Origin: Rhodospirillaceae bacterium
GTDB taxonomy: Bacteria; Pseudomonadota; Alphaproteobacteria; Rhodospirillales; JABHCV01
Length of the DNA stretch: 64,000 bases
NCBI GenBank assembly: GCA_018662005.1
Contig: JABJHA010000004.1
Location: 62,001 to 126,000 of the forward strand
Direction of reading: 5' to 3'
Every line of letters starts with the position of its first letter. Within the stretch, counting starts at the first letter, position 1. The notes under the pieces were generated by a model, which was not told the DNA's origin, made no database searches, and saw nothing but the letters and a program-made list of their open reading frames with translations. Positions 1 through 64,000 of this stretch are shown here, one piece after another. A program made the position numbers and the translations under genes.

Positions 1-567
1 TGTTTGGAAAAACAGGTGGCTCGTTTTGTCACCTAGAATGTGTAGCGTCTCCAGCGCATACGCGCGCCAGCCGCCCATTTTCTTGACGGTATCGACATCG
101 AACACTTCCCCGGCATGGTGCAGGACACTTAAATGTATCGATAAGTCCGCAACCGATAATTGTTCCGGTAATTTATCGACGATTAATTCGCCGCTTCGGC
201 AAATAACCTTGTCATCCAGTCCGGCCAGGTCAGCAAGCGCCTCACAGGCTTCGGAATAAATTCCAAGCTGTTCGTAGGCGGTCGCCTCGATGCCGTACTC
301 CGCGGCCAGGGAAAGGCTGAAAAACCCCAGATTCGCACCAATATCGATGGCCGAGGAAAGGCCATCGGGAAGCTGCTCGCGCAACCAGGTATAGCGCGGG
401 GAATCGACCGGCAGGGTCGCCTTCCGGAAGTAGGAGCCAATCTGTTCCAGCTCGGGAATTCGCTCAAACAGCAGCGGCGGCAGTTCTTGATAATTGCCGA
501 ACCGGCCCTGATCGTTTTCAAGAATATCCTTAAGATGTTCGATGTTTTGTTGTCGTGTCCTAGTCAA
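1..567 (-). CDS. SAM-dependent methyltransferase, 3' end cut off by the window
   Basis: Translating the minus strand from a TTG at 567 gives 189 codons with no stop before the window edge, so the C-terminus is missing. A class I SAM-binding motif I is plain (AIDIGANLGFFSLSLA, about residues 61-76), followed by the acidic end of the next strand (TAYEQ). This fits a small-molecule or sugar methyltransferase of the FkbM-like/class I type; the substrate cannot be read. The TTG start is forced because a TAA codon lies directly before it in frame; AAGAG a few bases upstream could serve as ribosome binding site. It is the last visible gene of the long minus-strand glycan operon, 72 bp after another methyltransferase. 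It was found by direct translation in this frame; a different-frame ORF inside it is a shadow. Confidence 0.72.
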   Translation of the reverse strand, partial: MTRTRQQNIEHLKDILENDQGRFGNYQELPPLLFERIPELEQIGSYFRKATLPVDSPRYTWLREQLPDGLSSAIDIGANLGFFSLSLAAEYGIEATAYEQLGIYSEACEALADLAGLDDKVICRSGELIVDKLPEQLSVADLSIHLSVLHHAGEVFDVDTVKKMGGWRAYALETLHILGDKTSHLFFQT

Positions 568-639
568 TTAACTCTTATCTTTCATGCTGATTAGGGCCGC
601 TCACCCAACGACTGGCGGGCGTTATATTCCTTGCGTCAC

Positions 640-1320
640 TTAAACGACAGGCGTCCTGGCGACGATGTCCCATGTCGCCAATATGTATCCGGCTTGCGGG
701 AAAACGTGCTGACGTTCGTTGTGTTGCAGGTACTCGATTTCAAAACCTCCAAACAGGTCGCGTAAATGTTTTTCGTCGGAAAAATGAACGGTTCCCGCAT
801 TGGCGAACGCATAAGAGCTGTCGTCGTAGCCGGTCCGCGTGAAGCGGTCGTCCAGTTGCTGGCCACCGGTGTATTCCGTGTGCCTGATGGAAAACCAGTC
901 CAAGCCAATGAACACGCCGCCGGGCGCGAGTCGTTCACCGACCAGCTCAAGGCAGCGGCGAATGTCGGCGGTCGGGTTGTGGCTGAGCGAGGCGCGTTCT
1001 ATGACCGCATCGAACGGCCCGTCGAAGGGGATGTCTGTTGTGAAGTCGCAAACGTCAATGCGGTCCGTCCAATCGGGGAAATTAGCCTTCGCGGTTTCGG
1101 CCGCGTTGGCGCTGCCTTCGACCGCCCGGTAGTCTGCATCCAGGGTTTTGAAAAAGGGGATATTGGTGCCCGGCCCGCAGCCCAGTTCGAGAATACGAAA
1201 GTCCGGCCTCGCCGGTTTGGCGAAACGGTGGACGTAGGTAATGACGTTGCTCCACGGCCACCGGATGTCATGGCGGCCGGACGCATACAGGTGCTCCCAC
1301 TCGTCGCGTGAAAAAGCCAT
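640..1320 (-). CDS. class I SAM-dependent methyltransferase (226 aa)
   Basis: The protein has the class I methyltransferase fold signature. Motif I is ILELGCGPGTN at about residues 43-53, then an acidic residue after the second strand (RAVEGS) and a motif IV/post-II region (FDAVIERASLSHN). Length of 226 residues is usual for a free-standing Methyltransf_11/25-type enzyme. No substrate domain is fused. It sits in the tail of the pseudaminic-acid operon, 50 bp after the WbqC-family gene, so a role in methylating a nonulosonic acid or another glycan unit is likely but inferred only from position. The start at 1320 is the first ATG in frame and keeps the whole domain. Confidence 0.82.
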   Translation of the reverse strand: MAFSRDEWEHLYASGRHDIRWPWSNVITYVHRFAKPARPDFRILELGCGPGTNIPFFKTLDADYRAVEGSANAAETAKANFPDWTDRIDVCDFTTDIPFDGPFDAVIERASLSHNPTADIRRCLELVGERLAPGGVFIGLDWFSIRHTEYTGGQQLDDRFTRTGYDDSSYAFANAGTVHFSDEKHLRDLFGGFEIEYLQHNERQHVFPQAGYILATWDIVARTPVV

Positions 1321-1370
1321 TCGGCGCTATCTTTCAATCTGTTTCGAGCTGGCGGACGACCCGGTACGTC

Positions 1371-2069
1371 TCAGGCGGCGGCGAGATTACCCGACATCAA
1401 AATGTCCAGGCTGTCGCCGCCGCAATTGAAGAGCAAGTCGACGATGCTCAGATGGCTGATGAAATCGCCCTGTTGCTGGGCGTATACCGGATGGCGGTAG
1501 TCCTGGAACAGCGGCTTAATTCCGGCCGCTTCGAATGTCGCTTCGTCGGCGTAACCCCGACCCTGTTCGCCAAAAATGTATATGTCGGCATCCAGCTTCT
1601 TGCACATGTCAAGAACCAGGTCGCTTTTGGCCCCCTGCAGGTCTAGATCGCCCGCCGAAATGATCGGGGCGTTAATGCCTAGTTCGGACAGGAACCAGGC
1701 CAGCATCGATTCGTTGAGCTCGGTCAGAGTCTTCCATTGCCGGCTATAGACGTCTTCGAAGTACTCGGCGTAATTGCTGAAATGGGGCGCCTTGCCATAG
1801 TTATGCAGCAGAGTGTTCCAGTGCTTGTGCCGCCATTTGACATCGTTGTTGATTTCGATATCGCAAATCTTTTTTTCCAGATAGCCCTTGCGCTTCACCG
1901 GAACGGAAAGCCAGACCGGGCCCTGCGGCGTCTTCACCCGGTTCCGGTTGTTCCAGTCCTTCGGCTGATACTGGACCTGGTTGAACGAGACAAAACGGTC
2001 GGCAAGGGCGATCTTGTGGAACAACCCAAGCCACGGCAGATAGACCGGCTGGTGCGCCGTCAGAATCAT
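1371..2069 (-). CDS. WbqC-family protein (232 aa)
   Basis: The N-terminus MILTAHQPVYLPWLGLF is the hallmark of the WbqC-like family, as are the following segment VSFNQVQYQPKDWNNRN and the KTPQGPVWLSVPV stretch. WbqC-like proteins occur in O-antigen, capsule and other polysaccharide loci. To my knowledge no reaction has been firmly established for the family, so none is assigned. Length agrees with family members (about 220-240 residues). The gene follows the radical SAM gene by 11 bp on the same strand, which makes co-translation likely. The pairing of WbqC with a radical SAM protein and methyltransferases next to pseB-pseI suggests a tailoring step on the finished sugar or its carrier; that is inference. 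Confidence 0.85.
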   Translation of the reverse strand: MILTAHQPVYLPWLGLFHKIALADRFVSFNQVQYQPKDWNNRNRVKTPQGPVWLSVPVKRKGYLEKKICDIEINNDVKWRHKHWNTLLHNYGKAPHFSNYAEYFEDVYSRQWKTLTELNESMLAWFLSELGINAPIISAGDLDLQGAKSDLVLDMCKKLDADIYIFGEQGRGYADEATFEAAGIKPLFQDYRHPVYAQQQGDFISHLSIVDLLFNCGGDSLDILMSGNLAAA

Positions 2070-2080
2070 TTAGGAGAAGC

Positions 2081-3424
2081 CTAAACGCCGGTCTCGGCCA
2101 GGAACACACTAGCGCCCAGATTGTGTTTGCGAATCTGTTCCCCGATCAGGGCCTCGACCTCGGCGCACGGAAATTCATCCATTTCCCGCTTTCGCCATTT
2201 GTCCTGCGCCAGTTTGACATAGGGCTCGATCTTCCGCCAATCGTCACCGGGGAAATTTTTGCGCGTGTTGTCCATGCGGAAGTTCAGCCCGGCGATCCAG
2301 TAGATCGGCGACACCATCAGGCGCAGGTCGCCCCATCCCTGCATCGTCGTCGGCGGCGTGAATTTGGGGAAGCCCTCCACCCCGTTGATTGCGTCCTCGT
2401 ACATTGGGCTGCCCGGATAGGGCGCATAGTGGTACATCGATACCCGGGCGTCCGGGTCGGTATCGACGATCCAGTCAATCAGGTCGAAAGTATCGGCAAG
2501 CATTTCCGGCGTTTCGCGCGGCATGTAGGCGATAAAGCTGTACATAATTGAAATGCCGGAACCGCGAACGTTCCGCGCCGCTTGCTTGATGGCCTCGATG
2601 CCGTGACCCTTGCGGATCACTTTTTTCAGGAAATAGTCGTTGCCGGACTCGCAGCCTATTTCAATCGAGAAACATTTTGATTCGACGAGCGCATCGACCA
2701 TTTCGTGGGTCAGGTAGGGGGAGCGGATATTGCCGTCCCAGCGCACGCCCAGATCATTCATTATTTTGCCGATGTCTCTGATCCGCTGGACCCGATCCAT
2801 GCGCTGCGTCTTGCCGTCCTCACCCTTCCAGGAGCCGAAGCCGATATTCGGATCGGAGAACGAGATTTCCTTGAAGCCGATATCGTCGTGAATGGTCTTC
2901 AGTTCCCGGTCCAGCCGCGACACGTCCTGGGGCTCCCATGGCGAACGCAGGGCGCAGAACGAACACGGCATCGGACAGCCGCGCGACGTGAAGTACTGCA
3001 TTTCCGTGCGTTCGAAATGAATGCGCGTCTGGTCGTTGTAGGCGAACAGGTCTTCGCCGTAGGTCGGCTCCATCCACACCTTGTCGACGAACGGCTCGGC
3101 CAGCACCTCGGCGCCACCGACGGTGCGCGGATGATAGCCGCCGACACCGGTGATAATCGACGGGTTCAGTTGCTTGGCGCGCTGCAGAATGCGAGCCGCG
3201 TGGCCGACCTGAAAACCGGTAAACGCGCTGACTCCGATCTCGCTAGAGTCCTTGATCAGGTCATCAAGCATCTCGGGCGAGTCGAAGCGTTCGTCAAAAT
3301 AGGCCACCGTCTTGCCTTGGGCCTCGAAATAGGCGCCCGGATGCAGGATCGACAGTGGGGTCAGCTGCGTCGGGGAATCATCCGTCGGCTTTGGATAGGC
3401 GAGCAGCATATCTATTTTCTTCAT
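2081..3424 (-). CDS. B12-binding-like / radical SAM protein (447 aa)
   Basis: Residues 150, 154 and 157 form the canonical CxxxCxxC cluster (TSRGCPMPCSFCALR) that holds the 4Fe-4S centre of radical SAM enzymes. The N-terminal ~130 residues look like the Rossmann-type domain found before the barrel in cobalamin-binding radical SAM proteins (GVGGYHPR at about 93-100), but I do not see a clear DxHxxG cobalamin motif, so B12 dependence is uncertain. The barrel continues with SFSDPNIGFG and the SIEIGCESGND segment typical of this family. Members of this group carry out methylations or carbon-skeleton changes on inert carbons. Position in the pse operon suggests sugar modification. AAGGA about 9 bases before the ATG at 3424 supports the start. 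A 117-bp gap separates it from the upstream methyltransferase. Confidence 0.85.
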   Translation of the reverse strand: MKKIDMLLAYPKPTDDSPTQLTPLSILHPGAYFEAQGKTVAYFDERFDSPEMLDDLIKDSSEIGVSAFTGFQVGHAARILQRAKQLNPSIITGVGGYHPRTVGGAEVLAEPFVDKVWMEPTYGEDLFAYNDQTRIHFERTEMQYFTSRGCPMPCSFCALRSPWEPQDVSRLDRELKTIHDDIGFKEISFSDPNIGFGSWKGEDGKTQRMDRVQRIRDIGKIMNDLGVRWDGNIRSPYLTHEMVDALVESKCFSIEIGCESGNDYFLKKVIRKGHGIEAIKQAARNVRGSGISIMYSFIAYMPRETPEMLADTFDLIDWIVDTDPDARVSMYHYAPYPGSPMYEDAINGVEGFPKFTPPTTMQGWGDLRLMVSPIYWIAGLNFRMDNTRKNFPGDDWRKIEPYVKLAQDKWRKREMDEFPCAEVEALIGEQIRKHNLGASVFLAETGV

Positions 3425-3484
3425 CGCACGGTTCCTTACTTTTCTTGTCGAACTAATTTTGGACCAGAAATTCCGGGGCGTTAG

Positions 3485-3503
3485 TTGACATAGCTATGAT
3501 CAA
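3485..3503. promoter_or_regulatory. short palindrome in an intra-operon gap
   Basis: In the 117-bp gap before the radical SAM gene lies TTGACATAGCTATGATCAA, whose 10-bp core CATAGCTATG is a perfect palindrome flanked by TTGA and TCAA arms. This is the only sizeable gap inside the pse operon downstream of pseB, so it could be an operator or part of a secondary promoter. No convincing -35/-10 pair was found, and the assignment is tentative. Confidence 0.25.
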
Positions 3504-3541
3504 AACGGATTTCCATAAGTAAAAAGAAACCCTGAAGCCGG

Positions 3542-4333
3542 TTATCTTTTTTTCAGGATGTATCCTACTTCCGGGGAATATCCTTCGATGGGGTTAACCC
3601 CCATCTTCATCAAGTTTTCGGCAAGCTTATTGATTGGTGCATCGTAGGCCGGCTCCCCGTCTGACAGAACAGCATTAAAAATACGGGAAATAAAGTAGTA
3701 CAGACTTTCGTAATCGATCTTTTTCTCAATTTCAAAAAGTGGAGACAGGAATTCAAGGAAATCATCTTCAAGATACTCGTTGAAGGAGTTGACCTGTATG
3801 GCCTCAAGATCGAGCTTTTCGCGAATTTCGTTGATGCGGGCAAGCGGGCCGCTAAAGCATTCCATCATGATGTACTTTCCGCCGTATTTAAGCAAACTGT
3901 GCACAAGTTGCACGGCATTCTTTTTTGCCGCTCCGCGAACATTTACAAGAAGCCTTTTCGTCAGAACGATGTCCTGCGCACCAATGTAATCCGCAACCAT
4001 AGTGTCTTTTGAAGCATCAAACACATGGAAAGAAACATTGTTCAGGCCCATTTCAAGGCGGCGCTGCTCGGCCGTCTCTATCATGCTCTCGGCAAAGTCA
4101 AAGCCGACGAAATAGCCGTTCGAACGGGCTTCGGCAAGACGCAGAAGGGTCCGGCCATTACCGCAACCTAAATCGCAAACCGCCAAACCGTCCGCCACTT
4201 CTTCTTCCAGCATCTTGAACGGTAGCTCCTCTCCAATAGGGTCGAAGTTAACTGCCAATTTACTTGCGCCATGTTCGCGGCCCTGCTTTTCCCAAAAATC
4301 TTTCGACGAAGTTGAAGGGACAGAAGACATCAA
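3542..4333 (-). CDS. class I SAM-dependent methyltransferase (263 aa)
   Basis: Motif I (AVCDLGCGNGRT, about residues 51-62) and the acidic strand-2 end (GYFVGFDFAESMI) define a class I SAM methyltransferase. The segment DIVLTKRLLVNV corresponds to motif IV. The gene overlaps pseI by 4 bp in an ATGA arrangement, so it is translationally coupled to nonulosonate synthesis. The DNA is somewhat AT-richer than that of its neighbours, which may point to separate acquisition. Substrate is unknown; methylation of a nonulosonic acid or its precursor is a reasonable guess from coupling alone. Confidence 0.83.
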   Translation of the reverse strand: MMSSVPSTSSKDFWEKQGREHGASKLAVNFDPIGEELPFKMLEEEVADGLAVCDLGCGNGRTLLRLAEARSNGYFVGFDFAESMIETAEQRRLEMGLNNVSFHVFDASKDTMVADYIGAQDIVLTKRLLVNVRGAAKKNAVQLVHSLLKYGGKYIMMECFSGPLARINEIREKLDLEAIQVNSFNEYLEDDFLEFLSPLFEIEKKIDYESLYYFISRIFNAVLSDGEPAYDAPINKLAENLMKMGVNPIEGYSPEVGYILKKR

Positions 4334-5391
4334 CCTTCACCTTCCAGATGATCTAGGCTGAGAAGCGTATTGGCTGCCAGATCCTGTGCAAGCGCTCGGC
4401 CCACCACGCGATCAATCTCATAGGGCATCAGGCCATCGCCAGGACGCTGATAGCGGATATCACTTTCCGACAGGATATACCCCGCCGCAAGATCCCGGTT
4501 AATGACGATTGAGCGGCGGGCCGCGCGGCGCATTTCAACCTCGCCCGACGTTGGTGTCAGGCTCGCCGAACCCATGCTGGCTTCCAGACGACGTACGTTG
4601 CTCACTAAATCGGTTAACTCTTCCGGATCCATTGAAAACCACTGATCAGGGCCCTGCATATTTTTATCGAGTGTAAAATGTTTCTCTATAATGTGTGCTC
4701 CCAGCATCGTCGCGCCCAGATCAGCCGTGATCCCTTCACTGTGATCTGAAAATCCGATAACATTGTCAGGAAACATCTCTTTCAGGCTGATTATCTGGTT
4801 CAGGTTAGCCTGCTCCGGCGGCGTTGGGTAAAGCGAAATGCAATGCAGAATGGCAATCTCATCGTTACCGACAGAACGAAACGCATCCAGCGCGCGCTTG
4901 ATGTCATCTACATCTGCCATGCCGGTTGAAATGATCACCGGTTTGGCCTTGGCGCCGATGTATTTTAAAAATGGTGTGTAAACAAGGTCGTCGGAACCGA
5001 TCTTGTATGCATTGACGCCCAGGCCCTCCAGCAGGTCAGCCGCCGCCGGATCCGTTGGTGTCGAGAACGCGACCAAGCCGCGCTGCCGCGCATGTTCCAA
5101 CAACTTGCCGAAATCGCCGTAGTTGATTTCCAGCCGGGTAAACATGGCCAGCTGGGATTCCCGAACCACTTTGCCTTGCGAAATGTACTCGTAAATTTCG
5201 TCATCTCCGTTGACGAATTCCGAAGCGGAGAAAGTCTGAAACTTGACACAATCAGCACCAGCATCGGCGATGGCGTCGATCATCTTGTGGGCGATGTCCA
5301 CGTCGCCGTTATGATTGACGCCAATCTCGGCGATAATGAAGCACGGATGGCCTTCACCGATGTTTCGGCCTTCGATTTTAATGTTGCTCAT
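4330..5391 (-). CDS. pseI: pseudaminic acid synthase (NeuB/PseI family)
   Basis: NeuB-family enzyme that condenses phosphoenolpyruvate with a 6-carbon 2,4-diamino-2,4,6-trideoxyhexose to give a nine-carbon nonulosonic acid. The barrel motifs are all present: FIIAEIGVNHNGD near the N-terminus, ADCVKFQTF, FSTPTD, KIGSDDL, VIISTGMA, LHCISLYP and IGFSDHSEG, then IEKHFTLD. The last ~60 residues (about 293-353, RRSIVINRDLAAG onward) are the SAF/antifreeze-like domain. Length 353 is normal. NeuB, LegI and PseI are hard to separate by eye; PseI is chosen because PseB, PseC and PseG are encoded immediately upstream. It overlaps both neighbours by 4 bp. Confidence 0.88.
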   Translation of the reverse strand: MSNIKIEGRNIGEGHPCFIIAEIGVNHNGDVDIAHKMIDAIADAGADCVKFQTFSASEFVNGDDEIYEYISQGKVVRESQLAMFTRLEINYGDFGKLLEHARQRGLVAFSTPTDPAAADLLEGLGVNAYKIGSDDLVYTPFLKYIGAKAKPVIISTGMADVDDIKRALDAFRSVGNDEIAILHCISLYPTPPEQANLNQIISLKEMFPDNVIGFSDHSEGITADLGATMLGAHIIEKHFTLDKNMQGPDQWFSMDPEELTDLVSNVRRLEASMGSASLTPTSGEVEMRRAARRSIVINRDLAAGYILSESDIRYQRPGDGLMPYEIDRVVGRALAQDLAANTLLSLDHLEGEG

Positions 5392-6452
5392 GCTGTTCGT
5401 GTGTCCGGCGCTATTGTTTCCTGCTCTGCGATTATCGGGCGGTCGCTCCAGATATTAAGAATCTCGGTGGCGATCCGTTTCGCCCCAAGCCCGTCAACCA
5501 GCGCCTTTCCGCAGGCGCTCATACGCCGACGGCTTTCGTTGTTAATCGATAACGATTGGGCGCGATCCCCAATGTCCGTATCGTCAACAGTACTCCAGAA
5601 GCCCAGATATTCTGCGGCACCGGCGGCGGCCAAGGCGGTTGCCACCGGAACCTGATCTTCGGACAGGCCCAGCAAAATCATCGGCACGCCTAGACAGGCC
5701 AGTTCGAGAGCGGTGCCGCCACTGCTGGCGATAGCCATATGGGACCGAGACATCAGCGTCGCCATATCCATGACATTCCGGTGAAGATGAACTGCGCTGT
5801 TTTCCGCCCCCACCGTTTCGGCGCGGCCGCAATAAGCGGGGCCGAGGATGACATCGATCTGCCAGTTGTCATTCAATCCGCTCAGGGCTTCTATGGTGCG
5901 CGCGCTTTGGTCGTCGTGATCACTACCGCCGAAGGTAACAACGATGCGGCGTGCATCTTCAGGCATTCCCGTGCGTGGCGGCATTTTGGTGAATTCGTCA
6001 CGCAACGGCACGTAGTCACTGCCCAGACAAAACCGGCTGTTTGCAAGCCCCCGATAATCCAGGTTCGAAGCACCGGGTGCGGAATCGATGACCAGATTGC
6101 ACGGGTAATCATCGAGCCGCTTGCCGTCATCGAACATTGCGATCCTGAACCCGGCCTCATGCAAAATACCCAGACCGGCGGTGCCGATTTCATAACTATC
6201 AAGCAGTAATGGCCCGTCGGATGGCGACAGGGCGTCAGCAAGACTCTCAATACCGGCATCGGAATTATTCAGGCGCGTGATCTGCAATCCAAGGGATTCT
6301 ATCGGTGCGGCGTCGCTGTCCGCCGACATGACGAAACGAACTTTTACACTGTCTTCAATCAGGTGACGGCTTACTGCCAGGCACCGCATGACATGGCCAT
6401 AGCCGACGCGCGCATTGCAATCTACGCGAACGGTAACCGTCGGCTTTGTCAT
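5388..6452 (-). CDS. pseG: UDP-2,4-diacetamido-2,4,6-trideoxy-beta-L-altropyranose hydrolase (PseG)
   Basis: GT-B-fold nucleotide-sugar hydrolase that removes UDP before the PseI step. The N-terminal signature VRVDCNARVGYGHVMRC (from residue 8) carries the conserved His (H20) that matches the catalytic His of characterised PseG. The C-terminal half has IVVTFGGSDHDD and the UDP-binding loop region IASSGGTALELACLGVPMI. The length of 354 residues fits a single-domain PseG. I see no fused acetyltransferase (PseH) domain of the kind found in some organisms. ATGA overlaps of 4 bp with both the SpsF-like gene upstream and pseI downstream indicate tight coupling. Confidence 0.88.
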   Translation of the reverse strand: MTKPTVTVRVDCNARVGYGHVMRCLAVSRHLIEDSVKVRFVMSADSDAAPIESLGLQITRLNNSDAGIESLADALSPSDGPLLLDSYEIGTAGLGILHEAGFRIAMFDDGKRLDDYPCNLVIDSAPGASNLDYRGLANSRFCLGSDYVPLRDEFTKMPPRTGMPEDARRIVVTFGGSDHDDQSARTIEALSGLNDNWQIDVILGPAYCGRAETVGAENSAVHLHRNVMDMATLMSRSHMAIASSGGTALELACLGVPMILLGLSEDQVPVATALAAAGAAEYLGFWSTVDDTDIGDRAQSLSINNESRRRMSACGKALVDGLGAKRIATEILNIWSDRPIIAEQETIAPDTRTA

Positions 6453-7237
6453 GTCGCTTCTCCGGCGTGGGCATAACGTTTGGCATCGTGCGCCGAAGCG
6501 GCATCCGGGTCGTGGTCGGAATCATGGTGCATCTGATTAAGGGCAAAAATTTCCGGGTGCACGTCGAGCAACGCCAGGGTCTGGTCGACGCCGGGAATTT
6601 TCCCGGTCTTGGGCATGACGGCGAACAGGTTGCGCATGAATTCCAGGTCTTCGGGGAAATCCAGGGTCCAGCGGTGGTTAAGCATATCGCCGCCGGGACC
6701 GTCCAGGTTGGCTTTCAGGGCCTCAGCATGGCGGCGGATGTAGGGCGAGACATGTTCCCGGTCCATGGGTTCTGTCGCCTCGGCCGCTGCCCGTTCCAGC
6801 CAGGCAACGGTTATTGCCTCGCAATCCAGGCCATGCGGCCATGAGGGTGGCGTATTGTTACCGGCGTAATCGGTGTCACGTTGCGCGCGAAGGCGCAGCA
6901 CATCGGCGCAGACATCCGGCGCGATCAGCGGGCAATCGCTGGTCACACGTAGAACGATATCCGCTTTAACCATGCGGGCCGCCTGCAGGTAGCGATCCAG
7001 CACGTCGTTTTCTGATCCGCGAAAAACGACGGCGTCGCATTGTTCGGCTTCTGCTGCAATGGGGTCGTTATCCGGGGATTCGGGGATGGCGCAACAAACA
7101 ACATCGGCCCCGTCGATGGCCTGACAGCGATTCAGAACGTGAGCCAAAACCGTCTTGCCATGCAGATCCATTAGCACCTTTCCTGGCAACCGGGATGACC
7201 CGAGGCGGGCCTGAACAATGATGGCGGTGTTAGTCAT
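6449..7237 (-). CDS. SpsF-like cytidylyltransferase, probable pseudaminate CMP-transferase
   Basis: The N-terminus IIVQARLGSSRLPGKVL is the nucleotide-binding signature of the SpsF/cytidylyltransferase family, and RVTSDCPLIAPDVC supplies the conserved metal-binding Asp region. The position between pseC and pseG, where pseF normally lies, suggests it activates the nonulosonic acid as the CMP derivative. Classical PseF has a different N-terminal loop (PARGGSKRIP type), so this is a replacement by another branch of the superfamily; the function is inferred from context. It overlaps pseC by 8 bp and pseG by 4 bp. A second SpsF-like gene lies at 13690-14445. Confidence 0.78.
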   Translation of the reverse strand: MTNTAIIVQARLGSSRLPGKVLMDLHGKTVLAHVLNRCQAIDGADVVCCAIPESPDNDPIAAEAEQCDAVVFRGSENDVLDRYLQAARMVKADIVLRVTSDCPLIAPDVCADVLRLRAQRDTDYAGNNTPPSWPHGLDCEAITVAWLERAAAEATEPMDREHVSPYIRRHAEALKANLDGPGGDMLNHRWTLDFPEDLEFMRNLFAVMPKTGKIPGVDQTLALLDVHPEIFALNQMHHDSDHDPDAASAHDAKRYAHAGEAT

Positions 7238-8423
7238 CCAAACAGTCCTTCAGCGCGGCGACAACCCGTGTCGCGTCTTCAGGCTGCATGGCCGCCGACA
7301 GCGGCAGCGACAAGCAGCGTTCGTAGTATCGCTCGGCTCCGGGCAGGGAAAGATCACCATCAAGGTTGCGGTAATAGGGCTGTGTATGAACCGGAATGTA
7401 GTGAACTTGCGTGCCGATTCCGGCTTCGAGCAATTGGCGCATTACGTCTGCCCTTGAAACACCAGCCTTTTTAAAATCGATCAACACCACATACAGGTGC
7501 CACGCGGGCGTACAATCGACGCTGCGGGCCAGTGGCCTGACTATGGGGTCTAATCCGACCAAAGCCTGATCATAGGCGGCAACAACGGCGGATCGTGCGG
7601 TGACGAAGCGATCAAGTTTTCCAAGCTGGCTATTTCCCAACGCACAATGGATATCGCTGGCCCGGTAGTTGAATCCGGGTTCCGACATTTCATAATACCA
7701 GGGGTTGGCTTCGCCATTGTCATCGCAAGCCATGTCGCGCTGCCGAAATTCATCGGCGTTGTGGATCATGCCGTGGTTGCGCAACCGGCGCAAGCGAGCG
7801 GCCAATTCTGCATCGTTCGTCGTCACCGCCCCGCCCTCGCCCATGGCGATGGTCTTGACCGGATGGAACGAGAAGCAGGCCATTTCACCGTAACGGCAAT
7901 CGCCAGTGCGCTCTGCATTGCCCCGGCGTGTACCGAAGGCGTGGCTGGCATCTTCGACAACCTTAATTGCATGTTTATCAGCAACCGCGCGAATCGCCGC
8001 CATGTCCGCCATCTGGCCCGCCAGATGAACCGGGAATACGGCACTAATACCGCCACCGACCCGCATGATGGCATCTTCCAGGCGGGCCGCATCCAGCAAG
8101 CCGGTGTCTGGGTCAACGTCGGCGAACACCACGTCGGCACCGACATAGCGGGCGGCGTTGGCGGTAGCAAGAAAGGTGACTGTCGGCACCACAACCTTGT
8201 CGCCTGGGCCTAGTTGCAGCGCCAGTGCCGCCAGGTGCAGCGCTGCGGTGCCGCTGGAACAACTGACCGCATGTGCGGCGCCGGTAGCGGCGGCCAGCGC
8301 GGATTCAAACGCGGCGACCGCAGGTCCGGTGGTCAGCAGTGCGCCCTTCAGTGTGGCGGTGACGGCGGCAATATCATCATCGTCAATGATTTGCCGTCCA
8401 TAGGGAAGGAAAGACTGGTTCAT
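7230..8423 (-). CDS. pseC: UDP-4-amino-4,6-dideoxy-N-acetyl-beta-L-altrosamine transaminase (PseC)
   Basis: PLP-dependent DegT/DnrJ/EryC1/StrS-family sugar aminotransferase that places the 4-amino group on the product of PseB. The start LPYGRQIIDDDDIAAV is typical of PseC. The loop SCSSGTAALHLA binds the cofactor phosphate, VVEDASHAFG carries the Asp that contacts the pyridine nitrogen, and the Schiff-base lysine is K190 in SFHPVKTIAMGEGG. The length of 397 residues is normal for the family. The gene begins 13 bp after pseB, and the PseB-PseC pairing is what makes the altrosamine assignment more likely than a bacillosamine-type route. Confidence 0.9.
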   Translation of the reverse strand: MNQSFLPYGRQIIDDDDIAAVTATLKGALLTTGPAVAAFESALAAATGAAHAVSCSSGTAALHLAALALQLGPGDKVVVPTVTFLATANAARYVGADVVFADVDPDTGLLDAARLEDAIMRVGGGISAVFPVHLAGQMADMAAIRAVADKHAIKVVEDASHAFGTRRGNAERTGDCRYGEMACFSFHPVKTIAMGEGGAVTTNDAELAARLRRLRNHGMIHNADEFRQRDMACDDNGEANPWYYEMSEPGFNYRASDIHCALGNSQLGKLDRFVTARSAVVAAYDQALVGLDPIVRPLARSVDCTPAWHLYVVLIDFKKAGVSRADVMRQLLEAGIGTQVHYIPVHTQPYYRNLDGDLSLPGAERYYERCLSLPLSAAMQPEDATRVVAALKDCLDD

Positions 8424-8436
8424 GTCAGGTGTTCTA

Positions 8437-9477
8437 TCAAGGGTGCGGCGTGGACATCAGTTCGCGCAGCGCCTCTGGCCCCAACCACTCATCGTTGCCG
8501 TCGCTGGTATAGGAAAAACCATCGGCGACCGGATCGCCTTGCGCTTGAGTATCTTCTTCGCCCGACCAAAATTTATAGGCCGGCATGATGACGTAGCGAT
8601 CTCCAAGATCAAAGGTGGTGCGTGAATCATCCTCCGAAATCATGACCTCATGTAATTTCTCGCCGGGCCGGATGCCGATGGTATGGTGGGGCAGCTCGGG
8701 AGCAACCGCAGTCGCCATATCGGTAACCGTCATGCTGGGAATTTTGGGAACAAAAAGCTCGCCGCCCTTCATAAGTTCCAGGCATGAGAGGACAAAGTTT
8801 ACGCCCTGTTCCAGGGTAATCCAGAATCGCGACATGCGTGGATCGGTGATCGGCAGGCTGTCGGCGCCCGCGGCAACAAGTTTCTGGAACAATGGCACGA
8901 CACTGCCTCGCGAGCCGATAACATTACCATAACGCACGACCGAAAACCGGGCACCGGATGCGCCACTTAAATTATTGGCTGCGATAAAAATTTTGTCCGA
9001 AGCCAGCTTGCTTGCACCATACAGGTTGATGGGGTTGGCGGCCTTGTCCGTGGAAAGGGCAATCACCTGCGTCACATCTGTGCGAAGTGCTGCTTGAACG
9101 ATATTTTCCGCGCCAAGAACATTGGTGTGAATACATTCCATGGGATTGTATTCTGCCGCAGGTACCTGCTTTAGGGCTGCTGCATGGATCACGATATTCA
9201 CATCATGCATGGCCATTTCAAGGCGCGACCGGTCGCGCACATCGCCTATAAAATATCGTAGCGATGGATGGTCGGCGACCTTGGTTTCCTCTGCCATGTC
9301 GCTTTGCTTCAGTTCGTCACGGGAAAAAATGATCAGCCGTGATGGCTTATAATTATCGAGAATTTTCCTTAAGAAGCCGCGACCGAAAGACCCGGTGCCC
9401 CCGGTTATTAAAATTGATTTCCCGTCAAGGTCAGGTAAATTTTCGTCGAATGTTCTATATGGCGTATTTGCTGTCAT
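8437..9477 (-). CDS. pseB: UDP-N-acetylglucosamine 4,6-dehydratase, inverting (PseB)
   Basis: Soluble short-chain dehydratase that opens the pseudaminic acid pathway by converting UDP-GlcNAc to the 4-keto-6-deoxy L-arabino sugar. It has the NAD(P) motif TGGTGSFGRGF at residues 25-35. The catalytic set D144, K145 and Y153 lies in STDKAANPINLYGASK, with the same spacing as in the FlaA1/PseB group. The 346-residue length and absence of membrane segments separate it from the membrane-bound WbpM-type enzyme at 25260-27161. It is the first enzyme gene of the operon and follows a leader with an ops-like element. Confidence 0.92.
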   Translation of the reverse strand: MTANTPYRTFDENLPDLDGKSILITGGTGSFGRGFLRKILDNYKPSRLIIFSRDELKQSDMAEETKVADHPSLRYFIGDVRDRSRLEMAMHDVNIVIHAAALKQVPAAEYNPMECIHTNVLGAENIVQAALRTDVTQVIALSTDKAANPINLYGASKLASDKIFIAANNLSGASGARFSVVRYGNVIGSRGSVVPLFQKLVAAGADSLPITDPRMSRFWITLEQGVNFVLSCLELMKGGELFVPKIPSMTVTDMATAVAPELPHHTIGIRPGEKLHEVMISEDDSRTTFDLGDRYVIMPAYKFWSGEEDTQAQGDPVADGFSYTSDGNDEWLGPEALRELMSTPHP

Positions 9478-9510
9478 GTAGTTTCCAATTTTGTTCCCTG
9501 TGCAGATTGG

Positions 9511-9562
9511 GCCTGAATTCAGGCACGCTACCGCAGTCCGGGTGAAAGGCTCTCCCGGACTG
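9511..9562 (-). promoter_or_regulatory. ops-like element with flanking hairpins in the pseB leader
   Basis: Read on the minus strand, a 9-bp stem CAGTCCGGG/CCCGGACTG (9562-9534, 11-nt loop) is followed at once by TGCGGTAGCGTGC (9535-9523). A 14-bp perfect palindrome GCCTGAATTCAGGC (9524-9511) comes next. The middle piece matches the enterobacterial ops sequence GGCGGTAGCGTG at 11 of 12 positions. ops is the pause and recruitment site for RfaH, and an RfaH/NusG-like protein is encoded directly upstream. The leader therefore probably lets that antiterminator load before transcription enters the long sugar operon. The sequence match is direct; the function is inference. Confidence 0.6.
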
Positions 9563-9585
9563 ACGATGGGTAAAACGGATAAACG

Positions 9586-10089
9586 TCAGGCGTAGGCCTG
9601 AACGGTCTCCGCCGGGACGCGCACCCTTACCGAGCGTCCCATGATGTTTAGGAGAACAACGATTCTGTTTTCGTCATTCTCGGAATCAAATAAAGCATTG
9701 CGGCCGGCAAAGGGGCCGTGGTCGAGAGTGACCGCGTCGCCGGGCCGGAAGCGCTGAAGAGCATTTAGCAAGACCAATCCGTTTTCGGTTTCACGGCCGC
9801 GGATTTCGTCGATGATGCCATCGGGAATCGCAGCCGGCTGCGTTCCGTTACGAACAATCGACTGCACGCCAATGGTCGACAACACCGGCGTCCAATGGTC
9901 CACTTTAATGTCCAGCCTGACGAATAAATAGCGCGGGAATAGTGGCGCGCGGACGTAATCAATGCGCCGCGCATGTCGACGCTGACGGCTGTATTGCGGC
10001 AGATATGTCTCGAAGCCCTGGTTGTTCAGGTGGGCTTGGGCACGGGATTCTGCACGAGCATGGGTGTTGACTGCGTACCAGTCGATCAT
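9586..10089 (-). CDS. NusG/RfaH-like transcription antiterminator (167 aa)
   Basis: The N-terminal NGN domain begins MIDWYAVNTHARAESRAQ and contains the FPRYLFVRLD segment characteristic of NusG paralogues of the RfaH/LoaP/UpxY kind. The C-terminal ~55 residues hold a KOW-like domain (FRPGDAVTLDHGPFAG, then ENRIVVLLNIMGR). Such specialised NusG proteins bind RNA polymerase at a leader signal and prevent premature termination in long polysaccharide operons. The ops-like element lies in the 108 bp between this gene and pseB. The gene overlaps the upstream winged-helix gene by 4 bp, so the two regulators are co-expressed. It is not housekeeping NusG, judging by sequence and location. Confidence 0.87.
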   Translation of the reverse strand: MIDWYAVNTHARAESRAQAHLNNQGFETYLPQYSRQRRHARRIDYVRAPLFPRYLFVRLDIKVDHWTPVLSTIGVQSIVRNGTQPAAIPDGIIDEIRGRETENGLVLLNALQRFRPGDAVTLDHGPFAGRNALFDSENDENRIVVLLNIMGRSVRVRVPAETVQAYA

Positions 10090-10763
10090 TGCAACCCGGC
10101 CTCCTCGTTCTGAACTATTCCGGCCATGCCCTGGCGGGAAATGTTGAGAATCGGAAGGGTCAGAACGTTGTTCTGCGGGTGTGCGCGCCGGGCGTCGTTA
10201 TAGGTTTTCTGTGGGTTGGAGTAATTGGTAATTAAGACCGCGTCGACCCCGCCAAGAGCACTGATATCCGATACCACCGGCAGCTCGTGAAAATGTGTCG
10301 CCTCAGCGTCCGGCTGGATCAGGCCGACCGGCGTGATGTCATGTTCCGTCGCACAAAGAATGGCAATTTCCGCTAGGTCGCTGACGCCCCAAAAGGCTAT
10401 TCGCCGCCAGTCACGCTCGACGCAGTGCTCATAGGCCTCGGTGCATTGGTGCCGGGCGATTCGCATGAAATTAAATGATTGGGTTAGATATTCGGCCGTC
10501 AGTCGACTTTTTTCGGCAAAACCGCTTGGCGTCAGGTAGTACATATAACGGTTTCGCGGTGCTTGCGAAATCTTGATAAAGCCTTTTTTGGCGCACCGCT
10601 TGAGATACGAATTGGCCAAGCCCAGCGCAATTCCCACTTCTCCTGCCAGGGAGCGCTGGGTGACGTTGCTTTTCTCATGTATCGCCCTCAACAGGTTGAG
10701 GGTGATTTCGTTCTCCCCCTCGGCGCTCGGTAACGGGGCACTTGTACTGGTCGATTTGGGCAT
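10086..10763 (-). CDS. winged-helix transcriptional regulator with C-terminal Rossmann-like domain
   Basis: Residues ~18-95 form a MarR-like winged helix: NEITLNLLRAIHEKSNVTQ, then the recognition region LAGEVGIALGLANSYLKR and a wing around RNRYMYYLTPSG. Proteins with this N-terminus are common at exopolysaccharide loci. The second half (about 120-215) has alternating strands and helices with RIAFWGVSDLAEIAILCA and a VDAVLITNY strand. That resembles the nucleotide-binding domain of sugar-locus proteins and may sense a nucleotide sugar; this is a guess. It is the first gene of the pse operon, and the palindromes at 10786-10823 just upstream are its likely operators. Confidence 0.78.
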   Translation of the reverse strand: MPKSTSTSAPLPSAEGENEITLNLLRAIHEKSNVTQRSLAGEVGIALGLANSYLKRCAKKGFIKISQAPRNRYMYYLTPSGFAEKSRLTAEYLTQSFNFMRIARHQCTEAYEHCVERDWRRIAFWGVSDLAEIAILCATEHDITPVGLIQPDAEATHFHELPVVSDISALGGVDAVLITNYSNPQKTYNDARRAHPQNNVLTLPILNISRQGMAGIVQNEEAGLQ

Positions 10764-10785
10764 GGTATGACTGATTTCCTTAAGC

Positions 10786-10823
10786 GTTCACGTGACGAAC
10801 ACTACATCGTTCACGATGTGAAC
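10786..10823. promoter_or_regulatory. pair of GTTCAC-type palindromes, probable operators
   Basis: The divergent control region between the winged-helix regulator and the acyltransferase gene contains GTTCACGTGACGAAC (10786-10800) and GTTCACGATGTGAAC (10809-10823). The second is a perfect 6-3-6 inverted repeat, extending to 7-3-7 with its flanking C and G. The two GTTCAC half sites start 23 bp apart, about two helical turns. The place and symmetry fit binding of the dimeric winged-helix protein encoded 23 bp away, controlling its own operon and perhaps the divergent one. Confidence 0.5.
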
Positions 10824-10944
10824 GTCAATGCCGGTGTTGCTTACAGGCCTGTGAAACCGAGTGCTTCTGGTTTTCGACCGTATCGTGTGATAGTGTCCGC
10901 CCGGCTCGTTGTTCTCCTTTTATTCCCTGGAATTTTTTTCATCC

Positions 10945-12456
10945 GTGCTTTTTAATTCCTTTCCCTTCCTTTTTTTGTTCCTGCCGGTGGCATTCATTGG
11001 TGGATTCATGTTGTTTCGTGCCAATCACAACCGCGCGGGACTAGCCTTTATGGCGGCCTGCTCACTGTTTTTTTATGGTTATTGGAAACCGGCCCACCTT
11101 TGGGTGATTGTCCTTTCAATTCTGGTCAATTACCTGATGGGCGGCGCCATCGCCCCCCGGCGGGAGCCCCTAGTGCGCAGGCTATTGCTGGTCGCCGGAA
11201 TAGCTTTCAACCTGGGCATGCTGGGATATTTTAAATATCTCGGGTTTTTCTCTCACATGTTCACAGTCGTCCAATTTGACAGCTTTTTCGACAACGTGGT
11301 CAACACCGCCCTACCGATCGGCATTTCCTTCTATACGTTTCAACAAATCGCCTTTCTCATAGACAGCTATAATAATATCAAGCACCGAGCGTATTCGTTC
11401 GTCGAGTACGTGTTCTTTGTTTCTTTCTTCCCACAGCTGATCGCCGGACCCATTGTTCACCACGCGGAAATCATGCCTCAACTGGAGCATCTGGCACAAC
11501 GCCTACGTGGCGCGCGCTATGTCACGCGGTATCTGGTACCGGGAATGGCGCTACTTGTCATCGGACTGGCGAAAAAGGTTTTATTGGCAGACACCTTCGG
11601 CGTTTACGCCGACGGCGCTTTCGCCGTCGCCAGCCTGGATCGAATGACTTTTTTCGACGCCTGGGCCAGCGCCGTCGCCTACACTTTACAGATCTATTTT
11701 GACTTTTCCGGTTATTCGGACATGGCCATCGGTCTGGCTTTTCTTTTCGGATTGCATCTGCCAATTAACTTTAACGCCCCCTACAAGGCGGCCTCGATGA
11801 TCGATTTCTGGCGCCGCTGGCATATCACTCTGTCGAGATTCCTGCGCGATTACCTTTATTTTCCTCTGGGCGGAAATCGCCGTGGTCCGGCCCTGCGCTA
11901 TCTTAATTTACTGGCGACCATGATGATCGGCGGGCTTTGGCATGGAGCAAACTGGACGTTTTTATTCTGGGGCTTTTTACACGGTGCCCTGCTGGCGGTG
12001 AATCATGCCCTGCGCAGCGTTACCAGCCGCCGCCCGCCCGTCTGGCTTGCTGTCGGGGCGACGTTTATTATTATAGTTTTTACTTGGGTACCGTTCCGCG
12101 CTGAGGGGTTCGCGGTGGTGCAACGGTTTTATTATCTGATGCTCGGATTTGACGGTGTCGTAGTACCGCAAACGTACGGTGCGCTGATCCCCGCGTTAGG
12201 CGATTTTGCCACCGTGTTCAATATCCGGGCCGGTGATGTCGGCTTTTTCAGCGGCATCCGACAGGTGGCGTTTACCGCCGCCGGGCTAGCGATTGTGTTC
12301 TTTGGGCCAGTGGCGATGGCGTTGTTGGAACCGGCCCCGCGGCGACGCGCCTTGCGCTCGAAGCTGGTGCCGGTTGGTCTGGGCATTGCTGCGACATTGG
12401 TTTTTCTGGTGATGTGGGTACAGTCGAATGTTACGTTTCTTTATTTCCAGTTCTGA
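10945..12456 (+). CDS. MBOAT family O-acyltransferase (AlgI/DltB-like, 503 aa)
   Basis: Polytopic membrane acyltransferase of the AlgI type, which passes an acyl (usually acetyl) group across the inner membrane for polysaccharide O-acylation. It begins VLFNSFPFLFLFLPVAF, the usual N-terminus of this family. It also has PIGISFYTFQQIAFLID, FFPQLIAGPIVH, YFDFSGYSDMAIG and the invariant catalytic His at about residue 333 (GGLWHGANWTFLFWGFLHG). The GTG at 10945 is chosen because it aligns with the usual start; a TTG at 10909 is also open but adds 12 unusual residues. The following SGNH protein is the expected periplasmic partner. It is divergent from the pse operon. Confidence 0.88.
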   Translation: MLFNSFPFLFLFLPVAFIGGFMLFRANHNRAGLAFMAACSLFFYGYWKPAHLWVIVLSILVNYLMGGAIAPRREPLVRRLLLVAGIAFNLGMLGYFKYLGFFSHMFTVVQFDSFFDNVVNTALPIGISFYTFQQIAFLIDSYNNIKHRAYSFVEYVFFVSFFPQLIAGPIVHHAEIMPQLEHLAQRLRGARYVTRYLVPGMALLVIGLAKKVLLADTFGVYADGAFAVASLDRMTFFDAWASAVAYTLQIYFDFSGYSDMAIGLAFLFGLHLPINFNAPYKAASMIDFWRRWHITLSRFLRDYLYFPLGGNRRGPALRYLNLLATMMIGGLWHGANWTFLFWGFLHGALLAVNHALRSVTSRRPPVWLAVGATFIIIVFTWVPFRAEGFAVVQRFYYLMLGFDGVVVPQTYGALIPALGDFATVFNIRAGDVGFFSGIRQVAFTAAGLAIVFFGPVAMALLEPAPRRRALRSKLVPVGLGIAATLVFLVMWVQSNVTFLYFQF

Positions 12457-13630
12457 GCGCCGCCGCATCCGCATGCATCCCTTTATGCGCCGGATGATGG
12501 TGTCAGCTGCCGCGACGGCTGTCAGCGCCCTGGGCCTTAGCGGCGGGTTTCTTTATGTCGCCAATGAGATTGATGTTTTCTCTCCAGACGTGATCGAGAG
12601 GGCAGAGAACCTGTTGTGGGGGCCCGGATTTGGCCAACAGTATGCTGCGTATAAATTAAAACGGGCCGTTTACACGCGCCCCGACTTCCTGATCCTGGGA
12701 TCGTCGCGTGTGACGCAATTCCGTGACGTCATGGCGCCAAAGGGTGTGCGATTTTATAACGCAGCCCTTGCTGCCTCCAGCCTGGGTGACGCCCGGGCCT
12801 TTTTGCTGTCGCTTTATAAACACCATCGTCCAAAAACCGTCCTGCTGGGGGTCGACCCCTGGTGGTTCCGGCCCGGGCGCAGTGGACCAACTCCGGCTGG
12901 CCCGGTCATGGATTTTAATTATCAGGCGTTGCTGTCGATGGCTATTACCAAAGGGATGACGCTTCGGGTTTTAAGCAGCCTTGGCGATGCGGCGTTTAAT
13001 CGCCACGCCGATCCGTTGGGCGGACGCAAGCCGGTCGGTTATCACGCGACGCTGTCCGGCAATGGATTTCGTGCCGACGGCAGCTACCAATACGGCGACA
13101 TTCTGAACGCACAGAAAACGCCGTCGGCCACCCGGCGGATGGGCCACGGTGAAGATTTCCATTTCTATCGGCAGGAAGTGATCGCGAGTCACGGACGATT
13201 TGCCTATACCGGCGCGCCAGACGACGCGGAACGGGATCTGCTTGATAAAATCATCGCTGAGGCCCGCGACCAAGATGTCGCGTTGATCCTGTTTTTTCCG
13301 CCGATGGCGGCGGCGGTGGATGAGACCATCAGGAAGACGCCGGCGCAAGATGCCTATTTTGCCGCCGTCAAGAAAACGGTTGCTGGTGCCGCCGCCAAGA
13401 ACGGTATCGCATTTAACGATTTTCAGGATCTGGCCGTTCTCGGTATTGACGACCAACACACGCTCGACGGTATTCATGTGGACGAAATCGCCTCCCTGGC
13501 GATGTTGAATGCTATGATTAAAAGCAATTCAGTACTGGCCGCCCTGTACGATCAGGTGGCGATTGATAAGACGGAGAAACTGTTGGAAAACAGGCAAAAT
13601 ATGGCCGGACCGCATCGGATTATTCCATGA
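12428..13630 (+). CDS. membrane-anchored SGNH/GDSL-like protein, partner of the MBOAT acyltransferase
   Basis: One N-terminal membrane segment (about residues 24-45) is followed by a periplasmic domain. PDFLILGSSRVTQFRD near residues 86-100 resembles block I of SGNH hydrolases, and TLDGIHVDE near residue 350 supplies the C-terminal Asp/His pair. This architecture matches the AlgX/AlgJ/DltD-like partners that act with MBOAT proteins in O-acetylation. The ATG at 12428 overlaps the MBOAT gene by 29 bp; an ATG at 12473, after the upstream stop, is an equally good start. Neither has a strong ribosome binding site. The specific acceptor glycan is unknown. Confidence 0.7.
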   Translation: MLRFFISSSERRRIRMHPFMRRMMVSAAATAVSALGLSGGFLYVANEIDVFSPDVIERAENLLWGPGFGQQYAAYKLKRAVYTRPDFLILGSSRVTQFRDVMAPKGVRFYNAALAASSLGDARAFLLSLYKHHRPKTVLLGVDPWWFRPGRSGPTPAGPVMDFNYQALLSMAITKGMTLRVLSSLGDAAFNRHADPLGGRKPVGYHATLSGNGFRADGSYQYGDILNAQKTPSATRRMGHGEDFHFYRQEVIASHGRFAYTGAPDDAERDLLDKIIAEARDQDVALILFFPPMAAAVDETIRKTPAQDAYFAAVKKTVAGAAAKNGIAFNDFQDLAVLGIDDQHTLDGIHVDEIASLAMLNAMIKSNSVLAALYDQVAIDKTEKLLENRQNMAGPHRIIP

Positions 13631-13689
13631 CTCTGACGACAACTTGTTCTTATTGTCCAACTATGTAACATTCGAATCATGGTGAAAAA

Positions 13690-14445
13690 ATGAAAATTAT
13701 TGGCAGTATAGAGGCCCGGATGGGTTCGTCGCGGCTTCCGGGGAAGACCATGCAGCCTGTGTTTGACGACATGCCGCTCCTCGAAGCCGTTTTCCATCGC
13801 TTTCGTCAGTGCCGACAAATCGACGGACTGCTGGTAGCGACGTCGGTGGCGCCGGGCGATGATGTCATTGCCATCTGGTGTACCGACAACGATGTCGTTT
13901 GCCATCGCGGCTCCGAGGACGACGTGCTCGCTCGTGTTGTCGGCGCGGCCCGAGCCGCCGGTGCCGATGCCATTGTTCAGATGGGCGCAGATTCAGCTTA
14001 CCTGGATGCCCTGCTGATTGATCAATTGATTGGCTTATACAAAGACGATGCTTACGACCTTGTTTGCAATACGTTGGAACTGACCTATCCCCTGGGAATT
14101 TACGGGCACATCGTTCGTGTCTCGAGCTTGGAAGATATAAATCGCCGTGATGATCTATCGCCAGCCGATCGCGAGGACGTGACCCGCTATATCTGGGAGC
14201 ACAAAGAGCAATTCCGGCTGCTCAATATCAAGGCGCCGCCGGAGCTTCATTATCCGGAACTCCGCTTTACTGTCGACTACCCAGAAGATATGGTCTTGGC
14301 GCAAAATATCTACACCCACTTCGGCGGACTCCGCTTCACAACGGCGGACTTGATCGCGCTCTATCGCCGGGATCCGAGCCTGTTCGCCGATACACTCAAA
14401 CTGAAACAGGAAGCGGCGCCGCATCTAAGTTTAATGCAGCGATGA
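13690..14445 (+). CDS. SpsF-like cytidylyltransferase/nucleotidyltransferase (251 aa)
   Basis: The N-terminus IIGSIEARMGSSRLPGKTM is the nucleotide-binding loop of SpsF-like transferases, and AIVQMGADSAYLD occupies the position of the metal-binding region. In this second copy the canonical D-C-P of the family is replaced by D-S-A, so it differs from the one at 6449-7237. The protein probably activates or transfers a nucleotide-linked sugar; the substrate is unknown. It opens a five-gene plus-strand cassette with 4-bp overlaps to the next two genes. GGTGA six bases before the ATG may be the ribosome binding site. Confidence 0.75.
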   Translation: MKIIGSIEARMGSSRLPGKTMQPVFDDMPLLEAVFHRFRQCRQIDGLLVATSVAPGDDVIAIWCTDNDVVCHRGSEDDVLARVVGAARAAGADAIVQMGADSAYLDALLIDQLIGLYKDDAYDLVCNTLELTYPLGIYGHIVRVSSLEDINRRDDLSPADREDVTRYIWEHKEQFRLLNIKAPPELHYPELRFTVDYPEDMVLAQNIYTHFGGLRFTTADLIALYRRDPSLFADTLKLKQEAAPHLSLMQR

Positions 14446-15473
14446 CGACAATGCCAAACAAACAACTTAGCGTCGCGCTGATCGGCGCCGGTCAAATCGC
14501 CGGCGGCTACGACACCAACCTCAGAGAAGGAGAGGACGGGGTCTACTCCCACGCGGGTGCCTACAAGGCCGACGGACGGTTTTCGTTGACAACGGTTTAT
14601 GATCTCGACGACGCAGCGGCGCAAACCTTTCAGAGCTCCTGGAATGTAATAAAAATTGCCGGTGGTATCGATGACATCCTGGGTACTCATCATGACGTGG
14701 TCAGTGTCTGCGTTCCTGATGAGACTCATTTTGATATTGTCCACCGATTGATCACTACAGAATGCTGCAAAACGGTGTTCGTTGAAAAACCATTGGCGTC
14801 GTCTGCCGGTGACATCGCGACCCTTGATGCCATGTCCCGGGCGGCTGATATCAATGTCGTGGTCAACTTTCAGCGCCGCTTTGATTCCCTTTACGCAGAA
14901 CTGGCCGCCGAATTCGCCGCCGACCCAACGCGCATTATTACCGTCAATGCCATGTATATGAATGGGTTCGAGCATGTCGGCGTCACCATGCTCGACACCC
15001 TGGACGCACTTTTTGGCGCGCCGGGGGCGGTGTATGTCTACAACGCGGTCATAAACCTGGAAAACAATCAACTGACCTATGAATTCGTCCTCTATTATGA
15101 CAATTTCAACATCACCGTTAAAACGGTCGACAGTTCCATTCACGCCTACAATTATCATATCTTTGACATCGATATTTTTCTGGCCGACGGTCGCCTGACA
15201 TTGAACCAAACTGGACGCTGGCTGGAACGCCGCACGGTCGGTGATTACGCCTATTCCGGCGTCAGTGTTTTTGAGGAAGACAGCAAACGCAGTGAAAAAA
15301 CTGGGTGGGATAAGAGCATGATTGCGGCGGTCGATTACATCGCCAGGGTCACCCGCGGCGGTGCTCACACAATCAACACCCCGGCACAATCGCAGCGCAC
15401 AAGACGTATCCTGGATGCCATCATCAAATCCGCTGAAACCGAAACAAAAATTAATGTGAATGAAATATCATGA
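14442..15473 (+). CDS. Gfo/Idh/MocA family oxidoreductase (343 aa)
   Basis: NAD(P)-binding motif VALIGAGQIAGGYD near residue 12 and the family's EKPLASS motif near residue 118 identify a Gfo/Idh/MocA dehydrogenase. Members oxidise or reduce hydroxyl/keto groups of sugars or nucleotide sugars; in amino-sugar cassettes they often supply the keto group used by a DegT aminotransferase, which is the next gene here. Length is typical. Overlaps of 4 bp with both neighbours argue for one functional unit. The exact sugar cannot be deduced. Confidence 0.85.
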   Translation: MTTMPNKQLSVALIGAGQIAGGYDTNLREGEDGVYSHAGAYKADGRFSLTTVYDLDDAAAQTFQSSWNVIKIAGGIDDILGTHHDVVSVCVPDETHFDIVHRLITTECCKTVFVEKPLASSAGDIATLDAMSRAADINVVVNFQRRFDSLYAELAAEFAADPTRIITVNAMYMNGFEHVGVTMLDTLDALFGAPGAVYVYNAVINLENNQLTYEFVLYYDNFNITVKTVDSSIHAYNYHIFDIDIFLADGRLTLNQTGRWLERRTVGDYAYSGVSVFEEDSKRSEKTGWDKSMIAAVDYIARVTRGGAHTINTPAQSQRTRRILDAIIKSAETETKINVNEIS

Positions 15474-16714
15474 TCCAGAACAAAACCCTGTCCTTCCCCC
15501 CATATAATCCTATCGGCGAGGAAGAGGCGGCTGCCGCCGCCGCAGTCGTGCACGAAGGTATGCTATCGGATTATCTCGGCGCCGCCGACGTCAAGTTCTT
15601 TGGCGGTAAAAACGTTCGGGCGTTTGAGTCCACGTGGTCCGATTTTCACCAAGTCAGCCACACGGTCAGCTTCAATTCGGCGACATCAGCCCTTATCGCC
15701 GCCGTCGGGGCGATTGGCATCGTGCCGGGCGACGAGGTTCTGGTAATGCCGTACAGCATGTGTATTTCCGCCACAGCACCGCTGTTTTATGGCGGCATTC
15801 CAGTGTTCGTCGATATCGAACCCTATACCTTCTGCATGGACCCGGCGAAGATCGAGGAGAAGATAACCGATAAAACCCGCGCCATCCTGAGCGTTGACCT
15901 GTTCGGCCAATCTTCCGATATGGCCGCCCTGCGCCAGATCGCTGACAAATACGATCTCAAGATCATTACCGATGCGTCACATGTTCCAGGCTGTCCTTAT
16001 AACGATGGCTTTGCCGGAACCTTTGGTGATATTGGCGTTTACAGCTTCAACCAGCACAAGATCATTCACTGTGGAGAAGGCGGAGCTGCCGTCACCAATG
16101 ACGATGGACTGGCGTTGCGCCTGCAATTAATCCGCAACCATGGCGAGGCCATCGTTTCGGATATGAAAGTCAAAAATCTTCGCAATATGGTTGGTGGTAA
16201 CACGCGATTTCCCGAAATCGAGGCGGCAATCATGGTCGAACAGCTGAAGAAGCTGCCGACCCTGTTGCGCCAACGAATCGATCTGGCCGATCGACTGAGC
16301 GAAGGCTTCCGGAAACTCGATTTTCTGACGCCGCCCACTCTTCGTCCAGGCAGCGGCCATGTCTATTACATCTATCCATTACTCTTCAACGAGGAGGCCG
16401 CGGGTATGGACCGGACGAGATTTCTGGAAAACGTGAAGTCCCTTGGCGCCCCCGTCTACCGATTTACCGGCGGTTACATCAAACCACTTTACCGGCTGCC
16501 GGTATTTTCCCGCAAGAATGAGTTCCAGGCGGGATATCCGTTCAACCTGGCCGACGATTCGGCGTCGGTGAATTATGGCGACGCCGGTTGTCCGGTCGTC
16601 GAGCGCCTGCATAACGAGGAAATGATTGTTCTCAGTTGCAACTACCCACCAATGACGGCGGCGGATATGGACCGGATCGTCGGTTTGTACGAAAAAGCCG
16701 CGTTGATGAAATAA
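15470..16714 (+). CDS. DegT/DnrJ/EryC1/StrS family sugar aminotransferase (414 aa)
   Basis: PLP-dependent sugar aminotransferase. SFNSATSALIAAVGAIG is the phosphate-binding loop, ITDASHVPG holds the pyridine-N Asp, and the Schiff-base lysine is K197 in SFNQHKIIHCGEGG. It starts FPPYNPIGEEEAAAAA, slightly different from PseC, and is about 17 residues longer. The pairing with the Gfo/Idh/MocA gene suggests a two-step 'oxidise then aminate' modification of a nucleotide sugar, separate from the pseudaminate route. It starts in a 4-bp overlap with the preceding gene. Confidence 0.87.
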   Translation: MIQNKTLSFPPYNPIGEEEAAAAAAVVHEGMLSDYLGAADVKFFGGKNVRAFESTWSDFHQVSHTVSFNSATSALIAAVGAIGIVPGDEVLVMPYSMCISATAPLFYGGIPVFVDIEPYTFCMDPAKIEEKITDKTRAILSVDLFGQSSDMAALRQIADKYDLKIITDASHVPGCPYNDGFAGTFGDIGVYSFNQHKIIHCGEGGAAVTNDDGLALRLQLIRNHGEAIVSDMKVKNLRNMVGGNTRFPEIEAAIMVEQLKKLPTLLRQRIDLADRLSEGFRKLDFLTPPTLRPGSGHVYYIYPLLFNEEAAGMDRTRFLENVKSLGAPVYRFTGGYIKPLYRLPVFSRKNEFQAGYPFNLADDSASVNYGDAGCPVVERLHNEEMIVLSCNYPPMTAADMDRIVGLYEKAALMK

Positions 16715-16726
16715 GGCCCACGGACG

Positions 16727-17881
16727 ATGAGCGATTCTCACGACCAGGTTGCCGACGATGAGGGCCTGCTTGATGCGATGCTGTCGGACTTGGCCGGCGT
16801 AGCGCAGTTATACCAGCCGACGAATTATTGGGATTACTACGCCGGGATTCTTGTGCCGGAACTCAGATCGCAAGGACTGCGTGATTTTCGCAACCGGCGC
16901 GGCTCCAAACTGGTGTCTTTTGGAGCGTCCGAGCCACGTGAACGCTTCCGCGACGTCAGTCTCGAGGGGATTCGTTTTCTCAACAACAAATTTTCCAAAC
17001 GGCTACCGTTTTGGAGTAACCTTTTAAAATCCGCAAATGGGATTCTCAATAAAACCCTGGATAATTTGCCCGCAAACACGATTTGCCGGACGTCCATTGA
17101 CGATATCTACGCCATGGCCTTTGAGCAGGCCCATGCCGTCGGCATGCGACGGGGATCAAAACCTCTTTCGGATATCGAATCTTCACGGTTAGGTCATCCC
17201 GGTGCCGGGTTCGAAGTGGATGGAAAGTTCTATACACCAAACTTCCTGCGGTATTATTTACGCTATACTTATTGTTCCCAGCACATGGATTTTTCCGGCA
17301 GAAAGGTCATTTCGGAACTTGCTTCCGGCTATGGCGGACAGGCGGAGGTCTTGAAAAAACTCCATAAGGATTTGACCATCCTGCTATTCGATTTGCCGCC
17401 GCAACTTTACGTTTGCGAGATGTATTTGAAATCTGTCTTTCCTGATGATGTGGTGTCCTTCCGCCGGACCCGGGAAATGACTTCTCTGGAAAATCTGAAA
17501 AAGGGGAAAATATACATTTTCGGCAATTGGCAGTTTCCGCTGCTGGCCGACATTCCCGTGGACTTGTTTACAAGCGCCATCAGCCTGGACGAAATTGATC
17601 GCCCCGAGGCCCTGAACTATCTCCGGATCGCATCGACGCGGGCGGAAAACGTCTACCTTGCCCAAAATATCGGCAACGTCACCCTTGCCGCCGCACCGGG
17701 AAAACCGGGGGTTTTGGAAAGAGTAGTTTGGCAAGACTACGAGAATTCATTGATGGAGAACTTTGACATACTGGCGAAATCGCCCTTGCTCAATCCTGGC
17801 AAGCCGGTCTCGTCCTATGATCCCCTGAACCCTCATCTGGAAGCATTCTGGCGGCGTAAGACAGAACATCAGGTATTCTGA
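16727..17881 (+). CDS. putative sugar O-methyltransferase (384 aa)
   Basis: The protein resembles the family of putative sugar O-methyltransferases found in surface-glycan loci. A SAM-site-like segment, VISELASGYGGQAEVLKKL (about residues 195-213), is followed by LLFDLPPQLYVCEMYLKSVF, where the acidic residue should bind the SAM ribose. The N-terminal ~150 residues have no recognised motif. It begins 12 bp after the aminotransferase and ends 3 bp before the next gene. The family name is from memory of its motif layout, and no substrate is assigned. Confidence 0.62.
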   Translation: MSDSHDQVADDEGLLDAMLSDLAGVAQLYQPTNYWDYYAGILVPELRSQGLRDFRNRRGSKLVSFGASEPRERFRDVSLEGIRFLNNKFSKRLPFWSNLLKSANGILNKTLDNLPANTICRTSIDDIYAMAFEQAHAVGMRRGSKPLSDIESSRLGHPGAGFEVDGKFYTPNFLRYYLRYTYCSQHMDFSGRKVISELASGYGGQAEVLKKLHKDLTILLFDLPPQLYVCEMYLKSVFPDDVVSFRRTREMTSLENLKKGKIYIFGNWQFPLLADIPVDLFTSAISLDEIDRPEALNYLRIASTRAENVYLAQNIGNVTLAAAPGKPGVLERVVWQDYENSLMENFDILAKSPLLNPGKPVSSYDPLNPHLEAFWRRKTEHQVF

Positions 17882-17884
17882 CAA

Positions 17885-18958
17885 ATGCCCCGTAAAAGAA
17901 AAATTCTTCTTTTCAGTAGCGAGCCCGGGGGCGCCGAAGTGCTAATTCCGGTGTACCGGTCACTGGAATCTTCCGGTCACTACGATGTCACCGTATTGGC
18001 TCGCGCCTACGCCAATGACAGATTTGCACGAGCTGGCGTCCCCCATTTCGATAGCGGACAAATTGTCAGGGGACAGGTCGGCGTGCTGGGTGAATACGAA
18101 CCTGAATACGCCATCACGTCGGCCACGAGTATTCCTGAAAAAGATTCTTCGGAGACTGATTTCTGGGCGAATTGCCGCGCCTATAACGTTCCCACGCTGG
18201 CTTTTCTCGACCAGTGGCAGAATTACTTGCTTCGTTTTTACGGCAAGGGGCCAACAGACCCGTCACAGCTTCCCGATCATATCAACTGCATCAACCGCAT
18301 CGGCGAAGAAGAAATGCTGGCGGAGGGGTTTCCCGCCGAACGACTGGTGTTGTTTGGGCAGCCATACCTGACATCCGTCATCGAGCAGGCGAAAACACTC
18401 AGGCCCGCAGACATAAAACAAAAACTGGGCCTGGACAAAGCGCTCAGGACGTCTCTATTCGTTTCCGAGTCCCTTTCGGAATATTACGGAAAATCCCTGG
18501 GCTTCGATCAATTCGATGCCGCTGAAACGTTCCTGCGAATCGTTTCGCGATCCAACGTGGACGGGATCGCCCTGGTCAAGTTACACCCCAAGGACAATCT
18601 TAAAAAATTCCGCTATCTGGAAAAAAAATTTCCAGCCCTCCGTATAAAATTTCTGCAACAGGAAGTGACCGCCGTCGAAAGCATCGTCATGTCCGACGAA
18701 ATCTACGGCATGACATCGATCATGCTGCTCGAGGCCTTCCTTCTGGGTCGCCCCGTCGTCTCGCTGCAACCAAATTTGAAAGTTGAAAACAGGCTTGTCC
18801 TGTCCCGTTACGGATATATCCGCACGGTCCTTCGTGAAGGCGATGACGCAACGCCGTTTGCGGTTGACAAAGAGCGCCGCAGGGAATTCAAATTTCACTA
18901 TGATGCAGAAAAACTATTGGGTTTTCTCGACCACCAACTTGCCGATCAGACCATGTAA
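17885..18958 (+). CDS. GT-B-like putative glycosyltransferase (357 aa)
   Basis: No close family was recognised with confidence. The N-terminus KILLFSSEPGGAEVLIPVY looks like the first strand and loop of a GT-B Rossmann domain. The C-terminal half carries LVKLHPKDNLKKF followed by SDEIYGMTSIMLLEAFLLGRPVVSLQPN. That 'H-P-K ... T/S-S ... E-A' arrangement resembles the donor-binding domain of capsular or polysialyltransferase-like enzymes that use CMP- or UDP-sugars. It could be the transferase for the sugar built by this cassette. Its 3' end overlaps the convergent dehydratase gene by 13 bp. Confidence 0.55.
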   Translation: MPRKRKILLFSSEPGGAEVLIPVYRSLESSGHYDVTVLARAYANDRFARAGVPHFDSGQIVRGQVGVLGEYEPEYAITSATSIPEKDSSETDFWANCRAYNVPTLAFLDQWQNYLLRFYGKGPTDPSQLPDHINCINRIGEEEMLAEGFPAERLVLFGQPYLTSVIEQAKTLRPADIKQKLGLDKALRTSLFVSESLSEYYGKSLGFDQFDAAETFLRIVSRSNVDGIALVKLHPKDNLKKFRYLEKKFPALRIKFLQQEVTAVESIVMSDEIYGMTSIMLLEAFLLGRPVVSLQPNLKVENRLVLSRYGYIRTVLREGDDATPFAVDKERRREFKFHYDAEKLLGFLDHQLADQTM

Positions 18959-19947
18959 CCGGCGTCGCCGCGGACCCTGTCAAGGCGACTCTTCCACCAT
19001 TCGATGGTTTTGCTCAGGCCTTCTTCCAGGCTGACGCTCGATATCCAGTCACTGGCCGCCGTAAAGCGCGAGGCGTCCGCCATCAAGGCCATGACCTCGC
19101 TCTTCGCTGGTCTCTTTCGATGTTCCTCCTGGATGACCGGCTTATCGCAGCCAGTAATATGCCCCACCATCGTAACCATATCGGCGATGCTGACCATCCG
19201 ACCGGAGCCCGCATTAAAAGCCTGACCCGTATGGCCGCCATCCAATTGCGCGGCGGCGAGAAAGGCGGAAACAGTGTCATCGACAAAATTAAAATCGCGC
19301 GTCGGCGTCAGTTCGCCGACACGAATTGCGCCACAGGACGGGTCGAGCGCCTGGCGGATGACGGTGCTGATCACCGCCCGCTCCGACTGGCGCGGGCCAT
19401 AGGTATTAAACGGTCGCAAGGTCACCACGGGCAGATCGAACGACCGCGCAAACGAATCGACCATCATGTCGGCGGCGATCTTGCTGGCCGAATAGGGTGA
19501 TTGCCCTTGCAAGGGATGGTCTTCGTTAATTGGCGTGAACTGCGCCGTACCATAGACTTCGCTGGTTGAGGTATTAACCACACGCGTGACGCCGGCACGC
19601 AAAGCCCCCTGCAGAATGTTGACCGTCCCCTGGACATTTGTCTGCACGTAGCTTGAGGGCGCATCGTAGGAATAGGGAATGGCAATCAGGGCCGCCAGAT
19701 GCATCACCACATCTTGACCTTTACACAGTCCCGCCATTTGGTGCGGATCGCGGATATCGCCACGCACCACGGTCATAGATTCGCGTACGGCGACCGAACT
19801 GTCGTCGAGCCAGCCATTAGCGTCGAATGAGTTATACAAGGCCAGGGCCGTTACCTCGGCGCCGAGCCCAACCAGCCGCTCCGCCAAATGAGAGCCGATA
19901 AAACCATCGGCTCCGGTAACAAACACGCGGCGATTTTTCCAAAACAT
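18946..19947 (-). CDS. NAD-dependent 4,6-dehydratase/epimerase, LegB-like (333 aa)
   Basis: Extended SDR enzyme with NAD motif VFVTGADGFIGSHLAERL from residue 8. It has STSEVYGT, where the second T/S region precedes the active site, and the catalytic pair in YSASK (about 161-165). The motif LALYNSFDANGWLDD after the first strands is characteristic of the LegB-type nucleotide-sugar 4,6-dehydratases of the legionaminic acid route. It could instead act on another HexNAc nucleotide. The ribosome binding site AGGAGG lies 8 bases before the ATG. It stands alone on the minus strand, tail to tail with the cassette at 13690-18958, and may feed it. Confidence 0.72.
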   Translation of the reverse strand: MFWKNRRVFVTGADGFIGSHLAERLVGLGAEVTALALYNSFDANGWLDDSSVAVRESMTVVRGDIRDPHQMAGLCKGQDVVMHLAALIAIPYSYDAPSSYVQTNVQGTVNILQGALRAGVTRVVNTSTSEVYGTAQFTPINEDHPLQGQSPYSASKIAADMMVDSFARSFDLPVVTLRPFNTYGPRQSERAVISTVIRQALDPSCGAIRVGELTPTRDFNFVDDTVSAFLAAAQLDGGHTGQAFNAGSGRMVSIADMVTMVGHITGCDKPVIQEEHRKRPAKSEVMALMADASRFTAASDWISSVSLEEGLSKTIEWWKSRLDRVRGDAGYMV

Positions 19948-20101
19948 TTAAGATATCCTCCGATGCGCCTATGCGCGTTTTTTCACGTTTCCGCGCCGTG
20001 TGTCAATACAATGGCCGATTGCCTTGGCAACAGACTAGGAAAGGGATACTGTTCCCCGATTCAAACGGGTGCTCCGACCCCACCAAAGATAATATAGGCC
20101 T

Positions 20102-21358
20102 ATGATCTCGACAACGGAACGAATTGCCCATTTGGCCGAGGGCCGCATTCTCGGCGTGAGCGCTTTTTTAACCCTTCCCCTCGCTATTCTTGCACCAAAG
20201 GGAGTGGCGTTGTTATTCGGGCTGACGGCTGTGTCCTCTTTCATTGTTGGACTGGCGCACAGACAAAAAAACCGGGGTCCGGTGGGACCGTCGCTGGCCC
20301 TTGCCGCCGCTTTCATCTTATTATCGCTCTCTAGCGCGATGTGGTCGATGACCCCAGAATCCAGCTTTAAGAAGGCCCTTGTGCTCGGCCTTGTCTTGTT
20401 TGGCGGCCTTGTTCTGACTTTTTCCGCCCGTCGGCTGAAAGGTGAAGCGAGGCGTGTATTTGAGATCGGCCTCATCGCCGGCGGGGTATTGGGATTTGGC
20501 GTCATCGCCATCGAAGTCGCCTTCAGCAGTCCCATTCTGGCCCTGCCGGGGACAATCATGGGGCGCCCGACAGAACAGAACATCGTCCTTCTTCGCGGTA
20601 TCAACCAGGGTGCAGCGGTGGCGTCGGTGTTCATCTTGCCGTGGACAATCGCGCTCTGGCGGCACAAGGGAGTCTTGTGGGCCAGTGCAGGTTTTACGGT
20701 CTGCGTAACCGTACTGGCTTTTTGTCAGGCCGATTCCCACAAAGCTGCCCTCGTTATCGGAATGGCAGCCGCCCTCATCGCCTTCGTTGGCGGTAGACCG
20801 GTTTTGCGGGGGTTCTCGCTCCTGTGCGTTCTCGGCGTACTGTCGTCGCCCTGGCTCGTATCGGCGTTACCCGACCCGCTTCAGCCTGATAACAACGCAG
20901 CCGTCCTTCCGAATTCGTCACAGCACCGGCTCGTGATCTGGCAAACGACGGCGGGTCATATATTTGAACGCCCGTTCTTTGGCTCCGGGTTCGATACGGC
21001 GCGGGCGTTTTACGGCCCCGATCAGAAGGTTGCATATTTTTTCGGGGGCAAGGAAGCCGATACAAAATGGAGCAACCTGTTTGAACCAATCCCCTTGCAT
21101 CCACATAATGGCACTCTCCAGGTATGGCTGGAGTTGGGGGCGGCAGGAGCCGCTCTGTTGGCGGCCGGCCTTTTCCTGATTGTTCGCCGACTGGCGGCGG
21201 TTTCAAATAATTTTGAGCGCTCAATCCTTTTTGGCACCTTTGTCACCGGCCTAGTGATTTTTAGCATCAGTTATGGTGCCTGGCAGGGTTGGTGGATGGG
21301 GGCCATCTGGCTGATGATGGCTTTTGCCGCCGCTTTCTTTACGGTGAATGCGGAATGA
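20102..21358 (+). CDS. O-antigen ligase/polymerase family membrane protein (418 aa)
   Basis: Polytopic inner-membrane protein with about ten hydrophobic segments. The large periplasmic loop (roughly residues 265-335) includes the WaaL/Wzy-type H-x-H-N motif HPHNGTLQVWLELG (His at ~333 and ~335). Proteins of this family either polymerise glycan repeat units or join an undecaprenyl-linked glycan to lipid A-core. Ligase and polymerase cannot be told apart by sequence inspection. The gene overlaps the HAD phosphatase gene by 4 bp (ATGA) and opens the plus-strand operon that ends with the WbpM-type dehydratase. Confidence 0.8.
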   Translation: MISTTERIAHLAEGRILGVSAFLTLPLAILAPKGVALLFGLTAVSSFIVGLAHRQKNRGPVGPSLALAAAFILLSLSSAMWSMTPESSFKKALVLGLVLFGGLVLTFSARRLKGEARRVFEIGLIAGGVLGFGVIAIEVAFSSPILALPGTIMGRPTEQNIVLLRGINQGAAVASVFILPWTIALWRHKGVLWASAGFTVCVTVLAFCQADSHKAALVIGMAAALIAFVGGRPVLRGFSLLCVLGVLSSPWLVSALPDPLQPDNNAAVLPNSSQHRLVIWQTTAGHIFERPFFGSGFDTARAFYGPDQKVAYFFGGKEADTKWSNLFEPIPLHPHNGTLQVWLELGAAGAALLAAGLFLIVRRLAAVSNNFERSILFGTFVTGLVIFSISYGAWQGWWMGAIWLMMAFAAAFFTVNAE

Positions 21359-22029
21359 ACGGGTTCTCAAACCTCATGTTCGACCTTGACGGCACCCTGA
21401 TCAACAGCGCGGCTGATATCTGCGCTTCCGTCAATCGGGCGCTGAAAACCATGGGCCGCCCAGCGATCAGTATTGCCGAGACAAAGTCTCTGGTCGGCTT
21501 TCCCGCCCCCATCCTGGTCAAAAAGGCCCTGAATATGACCGGCCAGCCCGGCAGCCGAGACGAGATTGACTTCTTGCTATCCGGGTTCCTCGACAGCTAC
21601 CGCCACAACCCAGGCGAACACACTGTGCTGTTCCCCGATGCGCGCGAAGTGCTGGAGCGTTTCTCAGGCGCTGGCTTCGGCCTTGGTATCTGCACCAACA
21701 AGCCACAGGCTACCTGTTTTCCGGTCCTCGAAGCCCTTGATTTGAAGCGTTTTTTCACCACCGTTATCTACGGCGACACGCTTGACTTTCGCAAGCCGGA
21801 TCCACGCCATATCTTCCACACCCTGGAGGTCATGGACGCCAGCCTTGACAGCGCCGCCTTCATTGACGATAGCGAGGTCGACATTAAGGCCACCAATAAC
21901 GCTGGCCTGCCAAGTATTCTGGTCACATTCGGTTATTGCCATGTGCCCCTTGATTCTCTTGGCGCCAACGCCCAGATCGATCATTTTAATCAGCTCGACG
22001 AAACCCTGAAAGTCATCGCCGGGCATTGA
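21355..22029 (+). CDS. HAD-family phosphatase, phosphoglycolate phosphatase-like (224 aa)
   Basis: HAD superfamily hydrolase with motif I MFDLDGTLINS at the N-terminus (nucleophile D and D+2), motif II GICTNKP, motif III lysine in DFRKPDP and motif IV IDDSEVD. The cap domain after motif I resembles that of phosphoglycolate phosphatases (Gph). In this position it may instead dephosphorylate a sugar phosphate. The start at 21355 is taken because it gives the usual N-terminus and an ATGA overlap with the ligase-like gene. An open frame 66 bp upstream lies inside that gene. Confidence 0.8.
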   Translation: MNGFSNLMFDLDGTLINSAADICASVNRALKTMGRPAISIAETKSLVGFPAPILVKKALNMTGQPGSRDEIDFLLSGFLDSYRHNPGEHTVLFPDAREVLERFSGAGFGLGICTNKPQATCFPVLEALDLKRFFTTVIYGDTLDFRKPDPRHIFHTLEVMDASLDSAAFIDDSEVDIKATNNAGLPSILVTFGYCHVPLDSLGANAQIDHFNQLDETLKVIAGH

Positions 22030-22078
22030 AAAAATAGCCTCTTACGATGACAGGGTGGTTGGTTATAAACTCCGGTCT

Positions 22079-23059
22079 ATGGATATCATCGTGCTCGCCC
22101 TATTGTTTACCGTTGCCGCCGTCACTTTTGCCGGTACGGCGGCCCTGTTACCATTCCTTCGCGACCGTGCCATTCTCGATCACCCAAACGAACGTTCAAG
22201 CCATCAAACCCCAACGCCTAAAGGCGGCGGCATCGTAGTCCTTGTCGTGGTCCTTGTGGCCTGGATTGGGGTTGGGATTTTTTTCGAAAGCGGCCCCTTC
22301 CTGACCTGGATCATGCCGACTACGGTTTTCGTTCTGGCGGCGCTGTCCTGGGTTGATGATCTACGAGGCCTGCCGCCGGCGTTACGTTTGCTTTTTCAAA
22401 TCACTGCTGTCTGTGTGGTGCTCGCTCTTAGGCCGGAACCCGTGCTCGTTTTTCAGGGGGTGTTGTCGGTTACTCTTGACGTTCTTGCCGCAGGGCTGCT
22501 TTGGGTGTGGTTTATCAACCTGTTCAACTTCATGGATGGGATTGACGGCATCACCGGCACCCAAGCCCTCGTCATTGGGCTTGGCATTGGTTTGATCGGC
22601 AGCAGCTCGTCTGCTTTGCTTGGCGTTATCATCGCCGGGGCCGCGCTTGGCTTCCTGAAATGGAACTGGCACCCGGCGAAAATCTTTCTCGGCGATGTTG
22701 GCAGTGTGCCGTTGGGTTTTCTTCTCGGCTGGTTGCTTCTTGATCTGGCCGCTGCCGGTCACTGGGCTGCGGCCCTTATTTTACCGGCCTATTATCTGAC
22801 CGACGCGACGGTGACCCTGGTCAAAAGAGCGATCAGAGGTGAGAAAGTCTGGCAGGCTCACCGTCAGCACTTTTATCAGCAAGCTGTGCAGCGTGGCCTG
22901 TCTCACGCTGCCGTATCAACCGCCGTTTTTGCGGTTGGCGGCGTCCTTGTCGGTCTGGCGTGGAGTGCGGAACACGGCTGGGCACTGCCCGCCCTGGTCT
23001 CTGCCTGTTTGCTCAATGTTGCCTTTTTATGGTTTCTGGCGGTCGGTAAAAAGCCATGA
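22079..23059 (+). CDS. undecaprenyl-phosphate sugar-1-phosphate transferase (MraY/WecA family, WbpL-like)
   Basis: Multi-pass membrane enzyme that starts glycan assembly by moving a HexNAc-1-phosphate from a UDP-sugar to undecaprenyl phosphate. Family motifs: HPNERSSHQTPTPKGGG near the N-terminus, LSWVDDLRGL, NFMDGIDGITGTQ, KIFLGDVGSVPLGF and the cytoplasmic AHRQHFYQQAV loop. WbpL-type members use UDP-FucNAc or UDP-QuiNAc; the WbpV- and WbpM-like genes downstream fit that donor. ATG 22079 is preferred over an in-frame GTG at 22055. The 3' end overlaps the GT4 gene by 4 bp. Confidence 0.87.
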   Translation: MDIIVLALLFTVAAVTFAGTAALLPFLRDRAILDHPNERSSHQTPTPKGGGIVVLVVVLVAWIGVGIFFESGPFLTWIMPTTVFVLAALSWVDDLRGLPPALRLLFQITAVCVVLALRPEPVLVFQGVLSVTLDVLAAGLLWVWFINLFNFMDGIDGITGTQALVIGLGIGLIGSSSSALLGVIIAGAALGFLKWNWHPAKIFLGDVGSVPLGFLLGWLLLDLAAAGHWAAALILPAYYLTDATVTLVKRAIRGEKVWQAHRQHFYQQAVQRGLSHAAVSTAVFAVGGVLVGLAWSAEHGWALPALVSACLLNVAFLWFLAVGKKP

Positions 23060-24300
23060 AGATCTTATTCTTAAGTGAAAATTTCCCGCCAGAAAGCAAC
23101 GCCGCAGCAACCCGGGTTTATGAGCGCGCTTGCTACTGGGCCGAATGGGGGCATCAGGTAACCGTGATAACGTCGGTCCCAAATTTTCCTGAAGGCAAAT
23201 TGTTTGCAGGGTTTGAAAATAAATGGAAACAAGTCGAAACGATGTCCGGAATCCGGGTTGTGCGGGTCAAAACATACATTGCCGCCAATCGTGGCGTTGC
23301 CCACCGGACTCTGGATTTCCTGAGCTTCATGGCAACCGGGTTCCTTGCCGCCCTTAAAGAACAACGCCCCGACGTGATCGCCGCTACCTCGCCGCAATTC
23401 TTCACCGCCGTCGCCGGATGGGCGGCAAGCGCCACACGCGGCGTCCCTTTCGTTTTTGAGCTGGGTGATCTTTGGCCCGCCTCGATCAGTGCCGTCGGCG
23501 CCATGAAAAAAAGTTTCGCTCTTGGTTTGGTTGAAAAGCTGGAGCTGTTCCTTTACCGGCGCTCCGCCGCCATCGCCGCCCTGACAGGCTCGTTCAAAGA
23601 CAACCTTGTCAGCCGCGGGATCGATGCTGACAAGATTTCTGTCGTCATCAACGGCGTTGACCTGTCCCGATACGCACCCCGGCCCCAGGATACGGCGCTC
23701 GCGGATGAATGGGGCTTTAAAGGAAAATTTGTCGCAGGCTACATCGGCACCCACGGCATGGCCCACGCCCTGGGCAATGTTCTGGATGCCGCCGAACGCC
23801 TGAAAGACAATGATACCATCCGTTTCCTGCTGGCCGGGGCCGGGGCCGAGCGCGACGCCCTGATGGCGGACGCCACAAGCCGCGGCCTGAACAATGTGGT
23901 TTTCATGCCGCGTCAACCGAAAGAAACAATGCCCGCCGTCTGGAGTCTCTGTGACGTCGCCCTTGTCCATTTAAAAAATTCCCCGGTTTTTGCCGGAGTC
24001 ATTCCGTCAAAAATATTTGAGGCAGAGGCCATGGGCCTGCCTTTGTTGCTTGCCGCCCCCGAAGGTGAGGCTTCAAGCATTGTCTTAAGCGAAAAGGCAG
24101 GCCTTCATGTTGAGCCCGAAGATCCGGACGCCCTGGCCGCAGCGGTCAGACAATTGGCCAATGACGGAACTCTCTGCCAGACACTTGCCGCCGCCGCCCT
24201 GGCTGCCGCACCCAGCCACAGCCGCAAAACCCAGGCCCGTGAGATGCTTGATGTCTTGCAGACGGCGGCAAGCGGCGTAGCCCGGGGAGCCCTCTCATGA
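23056..24300 (+). CDS. family 4 glycosyltransferase, WbuB/WcaI-like (414 aa)
   Basis: GT-B retaining glycosyltransferase. The N-terminus KILFLSENFPPESNAAATRVYE and the segment PFVFELGDLWPASI match the WbuB/WcaI-like subgroup of GT4. The donor-binding end has SVVINGVDLSRY and the KIFEAEAMGLPLLLAAPEGEASSIV stretch with the family E-x7-E motif region. It most likely adds the second sugar onto the undecaprenyl-linked HexNAc. It overlaps both neighbours by 4 bp, within a tightly packed operon. Confidence 0.85.
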   Translation: MKILFLSENFPPESNAAATRVYERACYWAEWGHQVTVITSVPNFPEGKLFAGFENKWKQVETMSGIRVVRVKTYIAANRGVAHRTLDFLSFMATGFLAALKEQRPDVIAATSPQFFTAVAGWAASATRGVPFVFELGDLWPASISAVGAMKKSFALGLVEKLELFLYRRSAAIAALTGSFKDNLVSRGIDADKISVVINGVDLSRYAPRPQDTALADEWGFKGKFVAGYIGTHGMAHALGNVLDAAERLKDNDTIRFLLAGAGAERDALMADATSRGLNNVVFMPRQPKETMPAVWSLCDVALVHLKNSPVFAGVIPSKIFEAEAMGLPLLLAAPEGEASSIVLSEKAGLHVEPEDPDALAAAVRQLANDGTLCQTLAAAALAAAPSHSRKTQAREMLDVLQTAASGVARGALS

Positions 24301-25256
24301 AGGTTCTGATCACCGGCGGCAGCGGCTTTGTCGGTCGCGCCTTGATCCCGCAACTGAACAAAGTTGGTCATGATGTTATTGTCAGTTCCCGTGATGGGGG
24401 GCTGATCTTACCCGGCGCGACGATAAAGTCCGTCGGCGAGCTTGGCCCTGAAACGGACTGGATAGATGCCCTGAATGGCGTTGATGCCGTCATCCATCTG
24501 GCAGCGCGGGTCCACGTCATGAATGAAACCGCTACCGATCCACTGGCTGAAAACAGGCGCGTCAACAGCGAAGGCACGGCGCGACTGGCCGGGCAGGCTG
24601 TCGAGCGCGGCGTTAAGCATTTTATTTTCTTGAGTACCATTAAGGTCAATGGCGAAGCCACGGGACCAAATCCATTTCACGCCGCAAGTTCCCCCGCGCC
24701 AAAAGACCCTTACGCCATTGCCAAGCTGGAGGCCGAGAAAGCGCTGCTCCGCATTGCCGAACAAACGGCCATGCAAGTAGACATCGTCCGCCCGCCGCTG
24801 GTGTACGGACCGGGTGTGCGCGGAAATTTTGCTTCGTTGCTGGCTGTATGCGCCAAAGGGCTGCCGCTTCCCTTGGCGAACATCGATAACCGTCGCAGTC
24901 TGATTTTCGTTGGCAATCTCGCCGCCCTCATTGGCCATATTCTGGATCACCCCAAATCAGGCGGCGGGGTTTATCTGGCCCGGGATGGTGAAGATGTATC
25001 GACGCCGGAGCTGTTTAAACGTATCTGTACAGCGCTTGGCGTAACGCCACGTATTTTTCCGTTTCCTCAATTTTTACTCGCTCTTGGTGGCGCTCTTTGC
25101 GGCAAATCCGCCGCCGTTTCCAGACTAACCCAATCGCTTGTTGTTGATGACAAGCCGACCCGAAGCGTTCTCGACTGGACGCCACCGTTCAGCATGGTAC
25201 AAGGACTGCAGGAAACTGCAGACTGGTTCAAAAGCCAGCCTGAATACGAGAGATAA
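24297..25256 (+). CDS. nucleotide-sugar SDR reductase/epimerase, WbpV-like (319 aa)
   Basis: Extended SDR with NAD(P) motif VLITGGSGFVGRAL at the N-terminus, FLSTIKVNGE at the usual serine position and the YAIAK active-site pair near residue 142. WbpV-type enzymes reduce UDP-4-keto-6-deoxy-GlcNAc, the product of a WbpM dehydratase, to a 6-deoxy-HexNAc such as QuiNAc. The WbpM-type gene starts 4 bp after this one, and the initiating transferase lies two genes upstream, so donor synthesis and use are linked. Which stereoisomer is made is not visible. Confidence 0.78.
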   Translation: MKVLITGGSGFVGRALIPQLNKVGHDVIVSSRDGGLILPGATIKSVGELGPETDWIDALNGVDAVIHLAARVHVMNETATDPLAENRRVNSEGTARLAGQAVERGVKHFIFLSTIKVNGEATGPNPFHAASSPAPKDPYAIAKLEAEKALLRIAEQTAMQVDIVRPPLVYGPGVRGNFASLLAVCAKGLPLPLANIDNRRSLIFVGNLAALIGHILDHPKSGGGVYLARDGEDVSTPELFKRICTALGVTPRIFPFPQFLLALGGALCGKSAAVSRLTQSLVVDDKPTRSVLDWTPPFSMVQGLQETADWFKSQPEYER

Positions 25257-25259
25257 TCC

Positions 25260-27161
25260 ATGCCCGTGCGCATACCCCATCGCGGCTACCTTGTTTACGC
25301 CCACGACATTATCATGACGGTGATATCGTTTTACGCTTCCATCTATCTGCGCCTGGGCGAAAGATTCGATACCTTCTTCACCACCGAGACCCTGCTTCTG
25401 GCCGGGGGCCTGTTCGGACTCATCGCCGCCGGGGTTTATATGTATCTGAACCTGTACCGGGGCGTCTGGCGCTATGCCTCGATCAATGATCTTTTCGCCA
25501 TCACCCGGGCCGTGACCCTGGTTATCCTGATTTTCCTGCTCGCCATGTTCTTGTGGTCGAGACTTCATAATCTGCCCAGGTCCTATCTGGCTATCAACTG
25601 GTTCGTGCTGATGGCCTTGCTTGGAGGTCCGCGCTTTCTGTACCGGTTGAGTAAAGACCGCCGCCTTGATTTGCGCCTGGAAGATGTCGGAGCCCCGCGT
25701 ATCCCGGTGTTGCTTGTCGGCGCCGGTGACGCCACCGAAGAATTCATCCGCTCTATAGGCCGCACCGCAGACGCTAATTACCGGATTGTCGGCATTCTGT
25801 CTGAATCCGAGGGCCGGGTCGGGCGAAATATCCACGGCGTTTCCGTGCTGGGAACACTCGACAACATCACCGATGTCATCGCTGCCCTTGATAAAAGGGG
25901 TGAGCAGCCGCAACGCCTGATCCTGTCGAAGGAAGATCTCGATGGCGCAAAGGTCAGGTCTTTGCTGGACGCGGCCACCGAAGCCGGCATGACCCTTGCG
26001 CGGTTGCCCCGCCTGACCGACTTCAAAAGCGGCCCGGTCGACGCCACTGAAATGCGCCCGGTCGCCATTGAAGATCTGCTGGGCCGCCCGCAACACCCCC
26101 TTGACCGTGATGCCATGGCATCGCTTATCAAGGACAAGCGAGTGCTGATAACAGGGTCTGGCGGTTCTATCGGTTCCGAGCTTGTACGTCAGGTTTCCGA
26201 CCTGGAGCCACGTGAACTAACCCTTGTCGATCATTCAGAATTTAATCTTTACACTATCGACATGGAAACCGGGGAACGTCACCCAAACCTTGAGCGCCGC
26301 GCCGTCATTACCGATGTTCGGGACGCCGAGGCGATCAGGCGCTTGTTTGAAGCGACCAAACCGGAACTGGTTTTTCACGCCGCCGCCCTTAAACATGTAC
26401 CGCTGGTCGAAGCCAATCCTTGCGAAGGCGTCCTGACAAACGTTATTGGCACCGCCAACGTCGCCGATGCCTGCGAGGCTGCGGACGTTGACACCATGGT
26501 CATGATTTCCACTGACAAGGCGGTCAACCCGACCAACGTCATGGGCGCCTCCAAACGCATTGCCGAGCGCTACTGTCAGGGCCTTGATTTAAAGCGTGGC
26601 AAGAATGCCGGGACCCGTTTCGTTACCGTCCGCTTTGGCAATGTTCTGGGGTCAACCGGGTCGGTTGTGCCGTTGTTTCAGAAGCAACTTGCCGTCGGTG
26701 GACCGCTTACGGTTACCGACGCCCAGATGAAGCGTTATTTCATGACCGTCGGCGAGGCCGTTGAGCTTATTTTACAAGCCTCGGCCATGGAAGACGGCGA
26801 ACATCTGCATGATGGCAAAATTTTTGTCCTCGATATGGGCGAGCCGGTTCTGATTATGGATTTAGCCCGGCAAATGATCCGCCTGGCTGGTCTTGTTCCC
26901 GATGAAGATATAGACATTAAAATTACCGGGCTTCGTCCGGGCGAGAAACTGTTCGAGGAAATGTTCCATGGCGGTGAGCCATTGGTTGAAACCGGACAGT
27001 CTGGCATCCTGCTGGCAGCACCCCGCGCCGCCGATGCCGCCATGATCGCCCTTGCCATTGAAAACCTGACCGCCGCCGCCCGTGATAACGACACCACCCG
27101 GGTGATGACACTGATTGGAGACCTTGTGCCCGAATATCAATCCGCGCCCACTGACCCTTAA
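25260..27161 (+). CDS. membrane UDP-GlcNAc 4,6-dehydratase (WbpM/CapD type, 633 aa)
   Basis: Four hydrophobic segments in the first ~130 residues anchor the protein. A first Rossmann-like domain follows (VLLVGAGDATEEFIRS, around 156), then the catalytic SDR domain with VLITGSGGSIGSELVRQ near residue 295. The active site STDKAVNPTNVMGASK (about 417-432) has Met in place of the usual Tyr, as is known for large membrane dehydratases of the WbpM group. It supplies UDP-4-keto-6-deoxy-GlcNAc for the WbpV-like reductase. It is distinct from PseB, which has Tyr and no membrane part. Confidence 0.9.
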   Translation: MPVRIPHRGYLVYAHDIIMTVISFYASIYLRLGERFDTFFTTETLLLAGGLFGLIAAGVYMYLNLYRGVWRYASINDLFAITRAVTLVILIFLLAMFLWSRLHNLPRSYLAINWFVLMALLGGPRFLYRLSKDRRLDLRLEDVGAPRIPVLLVGAGDATEEFIRSIGRTADANYRIVGILSESEGRVGRNIHGVSVLGTLDNITDVIAALDKRGEQPQRLILSKEDLDGAKVRSLLDAATEAGMTLARLPRLTDFKSGPVDATEMRPVAIEDLLGRPQHPLDRDAMASLIKDKRVLITGSGGSIGSELVRQVSDLEPRELTLVDHSEFNLYTIDMETGERHPNLERRAVITDVRDAEAIRRLFEATKPELVFHAAALKHVPLVEANPCEGVLTNVIGTANVADACEAADVDTMVMISTDKAVNPTNVMGASKRIAERYCQGLDLKRGKNAGTRFVTVRFGNVLGSTGSVVPLFQKQLAVGGPLTVTDAQMKRYFMTVGEAVELILQASAMEDGEHLHDGKIFVLDMGEPVLIMDLARQMIRLAGLVPDEDIDIKITGLRPGEKLFEEMFHGGEPLVETGQSGILLAAPRAADAAMIALAIENLTAAARDNDTTRVMTLIGDLVPEYQSAPTDP

Positions 27162-27180
27162 GTAATTGGAGAAACCCTCG

Positions 27181-28749
27181 ATGCAAGCCCAGATCCGCCG
27201 CGCCCTGATTTCCGTTTCCGATAAAACCGGACTCGTCGAATTCGGTAAATTCCTTGGCCAAAGCGGTGTCGAAATTCTTTCCACTGGCGGTTCCGCCGGT
27301 GTTTTACGCGACGCGGGCGTTGATGTTGTAGAAGTTTCCGAACACACAGGGTTTCCTGAAATCATGGACGGCCGGGTCAAGACCCTGCAGCCGACAATCC
27401 ACGGCGGCTTGCTTGCGGTGCGTGGCAATCCTGAGCATGAAGCGGCGATGGAAAAACACAATATCGCCCCCATTGATTTGCTGGTCGTCAACCTGTACCC
27501 GTTTGAGGAGACAGTGGCGAGGGGCGCCGCCTTTGATGACTGCATTGAAAACATCGACATCGGTGGCCCGGCCCTGATCCGCGCCGCCGCCAAGAACCAC
27601 GCCTTCGTCACCGTCGTCGTCGATCCGGATGACTACGGCCGGGTGATGGAAGAAATGAAAGCCGGCGATAGCGCCACCACACCCGCCTTTCGCAAACAAT
27701 TGGCGGCCACCGCCTACGCCCGCACTGGTTCCTATGACGCCGCCATCAGCGGTTGGTTCGCAGGACAACTGGGCGACACCCTGCCACAACGCATTGCCTT
27801 TGGCGGGCTGCGCAAGCAGACCATGCGTTACGGCGAAAACCCGCACCAGGAAGCCGCCTTCTATGGCAACGGCGACAACCGTCCAGGAGTCGCAACCGCC
27901 CGGCAACTGCAAGGCAAGGAGCTTAGCTTTAACAATCTGAACGACACCGATGCCGCTTTTGAACTGATCGCCGAATTCACCGACACCGCCTGCGCCATCA
28001 TCAAGCACGCCAACCCCTGCGGTGTTGCCCACGGGGCAACACTGAAAGAGGCCTACCAAAAAGCATTGGCCTGTGACACCGAAAGCGCCTTCGGCGGCAT
28101 CATCGCCCTGAACCGGGCCCTTGACGGGGAAACCGCCACCTTGATCGCCGACCTGTTCGCCGAGGTCATCATCGCCCCTGAAATCGACGACGCGGCACGA
28201 GAAATTCTTGGCCAGAAAAAAAACCTGCGGGTGCTCGCCACCGGCGGTATGCCCGATCCCGACGCCACCGGTATGACCATCCGCTCTTTATCGGGCGGCT
28301 ACCTGCTGCAGGGTCGCGACAACCGGGTCCTCGAAGATTTGAACGTCGTCACCATACGCCAGCCCAGCGAGAGGGAAATGACGGACCTGAAATTCGCTTT
28401 CACCGTCGCCAAACACGTCAAGTCAAACGCCATCATCTACGCCAAAGATGGCGCCACTGTTGGCGTTGGCGCCGGCCAAATGAGCCGCGTCAATTCCTCG
28501 CGTATCGCTGCCTGGAAAGCCGCCGACGCGGCAAGGGTTGCGGGTGACGAAACAAGCTGGGCCATTGGCTCGGTGGTTGCCTCTGACGCTTTCTTCCCGT
28601 TTGCCGATGGCCTGCTGGCCGCTGCGGAAGCCGGGGCGACGGCGGTTATCCAGCCCGGCGGCTCCATGCGGGACGACGAAGTGATCGCCGCCGCCGACGA
28701 AGCCGGTCTTGCCATGGTGATGACCGGTATGCGCCACTTCCGCCATTAA
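27181..28749 (+). CDS. purH: bifunctional AICAR transformylase/IMP cyclohydrolase
   Basis: Last two steps of de novo purine synthesis. The N-terminal IMP cyclohydrolase (MGS-like) domain begins [16 protein letters not shown] with [16 protein letters not shown]. The AICAR formyltransferase domain contains [14 protein letters not shown]-type sequence (here [11 protein letters not shown]), [11 protein letters not shown] and [19 protein letters not shown]. The 522-residue length is standard. ATG 27181 is chosen because GGAGAAA lies 8 bases upstream; an in-frame TTG at 27166 overlaps that site. It starts 19 bp after the WbpM-type gene but belongs to core metabolism. Confidence 0.95.
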
Positions 28750-28782
28750 TCGCCAGTCCAGAACGGGACATCAGGAGAGGCC

Positions 28783-30252
28783 ATGTTGCAACCATCGCCA
28801 AAAAGTTTTGCTTTCAAGACGATCCGGCTGAAGCTGGTTGTTTATGTTGGTCTTATTTTGTTTGGCGGGTTTCTGGCGACAAATATTCTTAGTTACCAGA
28901 TATCAAAAAACACCATCCGCAATACGGTTCTTGAAAATGAACTGCCCCTGTCCTCCAACACCATCTATTCGGAGATTCAGACCGATCTTTTAAGGCCGAT
29001 CTTTATTTCATCGCTAATGGCCAATGATACTTTCCTGCGGGATTGGGTGATCAATGGTGAACAGGACCCGGATTTGATGGTCCGCTATCTTAAATCCATT
29101 CGCGATAAGTACAACGCCTTTACCAGCTATTTCATTTCGGCCAGAACCCTTAACTATTATCACTTTTCTGGCCTGGCCCGGACTCTCGTCGTGGACGATC
29201 CCAATGACGAGTGGTTTTTACGCGCCGCCAGGATGGACGAGGACTATGAAATCAATATCGACTTTAATGATGAGCAAGATAACGCCCTGACCATCTATAT
29301 CAATTACCGGGTCCTTGATTTCCAAAATAATTTTATAGGCATCGCTGGCGTCGGCCTTGGCCTTGAGTCCGTCGCCAAAATGATCCGCGCGTATCAGGAA
29401 AATTTCAGGCGCACGATTTATTTCGTCGGCAAGGGAGGAGACATATATCTCGATTCAGCTGCCGCAGTTCGCAAAGTTGGGAACATCCATAAAATTCCAG
29501 GCCTTATGGATTTAGCCCCGAAAATTCTTTCTACCAATCGCGGCGCCTATACCTACAAACGTGGAAATGACACCATTCTGCTCACCACCCGCTATATCCC
29601 TGAACTCAAGTGGCACCTGCTGGTAGAGTTGAGCGAATCCCAGGCGACACAGGATTTGTGGGAAAGTTTCCTCACCAACCTTGTCATAGGGCTGGCTGTC
29701 ATCATCCTGACTATTGTGCTGATCAGCTATACGGTTAACCTGTTCCAGTCACGGCTGGAGGAAATGGCCAGCACCGACAAACTGACCGGGCTTGGCAACC
29801 GTCAGACATTCGAGATTGTCATCAATCAGGCGCTTTCCCAGTTCGCCCGCAGCCCAACACCTTTTTCGCTGATTTTAATCGATGTCGACAAGTTCAAATT
29901 CATTAACGACACTTACGGCCACCTGGTCGGTGACCATGTCCTGCAAACGATGGCCGCCCTTACCCGCGAGAAAACGCGTCAGTCTGACATTCTTTGTCGC
30001 TGGGGCGGCGAGGAATTCATTATCCTGGCCCCCAACTGCGCCCTGGACGATGCCAATCGCCTGGCTGAAAATATTCGCAAATCGATCATGGAAAGCCGCT
30101 TCGTGCTCAAAAACCCGAGCCAGCAAATCACCATCAGTGCCGGGGTCGCGGAAATTATGGAGAATGAAGTGGCCGATCAAATCGTTGGCCGCGCCGACAA
30201 GGCTCTCTACGCCGCTAAGCAAAATGGTCGCAACCGGGTCGAAAATGCCTAG
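28783..30252 (+). CDS. membrane diguanylate cyclase with periplasmic CACHE-type sensor (489 aa)
   Basis: Two membrane segments (about residues 18-40 and 300-322) bracket a periplasmic sensor of about 260 residues. The sensor ends with TTRYIPELKWHLLVEL, typical of dCACHE domains. The C-terminal GGDEF domain has STDKLTGLGNRQTFE, LILIDVDKFKFINDTYGH and the intact active loop GGEEF at about 408-412, so it should make cyclic di-GMP. No RxxD inhibitory site was seen immediately before the loop. c-di-GMP often controls exopolysaccharide and motility, but no direct link to the glycan locus is shown. The ATG 28783 follows TCAGGAGAGG. Confidence 0.9.
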   Translation: MLQPSPKSFAFKTIRLKLVVYVGLILFGGFLATNILSYQISKNTIRNTVLENELPLSSNTIYSEIQTDLLRPIFISSLMANDTFLRDWVINGEQDPDLMVRYLKSIRDKYNAFTSYFISARTLNYYHFSGLARTLVVDDPNDEWFLRAARMDEDYEINIDFNDEQDNALTIYINYRVLDFQNNFIGIAGVGLGLESVAKMIRAYQENFRRTIYFVGKGGDIYLDSAAAVRKVGNIHKIPGLMDLAPKILSTNRGAYTYKRGNDTILLTTRYIPELKWHLLVELSESQATQDLWESFLTNLVIGLAVIILTIVLISYTVNLFQSRLEEMASTDKLTGLGNRQTFEIVINQALSQFARSPTPFSLILIDVDKFKFINDTYGHLVGDHVLQTMAALTREKTRQSDILCRWGGEEFIILAPNCALDDANRLAENIRKSIMESRFVLKNPSQQITISAGVAEIMENEVADQIVGRADKALYAAKQNGRNRVENA

Positions 30253-30284
30253 AGCCGATCACACTTTAAAAAATCGATCCGTTT

Positions 30285-30327
30285 TTGACGTTTCGTTCGA
30301 ACACAATGTGTTCAAACGAAACGTCAA
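30285..30327. terminator. long inverted repeat between convergent genes, probable bidirectional terminator
   Basis: TTGACG...CGTCAA arms form a stem of about 21 bp with one mismatch and a single central base, in the 80-bp gap between the cyclase and the SIS gene. T-runs lie outside the stem on both sides (GTTTTTGACG on one strand, weaker on the other), and GATC boxes flank it. Location between convergent genes suggests termination in both directions. Its unusual length could also mean it belongs to a dispersed palindromic repeat family. Confidence 0.55.
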
Positions 30328-30332
30328 CTGAT

Positions 30333-30953
30333 CTAGAACTTGCGGTTGGCGATCAGTCCGGCGGACATCTGTTTCTGGCGAATGAACTGAGCCAATAAGT
30401 GCATCAGCGACTGGTGAACGTCCTCGATAACGCCGTAATTATCGGCCTGCACATGCAGGTGCACGCTTGCAAGGTCAGCCATGCGGCCGCCCTCAAAGCC
30501 GGTGAAGGCAATCACCGGCATTTTATTTTCACGCGCCCAACTCGCCGCCTTGACGACGTTTTCGGAATCGCCCGAGGCGCTGATCGTCAGCAGCGTATCG
30601 CCAAAATTGGCCAGGGTTTGCAGTTGATACTGGAAAATGTCGTCGTAGCTAAGGTCATTGGCGATAGCGGTGATCATCGACATGTTATCGGCAAGACTAA
30701 CGACCCTGGCGGTCAGGTTGGTATCGGTTTGAACCAGTTTTGAGTGGTCACAGACAAAAGTCCCGGAAATCGCCGCCGAGCCGCCGTTGCCACAAACGAA
30801 CAGGGTTTTGTTTTCCCGGTAAGTCTGTTCAATAACATCGGCCGCCTGAACAAGTGTGACCCGATCCACCGACGCCGCGGCGCTGGAAATTTGTTCAAAA
30901 TAGGCATCGGAAAAGGCACCGATGTCTTCATATTTTTCGTCTGGAAACGTCAT
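30333..30953 (-). CDS. SIS-domain isomerase, GmhA-like (206 aa)
   Basis: Single SIS domain with LFVCGNGGSAAISGTF at about residues 53-68 and the phosphosugar loop TISASGDSENVV near 125, both typical of sedoheptulose-7-phosphate isomerase (GmhA) and DiaA-like proteins. The conserved C-terminal segment DVHQSLMHLLAQF (Glu/His region) is present as well. GmhA would serve heptose synthesis for LPS core. No gmhB or hldE lies nearby, so another phosphosugar substrate is possible. ATG 30953 is preferred; the frame is open 16 codons further upstream but the added residues do not look like the family. Confidence 0.75.
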   Translation of the reverse strand: MTFPDEKYEDIGAFSDAYFEQISSAAASVDRVTLVQAADVIEQTYRENKTLFVCGNGGSAAISGTFVCDHSKLVQTDTNLTARVVSLADNMSMITAIANDLSYDDIFQYQLQTLANFGDTLLTISASGDSENVVKAASWARENKMPVIAFTGFEGGRMADLASVHLHVQADNYGVIEDVHQSLMHLLAQFIRQKQMSAGLIANRKF

Positions 30954-31013
30954 TTTTCGGATATCCCTGAAGCTAGCCGTAATGTGAGGGATTCTTCGCA
31001 CCTTCGCAACGCT

Positions 31014-32261
31014 TTAAGGTTCCGGCACCCGGATTAACAAGATCATACCGAGGGCGAAAAAAACCAATATGGTCGCCATGCCCGCTCGTTGACTATCAAA
31101 AGCCACTGCCACCACGCCAAGCAGTGCCGGGCCCAGAAACGCCGTCGCCTTGCCTGAAAACGCGAACAGGCCGAACATTTCCGTCCTTAAATGTTCTGGG
31201 GCCAGACGGGCCATCATTGAACGGCTGGCCGCCTGGGCCGGACCGACAAACAGCCCCAGTGGCAATCCAAAAATCCAGAACAAGGTCTTGCCTTCAACAA
31301 TCAGCAACGCCGTGCTGAGGACCGTCAGCCCAATAAGGGCGATCATGATCGTTTTCTTCGGCCCGATCGCATCGTCGACCCAGCCGAACGCGGCAGCACC
31401 GATGCCTGCCGTTACGTTCATGCCAATGGCGAAGATGATGATCTCATTTAGTTCCATACCAAAAGAACCAGCGGCGTAAATGCCGCCAAAAGCGAACAGC
31501 GTATTCAAGCCGTCCGTATAAATCATCCGGGCAATGAGAAACCTGACGATATCCCTATAGTCGCGAACCTGTCTTAATGTCGTCATCAGTTCATTAAGGC
31601 CGGTTTTCACCGAACACAGAAAAGAGCCGCCCCCCGAGGCCTTGTCCGGAGTGAAAAGAAACAGTGGTATCGAGAAGACCGCGTACCACACGGCGACCAG
31701 AACCGCCGCCGCCCGCACATGTTCTGCGGTTTCTTTTTCGAGCCCAAACCACGGCGTTTCGGGCTGAACAAAACCGACCAGGGTGAGGGCCAGGCAGAAC
31801 AGGCCGCCAAAGTAGCCAAGGCCCCAACCCCAGCCGGAAATTCGGCCAATGTGGCTTTGCGGTCCCAATCCCGGCAACATGGCGTTGTAGAAAACCATGC
31901 CGGTTTCAAAGGCGAAATTGGCAAGGCCGACAGCAATCAGCGCCAGCAAAGCGAATGACGGGTCCGGCTCAACCAGCCACAACACCGAACTCAAAATAAT
32001 ACAAAGGGTCGTAAAAAAGCCGAGCCAGGGTTTGCGTCCGCCACCCTTGTCTGCAATCGCCCCGAAGACCGGGGCCGCAATGGCCACGGCCAGCGCCGAC
32101 AGACTCATGGTGTAACCCCAGTGGGCGGTGCCGATGACTTTGTCGGCGGCGACCGAACTTGTGTAATAGGTGGCGAAAACGAAGGTGATAATCACCGTCG
32201 GAAAAGCCGAGTTAGCCCAGTCGTACAAACACCATGAAATCAGGGCGCGACGGTTGATCAC
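31014..32261 (-). CDS. major facilitator superfamily transporter, Atg22/UMF1 type (415 aa)
   Basis: Twelve-helix type inner-membrane transporter. The N-terminus ALISWCLYDWANSAFPTVI is the hallmark of the Atg22/UMF1 branch of the MFS, and GAIADKGGGRKPWL is the loop 2-3 motif of the superfamily. Yeast Atg22 exports amino acids from the vacuole; bacterial members are mostly uncharacterised. The GTG start shares one base with the TAG stop of the glutamate dehydrogenase gene (TAGTG), so the two are translationally coupled. This hints at a role in amino-acid traffic, which is inference. Confidence 0.86.
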   Translation of the reverse strand: MINRRALISWCLYDWANSAFPTVIITFVFATYYTSSVAADKVIGTAHWGYTMSLSALAVAIAAPVFGAIADKGGGRKPWLGFFTTLCIILSSVLWLVEPDPSFALLALIAVGLANFAFETGMVFYNAMLPGLGPQSHIGRISGWGWGLGYFGGLFCLALTLVGFVQPETPWFGLEKETAEHVRAAAVLVAVWYAVFSIPLFLFTPDKASGGGSFLCSVKTGLNELMTTLRQVRDYRDIVRFLIARMIYTDGLNTLFAFGGIYAAGSFGMELNEIIIFAIGMNVTAGIGAAAFGWVDDAIGPKKTIMIALIGLTVLSTALLIVEGKTLFWIFGLPLGLFVGPAQAASRSMMARLAPEHLRTEMFGLFAFSGKATAFLGPALLGVVAVAFDSQRAGMATILVFFALGMILLIRVPEP

Positions 32262-35200
32262 TACCCAGCAGGCATTTCAGCCAACGTTCTGAGCTGACGG
32301 CTGGCGACGGCGATCATGGACAGGTCATTAATTTCCGTTGCCGACAATTCAGCGATCAGTTGTTCGGTGCGCTCAACGGCGATCCTGGTTTTATTTGCCC
32401 AGGCGGAAATGACAACATCAGTGTCGAAGTTCTTTCTCCGGCGCTTGCTGGCATCCATAACCTGCGAGGCGAGGGCCAGCTGATGGCCGTAAATTTCCTC
32501 GACCAGGGCCGCGACCGCCAATTTTTGCCAATGACTCCTGGTTTCCAGTTTGTCCGCTGCCGCCCTGAGCGAGCCCAGATGAAAGCGGGTGCCAATGGCA
32601 AAGTAAATACGCGCCGCTTCGCTGACGCTGACATTTCGACTGCTCGCCAGACGAATGATATCACAGCCCGAGAACATGTTAACCAGCCCGGTAACCTGCT
32701 TGGCCAGGGCCTTTGGCACACCGGCTTTAACGTAAGGCTTGCCGCGTTGGATAATATCTTTTTGATAGTGTTTGGGCAGACAGCTTCCCAGACAATCGTA
32801 AAGCGCGCCAAAGCCATCGGCGAATTCCGCAACGTGGCTTGAAATATCAAGGGGTCTGCGGCCATTGCGCAGGAACCAGAGCGTCACCCATTCGACCAGG
32901 CGGTTGGTATCGAGGCGCATACGTGTCTGAATAGCCGCCGGTACCTTGTTATCCAGTGCGTCGATTTCGTTCCAGATCGTCCGCATCCCCAAACAACGCC
33001 TGGCAATGATATAGGACCTGACCACTTCGCTTGGCGGCATTCCGGTACGTTCGACAAGCTGATGAATAAACGAGCCGCCGGCCCGGTTGATAATCGAGTT
33101 GGTTGCCTGGGTGGCGATAATCTCACGATTCAGCCGGTGGTTAATGATTTCCTTTTTGTAAGTCTCACGAAGTGGCGTTGGGAAATAGGTGACCAGGTCA
33201 TCCAGCAATGCCTTGTCGTCGGGAAGGCTTGAGTCCAGAAGTTCATCGTTCACCCAGATTTTGGCGTAAGACATCAAGACCGCAATTTCCGGCCCGGTCA
33301 GGCCGGTTTTTGTCGCCCCGCGTTCGATCAGGGTTTCATCATCGGGAAGGAATTCAACTTCACGGTTAAGGCGCCCGCCCTTTTCCAGCATCCGCATCAA
33401 ACGCACCTGATTATCGAAGACGCCCATACCTTCAAACAGGATCATATTGATCGCCTGGGTCTGGCGGTAATTATCGACCAGGACCTGCAGACCGATTTCG
33501 TTAGTCATTTTTGCAAGCAGGGGGTTGCGTTGTTTGATTGGCAAATCACCGCGGGCGACGACCTTGTCGATCAGAATCTTGATGTTGACCTCGTGATCCG
33601 AACAATCAACACCTGCCGAATTATCAATGGAATCCGCATACAGTCTGACTCCGCCCAATGCCGCCTCGATACGAGCCCGTTGGGTAACGCCCAGATTGGC
33701 CCCTTCGCCAACGACCTTGCAATTTAGTTCCGCCGCGTTGATGCGGATAGCGTCGTTCGCCCTGTCCCCAACATCAAGATGAGACTCACCGGTTTCCTTG
33801 ATGTAGGTGCCAATGCCGCCGAACCACAGCAAGTCTGTTTTAGCGGTTAGCAAAATTCGGATCAGCTCATTGGGGGTAATGCTGGTTTTGGCAATGTCGA
33901 AACGTTTTCTGATTTCTTCGGAAAGCTGGATGGATTTTGCCGAACGTTCAAAAATACCGCCGCCTTTCGATATCAGTTTGGTATCGAAATCCGTCCACGA
34001 CGAGCGTGGCAGTTTGAACATGCGTTTGCGCTCGACAATGGTCTTCGCCGCATCGGGATTGGGGTCGATAAAAATGTGCATGTGGTTAAAAGCGCCGATC
34101 AATTGGATGTGTGGCGACAGCAACATGCCGTTGCCAAAAACATCGCCGGACATATCGCCAACGCCGATGACATTGAAATCCTGTTTCTGGCAGTTGAAGT
34201 CCATCTCGCGGAAATGCCGCTTCACCGATTCCCAGCCGCCACGTGCGGTGATACCCATTTTTTTGTGGTCATAACCAGCCGATCCGCCGGAAGCAAAGGC
34301 GTCACCGAGCCAGAACCCGTAATCAATAGAAACCGAATTGGCGATATCGGAAAATGTCGCCGTTCCCTTGTCGGCGGCGACCACCAGATATGGGTCGTCG
34401 CCATCAATTCGCACCGTATCGGTCGGTGGCACGACCTTGTTGCCTTTCAGGTTATCGGTGATGTCGAGAAGGCCCGAAATAAAGGCTTTGTAACAAGCAA
34501 TGCCTTCGGCCTGGAAGGCTTCACGGTCGGACATATCGGGCGCTTTTTTTAGCACAAAGCCGCCCTTCGAGCCAACCGGGATAATGACCGTGTTCTTGAC
34601 TTGCTGGGCCTTGACCAGGCCGAGAATTTCAGTCCGGAAATCCTCCCGCCGGTCCGACCAGCGCAAGCCGCCACGTGCAACCATGCCGAAGCGCAGGTGG
34701 ATACCCTCGACCCTGGGACTGTAAACAAAAATTTCCCTTAAGGGCCGGGGCAGCGGCAATTCGTCAACTTTCTGGCTGTCCAGCTTGAACGACAGGGACG
34801 GCTTGGGGGCGCCATCAACAGTTTGATAAAAGTTGGTCCGCAGCATCGCCATGATTAAATTGATGTAACGTCTTAAAATCCGGTCCTCGTCGGCGCTTTG
34901 AACTTTTTCCAGTTCCCCGTCCAGGCGTTTTTGCAGGATTTTCATACTACCCTTGCTGGCCGGGTCAAAACGGGCCTTGAACAACTCGACAATCTGGCGC
35001 GCCAGATGTGGATTATTGGCAAGGGTTTGCTCCATATAATTTTGCGAGAACGCAATACCGGCCTGACGCAGATATTTGCAACATGCACGCAGAACCATGA
35101 CATCGCGCCAGCCCAGGCCACCAAGCAGAACGAGCGCGTTGAAGCCGTCACTTTCAACTTCGCCGGCCCAAATACGGGCAAAGGCATCCTGGAATTTATG

Positions 35201-37105
35201 CCTGATTGCGGCCAGATTGACACGCGAACCATCGCGGGTTTGAAGGCCAAAATCGTGAATCATGACAAGCCGTCCGCCATTCACGTCGGGGTGCACTTCA
35301 TAGGGAAGCTCGTTAAGAACCCTTAGGCCCATGTCTTCGAGCATCGGCAAAACATCGGACAGGGGAATGGCCTGATCGGGTTGGTAAACTTTGAAGTAGA
35401 CCTCGTCTTCTTCCGCCGCAACCGGGCGGTAAAGACTCATGCCCAGGTTTCCGGTTTCAAGGGTTTCCTCAATTCGCTCGATATCTTCAACCGCCTGGGT
35501 GGCGTTATACTGATCCTGATAGGCCGACATAAATGCCTGGCGGTAGCGCATAAAATAATGCTGGCCCTTTTCCTCGCTGTGGGCCGCCGTCAGCTTTTGC
35601 TGCAAACGATCGCCCCATGAATGGGCCACTTCGACAAGCTCCGCCTCGATCTTTGCCGCGTCATATTTTGGTATTTCACCGGGCGTTGTCTGAATGTTGA
35701 TATGCAGGCGGGCAAGCGGCGAATCATCAAGCTGGGTGTAGAAAGACAGTTGCGTACCGTCGAAGGCGCGCTCCAGAACCACCTGAATCTGTTGGCGCAG
35801 GGCTGTCGTGTACCGATCACGCGGAATATAAACAAGGCACGATATAAAACGCTCGAAATCATCGCGGCGCAGGAACAGGGCGACCCGCTGACGTTCCTGT
35901 AAATGCAAAATGCCCAACGACGTTTCAAGCAACTGATCTTCAGAAACCTGAAACAGTTCATCGCGCGGATAGGTCTCGATAATATTTAGCAGGGCCTTGC
36001 CATCGTGGCTAGCTGGTGCAAAACCGGCGCTATCGAATGTTTTCTTCAGCTTCAGGCGCAGCAGCGGAATGTCCCGCGGGCTGCGATTGTAGGCGCTTGA
36101 TGTAAACAGGCCGACAAAAACCCGCTGGCCAATAACCTTGCCTTTGGCGTCATAACGCTTGACGGCGATGGAATCCATATGGACAGGACGGTGAACCGTG
36201 GAAATGGCGTCTGCCTTGTTGACGATCAAAAGATCGCCCTTGCTGACAAAGGCGCGCACTTCGGGCGGCATGGAAGCCAGATTCTGCAGTTCTCTGAACA
36301 TCACAACCGAGGATTTCCGAAGCACGCCCAGGCCGCTCTGACGGTTGACGATGACCGAGGCCGCCTTGCCATTGCCAATGAAATCGTATTCACGGTAGCC
36401 CAGGAAGGTAAAGTGATCACCATGCGCCCAACGCAGGAAGTCCTGTGCTTCGGATACATCTTCGCCAGCAACGCCCTTGGGGGCCGTATCGAGCTCATCG
36501 ATAAGCGACGACATCGCCTGACGCATACCCATCCAGTCTTCGACGGCGGCGCGCACATCCTTGATAACTTTATCGAGACCCTTCTGAATTTCCAGCAGTC
36601 GCTTGCCCGACTGTTCGGTAACCTGCAAATGCATATATGACTCGCTGAGCGCACCCTTCGATGGTTTGCCCAGGGAAACCAGTCCCGTCACCTTGCCATT
36701 TTTGGCGCGCGTAACACCGATCACCGGATGAATGACCAAATGCACCGTCAATTCCTGACGGTTTAATTCGGATGTTATGGAATCGACCAGGAACGGCATG
36801 TCGTCATTGACGATTTCAATGACCGTATGATCACAATCCCAGCCATCAGCTTTCATGCTGGGGTTATAAACCCGCAACAGGGCTTTGCCGGACTTGCGAA
36901 CGGATGCCTGTTTCCAATGCGCCAGTGCGGCCCCGAAAAGACTCTCGGGCGTCGTGTCGGCCAGATCACTTGGCGGCACATTTTCGTAATAACTGCGAAT
37001 AAATTTGCCAACGGTTTTGGCGTTCGTCGCAGACAATCGAGACTTCGCTGCCCTGACCACTCGCGCAATCAACTGGCTCTTATCTTTTTCGGTCGCATCT
37101 AGCAT
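32261..37105 (-). CDS. large NAD-specific glutamate dehydrogenase (~1614 aa)
   Basis: Very large GDH of the 180-kDa class, which deaminates glutamate to 2-oxoglutarate with NAD. The N-terminal ~700 residues form regulatory ACT-like parts (for example VIEIVNDDMPFLVDSI). The catalytic region contains GGLRWSDRREDFRTEILGL, VKNTVIIPVGSKGGFVLKK with the active-site lysine region, and the NAD-binding VIGVGDMSGDVFGNGML. The C-terminal helical part follows. ATG 37105 is chosen because GGGGAG lies about 10 bases upstream; an ATG at 37123 overlaps that site. The protein usually serves glutamate catabolism in alphaproteobacteria. Confidence 0.93.
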   Translation of the reverse strand: MLDATEKDKSQLIARVVRAAKSRLSATNAKTVGKFIRSYYENVPPSDLADTTPESLFGAALAHWKQASVRKSGKALLRVYNPSMKADGWDCDHTVIEIVNDDMPFLVDSITSELNRQELTVHLVIHPVIGVTRAKNGKVTGLVSLGKPSKGALSESYMHLQVTEQSGKRLLEIQKGLDKVIKDVRAAVEDWMGMRQAMSSLIDELDTAPKGVAGEDVSEAQDFLRWAHGDHFTFLGYREYDFIGNGKAASVIVNRQSGLGVLRKSSVVMFRELQNLASMPPEVRAFVSKGDLLIVNKADAISTVHRPVHMDSIAVKRYDAKGKVIGQRVFVGLFTSSAYNRSPRDIPLLRLKLKKTFDSAGFAPASHDGKALLNIIETYPRDELFQVSEDQLLETSLGILHLQERQRVALFLRRDDFERFISCLVYIPRDRYTTALRQQIQVVLERAFDGTQLSFYTQLDDSPLARLHINIQTTPGEIPKYDAAKIEAELVEVAHSWGDRLQQKLTAAHSEEKGQHYFMRYRQAFMSAYQDQYNATQAVEDIERIEETLETGNLGMSLYRPVAAEEDEVYFKVYQPDQAIPLSDVLPMLEDMGLRVLNELPYEVHPDVNGGRLVMIHDFGLQTRDGSRVNLAAIRHKFQDAFARIWAGEVESDGFNALVLLGGLGWRDVMVLRACCKYLRQAGIAFSQNYMEQTLANNPHLARQIVELFKARFDPASKGSMKILQKRLDGELEKVQSADEDRILRRYINLIMAMLRTNFYQTVDGAPKPSLSFKLDSQKVDELPLPRPLREIFVYSPRVEGIHLRFGMVARGGLRWSDRREDFRTEILGLVKAQQVKNTVIIPVGSKGGFVLKKAPDMSDREAFQAEGIACYKAFISGLLDITDNLKGNKVVPPTDTVRIDGDDPYLVVAADKGTATFSDIANSVSIDYGFWLGDAFASGGSAGYDHKKMGITARGGWESVKRHFREMDFNCQKQDFNVIGVGDMSGDVFGNGMLLSPHIQLIGAFNHMHIFIDPNPDAAKTIVERKRMFKLPRSSWTDFDTKLISKGGGIFERSAKSIQLSEEIRKRFDIAKTSITPNELIRILLTAKTDLLWFGGIGTYIKETGESHLDVGDRANDAIRINAAELNCKVVGEGANLGVTQRARIEAALGGVRLYADSIDNSAGVDCSDHEVNIKILIDKVVARGDLPIKQRNPLLAKMTNEIGLQVLVDNYRQTQAINMILFEGMGVFDNQVRLMRMLEKGGRLNREVEFLPDDETLIERGATKTGLTGPEIAVLMSYAKIWVNDELLDSSLPDDKALLDDLVTYFPTPLRETYKKEIINHRLNREIIATQATNSIINRAGGSFIHQLVERTGMPPSEVVRSYIIARRCLGMRTIWNEIDALDNKVPAAIQTRMRLDTNRLVEWVTLWFLRNGRRPLDISSHVAEFADGFGALYDCLGSCLPKHYQKDIIQRGKPYVKAGVPKALAKQVTGLVNMFSGCDIIRLASSRNVSVSEAARIYFAIGTRFHLGSLRAAADKLETRSHWQKLAVAALVEEIYGHQLALASQVMDASKRRRKNFDTDVVISAWANKTRIAVERTEQLIAELSATEINDLSMIAVASRQLRTLAEMPAG

Positions 37106-37190
37106 AGAACAAGCACTCCCCATCGGATGGATTTTATCCTGCTACATTAGTATCGCCACCCTTACTAAAACATTACAACCAAAAAGAAAC

Positions 37191-37886
37191 TTAGGGGTCG
37201 CCCTGTGCTTTTTGCACTGAAATAATACAGTAAAGGTTTGCCCCCCAGTGGGGCGGCGGGGTGAGCAGGGCCCAGCTTAGAAACCGGTGGATAATTGCGT
37301 CGGTCGTCATCCGCCTGGAGGAGCCGCGGCGTTGATCATAAAGCGCCTCAACCTGTAATCCGCAAGCTGTCGCCAGCTGCCTGAGGCTTTCCCCGTTATA
37401 GGCAGTTTTATGGGTCAGGTCGCCGAACTGGTAATTGATCCCCCAGGGCGAAGAGCCGTTGGGCACCTTAAGGACGATTTTGCCATCAGCGGCAAGCGCC
37501 CCCTTGATCAGTGACAACAAACGAAACCCTTCCTCTGGCGTAAAATGTTCCAGCACATCGAGCAGGACAATGCGGTCAAAAGACGCAGCCCCGTTTTGCA
37601 AATATTCCCAAACGTCAACGCATTCAAAGTGCGCTGCCACTTGCGACGGCTGCACCGCTTTTAATGCCGGGTCATGGTCGATGCCCTGAAAACTGGTCAC
37701 GCCCTTGGCCGCCAGATATTCCAGAAAAGCGCCCTCGCCTGAGCCGATTTCAAGGCAACTCATGGCGTTGCTAAAGTCGGCAGGATTCCAGATTTCGCCG
37801 TCAAAGCGTGCGCGATCCTTGGCTGCCAGTGTCGGCGTTTGATAATTCTTGTAAGCGCAGTAGCTGGAATAAAAATCTATCGACAT
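37191..37886 (-). CDS. class I SAM-dependent methyltransferase (231 aa)
   Basis: Methyltransferase of the UbiG/Methyltransf_23 kind: motif I SCLEIGSGEGAFLEYL, acidic strand-2 end FQGIDHD, and DRIVLLDVLEHFTPEEGF as motif IV and helix. The C-terminal half (KVPNGSSPWGINYQFGDLTH) is typical of glycan- or lipid-associated family members, in which an N-P-G-S or similar loop and a G-D-x-T-H loop occur. ATG 37886 has GGAAAG 8 bases upstream and is preferred to an in-frame start at 37925. It stands between the glutamate dehydrogenase and a WD40-cytochrome gene, with no clear partner. Confidence 0.8.
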   Translation of the reverse strand: MSIDFYSSYCAYKNYQTPTLAAKDRARFDGEIWNPADFSNAMSCLEIGSGEGAFLEYLAAKGVTSFQGIDHDPALKAVQPSQVAAHFECVDVWEYLQNGAASFDRIVLLDVLEHFTPEEGFRLLSLIKGALAADGKIVLKVPNGSSPWGINYQFGDLTHKTAYNGESLRQLATACGLQVEALYDQRRGSSRRMTTDAIIHRFLSWALLTPPPHWGANLYCIISVQKAQGDP

Positions 37887-37974
37887 GGGCGCATCTTTCC
37901 GGGCTTTCAGTGCAAACCGTATCATTTATTAATGCACCATAACCCGAAGGCAAACAAAAGGGGCTAGTGATTTT

Positions 37975-39306
37975 TTAGTTATCCTTTTGGCCATTCGTTT
38001 CAACCACCAGGAAATCGATCAGCATCTCGAGGTCCCGGGGGTCGCTTACTTTCTGGATCGGCATTTTTGTTCCCGGTACAAATTTATCAGGTCCCTGGGA
38101 AAACAACTTGCGCACCGATTCGGGCGTCCAGGTGATGTTCAGGGAGCGGAGCGCTGAAGAGTAATTGTAATTGGCGACCGATCCGGATGGCCTTCCGAAA
38201 AGGTTTTCAAGATGCGGACCGGAACGATATTTTCCCTTCGATCCCAGGGCGTGACAGATGGCGCATTTACGGAACAATTGGGCTCCCGGATGGTCGCTCT
38301 GGAGCCACGGCTCCGGTTCGCGCATGGCCAGCTCACTTGCCTGTGGCCCTATCCTGTCACCGGTTTCCAGGTGCCAGATGCGCACCGTTTCATCCGAGCC
38401 CGAGGAAATAGCGAAACGCCCATCGGGGGAGAACGCCACCGCCCAGACCGGCCCGTCATGGGCCTCAATGGACCTCAACAGACGACCGCTGGTCAGGTCC
38501 CAGATATTGACCAGGCCATCGCGCCCACCCGAAAGAGCCTTATCGCCTTCGGCTGTGAACGCGGTCGAATAGACGGGCCCGTCGTGAGCGTTGAGGGTCA
38601 ACATCGTGTTTCTGTCAGGCGGAAACCACAGTCGAATGCTGCCATCGATACCGGCAGACAGCAGGCGCGAACCATCGCCTGAGACGACAAGCCGGGTCAC
38701 CGCCATTTCATGGCCGATGAACGCGTCGATATATTCCCCGGTTTCAGCCACCCACATGCGTATTCTGCCGTCCTTGTGTCCGGTAAAAAGCACTTCGCCG
38801 GCAAGCCCGAAGGCCAGGGTGTTGACATCCGACTGCAACTTCAGCCGCGAACGCTCGTTTCCGTCAGCAAGGTTCCACAGTCTTACCGTTCCGTCCCAAC
38901 TGGCCGAGGCGAATGTTTTGCCGTCCGGCCGCAGGGCCAGGGCCATGACGTGCATGGTATGGCCGGTGAAGGTGCGCATGACGTTGCCGGTCTTAAGGTC
39001 CCACATCAGTACCGCGCCGTCCTTTCCGGCGCTTAAGGCGCGCTCGTCACCCGGCAGAAAAAGCACCGTATTGACCGGCCCGGTATGGGCGTTAAGGAGC
39101 TTAAGGTTTTGCTGGGTTCCGAAATTCCACAAGCGGACGCTGTAATCAAAACTCGCTGTCAGCACGTGGCGACCATCGGCGGAAATGGAAATGTCACGAA
39201 CCATGCCGCCATGGCCAATCAGGTCGGCTTTGGCTGGGCCTGAAAGAAATAGAAACACAGCCATCAAGAAGATGCTCAGGCGGCGGCTGGGACATGTTGC
39301 CATCAT
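37975..39306 (-). CDS. exported seven-repeat WD40 protein fused to cytochrome c (443 aa)
   Basis: A signal peptide (residues 1-27, ending GPAKA) precedes seven WD40 repeats at about 30-315. Their ends read VRLWNF, VLMWDL, VRLWNL, IRMWVA, IRLWFP, VNIWDL and VRIWHL, enough for one closed propeller. A class I cytochrome c domain follows: haem-binding CAICH at 348-352 and axial Met 415 in PGTKMPIQ. Both domains should lie in the periplasm. The propeller could dock a redox or signalling partner; the partner is unknown. AGGGAA about 5 bases before ATG 39306 supports this start over 39327. Confidence 0.88.
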   Translation of the reverse strand: MMATCPSRRLSIFLMAVFLFLSGPAKADLIGHGGMVRDISISADGRHVLTASFDYSVRLWNFGTQQNLKLLNAHTGPVNTVLFLPGDERALSAGKDGAVLMWDLKTGNVMRTFTGHTMHVMALALRPDGKTFASASWDGTVRLWNLADGNERSRLKLQSDVNTLAFGLAGEVLFTGHKDGRIRMWVAETGEYIDAFIGHEMAVTRLVVSGDGSRLLSAGIDGSIRLWFPPDRNTMLTLNAHDGPVYSTAFTAEGDKALSGGRDGLVNIWDLTSGRLLRSIEAHDGPVWAVAFSPDGRFAISSGSDETVRIWHLETGDRIGPQASELAMREPEPWLQSDHPGAQLFRKCAICHALGSKGKYRSGPHLENLFGRPSGSVANYNYSSALRSLNITWTPESVRKLFSQGPDKFVPGTKMPIQKVSDPRDLEMLIDFLVVETNGQKDN

Positions 39307-39378
39307 CTGTTCCCTGTTGATTATCATGGAAGCAGAAAGTGATAATCATTCTAAACAGGAAGCAACGATCGCCTCAAC

Positions 39379-39428
39379 CCAGAAACAAAGCCCGCGGAGG
39401 CTTTCCCCCGAGGGCATTGGATTGAGCG
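39379..39428 (+). repeat. direct repeat, copy 1 of the tRNA-Gly-adjacent sequence
   Basis: Fifty bases match 42356-42405 with five mismatches. The match covers the tRNA-Gly terminator and runs into a degenerate form of the last bases of the tRNA 3' end (GGATTGAGCG against GGATGGAGCG). Within it, AAAGCCCGCGGAGGC...CCCCGAGGGC can still fold. It lies in the 302-bp non-coding stretch 39307-39608, otherwise empty, between the WD40-cytochrome gene and the DUF6868 gene. It may be an old attachment-site duplicate. Confidence 0.6.
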
Positions 39429-39608
39429 AGGGCTGCTTTTGTCCCTATGCAGATATGTTGACGAAAAAAATCACACCACATTTTGACTGGCCAAAAGGGC
39501 AATTATTGATCCTAAGCCACTGTTGCCCGCGACAAAGCCGTCATAATCTACTATAATACAGTGTTAATTAAGGGGTTATCCGTCTTAATCTACACGAAGA
39601 GGAAAGTC

Positions 39609-39857
39609 ATGGATATCCGCACACTAAGAGAATTTTTCAAGTGGTGTACCGTCATCAATGTCGCCCTTTTTATCCTCTCTGCCATAATGATAATGACGGC
39701 CACGGATTTTATTTACGACGTCCATGGCCAATTATTTCACATCCCTCGAGAAGCCTTCGACGTAGTCCTTTATTCGTTCCTTGGGTTTTACAAGATCGTA
39801 ATTCTGGTCTTCAATCTCGTTCCCTTTGTCGCTCTGCTGATCGTTGGAAGAAAATAG
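39609..39857 (+). CDS. DUF6868-like small membrane protein (82 aa)
   Basis: Small protein with two predicted membrane helices (about residues 12-33 and 55-78), beginning MDIRTLREFFKWCTVINVAL and ending ILVFNLVPFVALLIVGRK. This pattern matches the DUF6868 family, whose function is not known to me. A good ribosome binding site (GAGGAAAG) lies 4 bases before the ATG at 39609, so the longer open frame from 39561 is not used. It is the first gene of an AT-richer patch next to tRNA-Gly. Confidence 0.72.
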   Translation: MDIRTLREFFKWCTVINVALFILSAIMIMTATDFIYDVHGQLFHIPREAFDVVLYSFLGFYKIVILVFNLVPFVALLIVGRK

Positions 39858-39932
39858 CACCCAACAAACAACTGTACCCGCTTGCCCTGTGGCCGTTGAT
39901 TTCAATACATACCACCAACGCAGGCATTGCTT

Positions 39933-40277
39933 ATGGTTTCTGACATCCCGAATACCTTAAGGGAATCTGATCCAGGTCAAATTTGGCTGAAGGAATATCC
40001 AATCCAATATGGGGGGTGTCGTTTCAATGCGCGAATGACCATCATTAGGTTAAGTGATGGCCGATTAATGATCCATTCTCCCAGCCCAATTGACGCCGTG
40101 ACAAAAACGGAGATCGAAGCACTTGGGCCCGTGGCCTTCATAATAGCGCAGGGCAATTTCCATTATCTGAACGTCATATCAGCTCAGGACGTCTTTCCGG
40201 ACGCGCAGACACATATATGTCCGGGCGTCGAGAAAAAGGATCCAAAAACAAAGCCCCCGGAGGCAATCCCCATTTAA
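39933..40277 (+). pseudogene. DUF4336-family gene truncated at a repeat (114 codons)
   Basis: The sequence IWLKEYPIQYGGCRFNARMTIIRLSDGRLMIHSP matches the N-terminal half of DUF4336 proteins, as do FIIAQGNFHYLNV and FPDAQTHICPGVEKK. These are metallo-hydrolase-like proteins normally about 220-250 residues long. Here the reading frame runs straight into copy 2 of the tRNA-Gly-adjacent repeat and stops, so the C-terminal half is missing. No remainder was found in the following 160 bp. It is probably non-functional. A TTG two codons earlier (39927) is also open. Confidence 0.62.
40242..40271 (+). repeat. direct repeat, copy 2 of the tRNA-Gly-adjacent sequence
   Basis: Thirty bases (CCAAAAACAAAGCCCCCGGA and ten more) equal 42356-42385 except for one base. 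This copy holds only the left half of the terminator hairpin and forms the last codons of the truncated DUF4336 frame. With copy 3 it flanks the sensor kinase gene as direct repeats 2.1 kb apart. Confidence 0.7.
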
Positions 40278-40437
40278 CCTGATAACAAGTTTGATTTTAT
40301 CTGGGTTGTATAACAATATGGATTGGAGGCTAGGCCATGCTTTATCTTAGGTGTTGGTTGAAAAAATACCGCAGCGAATTAGTTTCTAGATTGGTTATAT
40401 TCAGGGAACCGTTATCAATTAGAACTTGATTTCATTC

Positions 40438-42201
40438 ATGTCTACCAACGGCTCAAATTTAACCAATCTTGACGCCATTCGCGACAGGATTGCCAATAGC
40501 GTCCTAATCGCGCTTTCATTCATTGTGCCTCCAGCCCTGATTGCCAGTCTGATGCGAATTCCGTCCATCGGTTGGCAGCCGGTCATGGTATTTCATATTG
40601 TCGCTGCAATTATTTTGATCTGCGCAACCCTGTTCCGGAATTCGATTACTTACAATGTTCGCGGCATAATCATTGTCGGTATTATTTTTCTGGTCGGAAT
40701 TGGCGGGTTACTGAATTTTGCTCTTAATGGCGCAGGGGTTCCTGGGCTTATGGCTTCGTGCATTTTTGCCGCGGTTCTGTTCGGTACACGTGGCGGGCTT
40801 GTTGTCCTGTTGCTGGGGTTCCTTTCAATTGCAGTGATTGGCATGGCTTATTCGAGTGAGGCCATTACCTTGCATTTCGATTCAAACATTTACAATGTTC
40901 AACTTCGGTCTTGGCTGACAACCCTGCTTGGTTTTGCCCTATTTAGCGGCGGCGCGGTGGCGACAGTGATTGGACTCAACAAGGCACTGATGGGGATAAT
41001 CAGAGCCAATGAGGACAATCTCTCGCAACTCGGGATTCAGGTGAAGGAAAGATCCAGATCCTTGACAGACGAAATCAGGGAAAGAGAAAAGGCCGAGCAA
41101 AACTTTCACTTGAGCGAGGAAAGGTACCATAAGATCATTGACGCCCAGACCGAACTAATTACGACGTTCACGCCAGACGGTACATTTACCTTTGTTAGCG
41201 ATTCCTATTGCCGGTATGCCGGCAAACGCAAAGAAGACCTTCTCGGTCGCTCCCTGTACGAGCCCGTGCCGGAAGCGGAGGTTGAGTCCCTGAAGGAATA
41301 TTTTACCTCTTTTTCACGGCAACATCCGAACAAAACGAATGAAAACCAGTTGCTATCCGGCGAAGGTGATTTGCGCTACTACGAGTGGTCCAATTCGGCG
41401 ACGTTCGATGAAAATGACGAAATAATCGAGATTCAATCAGTCGGTCGCGATGTTACGGAACGCAAGGAAGTCGAAATCTTGAAATCGGAATTTATTTCTT
41501 TGGTCAGCCATGAACTGAGAACCCCATTAACATCCATTATGGGATCTATCAGCCTTATTGAAGGAGGGGCGCTGGGAAAAGTTCCCGAAAAAATGACCGA
41601 TCTGCTCGCCATCGCCAAAGGCAACTCCGAAAGACTGATTAGCATTGTTAACGATATTCTCGATTTTGAAAAACTACAATCCGGCGGTATGGACTTTAAC
41701 TTTAGGGAAATTGATCTGGTTGAATTGGTTGAAAAGGCCGTCACTTTAAACCACGGCTATGCCGATCAGTGTGGCGTCCGTTTCGTGATGGCCGAAACGA
41801 CAGAAGAGTTCATTGTCAAAGCTGACAGTGAAAGACTGGAGCAGGTGGTATCAAACCTTCTATCCAATGCTGCGAAGTTTTCTGCAAAGGGCTCCGATGT
41901 CCATGTATCCGTACACAATAGGGACGGACAAGCCAGGGTAGAGGTCTCAGACACTGGAATTGGCATATCCGAGAAATTCAAAGATACAATTTTCGATCGG
42001 TTTAGCCAGGCTGATACCGGCGACAAACGGGCCGTTAAAGGGACTGGATTGGGGTTGAGTATTTCGAGGGCGATCATTGAGTGTCACGATGGGAATATTG
42101 ACTTTGACTCCTGTGTTGGGGAAGGAACGACCTTCCACTTCACCCTTCCCATCGTCGTCTCTACGGATCATGAAAACGGCAATCAGACCCATGAGACCTA
42201 A
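40438..42201 (+). CDS. membrane PAS-domain sensor histidine kinase (587 aa)
   Basis: The N-terminal ~190 residues hold about six hydrophobic segments. A short coiled region follows (QVKERSRSLTDEIREREKAE). A PAS domain is at about 225-345, ending in the PAC-like IIEIQSVGRDVTERKE. The HisKA domain has the phospho-acceptor H358 in SLVSHELRTPLTSI. The ATPase domain has NLLSNAAKFS, VEVSDTGIGIS and GTGLGLSISRAI. No receiver domain and no adjacent response regulator are present, so the partner is unknown. ATG 40438 is chosen over the TTG at 40426. DNA is AT-richer than the flanking core genes, and direct repeats border the gene. Confidence 0.9.
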   Translation: MSTNGSNLTNLDAIRDRIANSVLIALSFIVPPALIASLMRIPSIGWQPVMVFHIVAAIILICATLFRNSITYNVRGIIIVGIIFLVGIGGLLNFALNGAGVPGLMASCIFAAVLFGTRGGLVVLLLGFLSIAVIGMAYSSEAITLHFDSNIYNVQLRSWLTTLLGFALFSGGAVATVIGLNKALMGIIRANEDNLSQLGIQVKERSRSLTDEIREREKAEQNFHLSEERYHKIIDAQTELITTFTPDGTFTFVSDSYCRYAGKRKEDLLGRSLYEPVPEAEVESLKEYFTSFSRQHPNKTNENQLLSGEGDLRYYEWSNSATFDENDEIIEIQSVGRDVTERKEVEILKSEFISLVSHELRTPLTSIMGSISLIEGGALGKVPEKMTDLLAIAKGNSERLISIVNDILDFEKLQSGGMDFNFREIDLVELVEKAVTLNHGYADQCGVRFVMAETTEEFIVKADSERLEQVVSNLLSNAAKFSAKGSDVHVSVHNRDGQARVEVSDTGIGISEKFKDTIFDRFSQADTGDKRAVKGTGLGLSISRAIIECHDGNIDFDSCVGEGTTFHFTLPIVVSTDHENGNQTHET

Positions 42202-42355
42202 ATGATCGCTCTTCGACAGAATTTCCGTGCTCTATTTTACCGCTTGGAATATTTCCTTATGGCTAATAGCAGACCTATTCAGAGGCTGAATAATATGTCC
42301 GCCTTAAGAGGGCAAAGCAGGTTTAATTTTTAATCAAAAAATAGACAGGGGAGCC

Positions 42356-42473
<118 letters not shown>

Positions 42474-42492
42474 ATTTGTGTTGCGGTGGGGG

Positions 42493-42520
42493 ATAATACT
42501 TAAAGCAGTGGGCTTTGCAA
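42493..42520 (-). promoter_or_regulatory. sigma-70-type promoter of tRNA-Gly
   Basis: On the minus strand TTGCAA (42520-42515) and TATTAT (42498-42493) are separated by 16 bp. Transcription would start about 10-15 bases before the tRNA 5' end at 42473. Box quality and position both fit a stable-RNA promoter. Confidence 0.55.
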
Positions 42521-42576
42521 GCCCCATCATGACAGACACCAAAAAGGGGGGCTGGTCAGGACCTGCACGCGGTCTT

Positions 42577-43077
42577 ATGATCGCCGCCATGGACGCCACA
42601 TCAGAGACCATCCTCAAGCGATTGGAAGACTTGGGTATTGCTTCCCAAACCCACACCCACGTGCCGGTTTTCACGGTTGAGGAATCCCAGGCCCATTGCA
42701 GCCACCTTCCCGGCGGTCATTGCAAAAACCTGTTTCTAAAAGACAAAAAGGGGGCGTTATGGCTTGTTGTCACACTTGATGAGCGGCCCATCAACATGAA
42801 AGAGCTGCGCCACAAAATTGGCGCGCATCATCTATCATTTGGTAAGCCCGATCTGTTACGCGATGTTTTGGGCGTCGAGCCGGGGTCGGTCACACCGTTT
42901 GCCTTGATAAACGATAACGAGCACCAAGTTCGGGTTGTCCTTGATAAGGAGATGATGGCCATGGATTTGCTTAACTATCACCCCCTGATCAACACCATGA
43001 CAACGGCCATTAGCCCCAATGATCTGCTGACCTTTATCCGTGACACCGGCCACGAACCCGATCTGGTCGAGCTTTAA
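42577..43077 (+). CDS. YbaK/ProX-type aminoacyl-tRNA deacylase (about 166 aa)
   Basis: Free-standing trans-editing domain that removes wrongly attached amino acids, typically alanine from tRNA-Pro. Family features: THTHVPVFTVEESQAHCSHLPGGHCKNLFLKDKKG with the conserved lysine, then HHLSFGKPDLLRDVLGVEPGSVTPFALIND. The ProXp-ala/PrdX subgroup is about 165-170 residues long. Starts at 42529, 42577 and 42589 are all open and none has a good ribosome binding site; 42577 gives the usual length. Its 5' region abuts the divergent tRNA promoter. Confidence 0.82.
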   Translation: MIAAMDATSETILKRLEDLGIASQTHTHVPVFTVEESQAHCSHLPGGHCKNLFLKDKKGALWLVVTLDERPINMKELRHKIGAHHLSFGKPDLLRDVLGVEPGSVTPFALINDNEHQVRVVLDKEMMAMDLLNYHPLINTMTTAISPNDLLTFIRDTGHEPDLVEL

Positions 43078-43167
43078 TAATGCCTTGCCCCTTGCGGCAG
43101 CGAAAGAAAGCCGCCATTTATGTGGCGCACTACCGGTTTATGACTTTAAGTGAAAGCGGCGAGAACG

Positions 43168-44082
43168 ATGATTATCGAAGAAGACGGCACCCCAGTAAAT
43201 AGCGCCCCCGCAGCTGGCGAGCTGATCAAGAACAGTGATGTCTCCACTTTTGTGGTTGATGTAGTTGAGCAATCCAAAACCGTGCCGGTGATTGTCAATT
43301 TCAGCTCACCGCGTAGCGAGCCTTGCATACAGCTAACCGCGACGCTGGAAAAACTGGTCAGCCTGGGCGGTGGCATCGTCAAGATGGTCAATGTCAATGT
43401 CGATGAAAATCAGCAACTGGCTGCCCAGTTGCAGGTGCAGACGGCGCCAACGGTTTTCGGATTTAAACACGGTCAGCCCATCGACGCCTTTGCCGGGGCC
43501 CAGCCCGAAAGTCAGGTCAAAGCCTTTATCAAACGCCTGACCGGTGACGTCAAGGCGCCCATCGAAGAGGCGCTTGAACAAGCCAAGGCGCTGCTTGATG
43601 ACGGAGCGCCCGAACAGGCCAGCGCCATTTACGCGCAAGTCCTCGCCCAGGAACAATCCAGCGGCCCCGCCATTGCCGGTCTGATCCGTTGCTACCTTGC
43701 CGCAGGCGAGCTCGAGCACGCCAAATCCCTTATTGAAGGGCTAGAAGAAGCGACCCTCAAAGACGGCGACGTTCAGGCCGCCATGACGGCTTTGGAGTTG
43801 GCCGAAGATGGCGGCGCGGGTGGTGACACTGAAGAATTCCAGGCAAAGCTTTCGGCAAACGAGAATGATCATCAGGCCCGCTTCGATCTTGCCCTAAGCC
43901 TGTATGGCAGTGGCAAAGCAGAAGAAGCGCTTGAGCAATTGCTTGAAATCATCCGCCGGGATCGCGCCTGGAATGACGACGCGGCACGCCAACAGATGCT
44001 GAAGATTTTTGAAGCCCTGGGCCATTCTGATCCGGTAACCGCCGAGGCCCGTCGCAATCTTTCAACGGTACTGTTCTCATGA
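43168..44082 (+). CDS. ybbN: thioredoxin-fold TPR protein, YbbN/CnoX-like (304 aa)
   Basis: An N-terminal thioredoxin domain (about 20-125) is followed by TPR-like helices (PIEEALEQAKALLDDGAPEQ onward). The redox motif reads S50-E-P-C53 instead of CxxC, so ordinary dithiol reductase activity is unlikely. E. coli CnoX/YbbN likewise lacks the first cysteine and works as a chaperone that guards clients under oxidative stress. The cis-Pro loop QTAPTVFGF is kept. ATG 43168 with GCGAGAACG upstream is preferred to the GTG at 43150. It precedes the LON-domain gene by 16 bp. Confidence 0.85.
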   Translation: MIIEEDGTPVNSAPAAGELIKNSDVSTFVVDVVEQSKTVPVIVNFSSPRSEPCIQLTATLEKLVSLGGGIVKMVNVNVDENQQLAAQLQVQTAPTVFGFKHGQPIDAFAGAQPESQVKAFIKRLTGDVKAPIEEALEQAKALLDDGAPEQASAIYAQVLAQEQSSGPAIAGLIRCYLAAGELEHAKSLIEGLEEATLKDGDVQAAMTALELAEDGGAGGDTEEFQAKLSANENDHQARFDLALSLYGSGKAEEALEQLLEIIRRDRAWNDDAARQQMLKIFEALGHSDPVTAEARRNLSTVLFS

Positions 44083-44098
44083 GAAAGGTCTTGCAGTC

Positions 44099-44770
44099 AT
44101 GACCGGCACCTATGGGGATTTGGGGATCAGCGTCTTTCCTGATGTCATCGCCCTGTTTCCTTTAAGCGGCGCCTTGTTGCTGCCGCACGGCCACTTGCCT
44201 CTTAATATTTTCGAGCCACGTTATCTGAGCATGGTTGAAGATGCCTTGGGTAACGGACGCGTCATTGGCATGGTGCAACCGCAAGGCGTTTGCGCCGACC
44301 CTGTTCCGGACAACGCCCCGCTTTATCCAATCGGCTGCGCCGGGCGCGTTGTCTCCTTCGAGGAAACCGAAACCGGGCATCTGTTTATCGCCCTGCGCGG
44401 CCTTTGCCGCTTTCACATTGATAGCGAGCTTGCCCTGCAGCAGGGCTACCGCCGGGCCCAGGTCGATTACAGCGCCTTTGCCGCCGACATCCGCGAGGAC
44501 GAAGGGACTATTCCTGATCGCCCGCGCCTGATTGGCGCGGTCCGGCAGTTTTTTGAACTGAAGGATATTGAAGTCGACTGGCAAGCCATTGAAGAAGCCA
44601 GCGATGAGACCCTGGTTACCTCGCTGGCCATGATCTGTCCACTGGCATCCAGTGAAAAGCAGGCGCTGCTGGAAACCCCGGGTTTATCAGAGCGCGGTGA
44701 ATTGCTATCATCATTGATGGAGATGGCCCTGCTTGAAGATAGCGATCAGGCCGGGCTGTTTCGTCATTAA
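44099..44770 (+). CDS. LON peptidase N-terminal (substrate-binding) domain protein (223 aa)
   Basis: Stand-alone Lon N-terminal/PUA-like domain: DVIALFPLSGALLLPHGHLPLNIFEPRYLSM-type start (in two pieces here, FPLSGALLLPHGHLPL and NIFEPRYLSMVEDAL) and VIGMVQPQG. There is no AAA+ or protease part. Such proteins are common in alphaproteobacteria between a thioredoxin-TPR gene and a Trm112-like gene, as here. Their molecular role is not settled; they may bind unfolded proteins. The gene begins 16 bp after ybbN. Confidence 0.87.
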   Translation: MTGTYGDLGISVFPDVIALFPLSGALLLPHGHLPLNIFEPRYLSMVEDALGNGRVIGMVQPQGVCADPVPDNAPLYPIGCAGRVVSFEETETGHLFIALRGLCRFHIDSELALQQGYRRAQVDYSAFAADIREDEGTIPDRPRLIGAVRQFFELKDIEVDWQAIEEASDETLVTSLAMICPLASSEKQALLETPGLSERGELLSSLMEMALLEDSDQAGLFRH

Positions 44771-44830
44771 TTTCTTTAGTCCAGGGCCTTATATTCTTTT
44801 TTTGACACCCTATATAAACGGATCAAAACC

Positions 44831-45010
44831 ATGACCCAGCGTACCGTCGATGCCAAGTTGCTTGAAATTCTGGTCTGCCCCTTAACCAAGGGGCCGCTGA
44901 CCTATGACGAGCAAGCCCAGGAATTGATTAGCGAGGGGGCCAAACTGGCTTATCCCATTCGCGATGGCATTCCGATCATGCTGGTTGATGAGGCCCGTGA
45001 GTTATCGTAA
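44831..45010 (+). CDS. Trm112-like zinc-ribbon-type small protein (59 aa)
   Basis: A 59-residue frame reads [20 protein letters not shown], then [21 protein letters not shown], the complete Trm112/YcaR pattern. Of the usual cysteines only the one in VCP is present, which is common in bacterial members. Eukaryotic Trm112 activates methyltransferases; bacterial relatives are thought to play a similar partner role, but this is not shown for YcaR types. It lies 60 bp after the LON-domain gene in a conserved small-gene string. Confidence 0.85.
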
Positions 45011-45041
45011 CCCCGCCCTTTTTTCAGGACCCCGTTTTTAA

Positions 45042-45413
45042 ATGAGTGACTACAGTCAGCAACACAAGCCCACCGAAATTCGCCTGAAATCCAAAGAAAA
45101 AATCCTCGAGCTGGATTTTGAAGATGGTGCAACTTTTTCCCTGCCCGCTGAATTGCTCAGGGTCGAAAGCCCGTCAGCTGAGGTTCAGGGCCATAGCCCG
45201 TCGCAAAAGCAGGTCGTCGCTGGCCGCCGTCATGTCGGCATCATGGGCGTTGAACCAGTCGGTAACTACGCCATTACCATCAAGTTCGATGACCTGCACG
45301 ACACCGGCATCTACACTTGGGACGCCCTGTACGCCTTTGGCGAAAATCAGCAGGCGATCTGGGAAGGTTATTTAAGCGAATTGGAGTCAAAAGGTTTAAG
45401 TCGCGATCCTTAA
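45042..45413 (+). CDS. DUF971 domain protein (123 aa)
   Basis: Small protein of the DUF971/GBBH-like N-terminal domain: PTEIRLKSKEKILELDFEDG, FSLPAELLRVESPSAEVQGH and YAITIKFDDLHDTGIYTWD. In bacteria these stand-alone domains often neighbour Mrp/ApbC and iron-sulphur genes, while the same domain is the N-terminal part of gamma-butyrobetaine hydroxylase. No enzyme activity is assigned. It is the last plus-strand gene before repeat element A. Confidence 0.88.
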   Translation: MSDYSQQHKPTEIRLKSKEKILELDFEDGATFSLPAELLRVESPSAEVQGHSPSQKQVVAGRRHVGIMGVEPVGNYAITIKFDDLHDTGIYTWDALYAFGENQQAIWEGYLSELESKGLSRDP

Positions 45414-45438
45414 TAGTTCGCCCCTCTTTAAGGATCAT

Positions 45439-45632
45439 GCCCCTCAGTCGCCGGGCGCTCACTCCGCTCGCTTGGCTGGGCCTCTGGAAGTCAAGATTCA
45501 AATGGCAACAGGAGCCATTTCCTGTTGCTTGGAAACCTGGTTCCCGCACTTTTTTCTTCAAGCCCGCGACTGCGGGCCGCCGCTTATGCGGCGAGCCAAG
45601 GGGTCGGAGACCCCGCCCGGCGCCTGAGGGGC
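45439..45632. repeat. inverted-repeat element, copy A (194 bp)
   Basis: Terminal arms GCCCCTCAGTCGCCGGGCG and CGCCCGGCGCCTGAGGGGC are near-perfect inverted repeats. Inside are further hairpins (AACAGGA...TCCTGTT; GCCCGC...GCGGGC; CCGC...GCGG; GGGTC...GACCCC). The left third and both ends match copy B at 58416-58610. It fills the gap between the convergent DUF971 and UbiH-like genes, contains no gene, and may act as a two-way terminator or as a non-autonomous mobile repeat. Confidence 0.7.
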
Positions 45633-45637
45633 CAATC

Positions 45638-46870
45638 TTAAAGCTCCTCCCCGCGCATCAATCTTGGCAAATCGCCTGCCAATCCCATGGCGTGCTCCAT
45701 AAACACCTTCTTTAAGGGCGGCATCCTGTTGACGGCAGCGAGCCCCAGATCGCGGGCTAGCCTCACCGGCATGACATCGTTGGAGAACAGCCTGTTGAGG
45801 ACATCGGTCATGGCCAGCATCAGGGTATTGTCGAAGCGCCGCCAGCGCTCATAAGACTCCAGTACAGTACCGGCACCGGGATCAAGACCCAGACGTCCGG
45901 CATCGGTCAGAACCTCGGCCAGCACCGCCACATCACGAAGCCCCATGTTCAGGCCCTGCCCGGCGATCGGGTGCATGGCGTGGGAGGCGTCACCTGCCAG
46001 CACCAACCGGTGGTCGGTGGCCTGCTCGGCGTATTGCAGGGACAGGGGATAGGCCCAGCGCGGCCCGACGACCTCGAGCTTGCCCAGAAAATCGCCAAAC
46101 CGGTCTTTAAGTTCCGCCAGGAAAGCATCATCATCCAGGGCCACCAGTCCGGGCGCCAGGTCTTCACGCTCGGTCCAGACGATGGAGGAGCGATTGTTCG
46201 GTAAGGGTAAAATGGCGAACGGGCCCGCGGGCAAGAAGCGTTCGTGGGCAACATTGTCATGTGAGTATTCGTGGGCGACGGTGCAGACGATCCCGGTTTG
46301 CCTGTAGGACCAGTTTGTCAGTGCGATCCCGGCCTGTTCGCGCGTTGGCGAGTTGCGGCCTTCCGCGCCAATAATCAACCGCGCCTTGATCTTGCGACCA
46401 TCGGCCAGGGTAGCGCGCACATTTCCGGGGTTGCGCTCGACCACGTCAATGCGGGCAGGGGCCAGTAATGTAAGATTATCCAATTCGGTAAAGCGACGCG
46501 CCAGTGCCGTTCGGATCGTCCGGTTTTCAACCATATAGCCAAAGGCTTCAGCACCAACGTCTTGGCGGTCGTAGTGGAGGAAGAACAGCGAATCACCATC
46601 GGAAACACGAATTTCCTTTATTGCCGCGCTCGCCGCCTCCATTGAGGCCCACAGACCCAGACCCTCGAGGACCCGCTGCGAGGAAAGCGCAATTGCCGAG
46701 GCGCGGCCATCAAATGCGGCATCCAGGCCATCAGCAGGGTCTTGCGCATCAACGACAAGCACCGACAAACCGCCCATGGCCAGACCACAAGCAAGGGTAC
46801 CGCCAACCAGACCGCCGCCAGCAATCAGCACGTCCGCTTGCAATTCCTGGCCGGTATCACTGCCTAACAT
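45638..46870 (-). CDS. UbiH/UbiF/COQ6-family FAD monooxygenase, ubiquinone hydroxylase (410 aa)
   Basis: Flavoprotein hydroxylase with FAD motif DVLIAGGGLVGGTLACGLA at residues 13-31, DGRASAIALSSQRVLEGLG typical of the UbiH/VisC group, and the second FAD motif LAGDASHAMHPIAGQGLN. It should hydroxylate the aromatic ring during ubiquinone synthesis; which ring carbon cannot be told by eye. Its 410-residue length is standard. It is transcribed alone, tail to tail with the DUF971 gene across repeat A. Confidence 0.88.
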   Translation of the reverse strand: MLGSDTGQELQADVLIAGGGLVGGTLACGLAMGGLSVLVVDAQDPADGLDAAFDGRASAIALSSQRVLEGLGLWASMEAASAAIKEIRVSDGDSLFFLHYDRQDVGAEAFGYMVENRTIRTALARRFTELDNLTLLAPARIDVVERNPGNVRATLADGRKIKARLIIGAEGRNSPTREQAGIALTNWSYRQTGIVCTVAHEYSHDNVAHERFLPAGPFAILPLPNNRSSIVWTEREDLAPGLVALDDDAFLAELKDRFGDFLGKLEVVGPRWAYPLSLQYAEQATDHRLVLAGDASHAMHPIAGQGLNMGLRDVAVLAEVLTDAGRLGLDPGAGTVLESYERWRRFDNTLMLAMTDVLNRLFSNDVMPVRLARDLGLAAVNRMPPLKKVFMEHAMGLAGDLPRLMRGEEL

Positions 46871-47022
46871 TCTATTTCCTGCCTATGTTTGCATAAAATT
46901 TAAGCATAATTATATTTCGCCTAATAAATAGGCAAGTTTGCGTCTCTGCCGGTTCAGAAATACCCGTAAGTATACGCCTTAATGAATTGTTTTTAAACAC
47001 TATTTACTCGAAATCACGATTC

Positions 47023-47037
47023 TGGCACGGACCTTGA
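47023..47037 (+). promoter_or_regulatory. sigma-54 promoter upstream of glnK-amtB
   Basis: CTGGCACGGACCTTGAA contains the -24 GG and -12 region with correct spacing (TGGCACG, four bases, TTGA). It lies 116 bp before glnK, as expected for NtrC-controlled nitrogen genes. A 14-bp palindrome CCCTTGCGCAAGGG at 47075-47088 lies in the leader. No clear NtrC box was identified upstream. Confidence 0.72.
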
Positions 47038-47152
47038 AATAGAAGACCCTGAAACCACTGTGCAGGGCTTTTACCCCTTGCGCAAGGGAACTTACAAAGC
47101 AAGGCCCGCCAACCAGGTGGGGTCGCTAAACCAAATATAGGGATCAAGCGTT

Positions 47153-47491
47153 ATGAAGCTGATCATGGCCGTTATCAAACCCTTCAAGCTCGACGATGTC
47201 CGCGAGGTCCTATCTGGTCTCGGCGTCGAGGGCATGACGGTAAGCGAAGTCAAAGGTTTTGGCAGGCAAAAAGGCCACGCCGAAATCTATCGCGGGGCAG
47301 AGTACACCGTCCACTTTCTGCCCAAGGTGAAACTGGAAATCGCCGTAGCCGACGAAATGGTCGAGAGCATTGTCGAGGCCATCAAATCAACTGCCGAAAC
47401 CGGCAAAATCGGCGACGGCAAGATTTTCGTCTACGACATTTCTTCGGCGGTCCGCATCCGGACCGGCGAAACCGACAACGAAGCCCTGTAG
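47153..47491 (+). CDS. glnK: P-II nitrogen regulatory protein GlnK
   Basis: Trimeric P-II signal protein that reports 2-oxoglutarate, ATP and glutamine status and blocks the ammonium channel when nitrogen is plentiful. It starts MKLIMAVIKPFKLDDVREVL; the T-loop has the uridylylation site Tyr51 (YRGAEYTVHFLPK). The C-terminal signature GKIGDGKIFVYDISSAVRIRTGE is intact, and the 112-residue length is exact. GlnK rather than GlnB is assigned because amtB follows 16 bp downstream and a sigma-54 promoter precedes the pair. Confidence 0.94.
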   Translation: MKLIMAVIKPFKLDDVREVLSGLGVEGMTVSEVKGFGRQKGHAEIYRGAEYTVHFLPKVKLEIAVADEMVESIVEAIKSTAETGKIGDGKIFVYDISSAVRIRTGETDNEAL

Positions 47492-47507
47492 GCAAAGGAT
47501 TAATTCA

Positions 47508-48848
47508 ATGGATATTCAAAAAAACAAAAGCCGCCTTGCTGCTGTTGCCGCGATGGCCGCAGTGGCCACCACGGGGTTAACACTCCTCACCACATCTTCA
47601 GCCACGGCCGGAGAGCTCTCCGAAACCCAGTATATTCTCAACACTTTCTCGTTTCTTGTTCACGGCTTTTTGGTGATGTTTATGGCCGCCGGTTTTGCGA
47701 TGCTGGAATCCGGACTGGTGCGCTCCAAAAACACCGCCACCATCTGTCTTAAAAATATCGCCCTTTATTCAATCGCCGGGCTGACCTTTTACGTTGTCGG
47801 TTACAACCTGATGTACGCCGGTGTGGACGGCGGTTATATGGGTAGCTTTGCAATCTGGGGCGGTGACAACGCCGACGCCCTGGCCGGAAACTTCGACGGT
47901 GGTTACGCCGCAGAATCCGACTGGTTTTTCCAGATGGTGTTCGTCGCGACAGCCGCCTCGATCGTCTCTGGCACGTTGGCCGAGCGCATCAAGTTGTGGC
48001 CGTTTCTGGCCTTCGTCGTCATCCTGACCGCCATCATTTACCCGATCCAGGGAGCCTGGCAATGGGGCGGCGGCTGGCTGGCAGAAGCTGGCTTTTCCGA
48101 TTTTGCCGGTTCGACACTGGTTCATTCCGTCGGCGGTTGGGCGGCGCTCACAGGCGCTCTCATCCTCGGCGCCCGTAAGGGCAAATACACGTCAGGCGGC
48201 ATCCACCCGTTACCCGGCGCGAACCTGCCGTTGGCGACGCTTGGCACCTTCATCCTGTGGCTTGGCTGGTTCGGCTTTAACGGTGGCTCACAATTGGCGC
48301 TGGCCAGCGCGGCTGACGCCATCGCCATCTCGACCATCTACATCAACACCAACATTGCCGCCGTCGGTGGCGTCCTGGCGGCGATGGTCCTGACCCAGCT
48401 TGTCTACAAAAAGGTTGATCTGTCCATGGCCTTAAACGGCGCCATCGCCGGGCTGGTTTCGATCACCGCCGGTCCCGACAGCCCGGCCATGGGACAGGCG
48501 TTACTTATTGGCGCGGTTGGCGGCGCCCTAGTCGTCTTCCTGGTGCCGCTGCTTGACAAGTTCAAGATCGACGACGTGGTTGGCGCCATTCCAGCCCATC
48601 TGGGTGCCGGAATCTGGGGCACGCTGGCGGTACCGCTTACCAATGCCGATGCCAGTTTTACGGCCCAATTAACAGGCGTCATCGCCATCGGTGGTTTTGT
48701 TATCGTCTCCTCAACGCTCGCCTGGCTGGCGCTCAAGTTCAGCGTCGGTATCCGGGTCAGCGAAGAAGATGAAATGCTGGGTCTCGATCAGGCAGAACTG
48801 GGCATGGAGGCTTATCCGGAATTTGGCAGGGGTTCTCAGTCCCTCTGA
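47508..48848 (+). CDS. amtB: ammonium transporter AmtB
   Basis: Ammonia channel with an N-terminal signal-like segment (residues ~8-34, ending SATAG) and eleven membrane helices. The twin pore histidines are present in TLVHSVGGWAALTGA and AHLGAGIWGTLA, and the Phe gate region lies in AAESDWFFQMVFVATAASIVSGT. ATG 47508 follows AAAGGA by 8 bases; a long open frame that begins inside glnK is not used. It is co-transcribed with glnK, whose product should plug its cytoplasmic face. A strong terminator follows. Confidence 0.94.
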   Translation: MDIQKNKSRLAAVAAMAAVATTGLTLLTTSSATAGELSETQYILNTFSFLVHGFLVMFMAAGFAMLESGLVRSKNTATICLKNIALYSIAGLTFYVVGYNLMYAGVDGGYMGSFAIWGGDNADALAGNFDGGYAAESDWFFQMVFVATAASIVSGTLAERIKLWPFLAFVVILTAIIYPIQGAWQWGGGWLAEAGFSDFAGSTLVHSVGGWAALTGALILGARKGKYTSGGIHPLPGANLPLATLGTFILWLGWFGFNGGSQLALASAADAIAISTIYINTNIAAVGGVLAAMVLTQLVYKKVDLSMALNGAIAGLVSITAGPDSPAMGQALLIGAVGGALVVFLVPLLDKFKIDDVVGAIPAHLGAGIWGTLAVPLTNADASFTAQLTGVIAIGGFVIVSSTLAWLALKFSVGIRVSEEDEMLGLDQAELGMEAYPEFGRGSQSL

Positions 48849-48873
48849 CCCCCCCCTGACCCTTCCAAGGAGC

Positions 48874-48913
48874 ACATGGCCCGTAAGGTGTAAGCCTTGC
48901 GGGCCATGTTTTG
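48874..48913 (+). terminator. rho-independent terminator after amtB
   Basis: ACATGGCCCGTAAGG pairs with CCTTGCGGGCCATGT (15-bp stem, one G-T type mismatch, 6-base loop), followed by TTTTG. It lies 25 bp after the amtB stop codon and separates the glnK-amtB unit from the second transporter gene. Confidence 0.8.
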
Positions 48914-49046
48914 CTTAAATTTTGCCCACGAGGCCGACAGTTGCTTTAATTTTCAGCAATTTTACCCGTTTCGACTTTGCAACGAAGCCTTCTGTTTTTG
49001 TACTTTTCCCTTGTCGGCCAAGGGCTATAGGGCTTTGCCTGCGTAT

Positions 49047-49062
49047 TGGCACGGTTCTTGTA
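49047..49062 (+). promoter_or_regulatory. sigma-54 promoter upstream of the second ammonium transporter
   Basis: TTGGCACGGTTCTTGTA has -24 TGGCACG and -12 TTGT with four bases between them, 58 bp before the transporter ATG. This implies the second amt gene is also nitrogen-regulated and has its own promoter rather than reading through from amtB. Confidence 0.68.
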
Positions 49063-49119
49063 ATCTTTGCGCGCACAATTGTAATTTAGGTTGACCAAAT
49101 TTCCCGGGGAGAAGAAACT

Positions 49120-50349
49120 ATGGAAGCGATCAAATCGGGTGCGGATGTTTTTTTCGTGCTCATCGGTGCGGTCATGGTGCTGGCGATGCACGCGGGTTTC
49201 GCATTTCTTGAAGTCGGCACCGTGCGGCGCAAGAATCAGGTAAACGCACTGGTTAAAATCATCGTCGATCTGGCGATGTCGACCGTTGTCTACTTTTTTA
49301 TCGGTTACATGGTCGCCTACGGCGTCAACTTCATGTATAGCGCCAAGGATTTGATCGGTGGTGCGGGGGAAGGTTACGCCTTTGCCGCCAGCGGCTATGA
49401 TCTTGTGAAATTCTTTTTCCTGATGACCTTTGCCGCAGCGATCCCGGCGATTATTTCCGGTGGCATCGCCGAGCGCGCCAAGTTCTGGCCGCAGCTGGCC
49501 GCCACCGCCATTATCGTCGGTATCGTTTACCCGACCTTCGAGGGCATGGTCTGGGGTTCCAAATTTGGCTTTCAGGATATGATTGCCGCCTCCTTCGGCT
49601 TCGGCTTCCACGATTTTGCCGGTTCCATCGTCGTCCACGCGGTTGGCGGCTGGATGGCGCTGGGCGCTGTCATTATGTTGGGGGCGCGCATGGGGCGTTA
49701 CCGCAAGGATGGCCGGATGATCGGCATTCCGCCGTCAAGCATCCCCTTTCTTGCCCTCGGTTCGTGGATACTGTCCGTCGGCTGGTTCGGCTTTAATGTG
49801 ATGAGTGCGCAAGGCCTTGAAGGCGCCAGCGGTCTGGTCGCCATGAATTCGCTCATGGCCATGGTCGGCGGCATCCTCGCCGCCGTCGTCGTCGGACGCA
49901 ATGATCCGGGTTTTGTCCATAACGGAGCCCTGGCCGGCCTGGTCGCCGTTTGCGCCGGCTCCGACATCATGCATCCCGTCGGCGCGCTGTTTGTCGGGGC
50001 CGCCGCCGGGGCCTTATTTGTCTGGGGCTTTAACCAATGTCAGAGTCGCTGGAAAATTGACGATGTGCTTGGTGTCTGGCCCCTGCACGGCATGTGCGGC
50101 CTGTGGGGCGGTCTCGCTGCCGGTATCTTTGGCCTGGAAGCCTTCGGTGGTCTGGGCGGTGTCAGCTTCATGGCGCAATTAGTCGGCAGTCTTGTCGGTG
50201 TCGCTTTTGCCACCGTTGCCGGTTTTGTCATCTACGGTGGTCTGAAAGCCAGTATGGGCATTCGCCTGAGTGAGGAAGAGGAATTCCAGGGAGCCGACCT
50301 GTCCCTGCACCAGATTGGCGCTTATCCGGAGGATGACGTGAGGAGTTAG
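49120..50349 (+). CDS. second ammonium transporter (Amt family, 409 aa)
   Basis: Amt-family channel of a different branch from the upstream AmtB. It lacks a signal-like N-terminus and begins directly with a membrane helix (DVFFVLIGAVMVLAMHAGFAFLE). Both pore histidines are kept (VVHAVGGWMALG and PLHGMCGLWGG), as are the ASGYDLVKFFFLMTFAAAIPAIISGG and GWFGFN segments. A strong ribosome binding site (GGGGAGAAG) precedes ATG 49120. No second glnK accompanies it, so the upstream GlnK may control both channels. It is probably used at a different ammonium range; that is inference. Confidence 0.92.
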   Translation: MEAIKSGADVFFVLIGAVMVLAMHAGFAFLEVGTVRRKNQVNALVKIIVDLAMSTVVYFFIGYMVAYGVNFMYSAKDLIGGAGEGYAFAASGYDLVKFFFLMTFAAAIPAIISGGIAERAKFWPQLAATAIIVGIVYPTFEGMVWGSKFGFQDMIAASFGFGFHDFAGSIVVHAVGGWMALGAVIMLGARMGRYRKDGRMIGIPPSSIPFLALGSWILSVGWFGFNVMSAQGLEGASGLVAMNSLMAMVGGILAAVVVGRNDPGFVHNGALAGLVAVCAGSDIMHPVGALFVGAAAGALFVWGFNQCQSRWKIDDVLGVWPLHGMCGLWGGLAAGIFGLEAFGGLGGVSFMAQLVGSLVGVAFATVAGFVIYGGLKASMGIRLSEEEEFQGADLSLHQIGAYPEDDVRS

Positions 50350-50385
50350 ATTTTATCCACTCGGATACTAGGTTATTGTCCCCGC

Positions 50386-51585
50386 ATGATAAATTCCCTG
50401 CTCGACAACCTGACCGACTACCCCTTCGATCGCCTGCGTGACCTGCTTGATCCCCTGTCGCCGCCTGCCGGGATAACCCCGCTGGCCTTGTCCATCGGCG
50501 AGCCCAAACACACCCCGCCGGGATTGATCGGGGAAACCCTAAGCGCCAGCAATGACCTGTGGGGCCGCTACCCGCCAATCGACGGAACCGCTGATTTTCG
50601 GGACGCCGTCGTCCAGTGGCTGGGCCGGCGCTACAATTTGGCCGATGGCTTTATTGATCCGGATTGTCAAATCCTGCCTGTCGTCGGTACTCGCGAGGCG
50701 CTTTATCTGATCGCCATGCTGGCCGTCGATAGCGTCCGAAAGGGGCCGCGCCCGGCGGTACTGTTTCCCAATCCGCTCTATCATGTCTATTCCGGGGCTG
50801 CTGAAATGTCGGGCGCTGAAGCCATCACCATGGCCGCCACCCGGGACAGCGGCTTCCTCCCCGACCTGGACGCCCTTGACCAGCAGACCTTAAGCCGTAC
50901 GGCATTGATGACACTGTGCTCCCCAGCCAATCCGCAGGGCGCTGTCGCCGATGCCGCCTATCTTGAGCGCGCCATCTCCCTGGCCCGCAGGCATGATTTC
51001 GTGCTCGCCATCGATGAGTGCTATAGCGAAATTTACAGTGACCGTCCGCCACCTGGCGGGGCCGAAGTGTGCGCGAGCCTGGGCGGTATGGACAATGTCC
51101 TGATCTTCCATTCCCTATCCAAGCGTTCCAGCGCGCCGGGCCTGCGCTCCGGTTTTGTCGCTGGCGACGCAAGACTGATCAAGCGCTTCAAATATTTGCG
51201 CAGTTTCGCAGGCGCGACCATGCCCATGCCGATTATGGCCGCGTCGAGCGCTTTGTGGCGCGATGAGGCGCATGTCGAAGAAAACCGCGCCCTTTACCGA
51301 CAAAAGTTTGATCTTGCCGATCAGCTTATCGGGGGCCGCTATGGCTACAAACGCCCGGCTGGCGGCTTTTTCCTGTGGCTCGATGTTTCTGTCCACGGCG
51401 GCGGCGAAGAAGCGGCCAAACGATTATGGGCGGAAGCGGGCTTAAGGGTGCTGCCCGGAGCTTATATATCGAGGACGGAGGCGGACGGAACCAGTCCCGG
51501 CGACGATTACATCCGCGTCGCCCTCGTCCACCCCCCCGATGTGACAAAAACGGCGCTTCAGGGAATTCTCAAGGTTCTGCGTTAA
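50386..51585 (+). CDS. dapC: class I/II aminotransferase, probable succinyldiaminopimelate transaminase
   Basis: Fold-type I PLP aminotransferase of 399 residues. Cofactor motifs: GTREALYLIAML, LCSPANPQGAV with the pyridine contacts, AIDECYSEIYSD and the Schiff-base lysine in HSLSKRSSAPGLRSGF, with the substrate Arg in YIRVALVHPP. The overall pattern (start DNLTDYPFDRLRDLLDP) is that of alphaproteobacterial DapC-like enzymes, which form LL-diaminopimelate precursor for lysine and peptidoglycan. No other dap gene lies nearby, so another amino-acid substrate is possible. Confidence 0.78.
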   Translation: MINSLLDNLTDYPFDRLRDLLDPLSPPAGITPLALSIGEPKHTPPGLIGETLSASNDLWGRYPPIDGTADFRDAVVQWLGRRYNLADGFIDPDCQILPVVGTREALYLIAMLAVDSVRKGPRPAVLFPNPLYHVYSGAAEMSGAEAITMAATRDSGFLPDLDALDQQTLSRTALMTLCSPANPQGAVADAAYLERAISLARRHDFVLAIDECYSEIYSDRPPPGGAEVCASLGGMDNVLIFHSLSKRSSAPGLRSGFVAGDARLIKRFKYLRSFAGATMPMPIMAASSALWRDEAHVEENRALYRQKFDLADQLIGGRYGYKRPAGGFFLWLDVSVHGGGEEAAKRLWAEAGLRVLPGAYISRTEADGTSPGDDYIRVALVHPPDVTKTALQGILKVLR

Positions 51586-51620
51586 GGTCTTGTAAACATT
51601 GGTGTCGTAGAACTTAGGGT

Positions 51621-53987
51621 ATGGCTAGAACCCTGACCAATACTGGCGCCGCGTCAATCCTGCCCGAAAGCGTAAGTGCTTTTTTAAGGCGGCGATTTAG
51701 CGAAATTATCGGCCTCGCCCTTTCCCTAAGCGGCCTGTTGATTTTCGCCGCCCTGATCTCGTACGCGCCGGGCGACCCTTCGTTCAACAGCGCATCGGAT
51801 GGCGGGCCCGTAAACCTGCTTGGTTTGGGCGGCGCTTATATGGCCGACCTGTTATTGCAGTCGCTGGGGTTGACGGGCGCGGTCCCGGCACTGGTACTTG
51901 GCGTCTGGGGCATCCAGACCATGCGAAAAAATCCGCCCGGTCTGATTTGGGCGCGGATTTGTCTGTTCCTGTTCGCGCTTATCCTGATCTCAATGAGTTT
52001 GGACGCCCTGCCGACCCCCGGCGGCTGGCCGCTGGCGACGCGTCTTGGCGGGGTCATCGGATCCGTGTTGCTTGAACGCTCAGCCACCTTACTGAACGCC
52101 GCAGCCGCCGGTCTTGGTTTTAAAGCCGCCATTGAAGGCTGGATGCTGGGGTTATTCCTGGCCCTGCCCGCCACCGCTTCGCTTGTCACCGTGCTTGGCT
52201 TAAGCGCCGAGGAATGGCGACAGACGGGAAACTGGTTGCTAGGCACAACCTTGCGCGGCTGGCAGTTGCTGCGTCGCGGGGCACGCCGTCTGCTGCCCCT
52301 AGTGACCCCGCGCACCGCCACAGAACCTGCACCAACAACGACAAAGCGGGCCGCAGCAAGCCCGCGTGTGGAGCCAAAAAAATCAGCACCGCCAGCGGTT
52401 TCCCAAAAAGCGGCGAAACCAAAGGCCGGACGCAAGGCCGCCGCCAAGCGTCAACGCACCCTTGATCTTGTTCCCGGCGAAGAGTTTGAATTACCGCCTC
52501 ACGATTTACTCGAATCACCGCCTGAAGCGACGGAAGCGACAAAGGTTAACAAGGACGCCCTGCAACAAAACGCCCGCTTGCTGGAAACGGTTCTCGATGA
52601 TTTTGGCGTTCGCGGCGACATCATCAAGGTCCGCCCGGGTCCGGTTGTCACCCTGTACGAGCTTTCACCGGCACCCGGCACCAAGACATCCCGGGTTATT
52701 GGCCTGAGCGACGACATCGCCCGCTCCATGAGTGCCGTATCGGTGCGCGTCGCCGTCGTGCCGGGTCGCAATGTCATAGGCATTGAGCTACCTAATGTCG
52801 AACGCGAGATGGTTTACCAGCGCGAACTGCTGGCTTCTGATCCGTTTGAGCGCGCGCCCGGCAAGCTCAACCTGGCTTTGGGTAAAGACATCGGCGGCCT
52901 GCCGGTAACGGTTGATCTGGCCCGGATGCCGCACTTGCTGATCGCCGGCACCACCGGGTCGGGTAAATCCGTCGGCATCAATACGATGATCCTGTCCCTG
53001 CTTTACCAATTGCCGCCGGACCAATGTAAATTCATCATGATCGATCCGAAAATGTTGGAGCTTTCGGTTTACGAGGGCATTCCCCATCTGTTGACTCCGG
53101 TCGTCACCGAACCCTCGAAGGCGGTGATGGCACTGAAATGGGCGGTTCGGGAAATGGAAGAACGCTACCGCGCCATGTCGCAACTGGGCGTTCGTAACAT
53201 TGCCGGATATAACGCCCGCCTGAGCGAGGCGACTAAAAAGGGCGAAACACTGACCCGGCGGGTGCAAACGGGCTTCGATACGGACGGCAAGCCGATCATG
53301 GAAGATCAACCCCTTTCAATGGACCCCTTGCCGTTTATTGTCGTGGTGATTGATGAAATGGCCGACCTGATGCTGGTTGCCGGCAAGGATGTAGAAGCCG
53401 CCGTTCAGCGTTTGGCGCAAATGGCCCGGGCCGCCGGTATCCATATGATCATGGCGACCCAACGCCCGTCGGTTGATGTTATCACCGGCACCATCAAGGC
53501 CAATTTCCCGACCCGTATCAGCTTCCAGGTGACGTCCAAAATCGACAGCCGGACCATTCTGGGTGAACAGGGCGCTGAACAACTGCTCGGCCAGGGCGAC
53601 ATGTTGTATATGGCGGGCGGCGGGCGGATCACCCGTGTCCACGGACCTTTTGTTTCCGACGAGGAAGTGGAGCATGTTGTCAGCTTCCTTAAAGCCCGGG
53701 GAACGCCTGAGTATCTGGATGACGTCACCGAAGAAATCGCCACCGAGAACATTGGCCTGAGCGGCTCCGGCAAACCTTCCGGCGATGAGCTTTACGATGA
53801 AGCGGTGGCCCTGATCGCCCGCGAAGGCAAGGCATCAACAAGTTTTATTCAACGTCACCTGCAAATAGGCTATAACCGGGCTGCCCGGATTATCGAACGC
53901 ATGGAGAGTGAAGGCGTTGTCTCAAAAGCCAATCGTGTCGGCCGTCGCGAAGTCCTTATCGGGGAAGTCGGCGAAACCGTCCTATAA
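51621..53987 (+). CDS. ftsK: DNA translocase FtsK (788 aa)
   Basis: Septum-anchored motor that pumps chromosome ends apart at division. Four membrane helices in the first ~180 residues are followed by a basic, Ala/Pro-rich linker (about 230-290). The motor domain has Walker A IAGTTGSGKSVGIN near residue 445, Walker B IVVVIDEMADLMLV and IMATQRPSVDVITG. The C-terminal gamma winged helix (SGDELYDEAVALIAREGKAS, then SFIQRHLQIGYNRAARIIERME) reads KOPS sites. The linker is short, as in other alphaproteobacteria. Confidence 0.95.
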   Translation: MARTLTNTGAASILPESVSAFLRRRFSEIIGLALSLSGLLIFAALISYAPGDPSFNSASDGGPVNLLGLGGAYMADLLLQSLGLTGAVPALVLGVWGIQTMRKNPPGLIWARICLFLFALILISMSLDALPTPGGWPLATRLGGVIGSVLLERSATLLNAAAAGLGFKAAIEGWMLGLFLALPATASLVTVLGLSAEEWRQTGNWLLGTTLRGWQLLRRGARRLLPLVTPRTATEPAPTTTKRAAASPRVEPKKSAPPAVSQKAAKPKAGRKAAAKRQRTLDLVPGEEFELPPHDLLESPPEATEATKVNKDALQQNARLLETVLDDFGVRGDIIKVRPGPVVTLYELSPAPGTKTSRVIGLSDDIARSMSAVSVRVAVVPGRNVIGIELPNVEREMVYQRELLASDPFERAPGKLNLALGKDIGGLPVTVDLARMPHLLIAGTTGSGKSVGINTMILSLLYQLPPDQCKFIMIDPKMLELSVYEGIPHLLTPVVTEPSKAVMALKWAVREMEERYRAMSQLGVRNIAGYNARLSEATKKGETLTRRVQTGFDTDGKPIMEDQPLSMDPLPFIVVVIDEMADLMLVAGKDVEAAVQRLAQMARAAGIHMIMATQRPSVDVITGTIKANFPTRISFQVTSKIDSRTILGEQGAEQLLGQGDMLYMAGGGRITRVHGPFVSDEEVEHVVSFLKARGTPEYLDDVTEEIATENIGLSGSGKPSGDELYDEAVALIAREGKASTSFIQRHLQIGYNRAARIIERMESEGVVSKANRVGRREVLIGEVGETVL

Positions 53988-53991
53988 GTCC

Positions 53992-54627
53992 TTGTTTCTG
54001 AAATCTTTCGCCGTCGTTCTGCTGACCCTGTCGCTGGCAGGCAAGGCACCGGCTGAGGTCGCGCCTTTGGCCCTTAAGGGTGCCGACAAAAGTGATGTCC
54101 TGCGCGTTCAGAAATATTTAAACGGCCTTATCACTCTGAAATCGCGGTTCCTGCAAGCATCATCGACAGGCAATTTCGCCGAAGGGACCTTTTACCTGTC
54201 GCGTCCGGGAAAAATGCGCATCGAGTACGACCCGCCGGTCCAGTTCCTGATCGTCGCCGATGGCACCTGGTTGATTTATCACGACAAGGAACTGGAACAG
54301 ATCACCCACATTCCCCTCGGCACGACTCCGGCCGATATCCTGGTCCAGGAAAACCTGTCCCTGCTTGCCGGAGAGCTGATTGTCACCAAGATTGAGCGTG
54401 GGCCGGGCATTATCGGTGTCACGCTGGTGCGCGAAGAGGACGACGGTGGCCAGTTGACATTAATTTTCAGCGACAAACCGCTACAGCTAAAAAAGTGGAT
54501 TGTCCTTGATCCACAAGGGATCAAGACGTCCGTCTCGTTGTTATCGACCCAGCGTGATGTTTCTTTTGACCCGAAACTTTTCAACGTCAAGCTTAAGCAC
54601 GGCACCTGGACTCCCGGTGATAAATAA
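53992..54627 (+). CDS. lolA: outer-membrane lipoprotein carrier LolA-like
   Basis: Periplasmic chaperone that takes lipoproteins from LolCDE to the outer membrane. The mature part has LITLKSRFLQASSTGNFAEGTFYLSRPGKMRIEYDPP, a core LolA pattern (here given as LKSRFLQASS and GTFYLSRPGKMRIEYDP). It continues with LIVADGTWLIYHDKELEQ and LLSTQRDVSFDPKLFNVK. TTG 53992, just after the ftsK stop, gives a normal signal peptide (FLKSFAVVLLTLSLAGKAPA). A GTG at 53908 would overlap ftsK by 80 bp and add 28 residues, so it is less likely. The ftsK-lolA order is common in alphaproteobacteria. Confidence 0.82.
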   Translation: MFLKSFAVVLLTLSLAGKAPAEVAPLALKGADKSDVLRVQKYLNGLITLKSRFLQASSTGNFAEGTFYLSRPGKMRIEYDPPVQFLIVADGTWLIYHDKELEQITHIPLGTTPADILVQENLSLLAGELIVTKIERGPGIIGVTLVREEDDGGQLTLIFSDKPLQLKKWIVLDPQGIKTSVSLLSTQRDVSFDPKLFNVKLKHGTWTPGDK

Positions 54628-54737
54628 GCCTTGAAGCGGCATCCGCATATCACCAAATAAGGAAAACGGGAGGAACCTCTCATCCCGCCGGGATGGCTCC
54701 CCTGCCATTCTGTAGGGCTCTGTTATTTAGAGACCCC

Positions 54738-54773
54738 AAACGCCCGGCAAGCCCCCCTGCCGGGCGTTTTTTT
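54738..54773 (+). terminator. strong rho-independent terminator after lolA
   Basis: AAACGCCCGGCA pairs with TGCCGGGCGTTT (12-bp perfect stem, 8-base loop) and the plus strand ends in seven T's. It overlaps the stop codon of the convergent response-regulator gene, so the same stem may also end transcription from that side, though the minus-strand T-run is poor. Confidence 0.88.
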
Positions 54774-55461
54774 ATGGGGCCAGCCGATAGCCGCCGGGTT
54801 CGGTAAGCAAAATGCGGGCGTTAGAAGGGTCTTCCTCGATTTTCTGGCGCAAGCGATAAACGTGGGTTTCCAGTGTATGTGTGGTAACCCCGGCATTATA
54901 ACCCCAGACCTCGTCCAGTAGCACATCACGGCCAATAACCTTGCCGCCGGTCCGGTACAGGTACTTCAAAATCGCCGCCTCCTTATCGGTCAGACGAACT
55001 TTTTTATTGGTTTCGGTTTCCAGCAACAATTTGGCTCCCGGCTGGAAACTGTAGGGGCCGATGTTAAACACCGCATCATCGCTGCGTTCGTGCTGACGTA
55101 TATGGGCCCGCAACCGGGCCAGCAAAACGCCAAGGCGGAACGGTTTGGTAATGTAATCGTTGGCCCCTGCGTCCAGGCCCAATATTGTGTCGGCGTCAGT
55201 GTCGGCACCTGTCAGCATAATAATCGGCGACTTGACGCCGCCGCGGCGCATCAGCCGGCAAACTTCCCGGCCATCCATGTCGGGAAGGCCAACATCTAGA
55301 ATGATAACGTCAAAATAATCACTTTTTACAAGTTCAAGCGCCGCCGTCCCGCTGGTCGCAATGACCGGGACGAATTCCTCGTGCAACTGCAACTGCTCGC
55401 TGAGCATTTCCAGCAGCGGCGTTTCATCGTCGACAATCAGAACCTGTTTTCCGGTGCTCAT
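54772..55461 (-). CDS. OmpR/PhoB-family response regulator (229 aa)
   Basis: Receiver domain with acidic pair D11-D12, phospho-acceptor D56 (VIILDVGLPDMDG) and K106 (ITKPF) is joined to a C-terminal winged helix (RLTDKEAAILKYLYRTGGKVI, then THTLETHVYRLRQKIEEDP). It should bind DNA as a phosphorylated dimer. No sensor kinase gene is adjacent, so it is an orphan; the orphan kinase at 40438-42201 could be a partner, but nothing in the sequence shows that. It is divergent from ribA. Confidence 0.92.
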   Translation of the reverse strand: MSTGKQVLIVDDETPLLEMLSEQLQLHEEFVPVIATSGTAALELVKSDYFDVIILDVGLPDMDGREVCRLMRRGGVKSPIIMLTGADTDADTILGLDAGANDYITKPFRLGVLLARLRAHIRQHERSDDAVFNIGPYSFQPGAKLLLETETNKKVRLTDKEAAILKYLYRTGGKVIGRDVLLDEVWGYNAGVTTHTLETHVYRLRQKIEEDPSNARILLTEPGGYRLAP

Positions 55462-55595
55462 ATTTTTTCCTGTCCAAAGGATATATAATGGTTTTAAACC
55501 GCTTCAAGCCAAGATCACAAAACATTTAATTGCGCCTTTAAGGGTTTTCCTTTTGGGGGTATGGTCCCGGTTACTGGAAATTTGGCCTCATTAAC

Positions 55596-56759
55596 ATGCC
55601 GCACCGCTTCAAACTCATCCAAATGCCTGCCTCACGCGAACCCGTATCCCTGCTGGCTGTTGACCGCTGTGTGTCGGAGTTGCGCCGTGGTCGCATGGTC
55701 TGTGTGCGTGGTGGTGGCGGTGTTTCGGCCCTGGTTCAGGCGGCAGAGGCTGTCACCGATGACGGGCTGGAAAAGCTCAAAACAGTTGCCCAGCAACAAC
55801 CGGTGCTGGCCATTACCCTCAGGCGTGCCCTGATTTTAAGCCTGATCGACGCCGCAGACCAAAAGTCCCCGGCCATTGCACTAAGCTGTGCCAAGGGCTG
55901 GCAAGCCGAAGCTGTCCTTGAATTGGCCGATCCGCTTTCCAACTTTGATTTTGAAAAAGGTCATTCCGGCGATCTAGATGTGAAGAGCGCAAAAACCTAC
56001 GGCTGCGCCGCCGCCGCCATCGGGCTTGCCAAGATTGCCCGCCTATTGCCAGCCGCCATGGTTGCCGAAATCAGCGATCCCGATGCCGAAGATGTTGATG
56101 CCTGGGCGATTCGCCATGGCTTGCTGGTCGTCGATGCCGGGGACGTCTTCCAGTACGAACACACCCAGGCGCGAACCTTGAAAGCAGTCAGCGAGGCAAG
56201 CGTACCACTGCTCGATTCCCAGGACGCCCGCATTATCGCCTTCAGGCCCGATGATGGCGGCCTTGAGCATCTTGCCATTATCATTGGTGCCCCGGATGAC
56301 AAGCGGCCGGTCCTGACGCGTCTGCATTCGGAATGTTTTACCGGCGATTTGCTGGGCAGCCTCAGGTGTGATTGCGGCGATCAGTTGCGCGGCGCAATCA
56401 ATGAAATCGCCTCTGCCGGTGGTGGCGTTCTCTTGTATCTGGCCCAGGAAGGGCGCGGCATCGGCTTGGTAAACAAATTGCGTGCTTATGAACTTCAAGA
56501 TCGCGGTTTCGATACCATGGACGCCAACGAGCAACTGGGATTCGACGCGGACGAGCGAATCTATCTACCCGCTGCCGAAATGCTCAACCAGCTTGGTTTT
56601 TCTTCGGTTCGACTATTGACCAATAACCCGGCAAAGATCGAAGCCTTAAGCGCCTGCGGTGTGGAAATCGTTGAGCGGGTCGAACACGCCTTCCCCGCCA
56701 ACCAGCACAATGAGCAGTACCTGAAAACTAAGGCAGCGCGTGGCGGCCACCTGATTTAA
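55596..56759 (+). CDS. ribA: GTP cyclohydrolase II with degenerate N-terminal domain
   Basis: First committed step of riboflavin synthesis from GTP. The C-terminal half is a full GCH II: RLHSECFTGDLLGSLRCDCG with zinc ligands C247, C258 and C260, LLYLAQEGRGIGLVNKLRAY, and LTNNPAKIEAL. The first ~200 residues occupy the place of DHBP synthase (RibB) but show none of its acidic catalytic motifs, so only the cyclohydrolase is expected to work. This RibBA-like layout with a dead RibB half is seen in alphaproteobacteria. It is divergent from the response regulator. Confidence 0.9.
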   Translation: MPHRFKLIQMPASREPVSLLAVDRCVSELRRGRMVCVRGGGGVSALVQAAEAVTDDGLEKLKTVAQQQPVLAITLRRALILSLIDAADQKSPAIALSCAKGWQAEAVLELADPLSNFDFEKGHSGDLDVKSAKTYGCAAAAIGLAKIARLLPAAMVAEISDPDAEDVDAWAIRHGLLVVDAGDVFQYEHTQARTLKAVSEASVPLLDSQDARIIAFRPDDGGLEHLAIIIGAPDDKRPVLTRLHSECFTGDLLGSLRCDCGDQLRGAINEIASAGGGVLLYLAQEGRGIGLVNKLRAYELQDRGFDTMDANEQLGFDADERIYLPAAEMLNQLGFSSVRLLTNNPAKIEALSACGVEIVERVEHAFPANQHNEQYLKTKAARGGHLI

Positions 56760-56865
56760 GGCCGGACAGGCGCTTTTTGCCCTGGTGTGGCGGCAGTTCT
56801 TGCCGCCGGGCCCGGTTTTCTTCGCGATTTTTCCGACAACTTATTGATTTATATGATTTTTTAGT

Positions 56866-56881
56866 TGGCACGCCGCTTGCG
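56866..56881 (+). promoter_or_regulatory. sigma-54 promoter upstream of an uncharacterised gene
   Basis: TTGGCACGCCGCTTGCG matches the -24/-12 consensus at nearly every position (TGGCACG, four bases, TTGC) and lies 50 bp before the ATG at 56931. It is the best sigma-54 match in the window. A T-rich stretch precedes it, where an enhancer-binding protein could loop in. Confidence 0.75.
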
Positions 56882-56930
56882 TATTAACAGGCGACATTAA
56901 AATGTGATCAAACTGAAGTGAACACAAGAA

Positions 56931-57839
56931 ATGATAGACGGGCCAATCGAAACAACAAGCTCCCAATCCGTATTGCCGACGCCAAGAACGTCGCTGCAAA
57001 ACATTGGCGAGAAACGCGATAAGGACGAAGAGGGCCGTGAAGGCAATTCGTTCCAGGCCTTTGGTGCGGATGGTTTTACTTTCCTCGACTTCCTCGACAT
57101 CATCAATCCTTTGCAACACATTCCTGTGGTCAGCACTGTCTATCGGGAAATGACCGGTGACGAGATCGATCCCGGTGCCCGCATTGCCGGGGGCACCCTG
57201 TTTGGCGGGCCAATCGGTGCGACCGTTGCGCTGGTTGATGTCGCCGTCGAACAAAGCTCTGGACAGGACATGGGCGATCATATGATGGCCCTGTTCACGG
57301 GCGAGGATGAACAAGGTGACGGCGTCGTCCTTGCCAATTCGCCTCCGCCTGCCGATTTTGTTACCGCCGCCGGGGTCAGCGCCGAAGAACTGGCGGACGC
57401 CGCAGGACCCATTACCACCAATGCCGAGGTTCTTGAGTGGGCGCGGCGCGAAACCAGCCGCATGTCGGTAAATGATGATCAGGCGCGCCTGAAAACACCG
57501 GCCGCAGAGACCGTTGATATTGCCACCAATGTAGAAGTCCTGAACTGGGCCCGCAAGGAAGCCGCCTTGTCTCTTTCCGATGTTGAAACTGCCGATGCGA
57601 CAACCCTGGATCAACGCAAAGCCGAACAGCAACTGAACACGCAAGACAAACAGGCAGCCCTGAGCACCGCCATCGCCCTGGGCCGCGATCAGTCGCAACT
57701 TAACGGCGCTGCCGCCCCGCTTGGTGGCTGGTTCTCCGAAACCATGCTGATTGCCTTGGCTAAATATGATGATAGCGCCCAACTGGGCAAGCCCGCCGCC
57801 GACCGGCGCGTCGAGGAATCCAGCAACCAGACCGAATAA
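56931..57839 (+). CDS. uncharacterised protein with NPLQHIPVVSTVYR motif (302 aa)
   Basis: No known domain was recognised. It has a low-complexity, charged N-terminus, then FLDFLDIINPLQHIPVVSTVYREMTGDEI-like sequence (residues 51-79, given here as INPLQHIPVVSTVYREMTG). A glycine-rich hydrophobic stretch follows (ARIAGGTLFGGPIGATVALV, 83-102). The C-terminal part has two copies of a 12-residue motif, TNAEVLEWARRE (163-174) and TNVEVLNWARKE (199-210). No signal peptide is evident. I recall similar motif-bearing hypothetical proteins in Rhodospirillales. The sigma-54 promoter suggests flagellar, nitrogen or stress control. Function unknown. Confidence 0.75.
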   Translation: MIDGPIETTSSQSVLPTPRTSLQNIGEKRDKDEEGREGNSFQAFGADGFTFLDFLDIINPLQHIPVVSTVYREMTGDEIDPGARIAGGTLFGGPIGATVALVDVAVEQSSGQDMGDHMMALFTGEDEQGDGVVLANSPPPADFVTAAGVSAEELADAAGPITTNAEVLEWARRETSRMSVNDDQARLKTPAAETVDIATNVEVLNWARKEAALSLSDVETADATTLDQRKAEQQLNTQDKQAALSTAIALGRDQSQLNGAAAPLGGWFSETMLIALAKYDDSAQLGKPAADRRVEESSNQTE

Positions 57840-57876
57840 TCTTCGATCGTTCCCTGATTTCAGATAAAATCCCCAT

Positions 57877-58389
57877 ATGGAAATACTTGTCGACAGCCAT
57901 GGCTTCGCCTCCTGGACCGACGCTGCAGGAACGCCTCATAAAGCACGTTGCGCCCTTGGGCGCAGTGGTATCGGTGATAAGATTTCAGAAGGCGACGGCC
58001 ACACCCCTATCGGTCGCTTTCCCTTGCGCCGTGTCATGGTTCGAGGCGACAGGGTCCCGGCTGTGCACACTGCACTGCCGGTTTCACAATTAAGCAAAGC
58101 CGACGGCTGGTGCGATGATCCGGCCTCTGCCGATTACAACAAGCCCGTCACCCTACCCCATCCGGCGCGCCATGAAGAGCTGTGGCGGGACGACGCCGTT
58201 TATGACGTGATCGTCGAAATTGGCTGCAACGATGACCCTGTGGTGGCCGGCAAAGGCAGCGCAATTTTCATGCACGTCGCCAAGCCCGGCTATACCCCGA
58301 CAGAAGGCTGTGTCGCCTTGGCTCTGAAAGACTTGCTGGCGTTGTTGACGGCTTGTGGCACAGACAGTGTGCTTGTTGTTGATCGTTAG
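57877..58389 (+). CDS. L,D-transpeptidase-like (YkuD) protein (170 aa)
   Basis: YkuD-fold domain with the catalytic H133 and C145 in FMHVAKPGYTPTEGCVAL, preceded by the GHTPIGRFPL segment typical of the family. Such enzymes form 3-3 cross-links in peptidoglycan or attach proteins to it. There is no signal peptide or membrane helix at the N-terminus (MEILVDSHGFASWTDAAG), so export is unexplained; the group with short N-termini is widespread in alphaproteobacteria. It starts 37 bp after the sigma-54-dependent gene and may be co-transcribed. Confidence 0.82.
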   Translation: MEILVDSHGFASWTDAAGTPHKARCALGRSGIGDKISEGDGHTPIGRFPLRRVMVRGDRVPAVHTALPVSQLSKADGWCDDPASADYNKPVTLPHPARHEELWRDDAVYDVIVEIGCNDDPVVAGKGSAIFMHVAKPGYTPTEGCVALALKDLLALLTACGTDSVLVVDR

Positions 58390-58415
58390 GGTAATTGCCC
58401 CTCATTAGAGTTCAA

Positions 58416-58610
58416 GTCCCTCAAGCGCCCGGCGTTCGCTCCGCTCTCTTGGCTTTTTAGGCCTCTGGAAGTCAAATTTCAATTGGCAGCAGGTACCCGG
58501 ATTATAAAAACCGGGCTGCTGTTGCCATGCCAGTCTTGACTTCCAGAGGCCTCGCCACCCGAAGGGTGCGAAGCCAAGAGGCCCGAGGCCTCGCCCGGCG
58601 CTTGAGGGGC
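58416..58610. repeat. inverted-repeat element, copy B (195 bp)
   Basis: Outer arms CCCTCAAGCGCCCGGCG and CGCCCGGCGCTTGAGGG, middle arms GCCTCTGGAAGTCAA and TTGACTTCCAGAGGC (perfect), and inner arms around GGCAGCAGG/CTGCTGTTGCC and CCCGG/CCGGG make one long nested hairpin. The ends and the CCTCTGGAAGTCAA block match copy A. It lies between convergent genes and contains no gene. Confidence 0.75.
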
Positions 58611-58633
58611 TTAAACACTAATGAGCGGGAACT

Positions 58634-59320
58634 CTATTCCCTTTCCCCGAAGATCGCCGTGCCGACGCGGACATGAGTTGCGCCAAAACGCACGGCGACA
58701 GGATAATCGGCGCTCATGCCCATGCTCAGTTGCTCAAGGCCGTTACGTTCGGCAATTTGCGCCAGCAAGGCGAAATGCAGGGAGGGCTCTTCGTCAACGG
58801 GCGGGATACACATCAAGCCGCGCACGGGAAGCTTTAACTGATCACGGCAAAGGGCGATAAAATCATCGGCCTCAAGGGGTTTCACCCCGGCTTTCTGATC
58901 CTCCTCGCCGGTATTGACCTGTATCATGCAGTCGGGCCTTAGACCTGTTTCTTCCATAATGCGGGCCAGGGCGCGGGCCAGTTTCGGCCTGTCAACGGTT
59001 TCGATAACATCAAACAAGCCAACAGCCTGACGCACCTTGTTGCTTTGCAGCGGGCCGATTAGATGTAGGCGCACATCGCTATGGTCGCGCTTTAATTGCG
59101 GCCATTTATCGACCGCCTCCTGAACCCGGTTTTCGCCAAAAATCCGCTGACCGGCTGCCAGCACTTCAAGGATCGCCTCTGCCGGCTTGGTCTTTGATAC
59201 CGCGACCAAATTGACAGAGCCCGGGTCACGCCCGGCTTCCTGCGCGACGGCGGTAAGTTCGTCGCGGACCCGATCAAGGTTGCCGGGGCGGTCAGTTTCG
59301 TTATTATTTTCGCCAGTCAT
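58634..59320 (-). CDS. YggS/PLPBP family pyridoxal-phosphate homeostasis protein (228 aa)
   Basis: Single TIM-barrel PLP-binding protein related to the N-terminal domain of alanine racemase. The PLP lysine lies in VNLVAVSKTKPAEAI, with FGENRVQEAVDKW, LHLIGPLQSNK and the phosphate-binding MGMSADYPVAVRFGATHVRVG. It buffers PLP and affects amino-acid pools rather than catalysing a known reaction. ATG 59320 with CGAGA upstream is preferred over ATG 59338, which has none. It is divergent from the ThiE-like gene. Confidence 0.92.
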   Translation of the reverse strand: MTGENNNETDRPGNLDRVRDELTAVAQEAGRDPGSVNLVAVSKTKPAEAILEVLAAGQRIFGENRVQEAVDKWPQLKRDHSDVRLHLIGPLQSNKVRQAVGLFDVIETVDRPKLARALARIMEETGLRPDCMIQVNTGEEDQKAGVKPLEADDFIALCRDQLKLPVRGLMCIPPVDEEPSLHFALLAQIAERNGLEQLSMGMSADYPVAVRFGATHVRVGTAIFGERE

Positions 59321-59357
59321 CGGGAAATCTCGTGTCATGAAAGATCAGTAAAAACCG

Positions 59358-59948
59358 TTGCGAACCCTAACAGACCCACAGCACAGGCGAAAGCTGCCGT
59401 TAACGATTTTAATGACTGACAGCGCCCGCCTGAAAAACCCGCTACCGGCGGCGCGCGCCCTCGCCCCCGGTAGCGCCGTCATCCTTCGCCATTACGATGA
59501 CAAAAACCGGGCCGGGCTGGCGCGCCAACTCATCGCCCTTTGTCGGCCCCGCCATATTCTTGTCCTTGTTGCAGGTGACGCCCGCCTTGCCCTGTCCACA
59601 GGCGCTGATGGCCTGCACCTGCCCGAGGCCATGATGGCCCGGCGGCGCCAGCTATTGCGCCCCTCGATGTTGCTTTCGGTCGCCGCTCACTCGCCAAAAT
59701 CCCTTGCGAAGGCGGCGAAGGCGGGTGCGGATTTCGCCTTGCTATCACCGGTGTTGCCGACAAAAAGTCATCCTGGGGATAGCACAATCGGCATCCTTCG
59801 TTTTGCCGCCTGGGCGTTACGAGCCCCACTTGCTGTTTACGCGATGGGCGGTATCAATGATCAAAATGTCCGTCGCCTTGGCGGCTCCGGGGCTGTCGGC
59901 TGGGCAGCCATTGAGGGTTTAAGCAAAAATCTGGATGTGGCGCGTTGA
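59358..59948 (+). CDS. ThiE-like thiamine phosphate synthase family protein (196 aa)
   Basis: Small TIM barrel with family features: LTILMTDSARL at the first strand, GADGLHLPE, LSVAAHSPKSLAKAAKAGADFALLSPV (in two adjacent pieces) and VYAMGGINDQNVRRL. ThiE joins the thiazole and pyrimidine halves of thiamine. This short alphaproteobacterial group differs from canonical ThiE and may have another role. The TTG start at 59358 is kept because residues before the ATG at 59412 (LPLTILMTD) look homologous to the first strand. Confidence 0.75.
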   Translation: MRTLTDPQHRRKLPLTILMTDSARLKNPLPAARALAPGSAVILRHYDDKNRAGLARQLIALCRPRHILVLVAGDARLALSTGADGLHLPEAMMARRRQLLRPSMLLSVAAHSPKSLAKAAKAGADFALLSPVLPTKSHPGDSTIGILRFAAWALRAPLAVYAMGGINDQNVRRLGGSGAVGWAAIEGLSKNLDVAR

Positions 59949-60018
59949 TAACTGGCTATAGTGCCGCGCAAATCTTTCGTATATTAAAGGGATTGAAAAT
60001 TGAGGAGTTTGCTTCGGC

Positions 60019-60585
60019 ATGAATGATTTAGTCACAAAGAACCGCGACATGCTCAATTCTGTTGCCTCGACGCGGTACCTGCTGCTCGTTCTGTGCGCCG
60101 CCGCCAGCCTGTTTGTTAGCGCTTGCACCGAAGGTGAGCCTGCCGGTGAAGGCCCGACAACAACAAGCGGCGTCAACATGAAAGATCAGAGCACAAATGG
60201 CGGCCTTTTTGGAGAAGGCGGCATTTTCGCGGATGATCCTTACGCCGACGGTCGCTCAATCGGGGTGAACAGCTTTTTGTGGCGGGCCTCGCTTGATACG
60301 ATTTCCTTTATGCCCGTCAGTTCTGCCGACCCTTTCGGCGGCGTCATCATCACCGATTGGTATTCCGCAGGACAGGCGCCCAACGAACGCTTCAAGCTGA
60401 ATGTCTATATTCTTGGGCGGGCGCTGCGGGCCGACGGGGTCCGGGTCGCTGTTTTTCGCCAAGTTCTTAATGCCCAGGGCGGCTGGCGCGATATGGCCAT
60501 CGGTGACACGACGGCAACAAAAATCGAAGACTCCATCCTGACCCGGGCGCGCCAGCTCAGGAATGAAATTTTACGGGCCCAATAG
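60019..60585 (+). CDS. DUF3576 lipoprotein (188 aa)
   Basis: The N-terminus has a lipoprotein signal ([18 protein letters not shown], lipid attachment at the Cys near residue 36). The mature part carries [33 protein letters not shown], the DUF3576 core (here [20 protein letters not shown] and GGVIITDWY), and the C-terminal [16 protein letters not shown]. The family is typical of alphaproteobacteria and regularly precedes leuS-lptE. Function unknown; an outer-membrane assembly role is suggested by the neighbour lptE. GAGGAGTTTG precedes the ATG. Confidence 0.88.
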
Positions 60586-60604
60586 CGGAAATCAATCAAC
60601 GCAC

Positions 60605-63139
60605 ATGTCGAACTATAATTCCAGGGAGACCGAAGCCAAGTGGCAGGCGGCGTGGGAAAGCAAAGGCGCTTTCAATGTCACCGAGGATCCTTCCAAACCA
60701 AAATACTACGTGCTGGAAATGTTTCCCTATCCATCGGGCCGCATTCACATGGGTCACGTTCGCAACTACACCCTGGGCGACCTGGTTGCCCGCTATAAAA
60801 AAGCGCGCGGCTTTAACGTCCTTCACCCCATGGGCTGGGACGCCTTTGGCTTACCGGCGGAAAACGCCGCCATCGCCAACAATGTGCCGCCCGCCCAGTG
60901 GACCCGCGACAACATCACATCCATGCGTAGCCAGCTTAAAAGCATGGGCCTGTCTTATGACTGGAACCGTGAGCTCGCCACCTGCGAGCCGGACTATTAC
61001 CGTCACGAACAAAAAATGTTCCTGGATTTTCTGGAGGCCGGTCTGGTCTACAGAAAGGAATCCTGGGTCAACTGGGACCCGGTTGAAAACACCGTCCTTG
61101 CCAACGAACAGGTCATTGATGGCAAGGGCTGGCGTTCCGGCGCCGATGTGGAAAAGCGCAAGCTGTCCCAATGGTTCCTGAAAATCACCGAATACGCCGA
61201 TGATTTACTCGAAACCATTAAAGAACTGGAACGCTGGCCGGACCGGGTCCGCCTGATGCAGGAAAACTGGATTGGCCGCTCCGAAGGGGCGCATATTCGT
61301 TTCAAGATCGTCGATCGTGATGACAGTCTGGAAGTTTTCACAACCCGTCACGACACCCTGTATGGTGCGTCGTTTATGGCCATTGCCGCCAATCACCCGC
61401 TGGCCCAGGAGCTGGCCGGGAGCAACCCCAAGCTGGGCGACTTCATTGTCGAGTGCAATCGTCTGGGAACCAGCGAGGCCGCCATCGAAACCGCCGAGAA
61501 AATCGGCGTCGATACGGGCCTTGAGGTTGTTCACCCATTCGATCCGGAAAAGAAACTGCCTGTCTATGCGGCCAATTTTGTTCTCATGGATTATGGTACC
61601 GGCGCGATCTTCGGTTGCCCGGCCCACGATCAGCGCGATCTGGATTTCGCCCGCAAGTACGATCTGGACGTGACCCCTGTCGTCGCCCCAAGAGATGCCG
61701 ATCCGGCCACCTTCAGCGTAGTGAGCGAAGCCTTTGTAGAAGATGGTGTGCTGATCAATTCGGATTTTCTTGATGGCATGAGCGTACCCGAAGCCAAGGC
61801 CGCTGCGGCGCAAAGGCTTGTTGATACCGACAGCGGAGAATCTACCGTAAACTTCCGTCTGCGCGACTGGGGCGTATCGCGCCAGCGCTATTGGGGCTGC
61901 CCGATCCCTGTCGTCCATTGCGACGGGTGCGGCATCGTTCCCGTTCCGGCCGATCAATTGCCCGTCGCCCTGCCCGAAGACGTCAATTTCGACAAACCTG
62001 GCAATCCGCTGACGCATCACCCGACCTGGAAGCATGTGGATTGCCCAAAATGCAACAAACCGGCTGAACGCGAAACCGATACATTCGATACGTTTTTCGA
62101 ATCATCCTGGTATTTTGCTCGCTTCTGCTCAGCCCAGTCTGATCAGGCCTTCACCCGTGAGGCGGCGGATTACTGGCTGCCTGTCGATCAATATATCGGC
62201 GGCATTGAACATGCCGTGCTGCATTTACTGTATTCGCGCTTTTTCACCCGCGCCTTAAAACAATGTGGCTATCTGGGCATTAAAGAGCCATTCGCCGGGC
62301 TGATGACCCAAGGCATGATCTGCCATGAGACCTACAGGGACGATACGGGTAACTGGTTGTTGCCCGAGGAGGCGGAGGCCGCTTCTGGCCCGATCACCCG
62401 TGGCCGTTCGGAAAAAATGAGCAAGTCAAAAAAGAACGTCGTCGACCCGGAAAACATCATTAGTGAATACGGCGCCGATACGGCCCGCTTGTTCATGTTG
62501 TCGGACAGCCCGCCCGATCGCGATCTTGACTGGACCGACAGTGGCATTGATGGGGCCTGGCGCTACGTCAACCGTTTATGGCGGATGATGAGTGAACCTA
62601 AGGTAGCACTTGCAAATACCGGCAGCCCCCAACCAGACACGCTTTCAGAAGCCGCCGATGCGGCGCACCGGGCCATCCATAAAACCGTCGCAGCTGTTTC
62701 AGGCGATCTTGATAAATTTCACTTCAACAAAGCCGTTGCCCGCATTCGGGAGCTGACAAATGTTCTCGACGCCCTTGAGTGCGACGAGGCTGGTGTCGAT
62801 TGGGTTTTGCGGGAAGGCTATGAAACCGTTGTCCGGTTGATCGGGCCGATGATGCCCCATATCGCCGAGGAGTTATGGCAACAACTGGGTCACGACGTTA
62901 TGCTGACCGACACCGCCTGGCCGGAAGTTGACGAAACCCTGCTTGTCGAAGACACTGCGACTGTCGCCATTCAGGTCAACGGCAAACTGCGTGGCACCGT
63001 CGACCTGCCCAAAGGTTGTGACGCCAAGGAAGCAGAAAAAATCGCCCTTTCTCTGCCACGTGTTGCCGAGGCCGTTGAAGGCAAGGACATTCGCAAAGTG
63101 ATTGTCGTGCCCGACAGGATTATCAATGTTGTCATCTGA
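60605..63139 (+). CDS. leuS: leucyl-tRNA synthetase (844 aa)
   Basis: Class I aminoacyl-tRNA synthetase. The HIGH-type motif lies in [20 protein letters not shown] and the KMSKS loop in [20 protein letters not shown]. The editing domain (CP1) contains [11 protein letters not shown]-type sequence (here [17 protein letters not shown]) and the zinc-like CDGCGIVPV / CPKC region. ATG 60605 gives the normal start [17 protein letters not shown]; an open frame from 60563 lies inside the DUF3576 gene. The 3' end overlaps lptE by 14 bp. Confidence 0.96.
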
Positions 63140-63686
63140 GTCACCCCGCCAGCGCCTTGTTCGGTTTTGCGTCGTCATCCTTGTCGCTCTGCTTGTTGGC
63201 GCTTGTGGTTTCCGGCCCCTTTACGGCAGACACGGCGCGGGCATTGTTCCCGCCGAGCAATATCTCGCCCGCATAGAAATCAGGCAAATTGAAAATCGCA
63301 TTGGTCAGCAGCTGCGCAATAATCTGCTCAGCCGCCTAAACCCAAAGGGTTCGCCGGACCGACCGTTGTATTCCCTGTCAATCACCATCTCAGAGTCCGT
63401 TTCCAGCCTGGGGATTAAGAAATCGGCTGTCGTGACGCGTGGGAATCTTAGGGTTTCGGCGGAGTACACAATGGTAAAGTTGCATTTAAATGAAGAGGTG
63501 GCGGACGAGAAAGAAGCCCTGGCCAGCGGGTCTGTGCTGGCGACCAGCAGCTACGATATTCCCCAGGCCCAGTATGCAGTCCTGGCAGCCCTTAAGGACG
63601 CCCGGGCCCGCGCTGTCAAAGAGCTTGCCGACGATATCAGGACCCGGCTTGCCGTTTATTTTAAACAAAACCCCGAAAGCTTATAG
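63126..63686 (+). CDS. lptE: LPS-assembly lipoprotein LptE (186 aa)
   Basis: Outer-membrane lipoprotein that plugs the LptD barrel and helps insert LPS. The signal [24 protein letters not shown] has a lipobox (VGAC) and the typical CGFRPLYG start of mature Lpt[20 protein letters not shown] and the C-terminal [22 protein letters not shown] complete the family pattern. ATG 63126 overlaps leuS by 14 bp, and leuS-lptE-holA is the standard order. Its presence shows the cell makes LPS, consistent with the O-antigen genes at the other end. Confidence 0.92.
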
Positions 63687-63710
63687 CCTTCAGCAAAAAG
63701 GCCCCTTCAC

Positions 63711-64000
63711 GTGAAAATAACCGGCGCTCGCCAAGACAGTTTTATTGCCAAACCCGACCCGGCCATCGTCTGCGTTCTGCTTTACGGGCCTGACCGGGGG
63801 CTGGTTAGCGAACGGGCCCGAAAATTATCGGCCACCGTCGTCGAGGCCCCTGACGATCCCTTTCGCGTCGTCGAAATGACGGGCGCCAATCTGAAAGCTG
63901 ACCCGGCCCGGCTTCTTGACGAGGCCCAGTCTATGGCTTTTGGTGGCGAGCGCAGATTGCTTAAGCTGCGTGACATTGGCGACGCCGCGAGTAAGACACT
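63711..64000 (+). CDS. holA: DNA polymerase III delta subunit, 5' part only
   Basis: From a GTG at 63711 the frame stays open to the window edge (96 codons). It reads IVCVLLYGPDRGLVSERARKL, the N-terminal nucleotide-binding-like strand and loop of HolA, and MAFGGERRLLKLRDI, a conserved segment of clamp-loader delta subunits. The protein opens the beta clamp during loading. The rest of the gene lies outside the window. The position after lptE supports the call. Confidence 0.85.
   Translation, partial: MKITGARQDSFIAKPDPAIVCVLLYGPDRGLVSERARKLSATVVEAPDDPFRVVEMTGANLKADPARLLDEAQSMAFGGERRLLKLRDIGDAASKT

Follow-up and report, generated by a model that had tools for sequence, protein, structure and literature searches.

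The locus described here raises the question of when, and in what service, a bacterium makes a protein that belongs to no recognised family. In a stretch of 64,000 nucleotides from a Rhodospirillaceae bacterium, which was analysed as a whole and is called the window below, the open reading frame list contains a frame on the forward strand for a protein of 302 residues, which we call X. An earlier note, made from the letters alone, had singled out a sigma-54-type promoter 50 bp before this frame as the best -24/-12 match of the window. When both strands were scanned with an approximate sigma-54 weight matrix, the site before X indeed came first with a score of 16.9, versus 14.4 for the next two sites (at 49046 and 47022), and the frame starts 49 bp past it. 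The element has its GG at 56867-56868 and its GC at 56879-56880. The bare -24/-12 consensus is not above chance in the window (10 matches with at most two mismatches versus 13.0 expected), and the support for the X promoter therefore rests on its conservation. The features of the locus are collected in Table 1.

Table 1. Features of the X locus, in window coordinates
Feature	Position	Strand	Basis
ribA-like upstream neighbour (GTP cyclohydrolase II, by inspection)	55596..56759	+	gene order; matched in 42/50 full-length loci
Possible second, degenerate copy of the repeat, GGCGCTTTTTGCC, 7/8 fixed bases; the main copy lies 23 bp downstream	56769..56781	+	read in the window only
Upstream inverted repeat GGCAGTTCTTGCC, probable FlbD (ftr-type) activator site	56792..56804	+	exact match, 75 bp before the -24 GG; conserved
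Sigma-54 (-24/-12) promoter TTGGCACGCCGCTTGCG	56865..56881	+	top matrix match of the window; conserved
X, uncharacterised 302-aa protein	56931..57839	+	open reading frame; relatives in 202/238 order genomes and 112/289 class genomes
Conserved core of X, residues 41-125, with NPLQHIPVVSTVYR and the glycine-rich hydrophobic helix, predicted helical	57051..57305	+	alignment A1, AlphaFold2
TN-x-EVL-x-WAR-[RK]-E, copy 1, residues 163-174 of X	57417..57452	+	
TN-x-EVL-x-WAR-[RK]-E, copy 2, residues 199-210 of X	57525..57560	+	
C-terminal stretch of X, LGGWFSETMLIALAKY..., kept in most members, predicted helix	57720..57785	+	alignment, AlphaFold2
L,D-transpeptidase (YkuD), probably on the X transcript	57877..58389	+	Pfam YkuD E 4e-10; spacing and gene order in relatives

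The conservation of the promoter was followed in several sets of loci, which overlap in part (L002 and L134, for instance, have the same position on contigs of equal length), by taking the best site per locus in about 500 bp and using letter shuffles as controls. Of 60 genomes searched, 49 had homologues of X, and all of the 30 best-scoring loci of the order, comprising the window's own and 29 relatives, carry a site with a score of at least 12, mostly 20-60 bp before a start codon. A set drawn from genome records, with 80 loci taken from at least 536 matched relatives and three dropped for contig edges, gave such a site at 74 of 77 loci versus 3 of 77 in shuffled sequence. At the level of the class, where 29 places from 112 carrier genomes were used (20 chosen by hand among those on the forward strand and nine supplied by the tool), the counts were 24 of 29 and 0 of 29. 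The check on orthologues that the earlier note had proposed thus bears out its promoter, and conservation strongly supports the predicted sigma-54 control of X.

A second conserved element lies further upstream. Alignment by eye of the DNA preceding X in relatives indicated an inverted repeat with a consensus of about CGGCARWTYTTGCCG and the fixed bases GGCA-N5-TGCC, mostly 65-100 bp upstream of the -24 element. A single copy means little, as the exact repeat occurs twice in the window with 1.76 copies expected, and its weight therefore rests on conservation as well. All eight fixed bases are present before X in 21 of the 30 order-level loci (0.1 expected) and at least seven in 29 (1.8 expected); the genome-record set has 45 exact copies among 77 loci (0.18 expected) and 70 with at least seven bases (3.8 expected), and the 24 class-level loci with a promoter site have 12 (0.06 expected) and 21 (1.6 expected), respectively. 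As for the possible second copy in the window, a match of at least 7/8 was obtained in 32 of 500 shuffles of the same stretch.

The same repeat is found at flagellar promoters. Twenty stretches upstream of flgI from other genomes of the order were read, of which 16 yielded 23 sigma-54 promoters and four none, one of these comprising just 1162 bases; a promoter was counted if it scored at least 13.5 and had an open frame behind it, and some of the 23 may not be promoters. Twenty of them carry the repeat with seven or eight of the fixed bases (0.94 expected), eight of them exactly (0.02 expected), and by inspection most of the 23 precede flgE, flgF or genes of the flgA/flgI region. In the genome to which the window belongs, the repeat stands before flgF and flgI (8/8 each) and before a flgE-like gene (7/8), all with sigma-54 sites. 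Over 14 stretches of this genome, 22 sites scoring at least 12.5 were examined: the repeat is exact at three, matches at seven bases at five and at fewer at 14, many of the sites without it being perhaps chance sites.

The activator was sought among the sigma-54-type activators, of which this genome has five strong ones. One gene is of the FlbD type and lies between motA-like and flhA-like genes (all named by inspection). FlbD activates the middle and late flagellar genes of Caulobacter at ftr sites (PMC3930126). Because the repeat is shared with flagellar promoters, a FlbD-type gene is present and FlbD has this role in Caulobacter, we infer that FlbD is the natural activator of X. X thus very probably counts among the genes of the FlbD/sigma-54 flagellar regulon while being encoded outside the flagellar clusters, with FlbD as the presumed ligand of the repeat. 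According to this scheme, FlbD would bind the repeat at 56792-56804 once the early flagellar structure is complete, both the timing and the identity of the binder being assumed; bound FlbD would then activate sigma-54 RNA polymerase at 56865-56881, and X, probably with the L,D-transpeptidase, would be made together with the hook and basal-body genes.

In the same genome, the exact repeat is followed after 40-70 bp by a strict sigma-54 pattern at two places, versus one for the reversed control pattern. One place is X; the other, on contig 15 (positions 79645-79717 of that contig in G000, L039; position 9703 of L040), precedes a GGDEF-type gene, and there the exact repeat accompanies a very strong sigma-54 site (19.5) and the GGDEF-type gene is followed by one for a 163-aa protein. 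Like X, this gene lies outside the flagellar stretches that were read and may belong to the flagellar regulon.

The earlier note had taken sigma-54 control as a sign of a conditional role, with flagella, nitrogen and envelope stress as its examples. Of these three the evidence favours flagella: the flagellar part gained support from the shared repeat and from the co-occurrence described below, whereas nitrogen gained none. Control of X by NtrC would be suggested by the ammonium-transporter genes located 6-10 kb away, which have sigma-54 sites nearby, but we consider it highly improbable. Neither of these two sites (47022 and 49046, the transporter genes beside them being named by inspection) has the repeat of X, the best matches there reaching 5 and 6 of the 8 bases, and nitrogen control was set aside for this reason. 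The absence of an exact TGCAC-N4-9-GTGCA near X is a weak argument in the same direction, since none is present near the ammonium-transporter sites either.

If X belongs with the flagellum, its gene might be expected in flagellated genomes, and the co-occurrence with flagellar genes that the earlier note had suggested looking for was found. Among 238 genomes of the order, X (searched with the query L004, the lists of X and FlgI being compared by hand) is present in 202 and FlgI in 198: both occur in 178, X only in 24, FlgI only in 20 and neither in 16 (p 1.6e-5). An FlhA match, in some cases partial, was obtained in 19 of the 40 FlgI-negative genomes, and some of these are therefore flagellated with gaps in the assembly. 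When the order was restricted to the 177 genomes with at least 90% completeness and at most 5% contamination, X was counted by hand in 147 of 166 genomes with FlgI, FlhA or FlbD versus 3 of 11 without (p 1.3e-5). The association is also seen in the class, where X was searched with profile A1: 112 of 289 genomes carry X and 168 carry FlgI, a number that includes a few weak or partial calls (E 0.001 gives 168 genomes and the cut-off 167). Both genes occur in 102 genomes, X alone in 10, FlgI alone in 66 and neither in 111 (p 2.4e-21). FlgI was thus found in 102 of the 112 carriers of X versus 66 of the 177 non-carriers. With one genome per family, chosen on the basis of the numbering of the genome handles, 47 of 137 families have both, 5 X only, 35 FlgI only and 50 neither (p 3.8e-9). 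These tests are made on counts of genomes, with no tree used. X tracks flagella in the class, although not absolutely.

Discordant genomes of both kinds were considered. X is absent from 19 flagellated genomes of the order that are at least 90% complete and from 66 FlgI-positive genomes of the class, and it is therefore not essential for flagella in those genomes. We considered that the X-negative genomes of the order might merely contain homologues too divergent to be found; this was rejected, as profile A1 at E values up to 1 matched in only two of 36, G192 (6.6e-4) and G019 (0.15). The match in G192 (L129), a genome in which FlgI, FlbD and FlhA were not found, is weak, covers the linker and the C-terminus and contains an internal stop, and is a probable remnant. 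Internal stops were also seen in two other genomes, with one TAA in the FlgI-negative G474 and three TGA in the FlgI-positive G376.

Conversely, to describe X as a strictly flagellar gene would be too strong, since 24 of its 202 carriers in the order have no FlgI. FlbD was searched in 60 discordant or negative genomes of the order, and a FlbD-type gene was found in 10 of these 24 carriers and none at E 1e-100 in the other 14. Eleven carriers show none of FlgI, FlbD and FlhA (G015, G030, G031, G044, G073, G078, G167, G173, G178, G185 and G200). The promoter region is largely kept in such genomes: at 23 X loci, 22 of them from FlgI-less genomes, a site scoring at least 14 is present in 21 (the exceptions being L085 and L062) and the repeat with seven or eight bases in 19, and among ten of the 11 genomes without any marker (all but G073) the sigma-54 site is kept in nine and the repeat at 7-8/8 in seven. 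One such case is G031, which is 98% complete in about 10 contigs and has the usual X neighbourhood; its other sigma-54-type activators resemble NtrC, NtrX (judged by position alone) and a regulator located beside hydrogenase genes. Genomes of this kind, with X, promoter and repeat intact and no FlbD at E 1e-100, would be accounted for if a different sigma-54 activator bound the repeat and X served something besides flagella. We regard this as improbable, as the repeat is the one found at the flagellar promoters described above. Moreover, the strong activators of G030, G073, G185 and G200 are only of the NtrC type plus one located about 3.7 kb away, NtrX by position, and the NtrX-type protein that was read in the window's own genome has no GAFTGA. 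Four other sampled members of the genus of G031 carry flagellar markers (FlgI in G049, G062 and G205; FlbD and FlhA in G152), and a recent loss of flagella in G031 is therefore possible. Under FlbD control, recent losses of this kind or assembly gaps may explain the carriers of X without markers.

The genomic neighbourhood of X is conserved and contains no flagellar cluster. The order CenR-like regulator, ribA, X, L,D-transpeptidase, yggS, thiE is kept in relatives, the six genes being matched in 46, 42, 50, 41, 47 and 39 of 50 full-length loci, respectively; the regulator upstream of ribA is one that we take to be a CenR-like response regulator. Where ribA went unmatched, X still has the CenR-like regulator and the transpeptidase as neighbours, for example in 10 loci ordered response regulator, X, L,D-transpeptidase, yggS, thiE. 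In the window, the transpeptidase starts 37 bp past the stop codon of X, exactly as had been noted earlier, and its identity was confirmed by Pfam. By extrapolation from alignments, no more than 100 bp separate the two genes in 55 of the 61 loci that allowed a measurement, and a simple scan of the gap in the window revealed no terminator-like site. On account of the short gaps in relatives and the lack of such a site, the shared transcript suggested earlier is likely. Beyond the transpeptidase, the region between this gene and the convergent yggS (58395-58631) contains long imperfect inverted repeats with arms of 61 nt (79%) and 45 nt (73%).

This arrangement suggests a different reading, in which X would be flagellar by its expression only, that is, an envelope or peptidoglycan protein acting with the L,D-transpeptidase and made when the cell becomes motile, without being part of the flagellum. 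The conserved position among the CenR-like regulator, ribA and the transpeptidase, the short gap to the latter, the carriers without flagellar markers and a moderately hydrophobic stretch in X (best 19-residue mean hydropathy of 1.06 to 2.07 over 30 members) are all in its favour. However, nine of the 50 full-length X loci have no transpeptidase match at E 1e-4, so that the pair may not be obligatory, and the co-occurrence of X with FlgI is strong. We therefore see this reading as possible, if somewhat unlikely.

The protein itself was compared with known families. The segment NPLQHIPVVSTVYR and the glycine-rich hydrophobic stretch, both pointed out in the earlier note, run through the family, whose layout was drawn from alignments A1 and A2 and from AlphaFold2 models. 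The N-terminus is variable and modelled with low confidence. It is followed by a core with the consensus FGxDGFTFxDFLDIINPLQHIPVVSTxYRxxTGDEIDP...GGTLFGGPIG...GKDxGEH, by an alanine- and proline-rich linker of varying length, and by a C-terminal GGWFxxxMLxALxKY present in most members. The duplicated T-N-x-E-V-L-x-W-A-R-[RK]-E motif is present in X as described earlier; across the family, WAR-type repeats, counted with a pattern of our own, occur in the linker of 12 of 30 members (19 found versus 0.42 expected by that pattern). The overall confidence of the two AlphaFold2 models is low (pTM 0.26 and 0.30), with a helical core for which the second model has block mean pLDDT values of 64-89 over residues 51-110. 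On the opposite strand, a 313-aa open frame covers 56841-57782 and is probably meaningless.

No significant family was found for X in Pfam, NCBIfam or PHROGs, in agreement with its earlier description as a protein without known function; the best E values of any member were 0.0075 (PHROG), 0.0099 (NCBIfam) and 0.084 (Pfam), and these weak matches are scattered and come from one or two members. Similarly, no significant relative was detected among PDB sequences, and none of the five matches that Foldseek produced from the first model reached E 0.001. With the second model, VIA-align listed 20 rows with Z of at least 2, of which the best (Z 5.0, 61 residues, 3.3 A) falls on a long helix; these rows lie largely on long helices and we read no kinship from them, families not listed there not being excluded. 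The plasmid collection gave no match at E 0.001 to the one query used (L008), and no paper containing the letters NPLQHIP came up in a full-text literature search.

A further property of the family is its scarcity of cysteine. Only two cysteines occur in the 9142 residues of 30 members, both in L030, and none in the 2550 residues of the core. Cysteine is likewise absent from five rod, hook and hook-associated proteins of the same genome (named by inspection), versus 8, 5 and 13 cysteines in the neighbouring RibA, L,D-transpeptidase and LeuS. Low cysteine is not special to X, as a LolA-like neighbour has none, the CenR-like one 1 and an FtsK-like one 2, and the near absence of cysteine fits an exported flagellar protein without proving it. 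The flagellar export substrates FliK, FlgD and FlgE have almost no cysteine, a variable linker and a conserved C-terminal part. X resembles them in these respects and in its low-confidence N-terminus; this is a resemblance only, no relation in sequence or fold having been found.

X thus probably takes part in flagellar assembly or motility without having been recognised before, a role to which its predicted regulation and its distribution point. As a working guess, it would be a nearly cysteine-free, partly disordered flagellar assembly or export-substrate protein whose helical core would be followed by a variable linker and a C-terminal helix. A further proposal goes beyond this: X, common across the class and encoded away from the clusters, would be a new component or export substrate of the alphaproteobacterial flagellum that cooperates with the co-transcribed L,D-transpeptidase in fitting the flagellum into the peptidoglycan or anchoring it there. 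This proposal is speculative and, in our judgement, unlikely as it stands. Flagellar genes are usually sought in clusters, whereas here a shared activator site, together with a sigma-54 promoter, leads to an unnamed protein that is encoded elsewhere. The promoter motif of X may be used to search whole genomes for the regulon, X itself is a concrete candidate gene, and flagellar assembly may be linked to L,D-cross-linking in the cell wall.

Uncharacterised proteins have been tied to the alphaproteobacterial flagellum before. The conserved proteins CP1-4 of Phaeobacter inhibens (PMC12363192) resemble X in this respect; they are encoded inside the flagellar cluster, whereas X is encoded outside. 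With the Caulobacter-type FlbD/sigma-54 genes, such as those for hook and flagellin, X has in common the -24/-12 promoter with an upstream inverted repeat, which it shares with the flgE, flgF and flgA-flgI region of the same order. In contrast to the FlbD-type flagellar genes, X lies between ribA and an L,D-transpeptidase gene, some of its carriers have no flagellar markers and its protein is uncharacterised. The distance from the repeat to the -24 element also differs, being often about 100-110 bp at the flagellar genes and mostly 65-100 bp at X.
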